In this document: positions 1-64,000 of the stretch, one piece after another | Layout of the letters: each line of letters begins with the position of its first letter | Numbering within the stretch: position 1 is the stretch's first letter | DNA from: Cliona cf. orientalis | Taxonomy: Eukaryota; Porifera; Demospongiae; Clionaida; Clionaidae | Assembly (NCBI GenBank): GCA_963930775.1 | Contig: OZ005700.1 | Span: 788,976-852,975 of the forward strand | Reading direction: 5' to 3' | Length of the DNA stretch: 64,000 bases | Translations under genes and position numbers: made by a program | Notes under the pieces: model-generated | The model's input: the letters and a program-made list of their open reading frames with translations, nothing else | The model's database searches: none | What the model was told of the DNA's origin: nothing

Positions 1-543
1 TTCGTGAAGAAAATTTTAAACTGTGATGGGTGAAAGGAAGTAAGTATACAACTAATGATCCATATAGCAATAGGGTAATATAAACACAGTATAAATTGTG
101 CAATATTATACATGTAGGTAATAGCTACCTTGAGGAATTTCACTCGATCAGCACTGTGTAGTTAATTGCATATATGCATAGTGGCAAGATGAGATATACA
201 AGGAGCAGGTAGGACTCTTAACATGCATCACTGTGAATGTGATGGCCAATACATAGAATAGTTGTTATTCTATTAAACTTATCGTGGTACACTGTAAGAG
301 GAAGTATGGGGACTTCAGTGTGGGTGCTAGAATGCCTGCATGTATCATCTACAACACACCATATAGAAACCAATAGAATAATGTTTTCACAGTGAAGTAT
401 TCAGTGCCATGGAATGCTAGGATAAACTTTGTGAGAGTACAGCTATAGATATGTGTACTCACATGAGTAAATGTACATATATATGATACGTGTGCAGGTA
501 TACTGTACATGTGGTAACAATGTCCTTATGTCAGGAGTTACGT
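1..543. other. Flanking AT-rich DNA, no gene seen
   Basis: This stretch lies downstream of the minus-strand SAMD3-like gene. I see no conserved reading frame, tRNA-like fold or clear terminal repeat. If the SAMD3-like gene and its head-to-head neighbour are one mobile unit, the left end of that unit would lie here or outside the window. I looked for matches to the 18785-19070 segment and found none by eye. Confidence 0.5.
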
Positions 544-3500
544 CTACTTTCTTTTCTTTTGTTCATGAAGTTGGGCCACTACAGAAGCTAGCCTAGGTTT
601 CCTGCCTGGAACAGGTTTGTTCAAAAATAGTGTTTCTAGCAGTTGGTAAAAGGTTGTACACAGGTGAGGATAGTGGAGGTTAAACGCATAAAAGGAACAA
701 AACAGTAGAATAATGGCCCCTGTTGCTGCCTTGCATACACACTTCTTTTCGATGACCAGGTACACCTCTTTGGCTTCCCCAAGTACAATCAGGCATGGTT
801 GTGGGGTTAGTACTGCCGAAGCAGCCTTCGCTATATTCATGCTTTCCTGTTATGGGTGAAAAACAAAGACGGTGATACGTGTACTTCAAAGTAAGTTAAG
901 ATCATATTTTTACTTCAACAAAGTTGACAATGTATCCATATTCTGGTTTTGTTCTCACTTCAGGTACCAGAAGATACAGAGTGCATGCTGCAATTAAGCT
1001 TCTGTATTCTGTATTAGTTGGTGTCAATTGACGTTAAACATTTTATTATACAAATTGACCCTATTACCGTTATTCGTAGAATCCTCAAAGTCAGACATTA
1101 GCATCCTAGCAGCTGTGTTATTCTCACTTTGTGCTAATTCAATGATCCGAGGAACTAGCTCATCCCATGTAGCATACATGTTTTCTGTCATCTCTTCTTC
1201 CTGAACTCGGTCCATCTCTCGAATAATCTAGTGTCATCATTATTGTTAACTATAGCAAAAGGAATCAATATCCTAAAGCTATAATTATATTATTACACAA
1301 TCACCAATGCATGTCACCTAAGGTACAATAATTGCAACATGCATTACTCAAATTATTTGTTCGGACAGTATTGCATTACCTCTTCTGGATAGGCTAATGC
1401 TGGAAAGGCTCCGAGAACATCATCAAGGGATTGCAGTTCACCTTGGAGTGACTGTCTTCTTCCAGCAAATGTCCTCTTCATGAGCTCCTTTGTTGTCTAT
1501 AGAATTAACAATTTATGTACAGGTTTGGGAACATTTAATATTAATCATACTTGTTTATTGGGTCTCAATTTTGTGCACTCATCATTTAGGAACTTGAGGT
1601 GCCTGTCGTGTGATGCCTGGTCCTCTCCAGTAGGCATATATGGTAGTGGTGGCAAGCTTGGCATTTTTGGCCTGGGGGGAGCTGATGTACTACCGGTACG
1701 TTTACTACTTGGATTTCCCCTTTTCTTGTCTTCAGGCTTACGAAAGTAAGCCATTCTGGATTTAAATCCAATCACCAAGTAATCCTACGAAAATTGATAT
1801 TAGTAATAGATAAACTATGGTTGCCCAGGATATACCGTTCATATACCACCCTGAGCTCGAGGGCGTAGCCCGAGAGCGAAGGTGGTATATGAACGGTGTA
1901 TCCTGGGCAAACATAGTTTATCTGTTTAATATCTTGACTGTGATTGGTTAGTGTAATCAGCAGACTGTTTACTTTTTCATGCTTGAAGAGTTGGAGTATA
2001 GTAGAGGTAGCTAGATTCTATCATAATGACAATCTGTACAATAGTTAGTCTATGAAGCTGGAACCCTCAGCTAGTGATTATATTATGTGTGGGAGCTACT
2101 GGCTATAGCTAGTGAAAAGCTAATAGCTACAACACAAACGTAGCATGCCAGTGCAACTGTGCTATTGGACTATTATCAGGGGTAGGGAGTTATAATGCCT
2201 GAGGGCTGGGGTATATGGGAGTTATATCATGGCTGTTACCTAGGATACAAGGCTAAGTCATGATATTAATGTAGTAATATTATATATACATGATATTGTA
2301 TGTATATGCACTTCAGTTTAATCAATAATTACTTACACATCCTCCACCTGTATCCAGAAATTTCCACTTCTTAATTACCTACTGCCCAACATGATTGTAC
2401 TCAACATCAGTGGGGTAGCTCTTGAATCGGAAAATGGAATTAGCGATTGCTGTGATGAACTTGCGTCTAGGATTTCCCACAAGGTGTTCCTCCTGTAAGC
2501 CCGCCATTATATCTGGACTAAAATTGATAGGTAACTCAAATGGACGAGGTAGAGCTGGTTCTTGCTTCCTCTTTGAAACAAACAGTGGCGCCTTCAGTGA
2601 AGCAACAGCAGATTCAGATTCAAGCTTGACCTGTAGTGTGAGGTGAATAATATTAATAGTGAAGTATTTTATTTCAATTTTACCTTTGGCTTCTTCGGCT
2701 TTGGAGGGGATAGCTCTGGAATAATTACCTATTAATAAGATAATCATCCAATGTGTAGTTAGAAATGGAAGAGGGTAATTGATCTAAAGGGTCTGCCTAG
2801 GAAATCCCTGTATTATAGTGCATGGGGTATGTGCGGGTGTGTAGGGCCCCCACCTATCCTACACATGCACATAATTATACCTACCCACGTGGGTGGATTG
2901 GTATAATTATGCATGTGCATGTGCATCAATCCCATTCTTTGCTCTTCATTCCCCAAACATTAACTATTTTGTATGTACTGCATTTCCTTCCTCTTCCTCT
3001 TCATCTCCATCCTTAACTTCCAGCTGCTATACAATGTCACATGTAAGTAAGGGTATAATATTATTATTTATATCCCTTTTACATACTTTTCTAGAATAAT
3101 TATTCTTAATATCGCACTGCTAAGTGTGCGATATTAACCCCCTTAGGGTGTACAGTGCGATATTAATTCCTTTAGGGTGTACTAGTACTGTATACTTGAT
3201 AATGAGGTAACAGTTAGGAATATAGGTGTAGGGAGGGAATAGGTGACCAAGAATGCAGCCAGCTGGCTGTGTGCATACACACCAACAGACCACACTGGTT
3301 TACACAGGTACAGGAAGCATACGCGCACTAATTGATACCACACAGGATACAATTTAGCAATCATTCAATTGATACTTGCCACGTGCCAAGAATTAGCTAG
3401 CCAGTTGGTACAGTGAACGGCGCTTCTCTCGATTGAGAAACTAAAAGGATGCCACTATTGTTGACCGAACTGACGCTGAACTATTATTGGCTAGTTATAC

Positions 3501-6500
3501 AGACAGATAGCTATTCAAAACACTCGTAGCTAGCTAGCTAGGCTACTCACAGTCAACACAGCGGCTAACCTCGCTCAGTCAGCGATTTCGAGTTGGATGG
3601 TTCTTTGTCTTGTCACTATCAAAGTTGAATTTGTTTCTATGGAGCGGCCTGTTTCCATGGAGAAGAGCCATTGTATGGGGTGCCAAATGTATCAAAAGTT
3701 TTCATTTTTACGACATATATATATCAGCACTATATATAATATTCCTGGCCATACATTTATATATTGTCTGTGGTATTTATTATATGTGAACGCATATTTA
3801 TATACCCCAACCCTTTATATAGAGTCGGCCAAACATTTGCAAACGTGCTTCTCATTATGCATATATCGCTGTACACTTATATTATGTGAGCAGCTTATAC
3901 TTAAATGACTGTGGATATGTATACACAGTCAAGAGTAAGAAATATTGCCATACATTAACACAGGCAGTTGAATCTTTATATACCTGTACCTACATTTATA
4001 ATATTATCTGTGTATATGCAAACTTTTGTCCACATTTATTAATGTAAGCGATCTATATAAACTACGCGTTATGTTTATTTCATCTGTATGGGCGTTTAGA
4101 TATGCACAATGACATTTAAACGCAATGCAACATTTATAAACATCACAGTACATTTATAAATCGGGTGCCGGGTACCAGCGGCGCAGCGCGAGACCCCGCC
4201 CCCGTGACTAGACTGGGGCTAGGGTACAAGGCTCGCGCGCGCTTAAACTGTCACGTGACCGCTCAATCTACCGTACGTACGTACAGGGGGTGCCTCGCTA
4301 TCGTGCTGGATCTGAGCTGCCTTGCAAGATGACCTCTCCAAACAACAGTCTGGTCGTGAATACGAGCGGAGTGCAAGCTCTTTCCAATGCCCTTGCCGTG
4401 GCACTGTATCAGGCTACTTCTGGCACCGGCAGCCCATCGGCACTAGCTACGAGCGGCGTTGCCAGCGCTTCGATTCCTCCGGCCCCAGCCCATGTCAACG
4501 TGGCTCAACAGACTCAGCCTAACACCTCTTCAAGTACGGATCCCTCCTCAACTCAACCTGCGTACGTGTATTGATTGAGTTATGATAATTCAATGCTTAC
4601 CTACGTTGTATGTAATTCCAATTAGTGCACCACACAATGATTGTACATAATAGCCCTCTCAGGGTAATGTCTGGTGTGCATAACATTACCATCCTATATA
4701 GGCGTCGTCCAAACGCAGCATTGGCCCTACCATCCATCTTTAGGCAGCGACAACGTGCTGCGTCTAATAAGAGTAAGCGCCCAAAAGTTGTCCAAACATG
4801 GGATCGAGATATTGTGTGCCTGCCAGAATGTCTATGCATTCGTGGAAGTATCAAGTATCCCCGAGGCAAGTACCGAGCACGGCTGGGAAATCTTGGACTG
4901 ATCGGTAAAATTCATTTGACATCAGACATGACTGTGGAGGAGGTGGCTGGTGAAGTCCGTTCAGTCTTTAAGAAGCCTATGTTTGAGAGAGCTGATTTTC
5001 CGTTTCAGTATCTTCAACCTATGGGTACGGGAAGCAGGTGCCTAACAATTCCAGCTGTGTCCTCTTCTTTTGCCTGGACCGCCAAGCAGGTTGCTCGGTT
5101 GGGCACCAGCACCGGCACTATTTATATCCTTGCCAAAGCTGATTTGGAGCTAGATGATGAAGAAGAGGTATTACATGTACCTATGACTAATACTCAGTAT
5201 GACCATTACCAACAATTTAATGTAGAGTGAAGAGTCCGATGATGAGGGGCAGAACTATAAAGGTATCGATGATGAAAGGTAATGTATATGTCTGTGCTAA
5301 TGGAATTTATGCATGTTGTACATATAGCGTCGTCCCCAGGCCACTCCTGATTTCTTTGCACACACACAGAGCTAGAGTGGCCTGGTAACAAGTCTGTATT
5401 AGGTGGGCTAGAGACCTGAAAGTAATCTCATTGTAATATCTACCATAGTGTCTCGGTTACATGTATGTGCTTAACCGTAACTCGTGATTTTGGCCCACAT
5501 GGGCACCTACCTAGGATATAACTTTCATACGTTTGTACAGAAGCTGCTACACTGACCCCTTAAAATGAGCGCTTACCCAGGACGCTATAGTATGTATATA
5601 CTAGAATGTGATATCCTAGTCCAAGTCCTATAGTCTTGTACCCAAGGGATCAAGAGATAGTGGCGTGTGTTAAATAGAATACAATATTCACTATTTTGCA
5701 TTCAGCTGTACATAATCCATTCACTACTTGGAAAGGAAAGGAACCCTTTGATGTGGTGTTTATTTATGTACTTTTTTATAAGGAGGACTTTGTGTGGGGC
5801 TACAAATATCCATAACACGCATATACATGGATCTGTTTCCTATAGACCTGAGCCTACTACCCCCAACCACAGTGCACGTGTACATGTATCAGTTGATGGT
5901 GATCACAGAACATCCCCTCCTGGTCACTCTATTAGTCACACCTATGGTTCACGTCAGTCAGATCACCGCTCTGAGGAGAGTGCATCTACCCATTATGAGT
6001 ATGTGTGTGTGTGTGTGTGTGTGTGCATGTGTGCATGTGTAAAGTGCAACTGGCGTGAACGTGTTAGACGCTACACATTATTACTTCATTCAATTACCTC
6101 TTCTGCGGTGTATATGTAGGGCCTATGTTGATCTTATCGATTTGACTAATGAACCACCAAGTGAGGGAGAATCCAGTGATTTAGATGATTTACCACTGAC
6201 TGAGGTCTCTCTTTCATCCACATATGACAAGTATGTTAGTGTATGTGTATACAGGAGCATATGAACCGCCAAAGATACTGGCTTTTGCCCCCTCCCTTGG
6301 ATTGATTTACCGTATTTCTTCTAAAAATTCGGCATGAAAATAATAATATTGCTTTAGCTTCGCCGAATTTTTAGAGGTTAATATTCAACGTTCTGTCAGC
6401 GTGCGCATTTCATTCCCGTTTGTAGCATACACGCATGACGACCTTTGCCGAAAAATTAGAGACTATATTCAATCATTCGGTAAAGGGTGCCGAATAATTA

Positions 6501-9500
6501 GAAGGGCCGAATTTTTAGAAGAAATACGGTAATGACTTTTCCTATCTTTAATGTGGGATCCCCCCTTGAAGTTGACAGTAGGCACTTACCCCCTCTTGAG
6601 GACTTACATGTAGCATACCACCCACTTTACTCGTATTTCAGAATCCAAACAACATCTTCAGTAGATACCATAAAGGTGAAGCACATTCTCCTGCAACATC
6701 AGGTGAAAGTGGTACGTGGTGAACATGAGGAAGACTTTCAGCCAATCCACATTCGCAGGAGCTCTATTTTTGAGGATGCTGTGAGGGCATTCAGCAAACC
6801 ATCCTTCGATTCTGCCAAAATGTTTAAGGTGCGATTCATTGGTGAATCTGCAGAGGATGAAGGTGGACCGAGACGAGAGTTCTTTCAGCGACTCATGAAA
6901 GCTGCTTTTCAGTCCCAGGCAATGTTCAGTGGTTGGCCATGTCACACTATTCCGGTTCATAACATCACTTCAATTACTAACAACCACTTCTTTTTGGTTG
7001 GAGTGATGATTGCCACAAGCCTCATCCAAGGTGGTCAAGCACCTGCTTGCTTTTCCCCTGCAATAGCTGACTACCTTGTATATAATGATGTCAGGTCTAA
7101 ACCCTGCATTGACGACATCCCTGATGCAGATGTTCGTGAGGCTATGAAGGAGGTATGTGTGCAATAGTCTCCTAAGAAGACGTCATTTTATGTTGGATGT
7201 GTGGGCATTAATACAAATTAACAAAAGTTAATGATGCGTTGTGTAAATTATATTATGCATGTACATACACATTATTACATGCTGCACTGGCATGTACATG
7301 TACATGCAGTGTTTCCCCCAGCATACCTGAATCAGGGTGGGCCACCCGGTTTGACTTTGGGCTAATTGGATAAACATCAAAGAAATGGGTGGAGTTTAAA
7401 GCCACAACTTAATTAAAAGCCTATGAATATCATTAAGCATCCGGTTTGGATTCTGTTCTGGGGGAATCCCTGTACATGTACATATACCTAGGAGACTACG
7501 TTATTAATTTAATAATAATGATAATATTATACTGGGGAGAATACTGTGTCTGTACATATACATACATTCTCTCTCTCCCTCCCCCCTCTCCCTCTCTCTC
7601 CTCTCTCTACATCTCTATGTAATTTGCAGATAGATGGGGCAACAACCACGGTTGAGCTACAGAGCTTAGTTAAGCTGGAAAGATTTGATTTCCGGTTCAA
7701 TTGTGGCTACACTAAGCCAGCTACAAATATTGTGATTGATGATAAAGATCCATTCATAAAAGCAATCTGGCTTCACTACACCTACTTTCTTCCGCATGCT
7801 GAGTTGCAGCAGCTACAGAAGGGATTTAGAGAGACATTGCAGATGGAACTTTTGGTGTGCCTGCATCCAGATGAAATTCGAGCCTTGCTTGTGGCGTCAT
7901 CTCTCTATGATGTCAAGGCTTCCTTCTTTCACGATCACTTTGTTGTTCAGTATTCTGAACAAGGCTCAAATGGACGAACTGCAGAAGAAGCAGTCATGCT
8001 CAACTGGGCGGAGTATATTAACGAGTGTGCTTCAGGTACAGATGATGTGGCTAGCATAGTATAGTCATAAGCGTGCACATGTGTATATCAGTGTATGTAT
8101 GTGTGTGCGCATGTGTATACCAGTGTGTATTTGTGAGTGCATGTTGTTCATGCATGTATACAGGTTTTGTGTTATGTGTGCTTTCCCCGCCATCCAAATC
8201 CATGCACACATACAGGAAATGGTCCTGTTAAGCTGGGTGATATTCTTGAGTTTGTGTCAGGAGCTTCTAAGATTCCACCCAGTGGATTTCCAAAAAATCC
8301 ATCAATCAAATTTTGTGATGATGATCGATTGCCCAAGGCATCTACGTGCGATGTGAGTATTACATTTCCACGGAAGCTAGGCTTGCTGCAGTTTGACCAA
8401 TTTAAAGAAATGTTAGACCTAAGCATTTTGGGATCTTGTGGATTTGGAAATGTTTGATCTAAACTTTTGCTCCCAATTCACTTGACTATTATATAAATAA
8501 AAAAAATCATCATTTCATTAATAACAACTTAGTGACTACTCAAATACACCATGTCAGTGTTTGATGTTTTCATGCATGATTCATTCATTTGAACAATCTA
8601 TACATCCTGATTGTAAGTGTTGACCAACAAGATGAATTATTTGTGTGTAAAACCGCCTTCCATTGTCAGTACATCGAAGCATGATGTTTATGGCTGACAA
8701 CTGTGCCATAAGAGCAGTACATGGATGATATGAATTTCGACTGACTTCTACTCTATCACCTGCCATTGACGCAACATCTACAGTCACAGAAGATAGCTGA
8801 ACATCACTTGGGTAATTACTAACTATGTAATTGATCCCTTCAAAAAATAGTTGGTGTGGTGTCATATTTCCCTCCGTAGATATAGCATGCTCATTCCAGC
8901 TGTCCTTAAATTCTGTCAGAGATTGGTTAATCCTGGGTAAATACACATAGTGAAGACAGTAGAGATCGAGCTCATTTAGGGGGTCAAGTGTGTGGTTATC
9001 TTCCAACTCCCTAAAAATCTGATAGTATACACTAGCCACACAACGAAACACATCACGCCATAATCTTTCTATTCGCTCGTTGTGGGTGGAAGATCCTGTA
9101 ATTACACTTGATAGGTCATTACTGTGGGTTGCTAACATAAAACGCCACACATCTACATTTTCTCCCCCATGGTCTGTACGAACGCTATTGGGAAGGCCAT
9201 ATGTTGACACACCCTCTTTGAAACCATCAAGTACTGTGGTAGCACGGTTATTATCAGAACATTTCAGAAAGGTAATTGTACGAGAGTAGCCATCAATAGC
9301 CGCATGTGTTACCAGTCGCCAACGTATAAGTTTGTGGTTACCATCGAGGTGCCACACTGAATTGGGATGGTCAGCTGAGTACACTCGGCGTTTAACAACA
9401 CTTGCTCTTCGTAATCGAGTATTTGCTTCATCCACTCGGTGGATTGACGCACGTAAATCTTGTCTCCTAACATTGATGTTGAGTCGGCGCAAGTGACCCT

Positions 9501-12500
9501 GCATCAAAACTTCACCATCATTAGGATGGTCACTTTTTATTGACCGCACAATTGAATCTAGGGTTGAATCAGATATCTGAGTACGATCATCTGGGGATAT
9601 CCCATTTTCTTCTAGTCTTCTATACAGAGTAGCTCGAGATATTTCTAAAATTGAGGCTATTTTGTTCCATTTGTAGTTTAAGGCACGCAGTGCCAGTATA
9701 TCTGTGATAGTAGCGTCCTTTCTTGGGCGACCTTGACATCTACAAAATAATTAATGTATAAAAGTATATAATCTGATCTCATTTTTAGGTATCTTCCTTG
9801 CAACATTGAAAGCAGGAAATATGTCAAATTTATAGTCAAGGACACACCAGCAGCTCAAAATATAATTTATGGTGTCATAAACAACTTCACTCTAACCATG
9901 CAGGCTAGGGGTGGAGTCTGCATGATACTCAGCCACCCCCAATATAATAAATTATTTTGTGTTAAATTATTAAGCTAATAAACTCTATAAGCTTACGGTT
10001 GAGTTGAGGAGGGATCCGCACTTGAAGAGGTGTTAGGCTGAGTCTGTTGAGCCACGTTGACATGGGCTGGGGCCGGAGGAATCGAAGCGCTGGCAACGCC
10101 GCTCGTAGCTAGTGCCGATGGGCTGCCGGTGCCAGAAGTAGCCTGATACAGTGCCACGGCAAGGGCGTTGGAAAGAGCTTGCACTCCGCTCGTATTCACG
10201 ACCAGACTGTTGTTTGGAGAGGTCATCTTGCAAGGCAGCTCAGATCCAGCACGATAGCGAGGCACCCCCTATACGTACGTACGCGTATACGGTAGATTGA
10301 GCGGTCACGTGACAGTTTAAGCGCGCGCGAGCCTTGCGCTAGTCTCGTCCCCAGACCCCAGGGGTGGGGTCTGGGGACGAGACTAGCCTTGCGCCTGCGC
10401 CTATACCCTAGTCTAGTCATGGGGGCGGGGTCTCGCGCTGCGCCGCTGGTACCCGGCACCCGATTTATAAATGTACTGTGATGTTTATAAATGTTGCATT
10501 GCGTTTAAATGTCATTGTGCATATCTAAACGCCCATACAGATGAAATAAACATAACGCGTAGTTTATATAGATCGCTTACATTAATAAATGTGGACAAAA
10601 GTTTGCATATACACAGGCAATATTATAAATGTAGGTACAGGTATATAAAGATTCAACTGCCTGTGTTAAGGTACCATTAAATTGCGTGGGCGTGAGGTGG
10701 GGGATATGACACCTAAACCACATCAAAGTCATTAGTGAGGTGCATGTTGTGTAACCACGCCCTTTTAATTGCACAGGTCTCAGGGGTGTGGCTGCTAGAG
10801 CCGGAAGTGTTCATTTAATATCCTCCATGGACCGGAAGCCGAGCCGGAAGGGAGGGGCCAGGCCACGCCCAAAACAGCCCCACCCTGTTCCCCAAGGACC
10901 ACCATTCTCAATCAAGTGCCTACTAACCACCGGATGTCCACCGGAAGCCCACAATCAATCCCAATTAAAACACACAGCTTCCTCAAGGCCAAAACACACA
11001 CAAACACTTGGAGGCCGTTCTGCCACACCGCCCACGCAAGAGCTCACCTCATTTCCTGTGTGGGCGGAGTAACAACACGTCATCGCAACCACATCCGCTT
11101 CAAACCATCGTCGGCTTCCGTCCAGCCGTACAGGCCCCTCGATCGCACCGCCGTACAGTGCCTCATTAACAGCCATGGCCTCACCTTTGACCTCCTGCCA
11201 CGCCCCCAAAGCCTCCTCGCGGGGTTCAAAGGTCACCACCGCTTCCGGGACACGCCCACCTATCGCCGAGACCAAGTCCCAGGCGCCGATGTCCAAGCAC
11301 TGGCCCGTGAAGCCACGCCCAATCGGAAGCAATAAAACCTGCATTAACGCACACGCACACACTCCACACAGTGCCAGGAACACGCCCACATGCTTAATTA
11401 GGCCTAATAAGCTTTTTTTTTTTTTTTTTTTTTTTAAGTCGTTGCGGTTAATAGTTAAGAAAGAATGCTTTGATCTTGCTTTGATGTGGGCAATTACCGG
11501 CCTTTTCTTCAGGGGCCACTTCCGGTCGCTAATTACACGCGCATAATCATCCCTGGCCGATTCTGGACACGCCCACCTTCGACCAAAAGCACTCGTATGG
11601 CCTCTTCGGCCACGCCCCTTCACGATTCGCTAATTGAATTAGCCATTCCTGACGCTCACGCCCACGCAATTAAATGGTACCTTAATGTATGGCAATATTT
11701 CTTACTCTTGACTGTGTATACATATCCACAGTCATTTAAGTATAAGCTGCTCACATAATATAAGTGTACAGCGATATATGCATAATGAGAAGCACGTTTG
11801 CAAATGTTTGGCCGACTCTATATAAAGGGTTGGGGTATATAAATATGCGTTCACATATAATAAATACCACAGACAATATATAAATGTATGGCCAGGAATA
11901 TTATATATAGTGCTGATATATATATGTCGTAAAAATGAAAACTTTTGATACATTTGGCACCCCATACCATTGACCAATCAGCGGTGAGATAAAACACTGC
12001 GGGGGCCACCGTTTACTTCCTCGGGATATAAATTAGTTATATCACGTGCACTCGGGATCTATGGCGACATATTGCACTCAGCCCTCGGGCGCAAAGCGCC
12101 CTCGGGCTTCGGTGCAATATATATATCGCATAGATCCCTCGCGCCCGTGATATAACTATTACTTGAATTTATTTACCATTTCAGTGTCATCTGACAGCTC
12201 GTGCTCACTCTCAGATGTAAAACTGTCAGAGTTTAAGTCCTATCACAGGGAGATATAATTGTAAGATCACTGCTAACGATAAGTGCTTGAACTGATGGGG
12301 TTGATTTTTACCCTGTATATGCTCAAAGGGTAGATATTGGTGGTTTTATTACTTACAGATAGGTTGGCTTCTTGTCCCATAGTAGACGTAGACGTAGACG
12401 ATGGGCCAGGGGGTGCACGCAAGCTTTTGTTTGAGTTGTTTTCCTATCAATTACATGATGTTGATTGTATGAACTGATTGCTATATATATAGATAGGTGC

Positions 12501-13826
12501 AGGTGCCGCCCCCCCCCCCCCCCCCCCCCCACCCACGTGCAACGTATGATACATGGTCTTAGCTCTTTCTAGAACGTTTGACCTTTGGGAAGGGGCTTAC
12601 CCTATGCAGACAATGAAATCAAGTACATGGGCAAAAGTATCATTAAATTTGTAACCTTATAATATTAAATCATACCATCAATTCACTTCTCTTCTTTAGG
12701 AGTTTAGTCCGAGGACCGACCAATGGTAGCATTTCCTTCATGTCCTCTTCTTTCAACAGCAAAAAAGACTCTCCGTCTACCTCATGACCTCATAGTACCA
12801 TAGAGTATTATGAGTAAACAAAACTGGTGGTAGTCTTATAGCTAGCTATTATCAAGGGCTTATCGAGCCGCCGTAGGCGGCGAGAGGGCATGTAACCCGC
12901 GTAGTGCTAACGTAGACAGCGAAATCCTAATTGTTACTAAAAATAGCAAAACGTTCAAAGAACAAACTAGTATAGGCAATGTTTGTACCTGGTTTTATAG
13001 CGACCTACTTCCACGCTAAGCCTTTGTTGGCAGCACCGAAGATCCAGAAGGCAACACTAATCGTCGAGACAAGTGAAAACGAGGCTATACTCGAGTCGAT
13101 TAGAGACGGTGGCGGTGAAAAACAGCTCTGAGCAGACAAAACGCCATCACACGCTGTATCAGACTAAGCTGGGGTCATGAGACGTCGAAGGCCTTCATTC
13201 TAAGCTAGTCTTCAATACAACAAAACCAGAAGCTTACCCCATCGCTTCTGTCTCTGTCGTTGGGCGGTAAAGTGAACGGGAGCTTTACACTGCTGGAGAC
13301 TCAGACTCAGCTCAGTTTTGTTTCTGACACTTGGCAGCGTTGAAAACCGCCTAAAAGGACCATGATAGCCTCTCTTCTTTGTCAAATCTCGAAAAGAACG
13401 GGCTGATAAGCCATCAAACAAAATTTCATAGCTAGTCCAAAAAATCTATTTTTAGTAACATGTTGGATTTCGCCGTCTACGTACGTTACATGCCCTCTCG
13501 CCGCCTTACGGCGGCTCGATAAGCCCTTGCTATTATCATGAAACACTTGTTAGCTAATTGTACAATATATTATATCAGTTATTATTATTATCAACTCCGT
13601 GGTACGGGTGCACTCGTGGGGGTCACTTAAAATACCGCATCCACTTGCACCACTCAGTTATCCTTCCCGCAAATCCTCAAACCAGCCAGAGCTGACCGCA
13701 GTTTACTACATATACTTAGCACAATCATTATCATGTACCTTCAAGCGTCTGAACCACTTGTTCACTGAAGTTATTACTCCTGAGCCATTCAGAGAACTCG
13801 GATACTGTCTTGCTCGCAAAACTCAT
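544..13826 (-). CDS. SAMD3-like SAM-domain protein, split by transposons, with an in-frame stop (probable pseudogene)
   Basis: Ten exons join in frame to 512 codons: 13826-13739, 12788-12676, 12443-12357, 12239-12177, 2728-2684, 2630-2337, 1784-1551, 1496-1380, 1227-1033 and 846-544. Exons 1-2 encode a complete SAM domain (SEFSEWLRSNNFSEQ, then DGESFLLLKEEDMKEML and VGPRTKLLKK). Exons 3-5 are Ser-rich, acidic, then Pro/Lys-rich. Exons 6-10 carry the C-terminal region of the multicopy animal proteins annotated SAMD3-like (EYNHVG..VIKKWKFL, GFKSRMAYFRKP, TFAGRRQSL, PCLIVLGE, YAFNLHYP). Role unknown; SAM domains mediate protein-protein contacts. Intron 4 holds an 8.3-kb transposon, intron 1 a 677-bp MITE, and intron 6 a palindrome. 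A TAG interrupts exon 6 (codon 216) inside the conserved block although all phases fit. So this is a recently inactivated gene, a readthrough gene, or contains an assembly error. Such genes are repeat-associated in many animals, so it may itself be part of a mobile unit. Confidence 0.72.
1808..1923. repeat. Palindromic fold-back element with CTCGGG-type core
   Basis: Two ~42-bp arms (gataaactatggttgccca at left, its complement tgggcaaacatagtttatc at right) surround a GC-rich core with ctcgaggg and cccgagagcg. It lies in intron 6 of the SAMD3-like gene. No reading frame. Two other palindromes in the window share this layout but not the arm sequence. Confidence 0.75.
2379..2381 (-). other. In-frame TAG inside exon 6 of the SAMD3-like gene
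   Basis: On the minus strand the codons read EYNHVGQ, TAG, VIKKWKFLDTGGGC, then donor GTAAGT at 2336. Relatives have one ordinary residue at this position, so spacing is normal and only the codon is abnormal. No splice choice that I can see removes it while keeping the conserved flanks. Confidence 0.7.
2729..3667. other. Left part of SAMD3-like intron 4
   Basis: AT-rich intron sequence up to the transposon insertion site. It holds a short direct repeat of gtgcgatatta with ttagggtgtac at about 3125-3182. No exon or RNA gene is recognised. Short open frames here look random. Confidence 0.5.
3674..4558 (+). repeat. Left long terminal inverted repeat with promoter and exon 1
   Basis: This 885-bp arm matches the right arm inverted almost perfectly. 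It includes AT-rich outer sequence, a GC-rich stretch with cacgtgac near 4252 that may be promoter, and the first coding exon of the HECT gene (ATG at 4329). Homology stops after actcaacc at 4558, just before the exon 1 donor. Confidence 0.85.
4329..8457 (+). CDS. Transposon-borne HECT-type E3 ubiquitin ligase with SUMO-interacting motif
   Basis: Nine exons (4329-4561, 4702-5167, 5226-5278, 5328-5384, 5846-5998, 6120-6230, 6642-7152, 7630-8035, 8216-8457) join in frame to 743 aa. Residues 1-77 are a Ser/Thr/Ala-rich leader encoded in the terminal repeat. Residues ~100-235 form a conserved N-terminal region ending in Asp/Glu. A Ser-rich linker leads to VDLIDLT (324-330), a textbook SUMO-interacting motif followed by acidic/Ser residues. 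The HECT domain runs from ~415 to 743: FIGESAEDEGGPRREFF, LIQGGQAP, KLGDILEFVSGASKIPP, catalytic Cys708 in LPKASTCDVSI, and the usual terminal GFGNV. It is closest to the G2E3-like HECT proteins scattered through animal genomes. It should transfer ubiquitin from E2 to substrate; the SIM suggests SUMOylated targets. Substrate and role in transposition are unknown. The smallest exons are the least certain. Confidence 0.85.
6310..6529. mobile_element. MITE with CCGTATTTC termini, TA target duplication
   Basis: The ends CCGTATTTCTTCTAAAAATT and its complement flank 220 bp, bordered by TA on both sides. It lies in intron 6 of the HECT gene. The sub-terminal part repeats gccgaatwattagaag. TA duplication suggests a mariner/pogo-type mobiliser. 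No coding frame. Confidence 0.8.
7307..7472. mobile_element. Short MITE with CAGTGTTTCCCCC / GGGGGAATCCCTG ends
   Basis: Imperfect inverted ends of ~14 bp with CAG...CTG termini, hAT-like in appearance, flanked by tacatg on both sides. Because tacatg is a local microsatellite here, the duplication is not proof. It lies in intron 7 of the HECT gene. Confidence 0.5.
8581..10226 (-). CDS. Integrase-like DDE transposase
   Basis: Two exons, 10226-9997 and 9739-8581, join in frame (CC|A) to 462 aa. Residues 1-76 are the terminal-repeat leader, nearly the same as that of the HECT protein. The junction then gives QGRPRKD, an AT-hook-like GRP core, and a helix-turn-helix (KWNKIASILEISRATLYRRL, ~100-119). 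The integrase core has the acidic triad at Asp209 (VWHLDGNHK), Asp266 (RTDHGGEN) and Glu301 (NERIERLW), with 34 residues between the second Asp and Glu. This matches the metazoan repeat-associated integrase-core proteins with WHxDGNHKLIRW. It should cut and join the ends of the surrounding element. The frame is intact, so the element may be active or recently active. It is convergent with the HECT gene; stop codons are 124 bp apart. Confidence 0.88.
10339..10386. mobile_element. 48-bp hairpin insertion (CTAGTCTCGTCCCCAGACCCC) with 7-bp duplication
   Basis: A near-perfect palindrome beginning CTAGTCTCGTCCCC and ending in its complement is flanked by CCTTGCG on both sides (10332-10338 and 10387-10393). 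The left terminal repeat keeps the empty site (single ccttg copy). The same terminal motif recurs at 17635-17982 and near 30752-30806. Confidence 0.75.
10670..11681. mobile_element. TTAA-flanked nested element, 1012 bp
   Basis: Inverted ends of 27 bp with one mismatch (GGTACCATTAAATTGCGTGG at left) are flanked by TTAA at 10666-10669 and 11682-11685. The left terminal repeat has the empty site. It is rich in CACGCCC/GGGCGTG and CCGGAAG words and has a run of ~21 T at about 11415. A minus-strand frame (11623-10955, 222 codons) has a hydrophobic segment but matches nothing I know. TTAA duplication is used by piggyBac, Kolobok and Sola3; the termini do not let me choose. Confidence 0.82.
12034..12157. 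repeat. Palindromic fold-back element with CTCGGGC core
   Basis: Arms agttatatcacg ... cgtgatataact, with inner arms gatctatg/catagatc and attgcac/gtgcaat, enclose cagccctcgggcgc / gcgccctcgggcttcgg. It lies in intron 4 of the SAMD3-like gene, right of the transposon. It is built like the 1808 and 59321 palindromes. Confidence 0.72.
12853..13529. mobile_element. MITE with CAAGGGCTTATCGAGCCGCC termini and 7-bp duplication
   Basis: Terminal inverted repeats of ~45 bp start CAAGGGCTTATCGAGCCGCC; each is itself partly palindromic (gccgccgtaggcggc). They are flanked by CTATTAT (12846-12852 and 13530-13536). The 677-bp body has no convincing gene. It separates the two exons of the SAM domain. A 42-bp relic of the family is at 56357-56398. 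Confidence 0.82.
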
Positions 13827-13997
13827 CTTCACCTCGGTGGACGTTCAAACAAACTAGGCAGCAGCTGCTCTAGGGCTACGGGAGCGCGCGCTTTGCATGC
13901 ATGCATGCAGCGCGCGCGCATGAATCTGTAGTAGTATGTACTATGTTAGCCGGCTAGCTATGAGCTCAAATAATAGAGATAGCGGCTAGTTATCATC
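13827..13997. promoter_or_regulatory. 171-bp divergent promoter with GC palindrome
   Basis: The start codons of the SAMD3-like gene (13826, minus) and the zinc-finger/transposase-like gene (13998, plus) face away from each other across this gap, so it should hold both promoters. At 13882-13919 lies gcgcgcgc, ttt, (gcat)3-type sequence and gcgcgcgcgc, a palindrome of alternating purine-pyrimidine that could form Z-DNA or a cruciform. Confidence 0.6.
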
Positions 13998-16900
13998 ATG
14001 GTCATGTACGTTTGCACCATTTGCAACCTCTTCTCTCGTAGAAGCTTTTCTGCTGTCCTGCGACACATCGGAAACACCCAACGCTTCGACCCAAATCTAA
14101 CCATTCGCTGTGGAATAGAGTCCTGTGTGGAGGTGTACAAAAATTACGAATCGTTTCGGTCTCATGTATATCGAAAGCACAGAAAAGTGCTATTCACGAC
14201 AGAGAGTGGCGATGACACTCCAGGTTGTGACGGCGATCTTAGTGGTAGCGACGATCCCCCAGGATGTACGCGTACGGAATCCTTGCCGGAGGTTGACTTG
14301 CCTACTCTACCAACTCCACAGGAACCCCTTCAACACATGGCCGCTAAGTTTTTGTTGAAGGTTAGGGAAGAGTACAAGTTACCTCTAACCACAGTGGAGA
14401 AGCTGGTGGGAGACTTCAAAGGTAGTGGTTAGTTAATTAAAATTAATTATGAATTTCACCACAAAATATGCCATTGATAGGATTATGGACTATGGCGATT
14501 GATGAATTCACGACTAAAGTTTCTCAGAGGCTTTCATCAATGTCGGAGTGTAGCTCTTTGCAAGTAGGGGAAATCGTTGACAATCTTGCAGATGTATCCC
14601 CTTTCACTGGACTTGAAACCAGCTATCTCCAGTCTCGATATTTATGCCCAGCACTTCCATTTGTTGGTAATAATAATGATGTTAACCGAGGCTAATCCAT
14701 AGTACCGTAGAATCCCGCGATTACGCCCCCCCCTTTGTGCATGCTAGGATTGGGCAAAAGTGGGGAGGGGGCTTATACGCGGGATCCTTACATTTCTGTG
14801 TGACGACCATTACCGACCGTCGAATGCCACGTGGGCGCGCGATCTCTGTACTTTCGCTGGCTGTTTGGTGGGCAAAACTCGAGAAAAACGATAAAGTAAG
14901 ACATAATATGACACAAATAGCTAGTTTGCTGGCTGTAGCTACTGTTTTTGTTGATTTATGGGCTCCATTTTACAGTCAGGGAGGGGGGGGGCTTATATGC
15001 GAGACAAAAGTACCTATGCAGGAACTTGAGCTAAAAATTGAGGGGGGGCTTATGCGCGAGGGGGGGCGTAATCGCGGGATTCTACGGTACTAGTATCAGT
15101 GTTTTCAATTAATATGTAATAGAATCCAGTTGAGCGTGTTCTTGGGCAGAATAACTGTGTGGAGAATGGGAGGGCAGCTGCTACAAGGCGAGACTACTGC
15201 TATGATGTTCCCCTATTAGAATCACTACAATGCCAGCTACGATCTGAGACTGTCCGTGATCAGGTATAATAATACATGTATGTGTGTACAATTAACTAAT
15301 TTTATCATGGACATCTAAAAGGTTATGAATTCTCATAACCTTAATGGTGATTTGATGGGTGACTTCTGCGATGGTGCCAACTATGCCCAGTCAGAGTTGT
15401 TTCTTCAGGATCCATGTGCTCTACAGATCCAACTTTATTATGATGAGGTGGAGGTAACCAACCCAATTGGTTCAAAAGTGAACATTCATAAGCTAGGTAT
15501 GGATTACTTTGTTTATCAGGGGCCTGTGAATGCCTCCCATAATGCTCCGGCCCATGATTATCATTCTAACAATACACACTTAATCTCTATACAGCGTGGT
15601 TTACTAAATTTTTTCACATGTATAAATCTAGCCCTGCCAATGCAGATACTTTATTAAGTTATTATTATAGGATTGGTATTGTAGAGACTGTAAAGACTGT
15701 AATTCATTATTGTTGTAATACTTAGTGTTATTAGTTTTGTACGCATGCGTAGTTGTTAGTTCGAACGTTAAACTGGCCGGACTCTTTGTTCTTGTTCTTT
15801 TGTGTAGGTACCTTTTATAATGTGTATGCGGCGCCGTGCGCCAATCTATTACGTATGTGTACTTTGTGTATTGTATTATTCTACATGCATGTTCAGTCAG
15901 TATTGTGTATCTGGAACTGCCGTTGTTCTTGAATGAGAAATATTCACAGTTATTACAGGTATATTATACCCTTGGAAACTTGGATCCCAAACTGCGTTCC
16001 ACTCTCAAAAGCATACACCTGCTCAGTGTAGCCAAGTACGAGGTCATCAAGAAGCATGGATTTGAGGAATTTCTTTCCCCTATTGTTAAAGATATACAAA
16101 AGCTTGAATCAGTATGTTAAATATGATATTAAATCATCGATAATAATTATAAAATTATTATACAATAAACAGGATGAAGGTGTCATACTTGAGATTGACG
16201 GGGAGGAAGTAGCAATGCGTGGCACTCTCACAGTTTTTTCTGCCGATAATCTTGCTGCCTGGGCAATAGGTGGCTTTAAAGCATTATCGTCAGCTTTTCG
16301 CAGGTGTCAATATTGTATGGTTATCGAAGCTGAATTACAGAATAAGGTACACGTATATTAAACACAAATCTGCATACAATACTAAAATCATCCATAGTTC
16401 ACGGAAGCAGAAGTGCAGCTTAGGACAAGAGACATCTATGAGGCACATTGTCTTGGCCTTTGTGGTCCTCTTCGTGGTCACTTCTCAACGACGTATGGTA
16501 TGACCAATAATTCGGTTCTCAACCAGTGCCGATATTTTCATGTAACCCATGGTCTTGTTCCCGACATCATGCATGACATCCTTGAAGGTACATTATTATA
16601 ATTAGCAAGACTTAGTATAGTTTAGCTATAATATAGGCATATCCCTACCTCCAGGATCACTCAAACTCAACGTGAAGCTCCTCCTTCACCAATACATATT
16701 CAGTGCGAAGCTTTTTTCGCTGGATTTCCTGAATAAGAAAGTGTCATCCTTTAATTTAGGAAATGATTCCAAAAATAAGCCATCACATATTAGCAAAAAT
16801 CACCTAAAACAAGGTGGTGAGCTGAAACAGTCTGGTGAGTACAATGAGTCATTAACATGTATAGCGGGTAATTTAGGCGAGCACTAAAACTTAATGGCTC

Positions 16901-18784
16901 TCACTTGGCATTGGTGTATTATGGTATTACTGGTATTCAAACTTGGCGACCTAAATGCTAAACACCATAGGTGCGCATACAGTGATCATGAGTAATTCTT
17001 ATGTTACTGAATAAAAGCAGGCCCGTAGGCAGGGGGGTGCATGTGCACCCCCCTTTTTTCAGCTAAATAATTGCATGTCATTTCACAGAAGTTCTTAATT
17101 GCATGAGCAATAGACTGAGGCATGCTATCCTCTCTATTAGCTTGACAAAACCACACTTAGTGCAGCTATATATTATTAACAAATCAATAAGCAATTGTGA
17201 CCAATACATGCATAGTAGCTAAATCCATACACATGTGCACCCCCCTTTAAAAAAAGTCTGGCTGTATTCGGGCCTGAAAAGCCTCGGTGAAGTTTCCCGC
17301 TATAGGGTATTCAACTAAATTCAATGCAATCACAATAAAATTTGAATTGCAGCTACACAGATGTGGTGCTTGGCAAGGTATCTACCTCTGATAATCGGTG
17401 ATCAAGTACCTGAAGATGATCCCTATTGGGAAAATTTTCTGACACATCTTTCAATACTTGATTATCTATTTGCACCAATCTGCACTAATGCAGTAGCAGA
17501 CTATGTCGCTATGTTGACAGAGGATTACCTGGTTGATTTCAAGAAACTTTATCCAGATAGAGCCCTCACACCCAAGATGCACTTCATGATTCACTTACCA
17601 ACCTGGATGAAACGGTGATAATAACAATAGGCAATAGTCTCGTGCCCAGCCACCTTTCATGCACATGGAGAGAAGCAGGGGTCTGGACAAACGTGTATAG
17701 GGCCCGTGTCGCCGAGGAATGTATGATGTATTTCTGGTACATGTGCGTGAATGAGAAACGCGAATAAAGTAACATTCCATTGGGTACCAAGGGTTAATAA
17801 TGTGTATAAACGCGCACAATGATTAATTTGCATTCCGTTCATGCCTGAGCAGTCATGTGACTTGATCTGTGCATCTGATTGGCACGCATTGTACGTTGCA
17901 CGGGCAACACGGGCCCTATATATACACGTTTGTCCATACCCCTTCTCTTTGCGTGCGTGAAAGGGGGCTGGGCACGAGACTAATTAAATAGGCAGTTGTA
18001 TCTCATTCTTGTTGTTTGGTGGATCTGAATCAGAAAGTAGAAATTAATTAATGTCGATATTCTATATTTAGGTGTGGACCACTGAGTAGAGTTTGGTGCA
18101 TGAGATTTGAGGCCAAACACTCATATTTCAAGCACATTGCTAGGGTAATTGGAAATTTCAAGAATATTCCCAAGACAATGGCTTTACGACATCAACATTT
18201 TATGTGTTATCAACTGATTGGAAATACTTATTTAAAACCAAGTCCCGCCTACCATGGAGGTAATGCTACAACTACTACAATAATAATCCAATATCACACT
18301 GTATTTGCAGGTAAACCAGTTAAGGTGGCTGCCGTTTCCGATTATGCACTACACATTAAACTTGCTGCTATGGAACTCAGTGATGATTCTGTTTTGCAAA
18401 GGTACATTACTGTACGTACACACCTCTGATATAATATCATCAAGGTATTTGCTGCACAGAGTACGGTGTGTGGAACTACATGGAACCGCATACACCAGGA
18501 AGGCTGTTGTCGTGTACAAGCACATAGACGACACGCCAGTTTTTGGTGAAATTATGGATATTTTTGTCACTCCAGTAGGAGAATGTTTATTTATTCTCAG
18601 ATTGTTACTTACAGTGGGTTTGTGTGCTCACTTTCATTCTTATGAAGTGGCATACTCCAGCGACATAGTAGTCTCAAGGCAACATGAATTTGTTGATCAC
18701 TATCCATTGCATATTGTTAAACTTCATTCTGAACATGCAGGCTTTATTAGGCTGAAATATCATATTATTATCTGCAGTGATTAA
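13998..18784 (+). CDS. Zinc-finger, transposase-like protein of a repeat-associated family
   Basis: Thirteen exons (13998-14421, 14481-14666, 15130-15263, 15322-15496, 15808-15821, 15959-16111, 16173-16346, 16398-16587, 16655-16834, 17353-17614, 18072-18259, 18311-18401, 18445-18784) join in frame to 836 aa without a stop. The 14-bp exon is the weakest. The N terminus has two C2H2-like fingers (CTICNLF...H; CGIESCVEVYKNYESFRSHVYRKH without the middle would be C-x4-C-x12-H-x4-H). Then come DFCDGANYAQSELF, LQIQLYYDEVEVTNPIGS, VYYTLGNLDP, SADNLAAWAIGGF with CQYC, PDIMHDILEG, and MRFEAKHSYFK. The MHD[IL]LEG and FE[AS]KHxYFK blocks recur in multicopy uncharacterised animal proteins. I think it is a transposase or derivative but cannot place a DDE triad or superfamily. 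Introns contain three MITEs. Confidence 0.68.
14705..15087. mobile_element. MITE with CCGTAGAATCCCGCGATTAC termini, TA duplication
   Basis: Inverted ends CCGTAGAATCCCGCGATTAC / complement of ~30 bp, flanked by TA (14703-14704, 15088-15089); 383 bp, in intron 2 of the transposase-like gene. Interior has repeated ggggggcttatrcgcg. It shares the TA-CCGTA start with the 6310 MITE. Confidence 0.82.
17018..17276. mobile_element. MITE with CAGGCCCG termini
   Basis: Begins CAGGCCCGTAGGCAGGGGGG and ends cgggcctg, with sub-terminal inverted tgcacccccc/ggggggtgca. Flanked by aaaag on both sides. It lies in intron 9 of the transposase-like gene. No coding frame. Confidence 0.65.
17635..17982. mobile_element. 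MITE with TAGTCTCGTGCCCAGCC termini
   Basis: Ends tagtctcgtgcccagcc ... ggctgggcacgagacta, ~348 bp, with inner inverted segments around gggcccgtg/cacgggccc. It lies in intron 10 of the transposase-like gene. The terminal word resembles the 48-bp hairpin at 10339. Confidence 0.75.
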
Positions 18785-19309
18785 AAAATTAATAATTATT
18801 AATTTATGTTAATTATTGCATGTTGTTTAACTGGGTGCCCAATTATTATATTAATTTTTGTTTGTCACAATGAAAATTTAATAATCATCGGGTTAATGGT
18901 CTTATTCACTACAAATTTATGTAGTGAAAATTTCAGTTCGTAGTGAGCATCACTACAAATCTATTTCCCTAATAGTACAGATCGAACGAATCCCTTCTCT
19001 CTAGCTACGTTACTCTTGCCTAAAAGAACTTAACAGCACTAGTATAGCTTTAATAGCTTTGGTATACCAATATGCACGGGTACGGTGCCCATGGTCGTCA
19101 AATAGTTCTCGCTCCGATGGCCCAGACTCCACCCCCAACTCTGGCAATTAACATGACACGCCCAATATTAAATTTTGAATATTTCTATCCAATTAAGCGA
19201 ATGGGTATGCCGCGCGGCCATCGTCGGCCATCGGCGGCCAGGCCGCGCGGCTTCCGTCGGCCAGGCCGCGTCGGCTGACCCTTCTCGGCCACCGTATTTT
19301 TTTACAGTG
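18785..19309. other. Intergenic; short palindromes and GC-rich minisatellite
   Basis: AT-rich downstream DNA with cactacaaatttatgtagtg at ~18908, then at ~19205-19300 a GC-rich minisatellite built on cggccatcg / ggccaggccgcg units, very different in composition from its surroundings. No gene recognised. Confidence 0.6.
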
Positions 19310-19310
19310 T

Positions 19311-19412
19311 GTCTCTCAGCCTCTCCTATACGCCACGCCCTGGACACGTTTTAATCATAGGGGTCAACCCCTGTTGGTAGAGACGTGGATGTTGAATCTG
19401 AAATATTTGGGG
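19311..19412 (-). pseudogene. Inverted fragment of CCP5-like exon 3
   Basis: On the minus strand this reads ccccaaatatttcag then attcaacatcc, a ~20-bp gap, and cgtctctaccaacaggggtt onward, matching the intron 2/exon 3 junction of the CCP5-like gene at ~25225-25350 in opposite orientation. A TAG replaces the TGG codon after GRGV. It stops exactly where the duplicated Ig-gene unit begins. Confidence 0.82.
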
Positions 19413-21010
19413 GACAAATTATGTGTAGCTATACGGTAATGTCATCATGAGTACAAAAAAAGCCTGAGAGTTGACTCATGGCATTCAGAATTTGTGTACT
19501 TGATCACTGGTCTCAGATTTATCCCGATTTTTGCAGTGATGAAGTTTATTCAGCTTCAGAGAATACTCAATATCATAGCTTTTGCTCTATTTGCTCCTGC
19601 TACATCACTGACTACAAAGAGTAGGACATTTTGATATAGATAGCTATCTGGCTGCAGAATTAAACATGTATGCATGATTACGATTAAATTTATTGCAGAT
19701 ATCCTGGGAAATCAAGGATCTTCAGTTGATCTGACATTCCGAGCTCCCCTGGGGATTGACGCATCTCACATCAGCTGCGAATGGAGACACGATGGAAATG
19801 TAATGACGATTGATGGAAGCAAATATGCCCAACCTGCAGCTAGAAGCCTGAGGATCACCAATATTGCAGGAGATGATGAAGGGGACTATTCTTGTCATTA
19901 CTACTATAATCAGCTACCATATTCAGGCACTGTTGCCCGCATAAATGTCATAGGTAATAATGTAAGGGGCATGCAGTTGTGCCCCTTTGTCACATACATG
20001 TATACCAACTGACTACATTTATTTATTACATAAATAGGTGCGGCCACATTTGCTCAGTCGCATGAGAATTTAACGGCATCCGCTGGTGATGCAGTTCAGT
20101 TTGACACAAGAGTCACTTTTGTGGGAGGAGGAGCACAACAAAGAAAGCAAACTGTAAATTTGCTTCAGGTATTCAAAGATGGACGGCAGCTCTACCGATG
20201 TCGCAACTGGAGTAGATATGCAGCATCACTATGTACAACTGAAGGAAGATTTGCCGTTACCATGCAAGGGGCAGACAAGTTTGACTTCTACCTGTCAATG
20301 AGCAATGTTAGCGTAAATGACAGTGGAAGCTATGTGGCTAAATTAGAGGTTATTCACCCTGAGATAGGGAGCTATTCATCAATCCAAAAGATATTTACTC
20401 TCACAGTGGAAGCGGTGAATGGTGAGAGTTTGAATGATAATAATATTATAATTATTTGTGTATGATAATATTATTATAATATTATAGTTGAGATACCAGA
20501 GCTAGATGAAGGAAGTTTTCAGCTGTGTATTTGTCCTTTCTTTCTCAGTGATTGCTTAGCTCTTGCAGTAAGTAAATTAACACTGAGTTAGTAATTATTA
20601 TTTGTTGCATATTTTTTGCAGGTTGATTCACAAAAGGGAATGCAGTTGGAAAGTGAGATAAGGTCTGAAATTGTTCGGAATGTGAGGAAGCACTGCCCTC
20701 AATGCATCAGTAACTCCTCTGTGGAGCTCATTGAGCCAGGGCAGCTGAGGTGCAGTGAGACAGCAGCAAGGCTAATATACAGGAGCACTATTGAAGCAGC
20801 TGGTTCACACAATGCCTCGGAAATTGTTGGAGTCATTGAGGAATGGGTGACCAGCACTGGGCCTGGTGAAGCTACTCTACACCTCTGGCCATTTGTCATG
20901 GATTTAGACAGTCGTTGTCCTGTCTCCATCAAGTCATTGAGCTCACCTTATCCTACTCTTGGTGCTAATGAAGATCAAGTTCAAGCTTCAAGGGTCAAAG
21001 AGTACCTAGA
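19413..21010 (+). repeat. Duplicated unit, copy A
   Basis: From gacaaattatgtgta to about cctagaatct this segment is nearly identical, introns included, to 22588-24182. Offset between the copies is 3173 bp over most of the unit. High identity in introns points to a recent duplication or gene conversion. Confidence 0.88.
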
Positions 21011-21047
21011 ATCTAATTTCACTGGTGAGGTGCTAATTATCACCTAG
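19539..21047 (+). CDS. Secreted two-Ig-domain protein, copy A
   Basis: Five exons (19539-19620, 19699-19953, 20038-20421, 20488-20567, 20622-21047) give 408 aa. Exon 1 is a signal peptide (MKFIQLQRILNIIAFALFAP). Exon 2 is a V-like Ig domain (CEW...DEGDYSC). Exon 3 is a second Ig-like domain whose F strand reads DSGSYVAKLEV, with no cysteine; it has a local Cys pair instead (CRNWSRYAASLC). Exons 4-5 encode a cysteine-containing C-terminal region (LCICPFFLSDC, CPQCISNSS, LRCSETAARLIYR, SRCPVSI) that I do not recognise. No membrane segment is seen, so it should be secreted. The Ig pair is homologous to the receptors at 50-64 kb. Function is unknown; a recognition or adhesion ligand is possible. 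Confidence 0.8.
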
Positions 21048-21330
21048 CAACGGTGGTTCAGTGGGCTGGAATGCCAAGGCTTTGTAGTGGCTTATCAAAA
21101 AACTAATGAATAAAGGATGCATAATATTATTATTGTAAAGCCACAGGGGAGGCCAAACAAAATAAATTATTACACATGCTACAACCAACCTCCCTGTTCC
21201 ACTTGAACTGAAGTGTAAGAAGATGGCTATTTGCTCCCAGCTCTGGCTGCAATTATCACACAAAGCTTCGATCAACACAGTTGAATAGATGCACAATCAT
21301 GAATGTCATAACATTATTATAGCTAATAAT

Positions 21331-21745
21331 AACTAGAGCTCTGTAGAGCACATACCCCGCGCGCCCTGCAGCCACTGTAGCGTAGTATTGCAACACTCTG
21401 CTGCATAGCTGTTCTATTACTTGACGACCCTTTCCAACACAGAGCTTGCGCATGCGCAGTCGCATCAGCAAACTTGTTTGCTTAAAAGTAGGCGTGGTCA
21501 ATAAACCACAGGCATGCAGAACAGAAAATGCACGATTTGTAGCACTAGTAAGCCTTTTCGAGCAATTCGAGGCGTGTACAAACCAGTTTTTCACCGATAT
21601 CTACTGATTGGTTATGCTTATAGCAAGCACAGATGCCTAGAACGCGAGATCTGGCGATTTTCATGCCGACAACGACGACAACGACAACGACGACAGACAG
21701 ACAAACCGATTGCTTTACCCCTTGCGCATGCGCGCGGGGTAATAA
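21331..21745. mobile_element. CGACAA-tailed MITE, copy a
   Basis: Starts aactagagctctgtagagca then cataccccgcgcgc, and ends with a (cgacaa)-like microsatellite, ccgattgctttacccc and ttgcgcatgcgcgcggggtaa. Short inverted ends are ataccccgcgcgc / gcgcgcggggtaa. Related copies are at 32113 and 33128. It truncates the EndoU pseudogene at its right edge. Confidence 0.78.
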
Positions 21746-21754
21746 TAATATCTT

Positions 21755-22499
21755 CTTTCCAAGAATATAGCCTTGGTAGTCAACATTGCCAGCCTTTTCC
21801 TGCAGGTAGAATTGTATCCAGTTGTGGAATCCGAGTACCTCAGTGCCTCCTCTGGTCTCGCCAACAAACACGTGTTCAAATCTGATGAATCGAGAGCCCT
21901 GGAGCCTTTTGTACGCCGGTACAGCTTGAACCAGAGGTCATAGAGCTGCTGCTTGAACTCTTTCAGATCACGAGGACTCTTTCCCTTTGAGTTGAGGTAT
22001 TGATGAGCACGCTTCATCACCTAGAACAGAGAAAACGAGCGCCATGTTGAGACATTTGCATTGCTCATGGGCTCTTTTCATGTACACCTTGGTGTCACAG
22101 ATGTTGTTGATGAATGTCCAATTTTCTCTAATCTCCTCAGGGGTCACCTCTTCCTGTTTCCCGGTGCTCGTCTCATAGTTGTCCAGCAGTGCGATGAAGC
22201 TCTTGTAGGTGGGGCGGCGCAGCGCCTCATCTTTCACCCACGTGAAGAGTGGATCTTTAGCCTTATCATCACGCCAGTAGGCCTTGGTGCCTGTACACAG
22301 ATTAAAAATTTATTAGTTCTTCCTACTCAATTTTCTGCAGGGGAGCACCAGATAGTTTATGTACGATTTATATACCTCCTTGCAGATTAATTTGATAATC
22401 CACTCCTGGTTTTAATCGATTCTCATCTAGTTTCCAGAGCTCTGTGCATATCTTGCTAAGCTCTCGATCAGCATTGAAGTCCCTCCTGCTACCCGCCAT
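21755..22499 (-). pseudogene. EndoU (XendoU) family endoribonuclease, frameshifted and truncated
   Basis: Exons 22499-22376, 22290-22088 and 22020-21755. The start gives MAGSRRDFNADRELSKIC, LKPGVDYQINLQG, DPLFTWVKDEALRRPTY, ENWTFINNICDTK, VMKRAHQYLNSKGK, LYDLWFKLYRR, then FEHVFVGE and GFHNWIQFYLQEKAGNVDY in another frame. These are successive EndoU blocks (intact members cut RNA, often at uridines). A single missing base near 21882 (in the expected DSSGFEHV) breaks the frame, and the C-terminal third is absent; repeat element a begins at that point. So it should not make an active enzyme. It lies between the two Ig copies on the opposite strand. Confidence 0.83.
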
Positions 22500-22587
22500 C
22501 TTTGCCGCTTTAGATTCTCGAACCAGACCCTCCCTTTCCGCAGCGCTGGGTGCGGTCTGGGTTCGATTGAGCTCTGGCCTTTCCCTA

Positions 22588-24182
22588 GAGACAAATTATG
22601 TGTATACGGTAATGTCATCATGAGTACAAAAAAAGCCTGAGAGTTGACTCATGGCATTCAGAATTTGTGTACTTGATCACTGGTCTCAGATTTATCCCGA
22701 TTTTTGCAGTGATGAAGTTTATTCAGCTTCAGAGAATACTCAATATCATAGCTTTTGCTCTATTTGCTCCTGCTACATCACTGACTACAAAGAGTAGGAC
22801 ATTTTGATATAGATAGCTATCTGGCTGCAGAATTAAACATGTATGCATGATTACGATTAAATTTATTGCAGATATCCTGGGAAATCAAGGATCTTCAGTT
22901 GATCTGACATTCCGAGCTCCCCTGGGGATTGACACATCTCACATCAGCTGCGAATGGAGACACGATGGAAATGTAATGACGATTGATGGAAGCAAATATG
23001 CCCAACCTGCAGCTAGAAGCCTGAGGATCACCAATATTGCAGGAGATGATGAAGGGGACTATTCTTGTCATTATCACTATAATCAGCTACCATATTCAGG
23101 CACTGTTGCCCGCATAAATGTCATAGGTAATAATGTAAGGGGCATGCAGTTGTGCCCCTTTGTCACATACATGTATACCAACTGACTACATTTATTTATT
23201 ACATAAATAGGTGTGGCCACATTTGCTCAGTCGCATGAGAATTTAACGGCGTCCGCTGGTGATGCAGTTCAGTTTGACACAAGAGTCACTTTTGTGGGAG
23301 GAGGAGCACAACAAAGAAAGCAAACTGTAAATTTGCTTCAGGTATTCAAAGATGGACGGCAGATCTACCGATGTCGCAACTGGAGTAGATATGCAGCATC
23401 ACCATGTACAACTCAAGGAAGATTTGCCGTTACCATGCAAGGGGCAGACAAGTTTGACTTCTACCTGTCAATGAGCAATGTTAGCGTAAATGACAGTGGA
23501 AGCTATGTGGCTAAATTAGAGGTTATTCACCCTGAGACAGGGAGTTATTCATCAATCCAAAAGATATTTACTCTCACAGTGGAAGCAGTGAATGGTGAGA
23601 GTTTGAATGAAATATTTATAATAATATTGTGATAATACATGACATTGTAATGTAGTTGAGATACCAGAGCTAGATGAAGAAAGCTTTCAATTGTGCATTG
23701 GACCTTTCTTTCTCAGTGATTGCTCAGCTCTTGCAGTAAGTATGAATTACCATTGCATGAGCTGTGACATTAAAGTTTAATTAATATTGCAGGTTGATTC
23801 ACAAAAGGGAATGCAGTTGGAAAGTGAGATAAGGTCTGAAATTGTTCGGAATGTGAGGAAGCGTTGCCCTCAATGCATCAGTAACTCCTCTGTGGGTCTC
23901 ATTGAGCCAGGGCAGCTGAGGTGCAGTGAGACAGCAGCAAGGCTAATATACAGGAGCACTATTGAAGCAGCTGGTTCACACAATGTCTCAGAAATTGTTG
24001 GAATAATTGAGGAATGGGTAACCAGCATTGAAGCCACTCTACACCTCTGGCCGTTTGTCATGGATTTAGACAGTCGTTGTCCTGTCTCCATCAAATCACT
24101 GAGCTCACCTCATCCTACTCTTGGCCCTATTGGAGATCACGTTCAAGCTTCAAGGGTCAAAGAACAACTAGAATCTTGCTTG
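22588..24182 (+). repeat. Duplicated unit, copy B
   Basis: Second copy of the Ig-gene unit. Main differences from copy A are a shortened gap before exon 4, a 9-bp deletion in exon 5, and scattered substitutions. Divergence rises near the 3' end. Confidence 0.88.
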
Positions 24183-24203
24183 TCCTCAGAGCTGAAGTTG
24201 TAG
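22712..24203 (+). CDS. Secreted two-Ig-domain protein, copy B
   Basis: Five exons (22712-22793, 22872-23126, 23211-23594, 23656-23735, 23793-24203) give 403 aa with the same plan as copy A: signal peptide, Ig domain, atypical second Ig domain, cysteine-containing C-terminal region. Seen changes include Ala/Thr in IDxSHIS, Leu/Ile in GRQxYRC, and a charge change before GRFAV. In exon 4 LCIC becomes LCIG, and the C terminus diverges with a new Cys (ESCLSSELKL). The Cys changes would alter disulphides, so the two copies may not be equivalent. No membrane segment. Same family as the receptors beyond 50 kb. Confidence 0.8.
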
Positions 24204-24420
24204 AATTCATTATAATAATTTCAACATTAATAGGCATAATATTTTTAGCCCATTAGGATGATAATTTTGTAAAATTATTTTTAGCTTGCATACAGCATAC
24301 TATGCAGAAGACGCACAAATAAGGCAGTATCTAATAATAATAAAAAAAATCGCGCACAAAAAATTATACGCGATTTTTTTCGCGAGTATAGTACGCAGTT
24401 TCGTTTTTGTTTGTGTTGCC

Positions 24421-27400
24421 ATGGACACCGCAGAAGGGGGTACGGGTATGGTTGACCTGGAGGCAACTGCTAAGAGGAGAAAGGTGACAATTCAGTTTGG
24501 AGAATTAATAATCTCCTCTGATTTTGATTCAGGTACTTAAACAGATGGGGAGGGAGGGTGTTTTTGAGGCTTGAGTAGCCTCCTCAAAGGGCCTGGGGAC
24601 ATGTGGGGACGATAGCTGGAGGGCTGCTGGACACAGGTCATAAACGATCTTGTTTGCAAATAAAAAGTTTTGGTGGCAGACAAATTTAACAAAATTTCAG
24701 GTAATCTTGACCATGTTGAAGAGTGCAGGAGCCTGGATGCCGACACTAGGGAGTTCAACCTTTGGACTGCTCCAGACTGTGCTGGAACAGAATATGAAAA
24801 CTGCAATAGGACTTGGTTTTACTTTTCGGTATCAGTACCAGCTAATTATGGTCCCGGCAAGATTCTAAGGTGAAATACATGTACATGGCATGGAATAATT
24901 TAATTTTAGGTGATAAATAATTATTTTAAAGACATTCTTGTGATTTCTGTTGACCAAAGCTTGAAATTTACTTGTCAGCTTTAAGGATGTCAGTACACGA
25001 ACATCCAAGTCCCTTGATAATGTAAGGGGCATGCAGTCCTTTGATGGCCTCTTATAAGATGAAAGCATTCTTGTGTGTAAATCCTTTTCTTGTGAGAGGT
25101 AGAGCAGTCGTACGCTTGTCAATGAAGCTGGGTTGCTCAATTTGCATTTGAAGGGGTCCTGTTGAAAATAAACATGCACAAACAGCACACACATAAATAT
25201 CCACATGATCTTTGACATGTTCTTCCCCAAATATTTCAGATTCAACATCCAGAATCTTAACAAGCAGAGTCGTCTCTATCAACAGGGGTTGACCCCTATG
25301 ATTAAGACGTGTCCAGGACGTGGTGTATGGGAGAGGCTGAGAGACAGGCCAGAATGGGAGGTATGACCTATTGTGACATCTTTTTACCTCACAACAAAAT
25401 TTACTTCACTAGGAAGTTATAACATGGGTGCGTAAGTTCTAATTCATCAGAGGTTAGTGACCATTCTTGACACACTGGGACAGGTAACCTGGTATATACA
25501 AATTCTTCCTGAATATTCCAACTATGAAAGTGGAACAGGTATAGGAAGGTAGCTTGGCTGGGACCTTAGACAGAGGGACAGAAGCAGTGCCTACGCCCTT
25601 GGGAAGGTAGCTTGGCTGGGACCTTAGACAGAGGGACAGATAGCATGTAGGATAAGAGAAGGTATGGGGCACAGAACTTTGGTTATAAAACTATTATCTC
25701 CAATCCTGGTAGTCAAGCAAGGGATGTTGTCAACCATAACACTCTGGTGGTATCACAGCTAAATATTGCTGATGTAAAAATATCCAGTGATTACCACAAA
25801 TCCCTGTAAAGTGATACTGGGGGGGGGGGGGGGGGATATTCTACTGTGCTCCACATCCATATTATATTTATTGTGGTCAATATGCCCATTGTGTTTCATC
25901 ATTCTAATATTATAATTTTAAAACCTTAATATCATCTTCCTTTGTATTCCCCTGATCTCTCCCACTTCCCATCCCCACAACACATCCTAGCCTGCAGAAG
26001 GAGGTGGCTTGAAATTATCTTTCCAGCTAAGCATCTCAGACTCTCGACGTCAGACTACCTACATGGCTTTCTGCTTTCCCTTCTCTTATACTGAATGCCA
26101 GAGGATGTTAGCCAAGCTGGAGGCCAAGCATAGCTCAGAAGTTGAAGAAAAGAACTTGGGGAGTGATGACACTCAATCAGCAATTGATAGCAGGATTTAC
26201 TTTCACAGGTATATCAGAAAGGGTTTTTTTCCTGAAAGTCACTGCTAGGAAATCATTATCTCCCCAGTAGCAATTTACATTTTTGTGGTTATGAGGTAAT
26301 TGTGGTGTAATCTATGATGAAATTATGATGAAATTATGATGCAACCTATGAGGTAATTATGAAAAAATCTAGGGCCTCGCTGGAGCCTTTCCGGGATTTG
26401 AAAGTCAGTAAATATGTAGAGTATCTTACGCGTGTATCCAGCGAATAGATTACAAGCTGAGCGCTACTTTCTCTGAGATCGAGAAGCACTGTTGGTTGAA
26501 CTTCACATGTTTTCTAGGCTTACGTATAATGCGGTGGATAGCCTTGCGCTATATATAGCACTCATCATTGTCACAAGGGGCTGGCCCGCGCGAGACTGTA
26601 GCAATGCGACCAACCTGAAGTTCGGAAGGAATACTGTGCTCTCGAGTTCGTCTCTGTGATTGAAGCATCGAAACTTGTCGCTATCAAGGTTGAGAGTCGA
26701 TCTTAGATGCCATCTCCATGATTTCTGGGGCCAGCATCGATCGATGTGTACGCATTCTATTGACGACCTTTTACCACATGCACCATTACACTGTGCAGCT
26801 ACTGGGGAGATGGTCAAGGGTTCATAATAATATAGTATGCACTTGTGTAATTGAGCTTATCATTTACAACTTAAGTTATCCCTCTTCTCGATCTACACAC
26901 TGCACAATTATTATTTTAGGGAGTTACCGTACTTGTGCTACAGTCTCAAGAATCGGCTAGGAAATCATTTCTTGTTATAATATAGTTATGCACTTGTGTA
27001 ATTGAGCTTAAATTTCCTTATCATTTACAACTTAAAATTATCTCTCTTCTCGATCTACACACTGCACAAATATTATTTTAGGGAGTTATTGTGCTACAGT
27101 CTTGAGAATCGGCGAATTGACCTCATCACTGTCAGTTCCTATGAGGGAATATCCGAGGAAAGAGAGCCGCCTCTACCATCGCTGTTCCCTGCAAACAATA
27201 ATTATTGTGTTAAGAGAGCAAGAAAATTTCCCGATAAAAAGGTCAATTAACCTTCTAAATCACGCCATTTGTCATGTATGCATAGCTTAGTTCCAATATG
27301 CATAATGGATACTTAAAATGGAGACGAGGGAATATTTTACTCAGTTAATTTGTACCTACAGGATACTCTGTGTATACTTAATTATAATAATTTATGAATA

Positions 27401-30400
27401 TTCAGTTTATGCAGAATTCCATTTCTAGCATTGTTTACATTGCATAGTACACATTGAATAAAAAATATGTATTCTCATGACAAATATAAATATCTTGATG
27501 AATGCATAGCTATTCTTACAGATGCCTGCTTATCCAAATAATCCTACAAATTAATGTAGGTATTCTATTTGACGAGCCGGGTTCACCCCGGTGAGTCTCC
27601 CTCCAGCCACGTATTCAATGGATTCCTCCACTTTATCCTAAGACCAGACGACGCTCGTGCTAAAGCACTGAGACAGAATTTCGTCTTTAAGATGATCCCC
27701 ATGCTCAATCCAGACGGTGAGAACATAACATTACTATGTTATTGGATTTCGAAAAATGTCCATGGTTTGAAAGGTTATCAAATCATACCACTTATTAACA
27801 TAATTATGAAATTGCATCATTTCACTACCTGGCTGCTGTTGACATTTTTTCTGCTTTCTTCATCACCCAGGAGTGTTCCACGGCCACTACAGGACTGACA
27901 CGAGGGGTGTAAACCTCAACCGAGTGTATCTTGACCCTTCCCCAGAACTTCACCCATCGATATTTGCCGCTCGTAGCCTCATGCTCCACTACCACCACAA
28001 ACAGCCCTCCACCAAGAAGGGGACGAATGAGCCATCACATCAGCAGCTGAGCTGTGATAGGTCATTGAACTCAAACAGCAGCAACAATAACGCTGGAGGC
28101 TCTGAAACGAAGCTACTCTCCATCAGTGAAAGGGGGTGCTCCTGCGTGTGTTCGTCATTTGGCAATGGCCTGAGCAGCTGGTGTGGCAGTCATGAAGCTG
28201 TGAGCCAGCATAGTACATGTACTACTATAGCACCTCATTCAAGCCTCAAGCAACTCAAATCGCCACGTTCATCTAGTTTGAAAATACTGGTCATGAAGGG
28301 TGGAGATCATCGTAACATACCCTTAGGACTGGGATGCCCCTCTAATAAGAGTGGATTAACTTCCTCGTCACCGGCCCTTCTGACGCGAAATTCTAATCAC
28401 ACGCATATTGATCGTGATAATTCTGTCTCCACTCAACAGCTGTCCACCGTGACCCCAATAATTTCTAACAAAGACAGTGATGAGAGAATAACGTGTCAAG
28501 ATACTACATGTACCACTGACGAAATTTCTGAGGCTTTGCTGACCACAAAGAATAGTGGCATCGCGTTTTATGTCGACCTGCACGCCCATGCAACGAAGAG
28601 GGGTGTATTCATGTATGGGAATTACTTTGAAAATGCTCTCGAGCAAGCAGAAAATATGCTGTTTCCAAAGGTCATCTCGTTGAACTCTCCCCACCTTGAC
28701 TTTGAACACTGTGTCTTCTCTGAGAAGAACATGTACACTGCTGACAAGAGAGATGGTCTCAGCAAGGAGGGCAGTGGCAGGGTGGCCATGCACAAGGCAA
28801 CTGGGACCATACACTGGTGAGATAATTACATACATGCATGATATCTTGTACATGCAGCAGCTCCAAAATTAATTATACTGTAAGAGAATAAGGAAATTGT
28901 TCGTGATCAAGATGGAACATATTAGTAGGAGGAATGGGATAATATTATTCTCAAGGGCTTTACACCCCCCTGATATCACATTAATTTTAGTGCTATATCT
29001 ACATGTAACCTAGTTACATTACCAAAAAATGTCATGAATTTATTCCTAAAGGAGTTATGTAGCTACCTCAATAGTAACATAGAACATACCATTTGCCCTG
29101 AATGGTAGGTCTTTATAACTATGTTGTTACTACCTCATTGAACCACACATGAAGATGCTATGATTTCATCAATTTTTGTCCTTACCAAATTGTTGACCTA
29201 TGCTCTGGACATGTCAGTGCAGTTTATAAAAACATGGGTGGGTGCTTTAGAATGATTGTGGGTTCAGAGGATGTGTGTCCAGTATAGTATGTGTGGTCTC
29301 CAGTCACATGGGAATGGGTCAAAGTTACAAACTCCTTCCATGAGCTAATTGCTTTCTGCTTCATCATCAGGACCCAAGTAAATACTACTACATTTGGCCC
29401 TAAAAGGTAAAACTTGAAATTTGGTTTTCATAGACTTTGGGGCTTGTTGACAAAAAGAACGTTAATGTGCTTGTAAGTAGTTTGTACAGTGATAATAATA
29501 ATTGGACTTTACCGTGTTATTGTTTACGGTTTAATCCATCCGGTTGGAAAACTCCCCATCCATCTCTTACAATCACAATGTTTGCATCACTGAAGTATTG
29601 TTATTTTGCGACATAAAGTGAACTGATGCTGTTATTGCAATCATGTGTATACGTTATGCACACACACACACACACACGCACACACACTCACACTCACGCA
29701 CACACACACGCGCACTCACTCACACAGCTACACTTTAGAGTGTAACTATAACAGTGGTCGACAGAGTAATGCACTGACAGCTGCTACAGTGGATAATGGC
29801 AGGGCCTCCCCCTCCATGCCATTTTCACCAATGGGACACAGATTCTCCATTCAAGACTTTGAACAGGTGCACGATAATAATATTATAGTATTCAACAGTG
29901 CATGTATTATTCCTCTGCAAATTACTAATATGAATAATAGGGGTCTTGCATAAAAATAATGATGACCCTCGTCACTGTTGTACCTGGCCTGTAGGTTGGT
30001 CGTGCTTTGGCTATATCTGCCCTGGACATGCACCAGCTGAACCCCTGGAGTAGACTCCCCACCACCGAGTATGGCAGTGTGGCCGGAATCAGACAGAGCT
30101 TGATCCAGAGAATTCGCACCTCAAGATCAAAGAAGTGAGACATATTGCATTACATACTTTGAGATGGGTGTGGGGCTTATTTTTTTCCAGTAAGAATGTA
30201 AACTATGCATGTGGGAATGATTATAATATGATATGAGCAATAATAGACTGGGAGGGAAAGTATATCAATGATTGAATGTCATGTATATCCAATTTGAGAC
30301 ACACCATCCCAAATTAATGACTTGATTATTATTCTCATAACGGTCTAGTCACCTTTAACAATAACCTTCCGTTCAACAGTAAGATCACGTACAAGCTTAG

Positions 30401-31504
30401 TTTATCATTACAATAATATTAGTCTCGCTATCCTCCCTTGTCCCATCAATTTATCTTGCACGTAGGAGTGCAAAACAGCGAGCCACCCATCTGGCGATGT
30501 CTGAATACCCAGTGTCAAGCGAGCGGATTTCTCCCCTGCCCTCCTCCACTGCCGCTGGTACCAGTCACGGGAGTGACCCGGCTGCCAATGCATCCAATCG
30601 TTGGGAGGACTCAAACTCTCATAGCACGGCGGCATCATTGCTACCACCATCCACAGGTTCATCGTCAGTCCAGACATGCAGGACTGTCTTGATTCATAGG
30701 CAGAAGACCAGGCATAGACCAGGTCAGTGCGTATTAATTTTGTTATAATGTAGCCTCGTATGCAACATTGAAAAATGTGGGAGTGGTCTGGGGACGAGGC
30801 TAGTTGAAATGATCATGCAACCAGAAATTAGATTATTAGGTTGAATTTATTTTTCTTAATAATAAGGTTATGGATATAAAATTAATTGTTTCTCATCAGG
30901 CCCCCACATGGATATTGCTGTATAATTAATTTAATGATCGACAATGCAGTATCGGGTAATGGTCGTCATACCTATATGTGTCATGCAAGTTAATTAATAT
31001 TCACAGACCGAATTGCTGCAGAGGTAGCACAAGTCACTGAGGCTAAGCGAAAAGTCCGTGGCAAGCACCTGCAGCCAAAGGGGGTTGGTCTCTCCCCCCT
31101 TCAGGGAGGGGTCGCCCCCCTCAGGAGCACAAGATCCAGTTCACTAAGAAGACAACACGATGATAAACAAGCACAACTAAGTGCGATGAAGGTAAATAAA
31201 AAAAAGCGATTCATGTTCAAAAGTCATAAACTCTTTTTGCAAAATCAGCCTTCACTGCAGCAAGTGGTATTCCCCCTATACAAACCACCGAGACTTCAGA
31301 CAGGCCATTTGAAAGACCAACTGCCCTCACTGGGAAGCAAGGATGGCTCTAAGAGTACACTTTCATCTTCAACATCAGGAGATGGCAGTTCCAAGCTACC
31401 CCCCACTCAGCTGCTAACAGAATCCAGTCAGCAGTCTCTTAAAGTTGCTGCACCACGAAATAAGGTATAATATATAGCTGTTCCCTGTAATTAACATATA
31501 ACGT

Positions 31505-31555
<51 letters not shown>

Positions 31556-31876
31556 GCATACACTTGCACAGTTGTTGAATCGTAGATCACGAAACATCCT
31601 CTTGAAGCAAAGTAGTGGTAGGAGCTTACCCATTGCCCAGAAGGACGGCTTCCCACAGGAAAGGCCAAACTCCACTTCACGAGTGACTGTTAGTGATAGT
31701 GAAATTACGTAAGTTTTGTGGTGATGAATATTATTGGCTGTCAAATAATAATAATATCGTCTTGATGCTAACAGTATTGTTATTATTATCATTGCAGATG
31801 TAAGCTTTCTAAACCAGGTCGTCTTCAACTGAGATACAGATCTAGAGCATTCACCTCAACACAAGTTAGACAGTGA
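24421..31876 (+). CDS. AGBL5: Cytosolic carboxypeptidase 5-like (tubulin deglutamylase)
   Basis: Fourteen exons (24421-24532, 24701-24869, 25240-25360, 25991-26208, 27082-27241, 27560-27716, 27871-28816, 29728-29866, 29995-30134, 30466-30722, 31007-31191, 31249-31464, 31572-31708, 31798-31876) give 1011 aa in frame. The N-terminal beta-rich domain carries [29 protein letters not shown] and [13 protein letters not shown]. The M14 zinc peptidase core has TSRVHPGES (His269, Glu272), [31 protein letters not shown] (His550 region) and [10 protein letters not shown] (Glu632, catalytic position). These match CCP5/AGBL5, which removes branch-point glutamates from tubulin. A ~200-residue Ser/Asn-rich insert splits the core after the YHH stretch, longer than I recall for vertebrates, and a ~300-residue basic/Ser-rich tail follows. 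All metal and catalytic residues are present. Two introns carry oddities described separately. Confidence 0.93.
25544..25640. repeat. Tandem 39-bp repeat in CCP5-like intron 3
   Basis: ggaaggtagcttggctggga followed by ccttagacagagggacaga occurs at 25544-25582 and again at 25602-25640, identical, with a 19-bp spacer. No known function. Confidence 0.9.
26826..27112 (+). repeat. Tandem duplication of an intron 3' end with the start of exon 5
   Basis: 26826-26957 and 26976-27112 are two copies of the same ~135 bp: intron, tattattttag acceptor, and the first ~35 bases of exon 5 of the CCP5-like gene. The downstream copy is the real exon start. The upstream copy keeps a plausible acceptor at ~26919 but its exon-like part has an insertion and runs to a stop. 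Confidence 0.85.
29659..29726. repeat. (CA)n microsatellite before CCP5-like exon 8
   Basis: Alternating cacaca with actcac interruptions runs up to the exon 8 acceptor (cacacag|C). It forms an unusual, purine-interrupted stand-in for a polypyrimidine tract. Confidence 0.85.
31509..31552. repeat. (TC)n microsatellite
   Basis: About 44 bp of uninterrupted tc repeat lies in intron 12 of the CCP5-like gene, 19 bp before the exon 13 acceptor, where it may serve as an extended pyrimidine tract. Confidence 0.9.
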
Positions 31877-32112
31877 TTTTATTTTATAGGAAACTTGTTA
31901 GCCACTATTTGTATTATCGGTATTTATTAATTTTAAGTCTGTGGATATGGGCTCAGGAGGATATCACAACTCTTTATAATTATTACGGAATCTCAGCCAT
32001 GATTATAAACATAGCGGACGACCCTTATGTAATGATTATTATTGATTTGGCCCCTGAGAGGGAGTGGCAAACCACACTGAGAACACACAGAAAACAAAAA
32101 AAAAAAAAAACA

Positions 32113-32460
32113 ACTAGAGCACATACCCCGCGCGCTCTGTAGCCACTGTAGCGTAGTATTGCAACACTCTGATGCATACATGTAGCTGTTTCATGATGTG
32201 ACGACCCTTTCCAATACGGTGCTTGAGCATGCGCATATTAAAAGAGTGGGTGTGGTCGATAAACCACAGGCATGCTGAACAGAAAATGCACGATTTGCGA
32301 AGCGCGTACAAACCAGTTTTTCACTGATATCTACCGATTGGATGTGCTTATAGCACGCACAGACGCCTAGAACTCAAGATCTGGCGATTTTCGTGCCGAC
32401 GACAACAACGACGACGACGACAGACGATTGCTTTATCCCTTGCGCATGCGCGCTGGGTAA
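32113..32460. mobile_element. CGACAA-tailed MITE, copy b
   Basis: Same family as 21331-21745, shorter. It starts aactagagcacataccccgcgcgc (internal 7-bp loss) and ends cgacgattgctttatccctt then gcgcatgcgcgctgggtaa. An A-rich tract abuts the left end. Confidence 0.75.
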
Positions 32461-32878
32461 TGAACAGGCTACGCACAAATCAGGGAGAAAAATTGTTTGG
32501 ATATCGTTCAAAAGAGAACAGTGGAAAGGTTCTGCGGTAGAAACTCCCTAGCACAAGGCTAGACAGACGAGGCACCACAACAAGTCAGTGGTATTTGTCC
32601 AAATGGAGCACACCAACATCTCCACCACCGCCATCCCTCGAGAGACACTCTGGGGGTAAAATGGTGCATTTTAACGATGTCTTGGGGGTCACTGCCTCCA
32701 TTTTAATTAAGTCTTCTGGGGAAATTTATCCGATTACTTGTCTTCAGGGGAACTGGAAAAGTATTCCTCAACAGGGGTGTATTCTGTACTGGCCCAATCC
32801 ATGATCCAATAATTGCGATGGACGACCCCGTACCGTACTGTAGTATACGTGCGCGTTTATGTTTGCGAATCTATTAAA

Positions 32879-34080
32879 GGTAAATGTCCCTATTATGAGT
32901 CACTTAAGCAAGTGATATGCCACATATGTAATTGGGGGGTTATTTTTTGTGGTTAAATTTTTTATGGACTTCCCAATGTGTCTATTACATCGGGTACGAA
33001 TGAGATCTCCCCTATTAAAAGATGTGATTTTTAAAAATTTATCTTGTCAGCACTATTACTGAATGTATTATGGGTTGCCTGCTGGTATTATGAGTCACTA
33101 CTTTCAGTGTCATGAACTCAACCATAACTAGAGCTCTGTAGAGCACATACCCCGCGCGCACATTGTGCAATCTATAGAATTGCTTTTGTATGCATGCATG
33201 GCTATGTTTGTGGATTTCAGAAAATTAGTGGAAGTGCTGCTTAATTGTATGTAGCTACCAGAGGTCCCGGTGACAAAAAGTACTCTCTCTGCACCAGATC
33301 AAGACTACTAGGAGATATGAACTGATACTTCTAATATTAATTTTTGTTGTAATAGTATAGCCATGCATAGGGCCTGCAGATTTCAGCTCCGTCAGCGGAT
33401 GCGGATGGACTATAGATTTCACATTATTAATGTCGACGATCTTTACCAGTCATATTCTTGGCTACTGAGTTGTGCGCATGAGCAAAAAACACAATGGGCA
33501 TGCATTATGCATTGAGTAGGCATTGTCGATAGGCGTGGCTACGTTAGCCAACAAAAAAGCACGATTTGTGACGCCCGTGGACCGTATCCATTGATTTGAA
33601 GCACACTGAAGCTAGTTTTTCGCCAAATTCGATTGATTCCTTGTGCTTACGAGTCGCTTAGATGCCTATATCTCGAAATATGGCGATTTTTGTGCTCACG
33701 ACGACAACGACAACAACGACGACAACGACACAACCGATTACTTTACCCCTTGCGCATGCGCGCGGGGTAAAGCTTCTTTAACAGTTGGGATGTACTTAGC
33801 AGCATTCCAGAAGCGAGGCATAGTTGTAAATACTAGATAGGAGTGGCTAAATATGCCAAAAGAAATCATTTTGTTAAAATGATGCATCGAAGATTGAAAA
33901 CCCTTCTCTAAATATAAAATAAGCAGAAACTTACATAAAAATTCAATAGGGAATGGAAACGATTTATCAGATAATAATATCTCATAAGGTACAATACGCT
34001 AGCCTAATAGTTGGACACTTGCAAATTAATTAGTCTTGATGACCCATAATACAGGCTGACTCATAATAGGGACATCTACC
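32879..34080. mobile_element. MITE with GGTAAATGTCCCTATTATGA termini, carrying a nested element
   Basis: Left end ggtaaatgtccctattatga and right end tcataatagggacatctacc are inverted. Sub-terminal tattatgagtca words recur inside. It contains copy c of the CGACAA-tailed family (33128-33770), so it is the older insertion. No convincing frame. Confidence 0.65.
33128..33770. mobile_element. CGACAA-tailed MITE, copy c
   Basis: Starts actagagctctgtagagcac then ataccccgcgcgc and ends with the cgacaacgaca microsatellite, ccgattactttacccc and ttgcgcatgcgcgcggggta. Longer than copies a and b, with extra left-half sequence. Confidence 0.72.
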
Positions 34081-34891
34081 TCAATTGCGAAACGTAGAAA
34101 AAGTCGCAATTAGCAATAATTAGATACTCGCAATTAAAACCCGACCCACGGTATTGACACGCGCACATGCACAGTTCAATCGTCATTGGCGATCTTTACC
34201 CAATGCAAAGAAGCACACCATTAATTTGCACCTTTTTACCCCGTAGATAATAACTAGTTCTTAGGTTATGGGGATTAGAATTACTTTGGTCAGCATCTCA
34301 TGCCATGGAATGTGTAACCTGCTCAATGCAAGGACCTGGGTACAACATACCTTCCAAGTCTCACTCCTTGGGAGTGAGTCTCACTCCTATCTACCTAATC
34401 TCACTCCCGACACCAGCAGGAAAATGTATTGTTTTATATTGGATCTCACTCCTGGTACTCTAATCGTAAAGTATTGTACTATTGGTGGCGAGTCTAAATC
34501 TCACTCCTCACCATGTTGAACCCTTGGCAGCTATGGTACAAGGCTATAGGCATGGCCCGGTCTACCACAACCTGGTTCACACTTCAAAGGTACTGCTGCA
34601 TTCGAATTCAGAGGTCATACCCGAAAGCAGAAAGCCAGACACCTTGAGATCACTCAGCCTGAGGCCATAGCTACCTTACCTTGGCTAGTGGGTGGTGGCG
34701 TATGATCTGTCTGCCCCTATTCATAGTAGTAAAGAGCTGAATGGGCATCCTGTCACATTATTGGGTGCACAATGCATGTTGGGTTCAAGTCTTTAATATC
34801 TGTACCATTGACCGCCTAGTGTAAACTTACTACATTGTGGTATAGTATTATAGCTTGCAAGCATCATGATCCGGGCACCCCCCCCCCCCCC

Positions 34892-34933
<42 letters not shown>

Positions 34934-35382
34934 CACACGCAGCATCCTGCGCGGACTAGGTTTCACTTCAATAGACAACCTTAAAGGACTAAAAAATTTA
35001 ATTATAAGGTATCACATATTCAACCTGCATATTCATTATTCATGTGGTAAAAAATTTCCGGTGGTGATAACACGCCAGGGCTCAGGATGCCACCAATGAC
35101 AGGCAGACTTTCAATTCATGAATAGTCAATAGCAAATGTGGTATAATATTATACTGATAACCTTTTCAACACTTATTGGTCATCCTGTCCTGCCTGACGC
35201 CTAAAATCCTGACCTAAAAATTGAATTATGAGTAGTAATTGCTAGCTACTGATAGGGTTGGTGCAGAAATTATAAATAGGGTGCGCAGCAGGCATGCAGT
35301 TCAGCAGCAGCTATCATCAGTACCTCAGTTGAGCAACTCCACCAACGTCTCAAATCAACTCAAACTCCCTTCTTCAATAATC
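34081..35382. other. Intergenic; repeated tctcactcc words, poly-C and (CA)n
   Basis: Between 34366 and 34510 the word tctcactcc recurs five or six times at uneven spacing. A poly-C run followed by (ca)n lies at 34877-34932. The part just before 35383 should hold the promoter and 5' leader of the next gene. A frame at 34482-34670 is not recognised. Confidence 0.55.
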
Positions 35383-36315
35383 ATGAAGACTGCACTGGTC
35401 ATCCTCCCAGCTTGCCTTTTGGTGCTAGCTCACCTCAGCAGTGCTCAAATGTTGAGCACCGATATACCATCCATTGACTGCGAGCAAGTTCAAAATTTAT
35501 CACCTGAGTGTACGACGGCATTAGCACAGGGAGCGACAGGGGCCGACCAAGCTGCAGCCTTCTGCCGTGGAGATTGCTTTCAAACTGTGCTGTCAGCGTA
35601 TCGAAGCTGTGGTGCAGCAGGAGAGACAATTGCACAGTCAGTGCAAGAAGGTGAGAAAAGATCATACCAAATAATAATATCTAGCTATGCAATGCAGCCT
35701 GCAATTAATTGTAGCTGTTGCTGATCATTAATTATGCAAGGTGTGCCAGTGTAGATGCATGAAAGTTGGCAAGTGAACTATTGAAAAAAAAATGATTTCA
35801 ACTTTATCTGGTATAGTATTAGCTAGCTAGCTGATTCAATTGTGCAAAATGATGGATACACTTACAAAAAATTTTATGATTCCTTTTTAAAATTCGTATC
35901 TTAATTTTGCAGGATGTGGAATAAACTCAAATGGAGACATCTGCTTAGCCCTCACATTTTCAAGCACTTTTGCACAGGCTATCACTGCATGTGCCTTGGG
36001 AAATATAGGTGGTGATAGTCAGAATATTCAGTGCTCAGATGACTGCAGAAACGTTATACAAGGGGTAAGTTTTTTTTGTATGCACACACCACAGATTACT
36101 GCCATGTTGCATAAGTTACCATAATAATATTATATTATTTGCTGCAGTTTGGTTGCTGTGCCAACACTCAGTTGTTGGGTGTTAGTGATTTTGCCTCTGC
36201 TTGTGGTATCAGCTCTGACAGGTGTCCAACTGCTGGTGCCTCTGGCCTGCACTCCGTCGTTGGTGTTCTGACCTCACTGATCTTTGCTGGATTGGCTCTG
36301 ATGTTCAAATATTAA
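35383..36315 (+). CDS. Cysteine-rich secreted protein, probably GPI-anchored
   Basis: Three exons (35383-35650, 35913-36064, 36148-36315) give 195 aa in frame. A clear signal peptide (MKTALVILPACLLVLAHLSS) ends near AQ. The middle holds about 14 cysteines, in patterns such as FCRGDCF, CSDDC and FGCCANTQL, each near a Gly-Cys or Asp-Cys turn. The C terminus is a Ser/Gly stretch followed by a hydrophobic segment ending LIFAGLALMFKY, typical of a GPI-attachment signal (a membrane anchor is the alternative). I do not recognise the family. The repeated C-x(3)-C units look like two or three diverged modules. Function unknown; an extracellular surface role is inferred from the signals. Confidence 0.82.
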
Positions 36316-37408
36316 AAACTGATAGCTAGCTACTGCAATAGCAAGAATTATTGTGTAGTGTGTGAATTGCTTGTGAAATTGTATAATATTATGGTAGAAT
36401 GCGATACAAAATCAAATTTTAATAATATCCAGCAAAATTAATATCGAGCTCTCTTATTAAAGGTATGCATGCTTTTGAGGAATGCTACACATGCATGCAT
36501 ATCCATGATGGTTAAAACTACACTACACGGAGTCGTCAGTAGACTAAGCCTAGCTGTATCTTATATAGCACTCCACGGTTGGTAAAGGTCATACTACGTC
36601 GTACTTCTATACTATAATACCGGGTATTAAATACTATTGCAGATCTAGTTATGATGACCTTTACCCATTTCGTGCAACTCCTGCTCCGTGTATCACTAGA
36701 TTCACTATGGAATGTCAATCAGCAGCTCAGCTACCCGACTTCCGTAAGAAACCCTAATTAGATGGTGGGTGCACAACCTGTTGACAGCAGCTAGCCGGCT
36801 TCGGGGGATAAATGATCGCCCATATTTGGCAGTGGTAATGGCATGCGGAATGTCCTCGTAGCCTTATATGGAAGACAATCAACTTAGGTCGCGGGCTGCT
36901 TATGGACAAAGCTTCCAATGGCGCGAACGGCGGTGTAAATTCATGAGCAACAATCTCCTAACCTTCCACCTACGTGTCGGGCTAGCGACCATTAATAGTA
37001 TCCCCTGTTCTCGTGGATCGTGCCCTCGATTCAACGTCTATTCTTCGCTTTTTTTGCGGTGGCAAATTTGTACAACAATATTGCCTTTTCTTGCGTGTGA
37101 CGTGAAGGAAGAAAAAAGGACAGTTCAAGCTCCTGAAGATATAGACACGATACCAATGTCCGGTATGTAGACTGAGCTATTAAAGTATCACTATTACTTT
37201 TAATATTATTAGCTAGCGGGCTTATGGAGGCCGGGAGTAGCTATATACATTGTTGAGGTTACCGTGCATAATAAGTGCGGGGTGTGGCTGATCTGAGTAC
37301 AGTAATTTGTTTCGGTTGTGCAAGATGCGTGGTGGAAGTTGTATTGAATGATGCTTTGTGTGGTGTCCGCACTCTCTTTTGCAGATCTGTGAGCAGCTGC
37401 TGTTTTCA
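36316..37408. other. Intergenic and probable 5' leader of the NRF1-like gene
   Basis: Contains inverted ggtaaaggtcat / atgacctttacc at ~36580 and ~36654, perhaps a small MITE. A frame from 36868 to 37170 has a possible donor (tccg|gtatgt), but joining it to the next exon gives an immediate TGA. So any exon here should be untranslated. The acceptor tttttgcag at ~37384 opens the first coding exon. Confidence 0.5.
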
Positions 37409-40400
37409 ATGAGGTTAGAGTATAGCAGCATGGCCCAACAGCATCAGCAGCAACCTGTGCAGCAGTCCAAGATAATCGTAGAGAGCAGATCACGTGACGT
37501 TCGTCGTCGCGTTGACGTCATTCAAAAGAAGATCGCTGACTTGCAAGATCTCGGTGTACCTTGTGCCTTCACTTACACCTCTGCTCGCAATACTGGCAGT
37601 ATATTCACTGTAGGGGACAGCAGAGTGACCGATGTCATCGAGCGACACAAAAATGAAATTCTTAAGAATCTGATGGAGAACGAAGCGGGCGAAGGTAGCC
37701 ACTCGACAAATGAGATTCACATGATTCTTCCTCCCCTTCCTGCACCCCTGGAGGAGCTGAACCGAACATCGCTGCAATCGCTGATCACCGGGATACTAAA
37801 GGATCTCGGACTGCGGTGGACGGACCCCCAGCCGAATTGGTGGCCCCCAGAGGTCCCTTTCGTGGCCCCCCGCTCCTCGCCGGAGAATTTCTCAGGTTGG
37901 TATATTAAATAATATTATAAGAGGGGAGCTGTGATACTACTGACCATTGCACACACCCTACCACTTCAAAAGCCCCTCTGATGCATTTGTTTACTAAATA
38001 GGGCAACGATAAGTGTTTGTTTAAGTGACTACGATTTTGGGAAGGGTTTAGGACCTAATGTGCAAGCACAATAGACAATATTGGGGCTGTGCATTGACTT
38101 AAAGTGAATTTGGTCATTGAAAAGGCGTACACAATGGCCACTCTGCAGTATGGGCTGTCTGTTGACAATTTGCGGGTAATTGTTGATTCTTCGCTCCAAA
38201 TTGCCGAAGCTGTGTATGTGCTCAGAGCTGGCTGCCTCAGACTGGCAAGTTTGCACAAGCAGTGGGGTATGGATAATCAGCTTTCCTAATGTGGAAAACA
38301 CAACACACGCCTTATCGAGTAGAGTATACATTGCTTTGACACAGCAGCTGCCTAGTTTGGGCAGAGTTATGTGGGAGGCGAAGCCCTTTTTGGAAACACA
38401 TAAGATTGATTGAGTACATGTACGTTGATTCCTCGTCCCCTACAAAACACATGACCTTCTTTGTGCGACTATTCATGAGCTCGATCCATAGTGGGAGTAT
38501 AGACATATAAGCAGGGATGGACTAGACTATAGACCACACTGCCTAGAGTGTAGCCAGCTAATTATTAATGATGAGTGCCTATATTTGTGTGTTCATAGTA
38601 GCCTGTGGCCCTCTTGCTAGCATAGTGCACATGCAATGCAGCAAGCTAGGTGAATTTTGGCTAGGTTTTCATACACGTGCTGGAAATGCAAGTTGATACT
38701 GAGTAATCTCAATGGAATGGTAGGAAACAGGCTTCTGTCAGTTTGGGAGAGGAGGAAGGGCTGCCATTTCATCATCATTATATCATATAGTATTTCGTTG
38801 GCTGTGGTTCCAGTTTTATATGGCAAAAGTTTTACCAAATTGAAGTATTTGATTGCCAAACATAGCGTCCCTTTTGCCTTTTTTGGTCAAATGTAATGAA
38901 GATCAAACCAGCACTTAGGCCCAGCTATGGCTTGGCTTGGCTGATATAAACAGCCATACAAGAATGGGAGAGTCTGTGGGGATACAATGAGATAAGCAGC
39001 TGACTAAACACTACTCTTCTGCCCCCCCCCCCTCTCCTTCTGAAGTGTTGTGGTCTTCCTTTTCATGGTCATTGTGTTGCGTCTCTCAACCTCAAAAAGT
39101 GCATCTCACATTCAATAGCTGTTTACTTCGCTGAAAAGCATCATAATAAACTTGATTGGTGCATGTGTGCGTGTGTGTGCAAATGGTAGCTGCCTGCTAT
39201 TAGTGACATTCGGTGAGCTAGCAACTGCCATGCTCATGTGCATGCGTGCGTGGACGCCATGCAGGCACTTTGGCCGAGCACCACTGTGCACCAATGTAGC
39301 CTGTTTCTAAACAAGGAACTGGGTCATCCAAATTCGGTGCGTGCTAAAATGTAGCACTGCATGCCGACTTGTGGGCGAATTATGAACCATTGCAACGCTG
39401 GTATGTCAATTTTTGCAAAAAGAGCAAAGCAAATTAGCAAAAGTATTTCTTGTCTTGATCACTGATAACAAATTTCCTTGCATGGTAAACTGGTTAGAGA
39501 AGGTGTTGGCAAAAGTGGTAATGCTATTAATAGAGTAATTCATGGAGTATGGTCAGTGTTGATTGTCACTAATAGGTTGAAACTTTTCAAATTCTGTCTG
39601 TAGAGATTGTATGGCTTGATGCTTTTCATACATACACCTGGACACTTGATGATGCCTAATAGACCTCACTATAAACTGTCTATTATATTGTATGATTCAT
39701 GCTTATAAAACGCTCCAAATAAGGAGCCACAAAGTGTGTATACACTTTCACTGTATCACTCACACACACACACACACAAATCCATACCATCATAATACAT
39801 AGGGAGCTGGACTCAGGCGCTGAAGCGAGTGCTAGAATCGGTGTACAGCTACTTCAGCTATGACGTCAACACCTACATCGCCTCTAGTCTCTCTCGATCG
39901 CCTCTAGCAACAGAGGCAGCCGCCACCGTCAACGAGCCTTCTGAGGACACCTCCATGCACTATGGAAGCAGAAGCTTACCCGTAGAGACTAGCAACAACA
40001 GTGGTGCAAGCAATAGCAGGCATTTCCATCATGGATCTTCGTCTAGTAGTGAGGACGGCTCCACCACCGTAGCGAGAAGTTCTGCAGGTGGAAGGACTGC
40101 CGTTGCTACTGGTGGTGGCCATGGCAGCTGCACTTCACCTTCTCTGGAGGACTCACGGTGGTCGGCAGATCAGTCTTCTGGCTCTTCTTCAAGAAAACCG
40201 CCGAATAAATCCATTTCTAGCTTTACGGTCGAGAATATCCTGATGGGAAGACAACGATCGTACAGCTCCTCGGACTCACCCACCACTACAATGTCTGAGT
40301 CTTTCTCCTCTGCTACTCCACCCCCCAGCGGCAGCAGCAGCGGTGGTAATAGCGTCAGTATGTCTACCGCGAGCAGCAGTAGTGGTAGTAGTGGTAATCA

Positions 40401-42231
40401 CTCCGCTGTTGTTGGTACCAATTGGGTGAGTCATCCGCCCGTCAAATATACCAAGTTCACGATGCTTAGCCCAACATCGATGGCAGATGAGACGCAAAAG
40501 AAGAAGAAAACTGACGGTGTGATTGAAGTTCAGTGGCGCGATTCAGGCAGCCAAGAGATGGCCCAAAGTAGTTTATCGTCTTCCATCGATTTCAGTCGAG
40601 AGCTCAAGCGTGTTCCTTCGAATCTTCGAGGATCCATGGATCTCCCCACTTCGTTTCCAATCACACAAAAGCCAAAAAGCTTCAGTCGATCCTCCTCCAG
40701 TGGTACCCCTTCTTCTTTCTTTCACAAAATCAACGCTGCCGCATCATCGTCCAGCTCCCAGTCGCAACAGCAGAGCAGCTTCCCAACACAAAGCATTTTG
40801 CAGGCAGCAACAAAAGTATCTGCATTACCAGTAGTGCAAGCCATCCCAACTGCAGCTGCCCCAGATGCAAAGACAGCCATACTGCATCAAACTTTCCCTC
40901 CCTCTGGTCAACAAGTTGTTCTCCTAATTCCATCAAATTCCACGTCTATTGCTGGCAGTGTTCCCACCATTTTCTACACCAATCCTGTCCTTTCTTCTCT
41001 CAGTCAGTCTGGCACTACGACTGCCTCGCCTGCAGCTGTCACCAAACTGACAGCTGTTGCTCCAATTTCTACCTCCACTGCTGTCGCTTATAATAATAGC
41101 ATTAGTAATAGTGTGTCTCAAGGAACTAGTGACCTGCAGGGAGGGAGAGTTTCACCACCATCGTCCTCAGTGCACAAACGACACACTGCTACAACACTCC
41201 ATGAAATACCACAGCCTCCACACATCCCGCATTCATCGTCATCTTCAGAGTCCCCGCCTCACCGACTGATTGCTCCAAAAACAACCACAGCCGCACAAAT
41301 CGCCGCTACACCTGTAACTGCCCCCGAATCGGACGGCGGCAAGAACAGCGACAAAATGAAGCTCTATCTCAAGCGCACAATGCCCAAGCCACCTAAATTG
41401 AGATTTCATATGACCACTGTCATGAAGCAGCCGACTGGGAACACCGTAATGACCAGCCTGACAGCTCAGTCGCCTCAGGCTATCATCACGGGAGAGGTAG
41501 GTGGTGGTGATGGAGGAATAGAGCATGGATCTCTGGCTGCAGCTGCTCTATCAGAAAGTGAGCAGCAACATTTAAGGTCATCGGAGGTCGCAGTAGTGGA
41601 ATCTACCATCACGAGGTCTCCCAATATCTACTCGAACGCTGAGGGCAGTACTCCTCCTTCACATCGGCCTGCACCACTGCCACAGCAGAGAGTAGTGGTA
41701 GCAGCTGCTACAGCGCCGTGGACCACTGCCACCACTGTCAAGCAAGAGCCAGACTCAGATAGCAGCTCTCCCACCACGCAGCGCCACTCGCCACAAACCA
41801 ACGGTGCTGTAAGTTTGACCACGCAGGCAGCTTCAGGCAGCAGCACTAACGTTAATTCGACCACCACTACTGTCTCCAGCAGTGGCAAGAATGGGACAGT
41901 TGCTAATAGCAAAACACCACAGACTGCAGTTCTTAAAGACTCGGGGTTTCATCTGCAGCTAGTAAAACAGCAAAGTGGTGGTAATAGTGCTGGTGACACT
42001 AATGGTCCACCTCCACAAGCTCAACTGCAGAACGCCCCCTCAAAGGAGCAAGAGACTGTTAGTGGTACTCAAAAGAGTGGGCGTCAGAATGGGAGACAGC
42101 CTGGGCCCGGGAGGGGGAGGGGCCGAGCAACAAGGAGCTACACCAGGAGAAAGAGAGAGCTCACTTTTCATCTGTACGAGGATCCGTCCACAGCTTTTCG
42201 AGCAAAGAGACAGTGTAGAGACAAGGAATAA
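37409..42231 (+). CDS. NRF1/EWG-family transcription factor
   Basis: Two coding exons (37409-37895, 39803-42231) join G|GG to 971 aa. Residues ~30-200 follow the NRF1 DNA-binding domain: RRRVDVIQKKIADLQ, FTVGDSRVTDVIERHKNEIL, LPPLPAPLEEL with SLQSLITGILKDLG, then NWWPPEVPF, and across the splice SWTQALKRVLESVYSYFSYD (compare WWPxDxPxANVRS and SWTQALR in NRF1). The family binds GC-rich promoters and drives nuclear genes for mitochondria and growth. Some 750 residues after it are Ser/Thr/Gln/Pro-rich and probably disordered. They include VKQEPDSDSSSP (~41738-41775), a SUMO consensus with downstream acidic/Ser residues, and a basic GRGRGRATRSYTRRKRE tail. Other NRF1 proteins are about half this length. 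The start was chosen as the first ATG after the acceptor; a second in-frame Met follows soon. The 1.9-kb intron shows no other gene. Confidence 0.82.
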
Positions 42232-43346
42232 CAGTATATAGATATAGTCGGCTTCTTTTTTTGTTCTTGTTGTCAGATTTTGTGTACTTTTTACCCACTT
42301 TCAGTGCATCCCTGTGCCTGGACGGTTTTTAAACTTCTTTAATTAAATTTTGTCAATGCTATAATATAATTATTATACTTGTCATGTCTCGACTGAGCTG
42401 TCATGCTTTTGCGCATGCCATCAAAGACAAATAGATTCATAGCTACCTAGTTACGCATACCGGAAAAGAAGACACTAATCAAGCGCTAGCCAAGAGGGGG
42501 ATTCCCCCAAGGTTATTCCCCACACCACCAGCTCCTACTGGCCCGGCTAGGCTTGTCTCCAAGCTTTAGACGAATCAACCCGAAGCCTGAGGTAAGTTTT
42601 ATACCGTCCAATAAACTAGCTGCGGTCAAAGATATTAAAAGCCACTAACAATACCGTCCCTTTTGAACACCAGGCCGGGCCGGGCAGGGGGGGTGGGGGA
42701 ATGTTAGCGACAGTTTACCAAAATGAAGTGTTGCTGCGATTCAGTTTGCGGTCAGGCCTGTGGTCTGGCGGGGGCTAAACATGAAGCGAAGGCAGTCCCA
42801 ACCTTAGCCTATAATATACGTACGTGTGCTTGAAGCTTAGAAAAGGGAGAAGTACAAATGGAGACTGTTACTAAGCGTAGTATGAGTATGTAAAAAAAGG
42901 AAAATATCTTTATTTGTGTTTGAGAGTAACTAAATTCTGAGTTTCGTAAATAAGGCAGTCGAGTGCTTTTGATATCGTTGATTTAATAATTATAACCAGT
43001 CTATTTCTATATTACTAAAGCTTGGCTATAATATCTTGGTTGTTGAGATTGTGAAAGATCGCTGGGCAGGAAATTCGATCACTCAAAGAGACACTGAAAT
43101 CAGTTCAGTTCTGCCAATAGTATCGATAACCACCCTGACTGCAAGGCTGAAGGGGGAAGGCCGTGATTGATGAACTCTGTGAACTTTGTAAACTGTCACT
43201 GCCTGTGTGGGCTGCCCCTGTGCTCTTATTTGTCTAACGAGATCTAGAGCCACTACTGTACTGTTGTGCCGCGTGTTAGCTAGTGTTTCAAGTGTCCCCT
43301 GTCTCTGTTAATGTTTGTGTCAATCATTGTTTGTCTACAGCGCTCA
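42232..43346. other. Intergenic with possible untranslated first exon
   Basis: A GC-richer stretch at ~42470-42591 ends cctgag|gtaagt, a good donor, and could be the non-coding first exon spliced to the acceptor ctacag at 43340. The rest shows only a short poly-G run near 42687. Confidence 0.4.
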
Positions 43347-46300
43347 ATGGAATCACGTCAGTATCGATATCACCGTCGTCATCATCAGGGTACAGGAATG
43401 GATGAAACGGTGAAATCCAGTAAGTTAAATAGTGAAACCTTCCATTAGAAATTAATGTATAGTTTCCCTGTATGTTCTCATTTCAGGGGTATAATTATAG
43501 GAGGGGATGTTTTGCTTTCACTCCTCTATTGATCTATTGATCTGTTAATAATTAATATCACACACACACACACACACACATTAGCTAACTATAACGGTAC
43601 AAGTGGCAAATCTCCCTCCTATCAAAACGGTACGTCCAAGCATCATATCGCGTCCCCGGATGTCATCGAAAAGGATTCCAGAAACGTCGGAGTTAGTGCC
43701 GACATCCACTATCCTCCGTCGATGATGGCGCACGACGACATCGCTACAAAGCAGCGGCCGGTGTTCCTCCTCGCCCGGAGTCCCATTCTGGACAACGAAA
43801 AGGACATGACTCGCACACCGACCACCCCCAGGAGTCCCCCCGCACCCATCTCTGCCTCGCCAGCTACGACGAGCAGCGACAGTCACGATGGAAAAATCCC
43901 TCCTGGAATCGGTGGCGGCGGTGCTATAGCTAGTTCCAGCGGCGTCTCCTCTGTGGGGCCGGGGGGAGGCGTGCTACCTCGAGGCGCCCACCTACCCTCC
44001 TACCGCAGCAGCACTACTTCGTCGACAATGTCTTCTAGTTCTTCTTCTTCGCTGACTAGTGCTGGCTCTGAACCTGGGAGCAATGGTGGCTACGTAGGTG
44101 GAAGTGGACACGGAGCAAGGCCCCCTTCTCATCACCAACTGAGGACTCAATACACGACCACCACCACTGGTGGGCATAAGTTTAGAAATAGTTATGGCAG
44201 CAGTAATACTAGTGGTGGTCAATTGCAAGGTCAGCAAGGAATGGGAGGAGGAGGAGGGGGAATGTCACACCTATCTCACATGCAGCAGCAGAGTGATTCT
44301 CGCTACAGAGTCGGTAGTGGCGGTCAGTATGATACTCGCTACACCAACCGGAGCAGGCCCCCATTGGCAGCTGCAGGCATGTACAATCAGCCGGCTCAAG
44401 CTTACTCTACCTATCCTTCCGAGTCCTATGCGCCGCCCTATCATCGGGCCAACTACAGTCGACCTCTGTCTACAGGGAGCCTTAGCTCGGTCTCCACGGC
44501 TAGCTCCAGACCCGGCTTCTCCTCCTTGGATGAATTTCCCACCATGAATGACCACCGCTCGACCTTTGCACCGTCGGTGGGCAGACCGCCACAACATCGC
44601 AACAGTGCCGGTGCATTGCCGTATAATTACGGCGGAGGTGGTGGTGGGGGAGGGGGAGAATTTCGTCACTACCACTCCCATCCCTATCGTCAAATTCACG
44701 ATCACCCCTCCTCCAACAGTGGTGGTTATGTTGAAGGGGGGCCCGGAGCTGGAGCCAGCTCACCTCTCTCTCCTTTGTCGTACGACGAGCACCAGCCACT
44801 CCTTTCCCTCTCTCTCTCTGAGCAGCCTCGTCAACAACAGCAAACCAGCTCTGTCGTGCTGTGTGGGGGGGAATCTCCTTCAGACGAACTCGGTGGACAG
44901 ACTATATCTGAGGAAATGAGCAGAATGCTGAATATTCAAGATTACAGAACTTCTTCACAGCAGGCGAGTGGACAGCCACATGCACGGATGCAATCCTCAA
45001 TGGCTACCGGGGGGAGCTCTGACGAGGGGGCAAGTTGTATTCTGATTTTGGAACACCCAAGAGACGTAGAAGCATGTTTGAATGAGAAAGCCGTCTTGAG
45101 GTGTACGGCACGGATTAGTAGGTGTGATCAAGGGCGGAGTCAGAGTAAAGCAGAGCGAGTGGATGATGAGGAGGAGCAGGGGGAGGGGGAGGAGGAGCCA
45201 AACCTGCTTTGGTACAAGGATGCGGAGCCGCTGATTGGCGAGATTGACTGCGAGTTTGTGGTGGAGAAGGTGACAGAGAAGGACATGGGAGCCTACTACT
45301 GCCTCGTCTCTCATCCAACACAGGAGCACCTCCAGAGACAGTCGAATGTTGCAAGACTGACTATCAAGAAAGATCAGGGTATGATTCTCGGTACATGTAC
45401 TTATTTACAGTATTGTTGTAGCCAAATTGGCAGTATGGCTCAATCTGACTGAGTTGATGTTAGAAATTGAATACTGCATGTGGGATATTATGTAATATTG
45501 AGCAACTCGATGTTGCGAATTTAATTTGACTGTCCAGAAAATGCCCTGCCAACCACTTACATACGTTCCCAACTCCCTACAAATGCTGTACACAGAGTGG
45601 TTGGTTGCCCATGACAAATTACAATTGACGCAATCATTATCAATATCTATACATGATATTATGATCTTATACTATTACGTGTACAGTATTGTGTATTAAT
45701 TTAATGTCCTACATGTACATGTACATGTACTATATATACTATGCACTGTATACTATTGTACATGTACATGTACATGTAGGTACTGCATGCATGCATGCAC
45801 AGGTGTATGCACGCAATAGACGCAGCTGTTTTTAATTACTGTAGTGCACATCCTTTTACAGCTGGAAAGCCCCACTGTGCAGTGATTCCCATAGACTCAA
45901 CCATAAACACACGTACTATACACACTCACTCACTATACATTACAATGGCATGTTTTGCAGCCTTTAAGCTCTAGTGTCAGTAGTCGATAAGCTGGGGGGG
46001 GGGGGGGGCGCCCCATTTTAAATGGACGTTTCCTTTGCTAGGCTTCTTGGGGGGGTTACTAGTAATTATTGAGGTATCACCCCTCTATCACTGTGTGTAC
46101 AGGGCAGTGTGTAGACTGATGCGTAATAGTTATTACGACTTTGTGATGTATTAAGGAAATTCATTGAACGCATTCCAACAACATGAGGGCATTTTTTGAG
46201 TCATTAAGGAAATGGCAATCTTGAGTGCATGGTATGTGGTAATAGCTATGATAGTACCCTACGCCAGGGGGAGGGTTATGTAACATAATATTATCAATGG

Positions 46301-49300
46301 GGGGCGATCAGAGGGAGAATATTTTTGGTAAGGGGGAGGGTTAGGGTGTATTCGGGGAGGAAGTGGGAAATGAGGTCGTCTGGAACTAATGAATATTGTC
46401 ATCATTCTTTGGGGGATTTTTTTAAACCTGATCACATTCATTTTTTGTTGTTGTACGCCTGCAGATGGTGGTGGTGGCCATGGTGTGGGAGAGTCTTCTG
46501 AGGCCGAGGGCGAGGCCAGGAGGAGTGCTCCTCCCGAGATAGTGGAGCAGCCGCCCAAGGAGATGGCAGCTGTCATCAGTGAGAAGCTGCTAATTCCCCT
46601 CAAGGCTACTGGTGCCCAACTCAGGTATGGATGGACGGACAGTGCATGCGCATGTGGTGAAGCCTGACCGGGGGCGATGCTATAGTTACGTGAATGCACT
46701 TACAAGCTCATATAAACATCCTCATACCCTTTATTGTACATTACTTGGAACAAGCACTACTCTGGTACAAGCTTATCCTTTCACGTACACAAACATCCTC
46801 CTTAATACATAAATAATGCTCACAGCATGAACATTCTTCCTCACACAATGTCATAAATATTGCTCACAGCTTCCTCATACACACACACAAATGCCACTCA
46901 CACACACACACATACTTTACATACCGATCTAAATGTCATCCCTTACACTCACCCAGCTAGCTAGCTGTATACATGTATGTCTCTCTCTGCAGTTTCCGTT
47001 GGTATAAGGACAACAAGGAGCTGAGGTACGCCGATGGTCCCGTCCTACAGATCCCCTCGGCCCACTACTCCGACTCGGGGGTCTACTGCTGCTCCGTCTC
47101 CAACCAGTTTGGCAGTGTTCTCAGCAACAATTCCCTCGTAAAGGTCACTCAAGTTCGAGGTAGGTGTACATAGATGCATTCATATTCCTTGGGAGTTTTT
47201 CTCAAGGCATGGCTGGGAAGTTTGTGAATTTGGGAGGAGTTCCATGTATACAAAAAAAGCCACATTAAAGCTTTTAAGCTTCATGAACCTATCCTAAGAT
47301 CAAAGGGAGTTGCTCACAATATAATGGGGAAATACTGTGCATGTTATTATTATGATACGCATTATCATGATGTAAGTGTTTATAGTAAATATTACAGTGA
47401 GGGCATTGTTGAGATTGTTCGCTATCTTATTTATCCTTATTCTGTTTGTATTTTCAGTTTTCGTTCAAAGTACAGCCCTCGGTAGCCCCCCCTACTTGTT
47501 TGTGCTATAAGCTGGGTCGCCCCCTTCCCACGTACACACACACGTGCTCGATAATAATATGACATCATCATGATGATCTATCCTTAGTGGCGTAACATGC
47601 TTGATTGGGCTATTTGCTGTTAGGATGTAACCATGCTCTGATGTAAGAGCTTCAGTTTTCATGAGTCACACTGTCTTGCCTGTTCTCGTGCAAGCTAGCT
47701 AACCTTTCATATGCATGCATGGTTAGAAGTTTATCCCCCTGAAAGTGCTTCCTCGAGCTCTCGATTGGTCATGGCTCAAATTAAAGACTCGGTGCTTTCT
47801 CCTTGGGCCATAGTGCCCCCCCTTGTCCATATTATAACTTTGTTGTGGTAACCAAAGCGATTGATGTAGACACAGACCCCACCCAAATCATGATCTATCC
47901 GTCTAAGCGTGGTTCTTCAAAGAAATTTTGGTGATCTCTTTTTTTAAATGTCCACATTGTAATAATTATACAGATTCCAGTGCTGCACAGTCACAGCCTG
48001 GCTTCAACAAGCGACCCACTTCTCTCTACGACTGGGGAGGTAAGTCTCTGAGTCAGTAGAGAGTGAGACCCTGTTAATTAATTGTAAGAGGGACACCCCT
48101 TCCCAAAGTAAGGCCTCTAGATGCCACTTAAATTATTACTCCGGGCATAGGGACTGAAATATTTACCTGAAGTAGAGACCTCATGGTTTATAAGCTCCTA
48201 TTAATTCATTATATTCCTAGGGAGTCTGACTAGTGAGATGATAGTTGTTTCTTTCTCCCCCACAGACCAGCCCCTCAGTGATGCCTTCTTGCGAGATGTA
48301 GGGAAAGCTGTTGCCCATCAGACAACAAACTTGAACCGAATAGCTTATTATCTTGGACTGAGGAATCCGGACATTGTCGAAATCAACCAGCATTTTCGTA
48401 AGCCAGAGGAGCAGGTTTTCCACATGCTTCGCTTGTGGAGTCGGGTGCAGGGCAGAGAGAGGAGGACACTGAAAATCATCCTTACAAAGGCTGGCATCAA
48501 GCTGGATTTGCTCACTGCAGGAGCCTCAAGGAAACAAACTGGTTAGTGGTACCATGTTTAACTTAAGCCTTTCAGTGCTGCATGGCTGAAAACTTGGAGG
48601 CTAGACTATTAAGCAGTAGCACTTGTATACAAGTATCAAGGATTTTTTCATGAAAAAAATCTCAGGACTTGAGTGGGGATCAAACCCACACACTCACATA
48701 CACATAGCTAAATTTTTTGCTGGTGTATTGTTATTATTGCTTTTTCTCCATTTGCAGTTAAGCCTCCAAAAATTGCTGTGCACCCCAAGAGTACTCGGGT
48801 CACGTACGGTCATAGCCTCAACCTAAGCGTCCAGGCTGATCCTTCAGAGCCTGGCTTCACCCTGCAGTACCAGTGGTACAGAAATGGCAAATCCCTTGGG
48901 GGAAAGACAGACCCAAACATCATCATCAGTTCGGCCACCAACGGAGACGCAGGGGAATACTACTGTGTCGTGTCGAATCAGTCAGAGAGAACTGTGTCGC
49001 AAGTGGCAGGAGTGGACGTGATTAATCCACACTCCTCAGCCTCCATGGCAGCTGCTGCCAGCTCAGCGTTTATCCACCCGTTGTCGTCGACGACATCAAC
49101 GGGAGCACCACATCCCACATATCTGAAAGGTCATTGGGGTCGTGGTGGACTGAGTGGTGAGCCGCCAAGTCGACACGACAACCAATGTTGTCAAGCTCCG
49201 CCTACTATGGGTGGAGACTTCCTAAGTCGCGGTGGTGTGAGAGACGTGGAGGGTGGGGAGGCTGGTGATCAGCCATCGGGACAGCCTCTGTCGATGGGAG

Positions 49301-49946
49301 GAGTGGACTCACGGGACAGACAACCACGAGATACTTACACAGAAGCCACTGAAAAGGGTAAGATTGATCGTAATCCTCTTATCTAGCTAGCTATAGATCT
49401 GTACGCACCCAAAATTTGATTATTTTCTGTACCTGTGCCTCCCTCGAGCTCTTCGATCCCACCCCCTCCCCCCCCCCCCCCCCCCCACCACCGCCCATAG
49501 TAATATAGTATTGGCTAACTTTAATTCCCAAAAAAAGGCATTTAATTTGCCAGCCCTCTGGGGTGAATCATGAACACTAACACAACATTGCACGTCTACA
49601 CTACACTGTTGTTTGGCATGCAGCTGGTGCTAGGATTTTTCCGAGTCAGCAACAACAACAGCAGCCGAAGCCTCCTCAGGTAGTGGAACACCCCCAGTCG
49701 CAGCAAGTAGAGGCCGGTGACCCTTTGACCCTGCGGTGCTCGGCCATCGGGGGCGGTGGGGAACAGCTCGGCTACACGTGGTACTTCAATGGCCTCTCGC
49801 TCGCCGGCGAGGATCGACCAGAGTACGAGATCAACTGCTTCACCGATGAAGACGAGGGTCTGTATCAGTGTAAGGTTCAAAGTGCACACGGAGAGGCACT
49901 CTCGCGAATGGCACACATACAAATGAAGGATGATGCATCAGATTAA
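43347..49946 (+). CDS. Ig-Ig-Death-Ig-Ig protein, probably cytoplasmic adaptor
   Basis: Eight exons (43347-43419, 43585-45378, 46465-46624, 46993-47159, 47974-48039, 48266-48541, 48758-49357, 49624-49946) give 1152 aa. Most introns are phase 1. Residues 1-500 are Ser/Gly/Gln-rich and low complexity. Ig1 (~510-620; LRCTAR...LLWYKD...DMGAYYCLV) has an acidic insert. Ig2 spans exons 3-4 (FRWYKDNKEL, DSGVYCCSV). A Death domain fills exon 6 (~755-845; LRDVGKAVA, NRIAYYLGLRNPDIVEI, EEQVFHMLRLWSRV, TLKIILTKAGI). Ig3 (~850-935; LQYQWYRNGKSLG, DAGEYYCVVSNQ) and Ig4 (~1062-1150; LRCSAIG, YTWYFNG, DEGLYQCKVQ) follow. No signal peptide or membrane segment is visible. MALT1 also joins a Death domain to Ig domains, but in another order and with a paracaspase domain that I do not find here. 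Innate signalling adaptor is the inference; partners unknown. Confidence 0.85.
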
Positions 49947-50264
49947 TAATTGCCGCTATTAATAATTATTATTGATTGACTTAAAAATCTTTTTTTTTTG
50001 TTGTTGTTGTTGATGTTGTCCATAATTATTATATTTACATAAGAATGAGAACTGTCGTGCATTTTTTTGTTGTGTACATACTCAGTGTGATGTTTGTGTG
50101 CTTGTGTGTGAGTGTGTGACGTAATGTCAATTGAGCACTAAATTATTATTAATTTGTAAAAACATACCTATTTCATTATAATTTCACATACATGCAACAG
50201 GAATGTACAGACACTAAAACGATAATGTGTACAATGTACGATAATATAGCGTGACGTACGTTCA

Positions 50265-52317
50265 TCACACTTGATTAACATCTGAATTCCAGACCTCGGG
50301 TAGGTTCATTTTTCCTTCTTCCACAAAACTCCGTCTCTGATATGTGTCCTCCTGGTCTGTCAGTGAAACACCGTTGCTCTTATTCTTCTTCTTCCTAAAT
50401 TTTAGTACGTCCTTGATCGTCTCGTACACCTCACCACCCTTCTCGCCCTTCTTCTCTCTCTGTCGATTCTTATAGGTCCAGCAGAGTAGTCCGGCAACAA
50501 CCACACCAAGCCCTATCAGCAGGACGACAAGGACGACAATCACAACTATTATGATGATGAGAACGCTCATTGAGAGGGGAGAGGGAGAGCCCTCGCCAGA
50601 TGTTGAGGAGATTGATGTGCCACCTGTTGAAAAGAAATTATTAAATTTTATCAATGCTTTCATACACGTAGACATAATTGTACACGTACCGCTAGTAGTG
50701 GGTGTATTAGTAGATGGATCTGTATGGGGAGAGAGAGATTCAAGAGAGAAAATTTGAACAGGGATCAGCTCTTACTTTCCAACACGTTGAGAGTGAAATT
50801 CTTGTACATGCACATCCTCATGGAGTTTGGTGGTCTCCTAATGTCGGCAACAGCACTATAGCTACCACTGTCTGCCACAGTCAAATTGTTTAATGTTACA
50901 ATGATATTGAACTGATTTGGTGTTCTCGATACATTCAATCTATTCATCAGAGATACATTATGTGAACAAGCAGAATTGGGACAATCGGTCAATGTTATCC
51001 TCGAAGGACCATCATTCTTGAAGAGTGAGATCATCTGTATAAATTGGTTATTACAGCTTTCACTTTCGCCGTCATGCACCAGCACAATGTTGAAGTTCAC
51101 TGACTCTCCAATCGTTGCATTTAACATTTCTGTATCGGAACACCCCCTCTGGGGTATGTTATCGCCTACACAAGTCTGGAACATTGCAGGAGCTATATTA
51201 TGTACACGGATATGGAACAAAGACGAGTCAGCGAGGGTTAGTGAGGTGGGAGGGAGGGAGAGAGAGAGGGAGGGAGGGAGGGAGAGAGAGAGTATATTTG
51301 ATCATCATAATACCATACACTTGGCACATTGATTTACCAAGTACTCTTAAACAGGATCCTTGTTGTCGTATAAGCTGACCATCATTTTGACGTAGCTGAC
51401 AAAAGTAGTACCCTTCATCATTTAAGCTGACATTGTTCACAATAAGAATTTGAGATAATTCTCCATCTACACTGTACTTACTACCATCTATCTCTATAGT
51501 AGTAGCACTTTCTATGTTAGTTTTTGTAAAATACCACTCTATCACATCACCAGTCCCAATGGAAACTGTAATACTGCACATTGGTCTGCTCATCTCCACG
51601 CCAGTGGCCACAGCACCTGGATTGAATTAAGGGGAAAAAATGTGACAACACCTTCAAATGCAAAAAAATATGGTGGAGCTGTATATTCCAGATCACCATT
51701 TCAGTACCTCATATCTACAAAAGATCGAAGCATGCTACTCACACTTATAGTCTAAAGGGGGCACTTTGCGCATTTCCCGAAATTTTGTTTACATCTCTGG
51801 AACCATAGCAGCTATGAACTTCAAACCTGGCATGAATATTCTTGCATCATCCTACTATACTTGCTGCAAATTGCGCCCCGCTCACCTCCGGTGTGGGCGG
51901 GGCGAGCACCCGCATCAATCTCGTTCGAAAAACGCCATTTTATGCCTCATTTTGGTGGCTCACTGCTTGGAACAGGAGGCTTGTTCGGGCTTCTAACATT
52001 GGATCTATGAAGTAGAAGGCCTAAACTGCTAACAAACCAAGTCTGAAGCCTAGGGCTCCTACAGCCTTGAAATGGTGGCAAATTGAAAGTGACAAAAAAT
52101 TGCGTTCTGCGCAAAGTGCCCCCTTTTCTCAAATCCGGTCACATATACATACATGTACATGCAGTGGTGACTTACTGAGATTCGACATTGCCAGCATGCT
52201 ACATGTGTTTGTTAGATCTTCACACCGCTGCTGCTGGGGGAATACTAGAGTGACTGCCTCGAGCAGAGCCAGCAGCAACAGGGCAAGGCATCGGGAGCTA
52301 CACCAGCCAACCTTCAT
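50265..52317 (-). CDS. Single-pass receptor with two Ig-like domains (cluster gene 1)
   Basis: Exons 52317-52176, 51616-51338, 51192-50776, 50719-50690 and 50623-50265 give 408 aa, with phase-1 introns. Signal peptide (MKVGWCSSRCLALLLLALLE), Ig1 (MCSITV...IEWYFTK...DEGYYFC), second Ig-like domain with F strand DSGSYSAVADI and local Cys pair CPNSAC, a short Thr/Pro stalk, then a membrane segment (SVLIIIIVVIVVLVVLLIGL). The ~80-residue tail is basic near the membrane and has EVYETI and RRSFVEEGKMNLPE. Exon 2 contains an SKYSVDG-type segment as in the other family members. The gene is convergent with the Ig-Death gene; stops are ~320 bp apart. A 5' untranslated exon with donor at ~52858 is possible. 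Ligand unknown. Confidence 0.85.
51755..52126. mobile_element. MITE with AAAGGGGGCACTTTGCGCA termini
   Basis: Perfect 19-bp inverted ends (aaagggggcactttgcgca / tgcgcaaagtgccccc then ttt) enclose ~370 bp in intron 1 of the first receptor gene. Interior has a gcccc gctcacctccggtgtgggcgggg inverted core. No frame. Confidence 0.8.
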
Positions 52318-53766
52318 GTTGTATACCTAACACAGTCGATCCTTCTGAGAGGGGAACAGAGTGTAGCGATTGAGTAAAACATGCATGAGATTTCATGCTG
52401 CAACACATACGTAGATACATACACAGATATATATACACACACACACACAAGCAAGCGAGATATTCACAGCTGTGGGCTACAGTGGGGCTACATAATATTG
52501 TATTATGCGCATACCCACAAGGTTACATGTACCTGTAGGCTTGCGATAGTAATAAGCCACAGGACAAATTCCCCCTCCCCCAACATTCTTGGAAGGACCA
52601 GTATGGAGTCCAGCAGTCCACATCAAACTCTTACTCTACAATAGCAAACTTAATTACGTGCACCATCACATCATACCAGTGGCATTGGAGCATGGCATCA
52701 GTAGCAAAGAAAATTCTGATCTCAAGTATAATAATTATATAGAGTAGTGTCTATAGCTATGTGTCAATTAAAGCAAAAAAGAATTGAGGATCTCTTATAA
52801 TATCTATTTTGCTTAGCTATATTATAGAGGCTATTGCAATAACTAAGAATTGACATACCTGTTTAGCTGAGCTAGAGGGCTGTTGCTCTCGTGCACACTC
52901 AGCAGCAGACAGACTCACAACACTTCTAACTTCTGGGCTTTGATCCAGGCACGAAACACCTATTTATAACTACACGGGCCACGCCCACAGCCAGGCAGGC
53001 AGCTCAGGTATATTATACAGGCTGCTTGTTGCTCACACTAAAGCAATACAAAAGAATTTATGGTGATTACATCACAACAGAAAACATTACTCATCAATAT
53101 TATTATTATATATACGACATAATGTGCAAGATCACGTTTGCACACTATACAAGCTTAGATCAGACACACAACGACCATCACTGAAACTCTACTCTTCCGG
53201 TGAAAATTTTCCCCGTTTATACACGGTGTACGCAACGCAAGTACGAGCATATGTTTACGCGTTGATACAACACAGATATTGCTTTAAAGGCACAAGGTAT
53301 CGTTTGCATATCATTACGATAACCTAGTACTGTTACTGTGTACTAGTTTCTCACAGAGCTATATATATATATCTATATCTATATCGAGAGAGAGAGATCA
53401 TGGGAAGGGGAAAGTTTTATCTTAACTCATGACCACAAGCAAACGAAAGTCGAAGCATGTAAATTCCCATCTATGGCCCTAGCAGTGGAGTGGCAGTCGC
53501 CATAACACAGCCTTCCTGCTTTAGAAAAAACTCAAGCCTCTAATAAAGTTTAAAGTTAGCGTTCAATGGGAGGGCAAGCACGTACACAACACGCACACAC
53601 ACACACGACAGTAACTGAAAATATTCCCTGCTTGATGATTATGCTCTCAGTTTGTGATATCCTGTGCACCATTGTTTATCAACTATCTTGCTTTCTTGGA
53701 AAGGTTAAAAGTTTATGCACCAACCGAAGGGAAACTTCTTCCTAATCACAAAACAAGTGGTAATTT

Positions 53767-53821
53767 GGGAGGGAGGGGGGGGGGTAGGAGGGAGGAGGGG
53801 GGAGGGGGGTGGGGGGGGGGA
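53767..53821 (+). repeat. G-rich tract with quadruplex potential
   Basis: Eight or more runs of three to ten G separated by one or two A or T bases in 55 bp on the plus strand. The pattern easily satisfies simple quadruplex rules. Confidence 0.8.
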
Positions 53822-56356
53822 GTATTTAAACTGACAACAGGTAAAGGGACTTCTTCTCTGCAATATACACTAAGCGGACACTAAAATCAATCAATATCTT
53901 TGTATAGGCAGCGGACCGCAGAGTGAATGGTAGGCCATATTATACACATACAGGATAAACCATAGATTGCCCATGCCTCCAAGGCCACTAGGCCTGCACA
54001 GCCAGTGTAGTGTGCCCCTGTAGGGAGTGTGAGCACTGTCTGAGAGTCGTGTGTGTCATTGTGGTCAAAATTAAATAGTATGTAGCCACTATATACCATA
54101 ATAACATTATTGTAGATTATACAAAGAACTCGTTACAAAAGTAGACTGGTAAGTGGTTACACAAACACACAGAAGGTTGGTTTTCAAGATGGGGAGAAGA
54201 GGGCATGCAATCATGAGTGATGACAGATGCATTAGTTAGCATTTCAATGGCTTGAAGAAGCTGACAACACAAAACTGAAAACCAGCATTAGACTTAATTA
54301 ATTTACAACTAGCCAATACATGTACCAAGTCACATATATAGAAGTAGATTTGACCATTATACAGTGTACAGCACCCTTATTGAACAAACAATGTGTAGCC
54401 ACACCCTTACATTATTATAGGGCCATTAATTAAATAATTTTTGTGGACTTGGTCCTATACAGCTGACACTGCAAGTTACAAGGGCAGCTGGGTGGGTGCT
54501 TTACTGTACACAGTACAATTAGCTGCCTAATATTGGCAAACAATGAGAAAGGATGCACGTCAGACAATTATGGTAGGCACTTGTGAAATCAAATGTGCTT
54601 CAATAACACACGGGCACATATATGTAGCTATAGTAGGGGGAGCAGGAGGTCAGATCAGGCACTAAGGGATTGATCGCATAATATTTATTATGCACACCCT
54701 CAGTTTGGTAATATTATATAGCAGCACACGGGCCACATGACATTGCTCAGCTAACGTGATCCATATCATACTATGATTTAATGCACATCACAGATTTAAT
54801 TATATGGACGCCGGTGAGTATCTAGTTATGCCACGGTGAGAGAGTCTACACAAATTCCACTCTATGGTATATTGGAATCAATCAGTTCCACACACTACCA
54901 TTAGTCTAATTAGGAAACTATGTTATGCATAACATACCTACACCACAGAAGTCTATCTATCGTAGTACATACACAAACACAGTTACGCTGTCGTCATGGA
55001 TGCAAGATACGTGGTACCCTCGTCCCTCTGGGTGAGTGGGAGTGGCCTTCACGTACATGTACTTAGCCTTAAGACAAAGGGAGGCCCTTTTAACATAGTG
55101 CATATGAGAGGGGGCTGGCGTGCTACGACCAACTAAGACATAGTCAGCTCAGCTATATAATATTATTACCAAAGTGTAGATTAGTGTTGATGGTCATGAA
55201 TGTTTCAAGTACTGTATCATATTATATCTCCACCCTCCAATACCTACATGTTCTGTTTTGTAATGATATACATGCATGGGGGGGGGGGGGGGGCTGTATT
55301 GTGTTGCGTCTTTTAGACACTGAAAGTTCAGGCTGGCTAGTTTTGACAGGGAAGGGAGTATCACTATCTCTCCTAATAAACATTTCCTCACAATAGATGC
55401 ACTTCATTACTCTTCAGAACCACTCATTCTATCATATTATTATTATTATAACAACTACTCTTCTTGGATCTCCCCCCCCATATACACACACACACACACT
55501 GGTGTGACTAATAATAGCAAAGTGGGCTCTGTGTGTCTGTGTGGTAACACAGGTAGTGTCATTAATTTCGCATACCATAATGATGATCAGCAATCAAAAT
55601 CAAATGTTACCTCTTTCTTTCCTCATGATCCCTATATGTGTAAATTCCCTCTACTCACTCACAGTTCGAGCTCACTGATTCAAAAACTCCCCCTCCTCAA
55701 ACATGCAAAGGCTACTTACATGCCTTCATAGGTACAGTTTCCAGTTGAACTAATGGACAACTCCCACTCAACTACAGGGACTGAAATGGTTTCCCCGAAA
55801 TTATTCAATATGATTCAGCTGAGTACACGGTAAGATCATAAATATCAATAGGGAAGTGGGGAGGGAGAGAGACAATGAAGGTGCTATCACTGTTATTACA
55901 TTTCCTGATCCGTGACCTTTTTTCTTTCAAATTTTGCTGCCTAAGCAAACAACTTAGCTCATGCAAGTGTGACCACATACAATGCACTCAACATGCCCCT
56001 CTATTGTGACTATTTTTGGACAGTAGGTGGTAAAAAGTCCATGATCTCAGTTTCATTTCCTTCTGAGTATCATACTAGCTAGGATTGCCTCAAAGGTCAA
56101 ATGGTGTTGAAATAGTACCATGCACATGCACACATTATTATCTAATTAAGCTAGCCTAATCCAGCTTTCCAACACTGAATGAAGAAGATGAGAGGGTACT
56201 TAGGCAAGATAGAGACCGAGGCTCAAGGAAGAAGCTTCATCGAGGCTACCGCGGCAGCTAACAAAATAGCAAGCAAGTTGTGTAATTTGTAACTGCATGT
56301 ACCAAATTGGAATTAGCCTCGTCCCAAATATGATTTGGAACTTAAACTTTATGCTA

Positions 56357-56398
56357 CCAAGGGCTTATCGAGCCACCGTAGGCTCAATAAGCCCTTGG
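56357..56398. repeat. 42-bp relic of the CAAGGGCTTATCGAGCC MITE family
   Basis: ccaagggcttatcgagcc and ggctcaataagcccttgg face each other with only 6 bases between them. They match the termini of the 12853-13529 MITE. The body is gone. Confidence 0.8.
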
Positions 56399-57030
56399 CG
56401 CTACCCACTTTTGAGCTTTATACTCAAACGAAACAATAGCTAATGAACATGGAATATTATAGCAAACACTGAACTGAAAGCAGACCACTACCCCCGGTAT
56501 GTATCGTAATAGTATGTTTAATAGACTACTCAATATAAAACCTGAGATGTAGTCACGACTCAATTATCATTCATAAAAAAGCAATGGGCACTCCTTTTAT
56601 ATGTCAAACGACTTTAGCTACGGATTGGGGGTTGATATTCATCGCAAACAACTACCCAAAAGTAACAAACTACATATCATACAAGTTTTACTAGGGAATG
56701 AACACACGTACATAGTAAGCACAGCTGATCGACTTTCTCTTTGCTCACGGCATGAAAGAAACCCTGTCCCCACCGCTCTAAGCTTTAACAACTCCATACT
56801 AAGTTTAACTCACAAATTATCGTTCTCTTGGTCCGTTGCTTCTCGATTATGGTCACCATTGCATCAATCGTGTTATTAATGCATAGCGCATAATTAATTA
56901 GGTGATAAGATCATGTGATTATTTCCGGTGCAAGATCCGGTATGTGTGCGCGTGCGCATGTGCATAAACGTGAACAACATGTACAATTACAAGGTCATGT
57001 ATACAATGCTGTCATCTGATATTAAAGTTT

Positions 57031-59748
57031 TTATACATTAACTGCCGGGCTATCTGTACTGTTCAAATGACTAAATATGCCTGAATCTTGTTCAATTAAA
57101 CTTATTCGATTGTTGGATGGAGGCAATTCTGTCACAGTGTTTGTATCATTCTGAATTGCACCATTCAAGTGCATTCGTAGCACCATATCTCCAGTTTCCT
57201 CAACCGGTGCACGTGGTCCATCATGTTCAATAGTCCTTACTTGACTTTGTTCTTTGTCACTGAACTTCTCCACACTTAATTTCGATTTTCTTGTTGTTTT
57301 GTAGCCAATCCCAATTGCAGCCAATACAAGAGCAGCAATGGCCACTGGCACAACAACAGCTATAGGAATTACTATGCTCAAATTGTCTTGCCTGTTTGAA
57401 GGTGAAGGTGAAGCTGTATACAAGAATAGAGAGAGAGAGAAGCTCTATTGAATCATGGAAGTTATGCATGCGTATACTCATTACATGATAATATTAGTTA
57501 TCTGCCACATGAGAAGGACACAGCTATGTTAGTACACCTCAGCAACCTTTTTTGTGGCGATAATCACATTGAACACAGTGCATCCTGAAATGCATAAACA
57601 GATTTACTCACTAGCAGTAGACAAAATTGCCACTGAAGAACTGTCATCGGTGAACCCTGGCACAGTTGCCATGGATGTTGCTGTGGCAGTATCAACAGGG
57701 TTCGTGGTGGGAGGTCTAGAGCGTGCAGTCACATTGAGATAAAACATCTTGATAATTTCATAGCCTGAGCCTGTCTTGGGATGAACCACCTCCACCTCAA
57801 CTTTGTACATCCCAGAGTCACTGACGTTAGCTCCAGTCAACGTAAAGACAAAGTCATATCCTGGATCATTTCCTCTGCTCAGAGACACTCTGCTTTTGCC
57901 ACATGCTGACACCTCTGATGTATCACAGGGGAGCAATAGATCATCAGGAACATCAAATTCAGGGTTGAGCTTCTTTAGTCGAACGTGCGTTATTACTTGT
58001 CGAAAGCCACAACTCCCTCCAGGTGTGTGAATAACCATGGCATCAAACATAACATCACCTCTGTCCTCAACAGACAGTGATGTAGGATTATTAGCACAGC
58101 TGGCTAAGCTACCAGCCTGTGGGCATGAGGCAAAAACAGCCCTTCCTATAGAACCAAAATAAAGAGGTATACATTATCATAAGAGTATATTCAATTTATT
58201 ATTATCACTATCGGATATACTCACCATACACATAGATGCAGGCAATTTTCATAGTTGTACGAGGCTGATAGACACAGCGATACAGTCCCTCATCTGTACC
58301 ATTGATGTTGCTAATGGTAAGTCTCCTTCCATCGTCTGTGTACTTGGGGAGAGAGGTGTCCAATACCGATTCGCTGCCACTGTCTGGAGACAGCGACCAT
58401 CCAATGTGTGATAATCCGGATTGAAGAGGGCACATACTAATAGTTACCGGGTCAGGATCATCTGCCAAATGATCTGACGGTGTGTGGATTGAAATTATTA
58501 GTAATAAGAATCTGCTGACTGCTTGTAGATTTTTTTTACTCCATCTATAGGTCTAGTATCAGAGATACACATAATATTTATTTTAGATCATAGCTGTAAC
58601 AAATACTGCAATTTGATTGGCTACTGACAGGTATCTACAGTCGAGCCTCTGATAACGGACCCTCCGAGAAGCGGACAACCTCTCTACAGCTGACAAGTGC
58701 CGTGTTACCGATTGAATTTAGCATAGTTATAGTACATTAGCAACCTCCGAGAAGCGGACGCTTCTCGATTCCGGACAGCGGACAAGATCCAAGCTCCCAA
58801 CATGACTTTTCAATGCAAAACTGCCTCTAAGATAGTGGACATCCGGAAACCACGCCCTTAAATTAACGATGCCACGCCCACGTTTGTCGCAATCTAGGCT
58901 GTCGCGATATTATACTGCATGCGCGATAATAATATTAGCCTTGAATCCAGATAACGATTTTGGAGTAGCCAGTACTTCAGAAACAAAAAAATTCAGCCTG
59001 TGCTATGTTGATACTGAAAACAGAACATACCAACCACTTGATTATCATCTCTACTGCTCTTATTATGCATTTCAGTGTATTTACTAACTTGTTAATACAA
59101 TCAAAATGGGTTGAAAAATCATGAACCTCCGAGATAGGGACAACCTCCGAGCAAAGGACAAGAGGCCCATTCCCAAAGTGTCCTTTGTTCGGAGGCTCGA
59201 CTGTATATCTCACAGTCATGCACCTACAAGCTTCTCATTGTCACCTACAAGATTTTCATAGTCACCTACAAGTTTTGCCCTCTGGCTCTTAGCAATACAA
59301 AACTATATGATCTAAACTTGTTAGATACTGTTTAGTCGGTTTCTATGTGATTTAGAAGACCTCAGGGCTCTCATAGAACCCTCGCTTCGCTCGGGATTCT
59401 ATATAGAGTCCTTCGGTATTCTAAACCACATAGAAACCTCCTAAACAGTGTCTAACTAATATATTATAGTAAACACCTACTGGTGGAGGAGGGTTGGGAT
59501 TCAAGAAAAAATTTGGCCTTCCCCTTCATACCTCAATGGAGTATGGTGACTAAGGGTATTCTCTATATGTGCCACAATGAGGACTGCATGAGTGTAGCTA
59601 CAATAATATGCTTACTGTTGGAACCTAGGCCCTGACATGCAGCTTCCAATACAGCTGTACTGCTGCACTGCAGTCTAACAGAAGGAATCCATATGACAAT
59701 GTATGCGGCATACATAAGATAGCTTCTCAGAAGGAAGGAGGGGACCAT
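57031..59748 (-). CDS. Single-pass receptor with two Ig-like domains (cluster gene 2)
   Basis: Exons 59748-59616, 58473-58225, 58145-57612 and 57413-57031 give 432 aa, with phase-1 introns. Exon 1 is a signal peptide and short cysteine region (MVPSFLLRSYLMYAAYIVIW, QCSSTAVLEAACQG), matching exon 1 of cluster gene 3. Exon 2 is Ig1 (MCPLQS...LPKYTDDGRRLTI...DEGLYRCVY). Exon 3 opens GRAVFASCP and is the second Ig-like domain, with HTPGGSCGF, CDTSEVSAC, RGNDPGYDFVF and F strand DSGMYKVEVEV without Cys, then a Thr/Ser stalk. Exon 4 holds the membrane segment (IVIPIAVVVPVAIAALVLAA) and a ~95-residue tail ending NNRISLIEQDSG...FSHL. Intron 1 carries a pogo-like MITE and a palindrome. Receptor role is inferred. 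Confidence 0.85.
58638..59203. mobile_element. Pogo-type MITE, TA duplication
   Basis: Ends CAGTCGAGCCTC ... GAGGCTCGACTG with TA on each side (58636-58637, 59204-59205); 566 bp. CAGTCGARCCTC ends with TA are typical of pogo/Tigger elements. Sub-terminal ccgagaagcggac repeats. No transposase frame. Confidence 0.85.
59321..59456. repeat. Palindromic fold-back element with CTCGCTTCGCTCGGG core
   Basis: Arms ttagatactgttta / taaacagtgtctaa and ggtttctatgtg / cacatagaaacc enclose inner agaaccctcgcttcgctcgggattct. It lies in intron 1 of cluster gene 2 and is built like the palindromes at 1808 and 12034. Confidence 0.75.
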
Positions 59749-60640
59749 CTCTTGAAGTGTTATATATACGAGGAATCTGAAAGTGAAAAGAAAGAGGAAA
59801 AGCACAGTATACGTTACATTTTTTATAGATATAGTCCAAGTCTGTATGGCTTTTTTATTTCTCAGATGGCACAGCTAACTGCTACTGCTACTGCATAAAC
59901 AACTTGCTGGAATGATAATACTATAGCATAGGCCATGGCATTATTATAATATTTATACTAGGGCACGCGTGACTATAGCTAGTCGGTATGGAGGTCGTTA
60001 ATGATTATTTTAATATGGCAAACTGATCAATTAACGTAGAACATCATCTGCAAGGAACTTATGCTTGGTATCTGACACTACTGGGCTCATCGGGCACAAA
60101 CTATTTAAAAATGTAGCCGCCGTGCATGCCAAACATTCAGTTTGGTGCGAGTGGCTATAAATATACGAATGATTATGCCATAATTTGTTCAAAGAGGCTG
60201 ACATGGGACGGAGCGATAACACACATTCATTGTACACCGTAATTTGCTGCAAACTCACCTTATTGGAGAATATCTGCGTGCGCCGAAGATCTATTAGTAG
60301 AAGCGAGTTGTCACAGTTCTCTGGCGCGCGGCTCTAGCTCTCTCCAAAGTATACGTGTACGTGGGAGTAACAGCCGGGGGAAATCCACACAAAAACAAAA
60401 TCGGATACAGTAGCTTTGTAATGAAAATATTTGTGGGTACTTTCCCTCACTGCTACTCCCCAATGGTCTTCTTTATTTTCACATGTACGTTTTCAAAACA
60501 CTACTAAAAACAATATTATTGGCTGACTGGCGAAAATAGTGCTCATGTACAATAATCATAATATCAGTAACAGTGTACATTCTATAATATTGTATACAAT
60601 ATGAACGGAGATTGCTTTTGACTATAATTATAGTAGCTAC
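59749..60640. other. Gap between cluster genes 2 and 3
   Basis: Should contain the promoter of cluster gene 2 and the 3' end region of gene 3. No conserved frame, no clear TATA-box assignment, no repeat recognised. Confidence 0.5.
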
Positions 60641-62841
60641 CTAAATACTTCCTGTCTGCTCGGCCTCAACCTCGTGACCCTCACAGATCGTGACGAGCTG
60701 AGGTCTTGAGTTTAGATTGGTATCAGTCGGAAGGTGAAAGTCTGACTCAATCAGACTTTCTCGGTTGTCATAAAAAGACGGCTCAGTCGGCTTAGGCTCT
60801 TCATTGTTTATTCTGTTTAGCTCTATTGACTTTCTTGGTTGTTCAGTGCTTACTGTGGCATAGTATGGGGGTGGTTGCTCTGCTTGAGGAGTCACTTCCT
60901 GAGTGCGATCAAGATTAGTCGGTGGGTTAGATAGAACTTTCTCCCCTCTCCCATTGTCTGTGTTCACTTCCTGTGCTATGATGTGTGACTCAGGAGCCTT
61001 TTCATTAACGAGAGGATCATCCTGTGTTCTGCTTCTAGTTCTCTGAATGTGAACGATCATTATAATAGCTAAAACAACGGCTATAAGTATGATTATCAGA
61101 ACAACGGGCACCAGGACACCAATAATGATTGTTAGGCTGCTTCTGCGCTGTTCCACGGTATCTGTTGCCACACCTGGACAAGGAAGGAAGCATATTTTGA
61201 ATTGTTTGTAATGTTAATTGTCATTGGTGCATCAAGATTTATAATATACCTGGTTCGGTATCAGTTACAGTTGTGTCCATTGATGGGGAATCTGTTTCAG
61301 GGGTACCGGTACTGCTGGATGGCCTGGGAGTTACTGCATAAGCAGAACATAATGATAGATCCAATAATATTTAGCATGCCCCCCTGGGCCCCCTTCATCC
61401 GCATCCCGTCCCTCTAGTTATACTCCATGTTAAGCTCAGAGGATTAGGCTAAGTATTGGAAAACAGCTGCACAACCATGCATTAACCATTACCTTGAAGG
61501 ACAAAATTCTTTTCAATTTGTTCAGTTGAACCCGAGGTAGGATGCGTTAGGTGAACGGATACTCTGAATCTTCTGTTATCTCTCTCCAGTAAAGCGTTGT
61601 TCAAAGTGAAGACAAATTCATACCCTGGGTCATTCCCTCTGCTCAGAGATGCATTACTGTTGCTACATGATACCTCTGATGTATCACAGAAGAGCAATTG
61701 ATCATCATTAATGCCAAACACAGGGTTGAGTCTTATAAGTTGAACAGTATCTATTCGTTGTTGAAAACCACAACTCCCTCCAGGAGTGTGAATAACAGTG
61801 GCATCAAAGCTAACGCTACCACCCTCCTCAACTGTCAGTGAAACATCATCAGGACAACCATTAACGTCATCAGGACACGATGCAAATATAGCACGACCTA
61901 TACAGGCAGAAGCAGTCTGATCATAATCAGATATTCAAAATTAGTAATGGTTATATAATAGACACTGCTCAGGAATGCTGGGTCCTATGTAGAATCTCGA
62001 GCGATATCCTAATGTCTAAAGCTTGACATAAAAACTGCTGCCTAGCAACAAAAAATATAATCATAGGCCTGCATTAATTTTTTTACACTATTTAGGAACG
62101 ATAGGGATAGCTATATAGCTATCATAGCTATCATAGCTATAATATTATAGCTATAATATAGATACATCTATCACAGTAGGAATTTTAGGTGGAACAAAAA
62201 CAACGACTCACCGTACACATAAATGCACCGCTCTGGGCTATTACCGTTGCCATAGATACAACGGTACACTCCCTCATCTGTTCTGTTTATGTTGGTTATG
62301 GTGAGAGTGTTTCCATTGACCATGTATTTGGGGAGGGATATGTCCAGGAGATCAGTGACCACAACCGTTCCCGGTGAATGAGACCATCCGCTCAGTGCCA
62401 CGGACTGAGCATCGCATCTTATGTCCACTGACGAAGACGGCAGAATATCAGTCTCCAGGAAAGCTGCATGAATTGACGACAGCTTCAGTGAAGTACGTAT
62501 GACTGATCAGTGTACATACACACAGGTCAACTGGCACAATGCAAAATTTACTTATCACCTTCAATACGATGTACAATCAACTCCCAGTTGACCCATAGTG
62601 TCTGATCCCCGTACCGACTGCCGCATTGTGTTGTATCACCGGTGACACCGGTAGTACAAACTAGGTTTAATATCGAGTGCATGCACATGGGTTAACTCTC
62701 ACCAGCCACAGGCAGGCCACGACCTTCACACGCCGCCATCAGCGTGGCCGGTGTGCACTGAGATCCCGCCATATACAGCCACGCGAAGACGAGAACACCG
62801 CCGAGGTAGACGGCGCGGCGGCTCAGTGCTGTTGACCCCAT
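60641..62841 (-). CDS. Single-pass receptor with two Ig-like domains (cluster gene 3)
   Basis: Exons 62841-62703, 62463-62212, 61897-61493, 61333-61250 and 61173-60641 give 470 aa, all introns phase 1. Signal peptide and cysteine leader (MGSTALSRRAVYLGGVLVFA, QCTPATLMAACEG), Ig1 (DIRCDAQ, LPKYMVNGNTLTI, DEGVYRCIY), second Ig-like domain opening GRAIFASCP with CDTSEVSC and an F strand RRFRVSVHL that lacks Cys, Thr/Ser/Pro stalk, membrane segment (LTIIIGVLVPVVLIIILIAV), and the longest tail (~140 aa). The tail contains PPPYYATVST, which combines a PPxY WW-binding motif with a YxxV phosphotyrosine-type motif, and NRESLIESDFHLP. Closest paralogue in the window is gene 2. Ligand unknown. Confidence 0.87.
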
Positions 62842-63198
62842 TGTTGACTCATTTACTCATTAAAGCCTGTTAGCGTAGGATAGTGGAAACATAATTTCAC
62901 CGTACTTCGATCGGCTCCGTGAGCCTTAATAGAAACTCACCTAATTGCCAGCTACACTGATCTTCTTGAGTCAGGTACCTTTTAGCTGCCTAGCTGCCAA
63001 TCCCAGCGCAATGTTAATGGCTATCGATCATGCATGTAACAGTTACGTCATACACATGGGAAACACCTGCACCCTTTATTGTTGCATGCTTATCGTACCA
63101 AATATCAAGCTAGGAATGTCTTGGTATGCATTAAATTTTTTTATTTATGTGCGAGATATTAAAAAATTCATATTTACACAGATTTATCATCAATAATA

Positions 63199-64000
63199 CT
63201 AAACATGTACATCACGACTCTCCAGTGGAGTTACAGGACTAGATTGAGCACGCAGAGGTAAATCTCCTGGCTCTTGTAATTGTAGCTTTGATGGTAAATC
63301 GTGCATGTTAGAATCGACGTAGCTCATCCTAGTATTCTCGGGTGGCAGGGAGACCACAACGCTCTCCTCAATGTTAACAAGAATATTCGGAACATTTCCA
63401 ACAGGCTGGACCTCGGTACGGCTTACGGTGGTGACTGTGATGGAATTCGCCCGGCGGGGTAAATCAGCAGTTCCATTGTTAGACTCCACTTGTACGGCAT
63501 CTTTTCGTACTCGAGATGACTTGTGCATATTATACGTGGGAGACGGTAGAGAGCCTTGCTTCCATCTAACGATCAAGAACAGTAGACCAAGGGCGATCAC
63601 CACGACTGCGACCACTAACAGTGGTACTAGCACACCAGCCACCACGGCTCCGGTGTTGCCGCCGGACGATGCTACACCAGTACCAACAGCTGCAAGGGAA
63701 GTGAGTAATTATTGCAACACAACGAGGAAAAAAAAAATAATCTGATTATCTTCAAGAAAGTGCAACGGCTGGGGATTTCTTCGCTTAACCCACAATTCCA
63801 TAACTAAGGGTATGAGTGAGTATGCAAAGAATGCATAATAAGGAACTGGAACCTCAATCAAACAAAAGGGAATTGATACTATCCACTCCCACTATCAGGA
63901 TATGCCCCCTGCGTGGCATTATAATTACATCATGTGACTCACGATTATCTCTGCTAAGGGAAGTAGTTGATTCAACAGTACTGGTAGCAGGAAAACTCGT
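63199..64000 (-). CDS. Receptor gene of the same cluster, 3' part only (cluster gene 4)
   Basis: Two exons are visible: 64000-63943 (Thr/Ser stalk, SFPATSTVESTTSLSRD) and 63689-63199 (membrane segment VVAGVLVPLLVVAVVVIALG and cytoplasmic tail to the stop). The gene runs off the right edge, so the Ig domains are not seen. The tail has SPTYNMH and NTRMSYVDSNMHDLP, the latter matching the tail motif of its neighbours. Intron phase and stalk composition agree with the cluster. Confidence 0.78.

Follow-up and report, generated by a model that had tools for sequence, protein, structure and literature searches.

At the inner end of each terminal inverted arm of a DNA transposon in the sponge Cliona cf. 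orientalis lies a 5' coding exon, predicted from the sequence to be spliced in frame to a separate gene; the arrangement itself is confirmed here. The element lies in a stretch of 64,000 nucleotides, here called the window (assembly GCA_963930775.1, contig OZ005700.1, positions 788,976 to 852,975 of the forward strand), and its two genes encode a DDE integrase-type transposase and a HECT ubiquitin ligase, which probably start with the same protein stretch. An earlier note on this DNA had proposed that the terminal repeats give one coding first exon to two convergent genes, and this structural reading is supported. It is probable that the element is an IS3EU/GingerRoot-type transposon with long terminal inverted repeats (TIRs), each carrying the transposon end, a promoter region and a 5' coding exon, so that convergent mRNAs with the same leader are produced; the anatomy, its recurrence and the constraint on the leader are seen, and from them we infer the rest.

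The target site duplication (TSD) CCATTG, read directly, flanks the element at 3668-3673 and 11967-11972, thus the element proper spans 3674-11966 (8293 bp), with the termini TATGGGGTGCC and GGCACCCCATA. The left arm (3674-4558, plus strand) is delimited by the inverted repeats I1-I4 and runs from TATGGGGTGCC to the last base of exon 1 common to both arms, where the homology stops. The right arm (9997-11966, minus strand), found by inverted-repeat comparison and arm alignment, is broken up by nested insertions and is the longer of the two because of an insert of ~61 bp and a nested element of ~1.0 kb at 10670-11681, whose inverted ends carry TTAA duplications (pair I5, 31 nt including TTAA) and which corresponds to a 1016-bp gap against the left arm. 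Blocks of the two arms, 58-289 nt each, are 93-100% complementary, with identities taken from these inverted-repeat blocks, as the left against right arm alignment is misplaced beside the nested insertion. The 6-bp duplication, matching ends, ~0.9-kb inverted arms and 8.3-kb length that had been claimed for the element all hold, apart from the lengthening of the right arm by insertions. A chance origin is excluded: the combination of long inverted arms and target site duplication recurs in two further elements.

Exon 1 of the HECT gene (4329-4561, plus strand, 233 nt) starts MTSPNNSLVVNTSG and is an open frame with a GT donor, whilst exon 1 of the transposase gene (9997-10226, minus strand, 230 nt) is read from the right arm; the same ATG opens both and both end in phase 2. 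Across the 230 nt common to both exons there are 2 differing positions and the encoded leaders are identical at 76 of 77 residues, the exception being T/A at residue 73. At the predicted junctions 4561/4702 and 9997/9739 the introns are bounded by GT..AG and the reading frame is kept, and the arm homology of the window copy stops exactly at the end of exon 1. The ATG and ~76-codon exon described for each arm in the earlier note, giving both proteins the same start, are therefore borne out.

The exons and introns of both genes were placed by eye and script. Beyond exon 1 the HECT gene runs from 4702 to 8457 on the plus strand (4702-5167, 5226-5278, 5846-5998, 6120-6230, 6642-7152, 7630-8035 and 8216-8457), an exon choice of our own with in-frame joins and GT/AG ends, and with exon 1 this gives a model of 724 aa in 8 exons, of which the small middle exons are uncertain. 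The in-frame join of the left-arm exon to a HECT ligase stands as first described, but the length of 743 aa given then does not agree with the new model. Pfam HECT (PF00632) is matched at E 1.5e-17 across residues 442-723, HECT ligases in the PDB match from E 1.6e-10, and Cys689 (LPKASTC), which aligns with the TC motif of AREL1, is likely to be the catalytic cysteine of the HECT C-lobe; by sequence, the HECT domain with a C-lobe cysteine that defines a HECT E3 ligase is present. Exon 2 of the transposase gene (8581-9739, minus strand) encodes the HTH and the DDE core, whose residues D209, D266 and E301 were picked by eye. The 462 aa and DDE integrase type stated for this protein are both recovered, with Pfam giving rva_4 (PF24764) at E 5e-79 and HTH_7 at E 1.8e-4, just short of the curated cut-off.

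From genome-wide searches the leader is known in three elements, in both arms of each: the window copy, a second copy (c2) and family C. All six matches to the window leader at E <= 5 fall in both window arms, both c2 arms (the right in two pieces) and the left arm of C, and all five matches to the C leader at E <= 1 fall in both C arms, both window arms and the left arm of c2, these match counts being lower bounds. The cross-family matches are weak genome-wide (E 0.005 with the window leader as query, 0.09-0.5 with the C leader) and strong against the extracted loci (E 3.9e-9). c2 is a decayed copy, roughly 10% diverged from the window copy, with the TSD TCAACA, the same ends and the same arm-specific donors (CTGC/GTACGT left, CAACC/GTAAGC right); its leaders are identical at 202 of 218 bases, its arms at 86-87%, and its right leader is broken by a deletion, a frameshift and a stop. 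Family C (C1:33363247-33385401) also has the same ends, with an imperfect TSD (GGGCGC and GGGTGT, two C/T differences), and its transposase pieces are 53-70% identical to those of the window copy. Its two leaders are 94.4% identical in amino acids, its arm homology stops <=7 bp from the donor and the phase-2 acceptors of both its genes, matched by eye, are at positions corresponding to those of the window copy. Conservation of the leader frame in other copies, a check proposed with the original reading, was found in both arms of all three carriers and at the protein level in the diverged family, the right leader of c2 being the exception. The transposases of c2 and C are broken, leaving the window copy as the only intact one among the three. 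In a tree of the transposase core the window copy, c2 and C group apart from the remaining 24 rows with support of 99/97, although c2 enters as a frameshift-broken translation on a long branch whose exact placement is unreliable; the tree holds 27 of the 30 transposase loci L013-L042, with L015 (the same element as L017) and L024 and L025 (which repeat the L023 match) omitted.

Between the two families, protein identity of the leader is 46-49%, whilst blastn finds no match between the window and C arms. Over 64 codons the differences number 30, 18 and 45 at codon positions 1, 2 and 3, different codons are used at 24 of the 32 identical residues, and the alignment score of 102 compares with <=76 in 2000 shuffles. 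Codon usage shows that the leader has been under purifying selection between families, a constraint that could stem from just one gene. Changes within families are few, with a dN/dS of 0.42 on 11 changes between the window copy and c2, and 2 silent and 4 replacement changes between the left and right leaders of C. The leader, rich in S/T/P/Q/A, is for the most part disordered in the structure model (mean pLDDT 53.6), and a clear interaction domain is not evident. A helix is predicted at residues 12-31, and of the 11 positions V15 to A25, 9 are invariant between families.

Convergent HECT and transposase genes are also found in the sister elements A, B and F of the same genome, with TIRs of ~90 bp in A, which has a 6-bp TSD and TATGG-type ends, ~300-360 bp in B and ~200 bp in F. 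In B the TIRs, read by eye, extend close to the start codons. No recognisable shared exon was found in A, B or F, where the readable leaders (A transposase, both genes of B, F HECT) match the window leader no better than shuffles do. As these elements pair the same genes with shorter TIRs, exon sharing looks to be derived in one clade. Element D (C1:25.16 Mb), on the next branch outside the leader clade, has inverted arms of ~250 bp and HECT fragments, its gene starts not being found in the sequence inspected, and element E, of which 15.9 kb was read, has neither a HECT match on the expected side nor a long TIR.

In the preferred reading each TIR would begin at the tip with the transposase-binding end, followed by a promoter region and then a whole 5' coding exon. 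Two mRNAs, transcribed inward from the two ends towards each other, would share the leader exon, one continuing into the DDE transposase and the other into the HECT ligase. Because the exon sits in an inverted repeat, both genes would be bound to one splice phase, phase 2, and the leaders may stay alike through exchange between the arms by gene conversion or gap repair, although the near-identical arms in two of the three elements could reflect recent insertion rather than conversion. The leader, with its predicted helix, may further serve both the ligase and the transposase as a tag for targeting or assembly. A fuller version, which we regard as tentative and on balance unlikely, is that the exon was placed in the TIRs as a functional matching tag, conversion keeping the N-termini identical and the conserved helix (VQALSN..AVA) allowing co-assembly, so that the ligase is brought to the transposon ends, to clear away host repressors there or, once cutting is done, to turn over the transposase.

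It is also possible, at a little under an even chance, that the TIR simply grew inward over exon 1 by conversion or duplication, and that the shared leader is a by-product giving promoter and start codon with no joint N-terminal function. TIR length does vary freely among the sisters, the composition and disorder of the leader fit such a passive origin, and the TIR promoters of MuDR can serve two genes (PMC8224964). Against it, the donor marks the limit of the arm homology in two families, and the leader, with its nearly invariant stretch V15 to A25, has been conserved as protein between families, though that constraint could come from a single gene.

We think it very unlikely that the arm exons are idle, one or both proteins starting elsewhere. 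The splicing is predicted and the gene models were placed as described, and in the window HECT gene in-frame ATGs at 4637 and 4667 lie inside predicted intron 1, so that an unspliced start without the arm exon is possible in that copy. Against this, phase, acceptors and codon pattern are conserved in diverged family C, and in three of four cases (the window and C transposases and the C HECT gene) there is no in-frame ATG between the nearest upstream stop and exon 2. In the spliced models the next methionine beyond the leader is at residue 154 of the HECT protein and at residue 156 of the transposase, past its HTH at 80-121. An idle open frame was set aside on the conserved codon pattern and phase, the HECT intron ATGs leaving a small opening. 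HECT ligases are common host proteins, and 23 of the 30 transposase loci, taken with flanks of only 1.5 kb, have no HECT match, as might be expected if the HECT gene were a host gene trapped between the arms and no regular part of the element. This too was set aside, as most improbable, because the pairing recurs: HECT is convergent with the transposase in 8 of 9 loci (the window copy, c2, A, A2, B, C, D and F, not E), the nine having been chosen as close relatives or for a nearby HECT match and not at random.

With its shared leader, the transposon may be a natural example of concerted evolution of one coding exon in two unrelated genes, set by transposon geometry. If confirmed, it would mean that terminal repeats can move from shared promoters, a stage represented by MuDR and suggested by the anatomy of sister B, to shared protein parts, and with it one could test directly whether the partner proteins of a two-gene transposon have to match. 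That a transposon has a HECT ligase for a partner also merits study in its own right.

By termini, TSD and transposase domains the element fits the IS3EU/GingerRoot-type cut-and-paste transposons, which are described as having TA..TA termini and a 6-bp TSD and as lacking an HHCC motif ahead of the transposase core (PMC10045372). All three leader-carrying elements have the TA..TA termini TATGGGGTGCC..GGCACCCCATA, the 6-bp TSD is exact in the window copy and c2 and imperfect in C, and Pfam at E <= 0.1 gives HTH families only, with no N-terminal zinc-binding (HHCC) family, before the DDE core. Fungal TET+ IS3EU elements are described with termini TAYGG..CCRTA, which those of the present element fit, and with an alpha-kinase gene oriented opposite to the transposase, a layout comparable to the present one (PMC12730594). 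The partner here is instead a HECT ligase, a word absent from the main text of PMC10045372 and PMC12730594, and long TIRs hold a coding exon common to both genes. MuDR of maize Mutator, with two genes reading in from two TIRs of ~200 bp that act as promoters, and with both genes needing to be expressed for full activity, is a precedent for shared TIR promoters (PMC8224964). The anatomy of the present element is compatible with such promoters, their activity being predicted, but the transposases are unrelated and a shared coding exon in MuDR is not described in the introduction of PMC8224964. Membership of the MULEs was rejected, as Pfam at E <= 0.1 gives only integrase-type and HTH families. 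Polintons/Mavericks are marked by protein-primed DNA polymerase and capsid genes, neither of which Pfam finds in the element's two proteins. Among the literature matches listed, with Repbase reports and most subscription papers outside their reach, there was no precedent for a shared coding exon in TIRs. A similar arrangement is that of US1/US12 (ICP22/ICP47) in herpes simplex virus, where two genes take the same promoter and first exon from inverted repeats; there the exon does not code and its carrier is a virus, whereas here the exon is coding and is carried by a transposon.

The transposon occupies 3674-11966 (8293 bp), with CCATTG duplicated directly on either side (6 bp; 3668-3673 and 11967-11972), and its termini are TATGGGGTGCC and GGCACCCCATA. 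Its inverted arms are complementary over blocks of 289 nt (100%), 268 nt (98%), 58 nt (93%) and 287 nt (99%), with the right arm longer because it holds a ~61-bp insert and a nested ~1.0-kb element (10666-11685) with inverted ends and TTAA duplications, which resembles a non-autonomous piggyBac-type insertion. Just beyond the right end a 30-bp inverted pair (87%, spacing 65 bp) is found at 12034-12158. IS3EU elements are described as having TA..TA termini, duplications that are usually 6-bp and no HHCC motif (PMC10045372), and on these points the present element agrees with them.

Between its tips the element carries two convergent genes. The transposase gene, on the minus strand, joins exon 1 (9997-10226, 230 nt) to exon 2 (8581-9739) to give the 462 aa previously proposed. 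Pfam places in this protein an integrase-type core (rva_4, E 5e-79) and, slightly below the curated cut-off, a resolvase-type HTH (HTH_7, E 1.8e-4); D209, D266 and E301, picked by eye, are its likely catalytic residues. The HECT gene, on the plus strand, has exon 1 at 4329-4561 (233 nt) and seven further exons (2-8), the last ending at 8457, for a predicted protein of 724 aa including exon 1, rather than the 743 aa of the earlier note, the small middle exons of the model being uncertain. This protein has a Pfam HECT domain (E 1.5e-17) and matches solved HECT ligases from E 1.6e-10, with Cys689 aligned with the TC motif of AREL1. A palindromic short element, CCGTATTTCTTCTAAAAATTCGGC ... GCCGAATTTTTAGAAGAAATACGG, read by eye, sits within a predicted HECT intron (6310-6529).

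As modelled, both genes begin with the same exon because that exon sits inside the arms. The earlier claim of one first exon for two genes holds; each arm carries the exon, which ends in phase 2 both times. Between the exon copies there are 2 differences in 230 bases, and between the encoded leaders 1 in 77 residues. The homology of the arms runs no further than the exon end, where ...CAACCTGC is followed by GTACGT on the left and ...CAACC by GTAAGC on the right. The next methionine is residue 156 in the spliced transposase, past the HTH, and residue 154 in the HECT protein. Between exon 2 and the nearest upstream stop there is no in-frame ATG in the window transposase gene, nor in either gene of a diverged element, C, so that three of the four genes have no other visible start than the leader. 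Over the same interval the window HECT gene has two in-frame ATGs (4637 and 4667) inside predicted intron 1, making an alternative start there possible.

A left-arm search of the 217-Mb genome found one further element, the decayed copy c2 (C1:25.301-25.332 Mb), which is ~31 kb long with nested insertions and roughly 10% diverged. It lies between copies of a different duplication, TCAACA, shares the window copy's termini, and carries a broken transposase; each of its arms includes the leader, followed by the donor seen in the corresponding window arm. The c2 leaders agree at 202 of 218 aligned bases, and beside and over the exon arm identity is 86-87%, a drift expected for a decaying copy. Element C (C1:33363247-33385401) was reached through L022, among the closest of at least 110 transposase matches, several per element; its transposase is 53-70% identical to that of the window copy (tblastn pieces) and interrupted by stops. 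It also ends in TATGGGGTGCC and GGCACCCCATA, within an imperfect duplication (GGGCGC/GGGTGT). Its leader, MATGSSNSGIVSVTGNVQALSNAIAVAI..., is in both arms (94.4% protein identity, 209/215 bases), exon 1 is 215 nt and ends in phase 2, both genes have phase-2 acceptors that correspond by eye to the window copy's, and arm homology (476 bp, 94.7%) ends 7 bp beyond the exon, after a common GTAA. A 175-bp stretch of the window copy's HECT gene region (7306-7480) is 94.9% identical, in opposite orientation, to G000:C1:33375647-33375820 in the HECT gene region of the otherwise diverged C, and is probably a dispersed repeat.

Searches of the genome, a check suggested in the earlier note, yield two other elements with the leader exon in both arms, c2 and C, and the leader frame is kept in the left arm of c2 and both arms of C but lost from the right arm of c2 through a small deletion, frameshift and stop. 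Whole-genome searches gave at least five matches with the C leader and at least six with the window leader, all in arms of these three elements, the six leader-bearing arms being recovered only by combining both searches, as neither gets all. Cross-family E-values are weak at genome scale (0.005 to 0.5) and reach 3.9e-9 by tblastn against fetched loci, and blastn finds no match between window and C arms. The two leaders share 46-49% protein identity, with a local score of 102 where 2000 shuffles reach 76 at most; over 64 aligned codons, 30, 18 and 45 differences fall at positions 1, 2 and 3, and 24 of 32 identical residues use different codons. These figures are typical of purifying selection acting on the protein. 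Changes between window and c2 leaders (5 silent, 6 replacement, dN/dS 0.42) and between the two C leaders (2 silent, 4 replacement) are too few to add to this.

The best-supported account, drawn from anatomy and conservation, is that identical arm promoters would drive two inward transcripts, that in each the arm exon would be spliced to the respective gene, and that exchange between arms would keep the leaders alike. The near identity of the window arms could be due to recent insertion alone, and the arms of c2 have drifted apart. The case for exchange is that leaders of the window and C families have diverged to 46-49%, while within each family the two copies stay at 94-99%. An AlphaFold2 model of the leader, built on five sequences (mean pLDDT 53.6), has one helix, residues 12-31, in an otherwise disordered chain, and this predicted helix spans the most conserved stretch, V15 to A25 (9/11 positions invariant). 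A common tag uniting ligase and transposase is an attractive possible role for the leader.

Nine loci, chosen as close relatives or for a HECT match nearby, were examined beyond the bare transposase match, and eight (window copy, c2, A, A2, B, C, D and F) have the convergent gene pair; in the ninth, E, no convergent HECT gene was found. By tblastn, with flanks of 1.5 kb only, a HECT match was present at 7 of 30 transposase loci and absent at 23. TIRs are ~90 bp in A (duplication AATACT), ~200 bp in F and ~300-360 bp in B, where they end, by eye, ~10 bp short of the transposase ATG and ~95 bp short of the HECT ATG. Where leaders could be read in A, B and F, their likeness to the window leader does not exceed that of shuffles, and the core tree sets the window copy, c2 and C apart from the other 24 rows (support 99/97), the c2 row being unreliable. 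A likely path starts from TIR promoters common to both genes, as B suggests, with the repeat then extended over exon 1.

Among known systems, herpesvirus US1/US12 offers a parallel. Among the literature matches listed, with Repbase entries and most subscription papers outside the scope, there was neither a HECT-bearing transposon nor a first exon common to two genes via terminal repeats. The 200-bp TIRs of MuDR are reported to be promoters for both its genes (PMC8224964), and fungal TET+ IS3EU elements have TAYGG..CCRTA ends and oppositely oriented transposase and alpha-kinase genes (PMC12730594).

No match to the rva_4 family was found in 14 control genomes. In the host genome, ~88 of at least 137 rva_4 matches (hand count, several per element) lie on G000:C1 at 16-37 Mb. 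Element F (reverse complement of L061, L041 and L062 joined) also has a RecQ-type helicase-like frame, named by eye, at 10440-10778 on the minus strand, between the transposase start and the right TIR.
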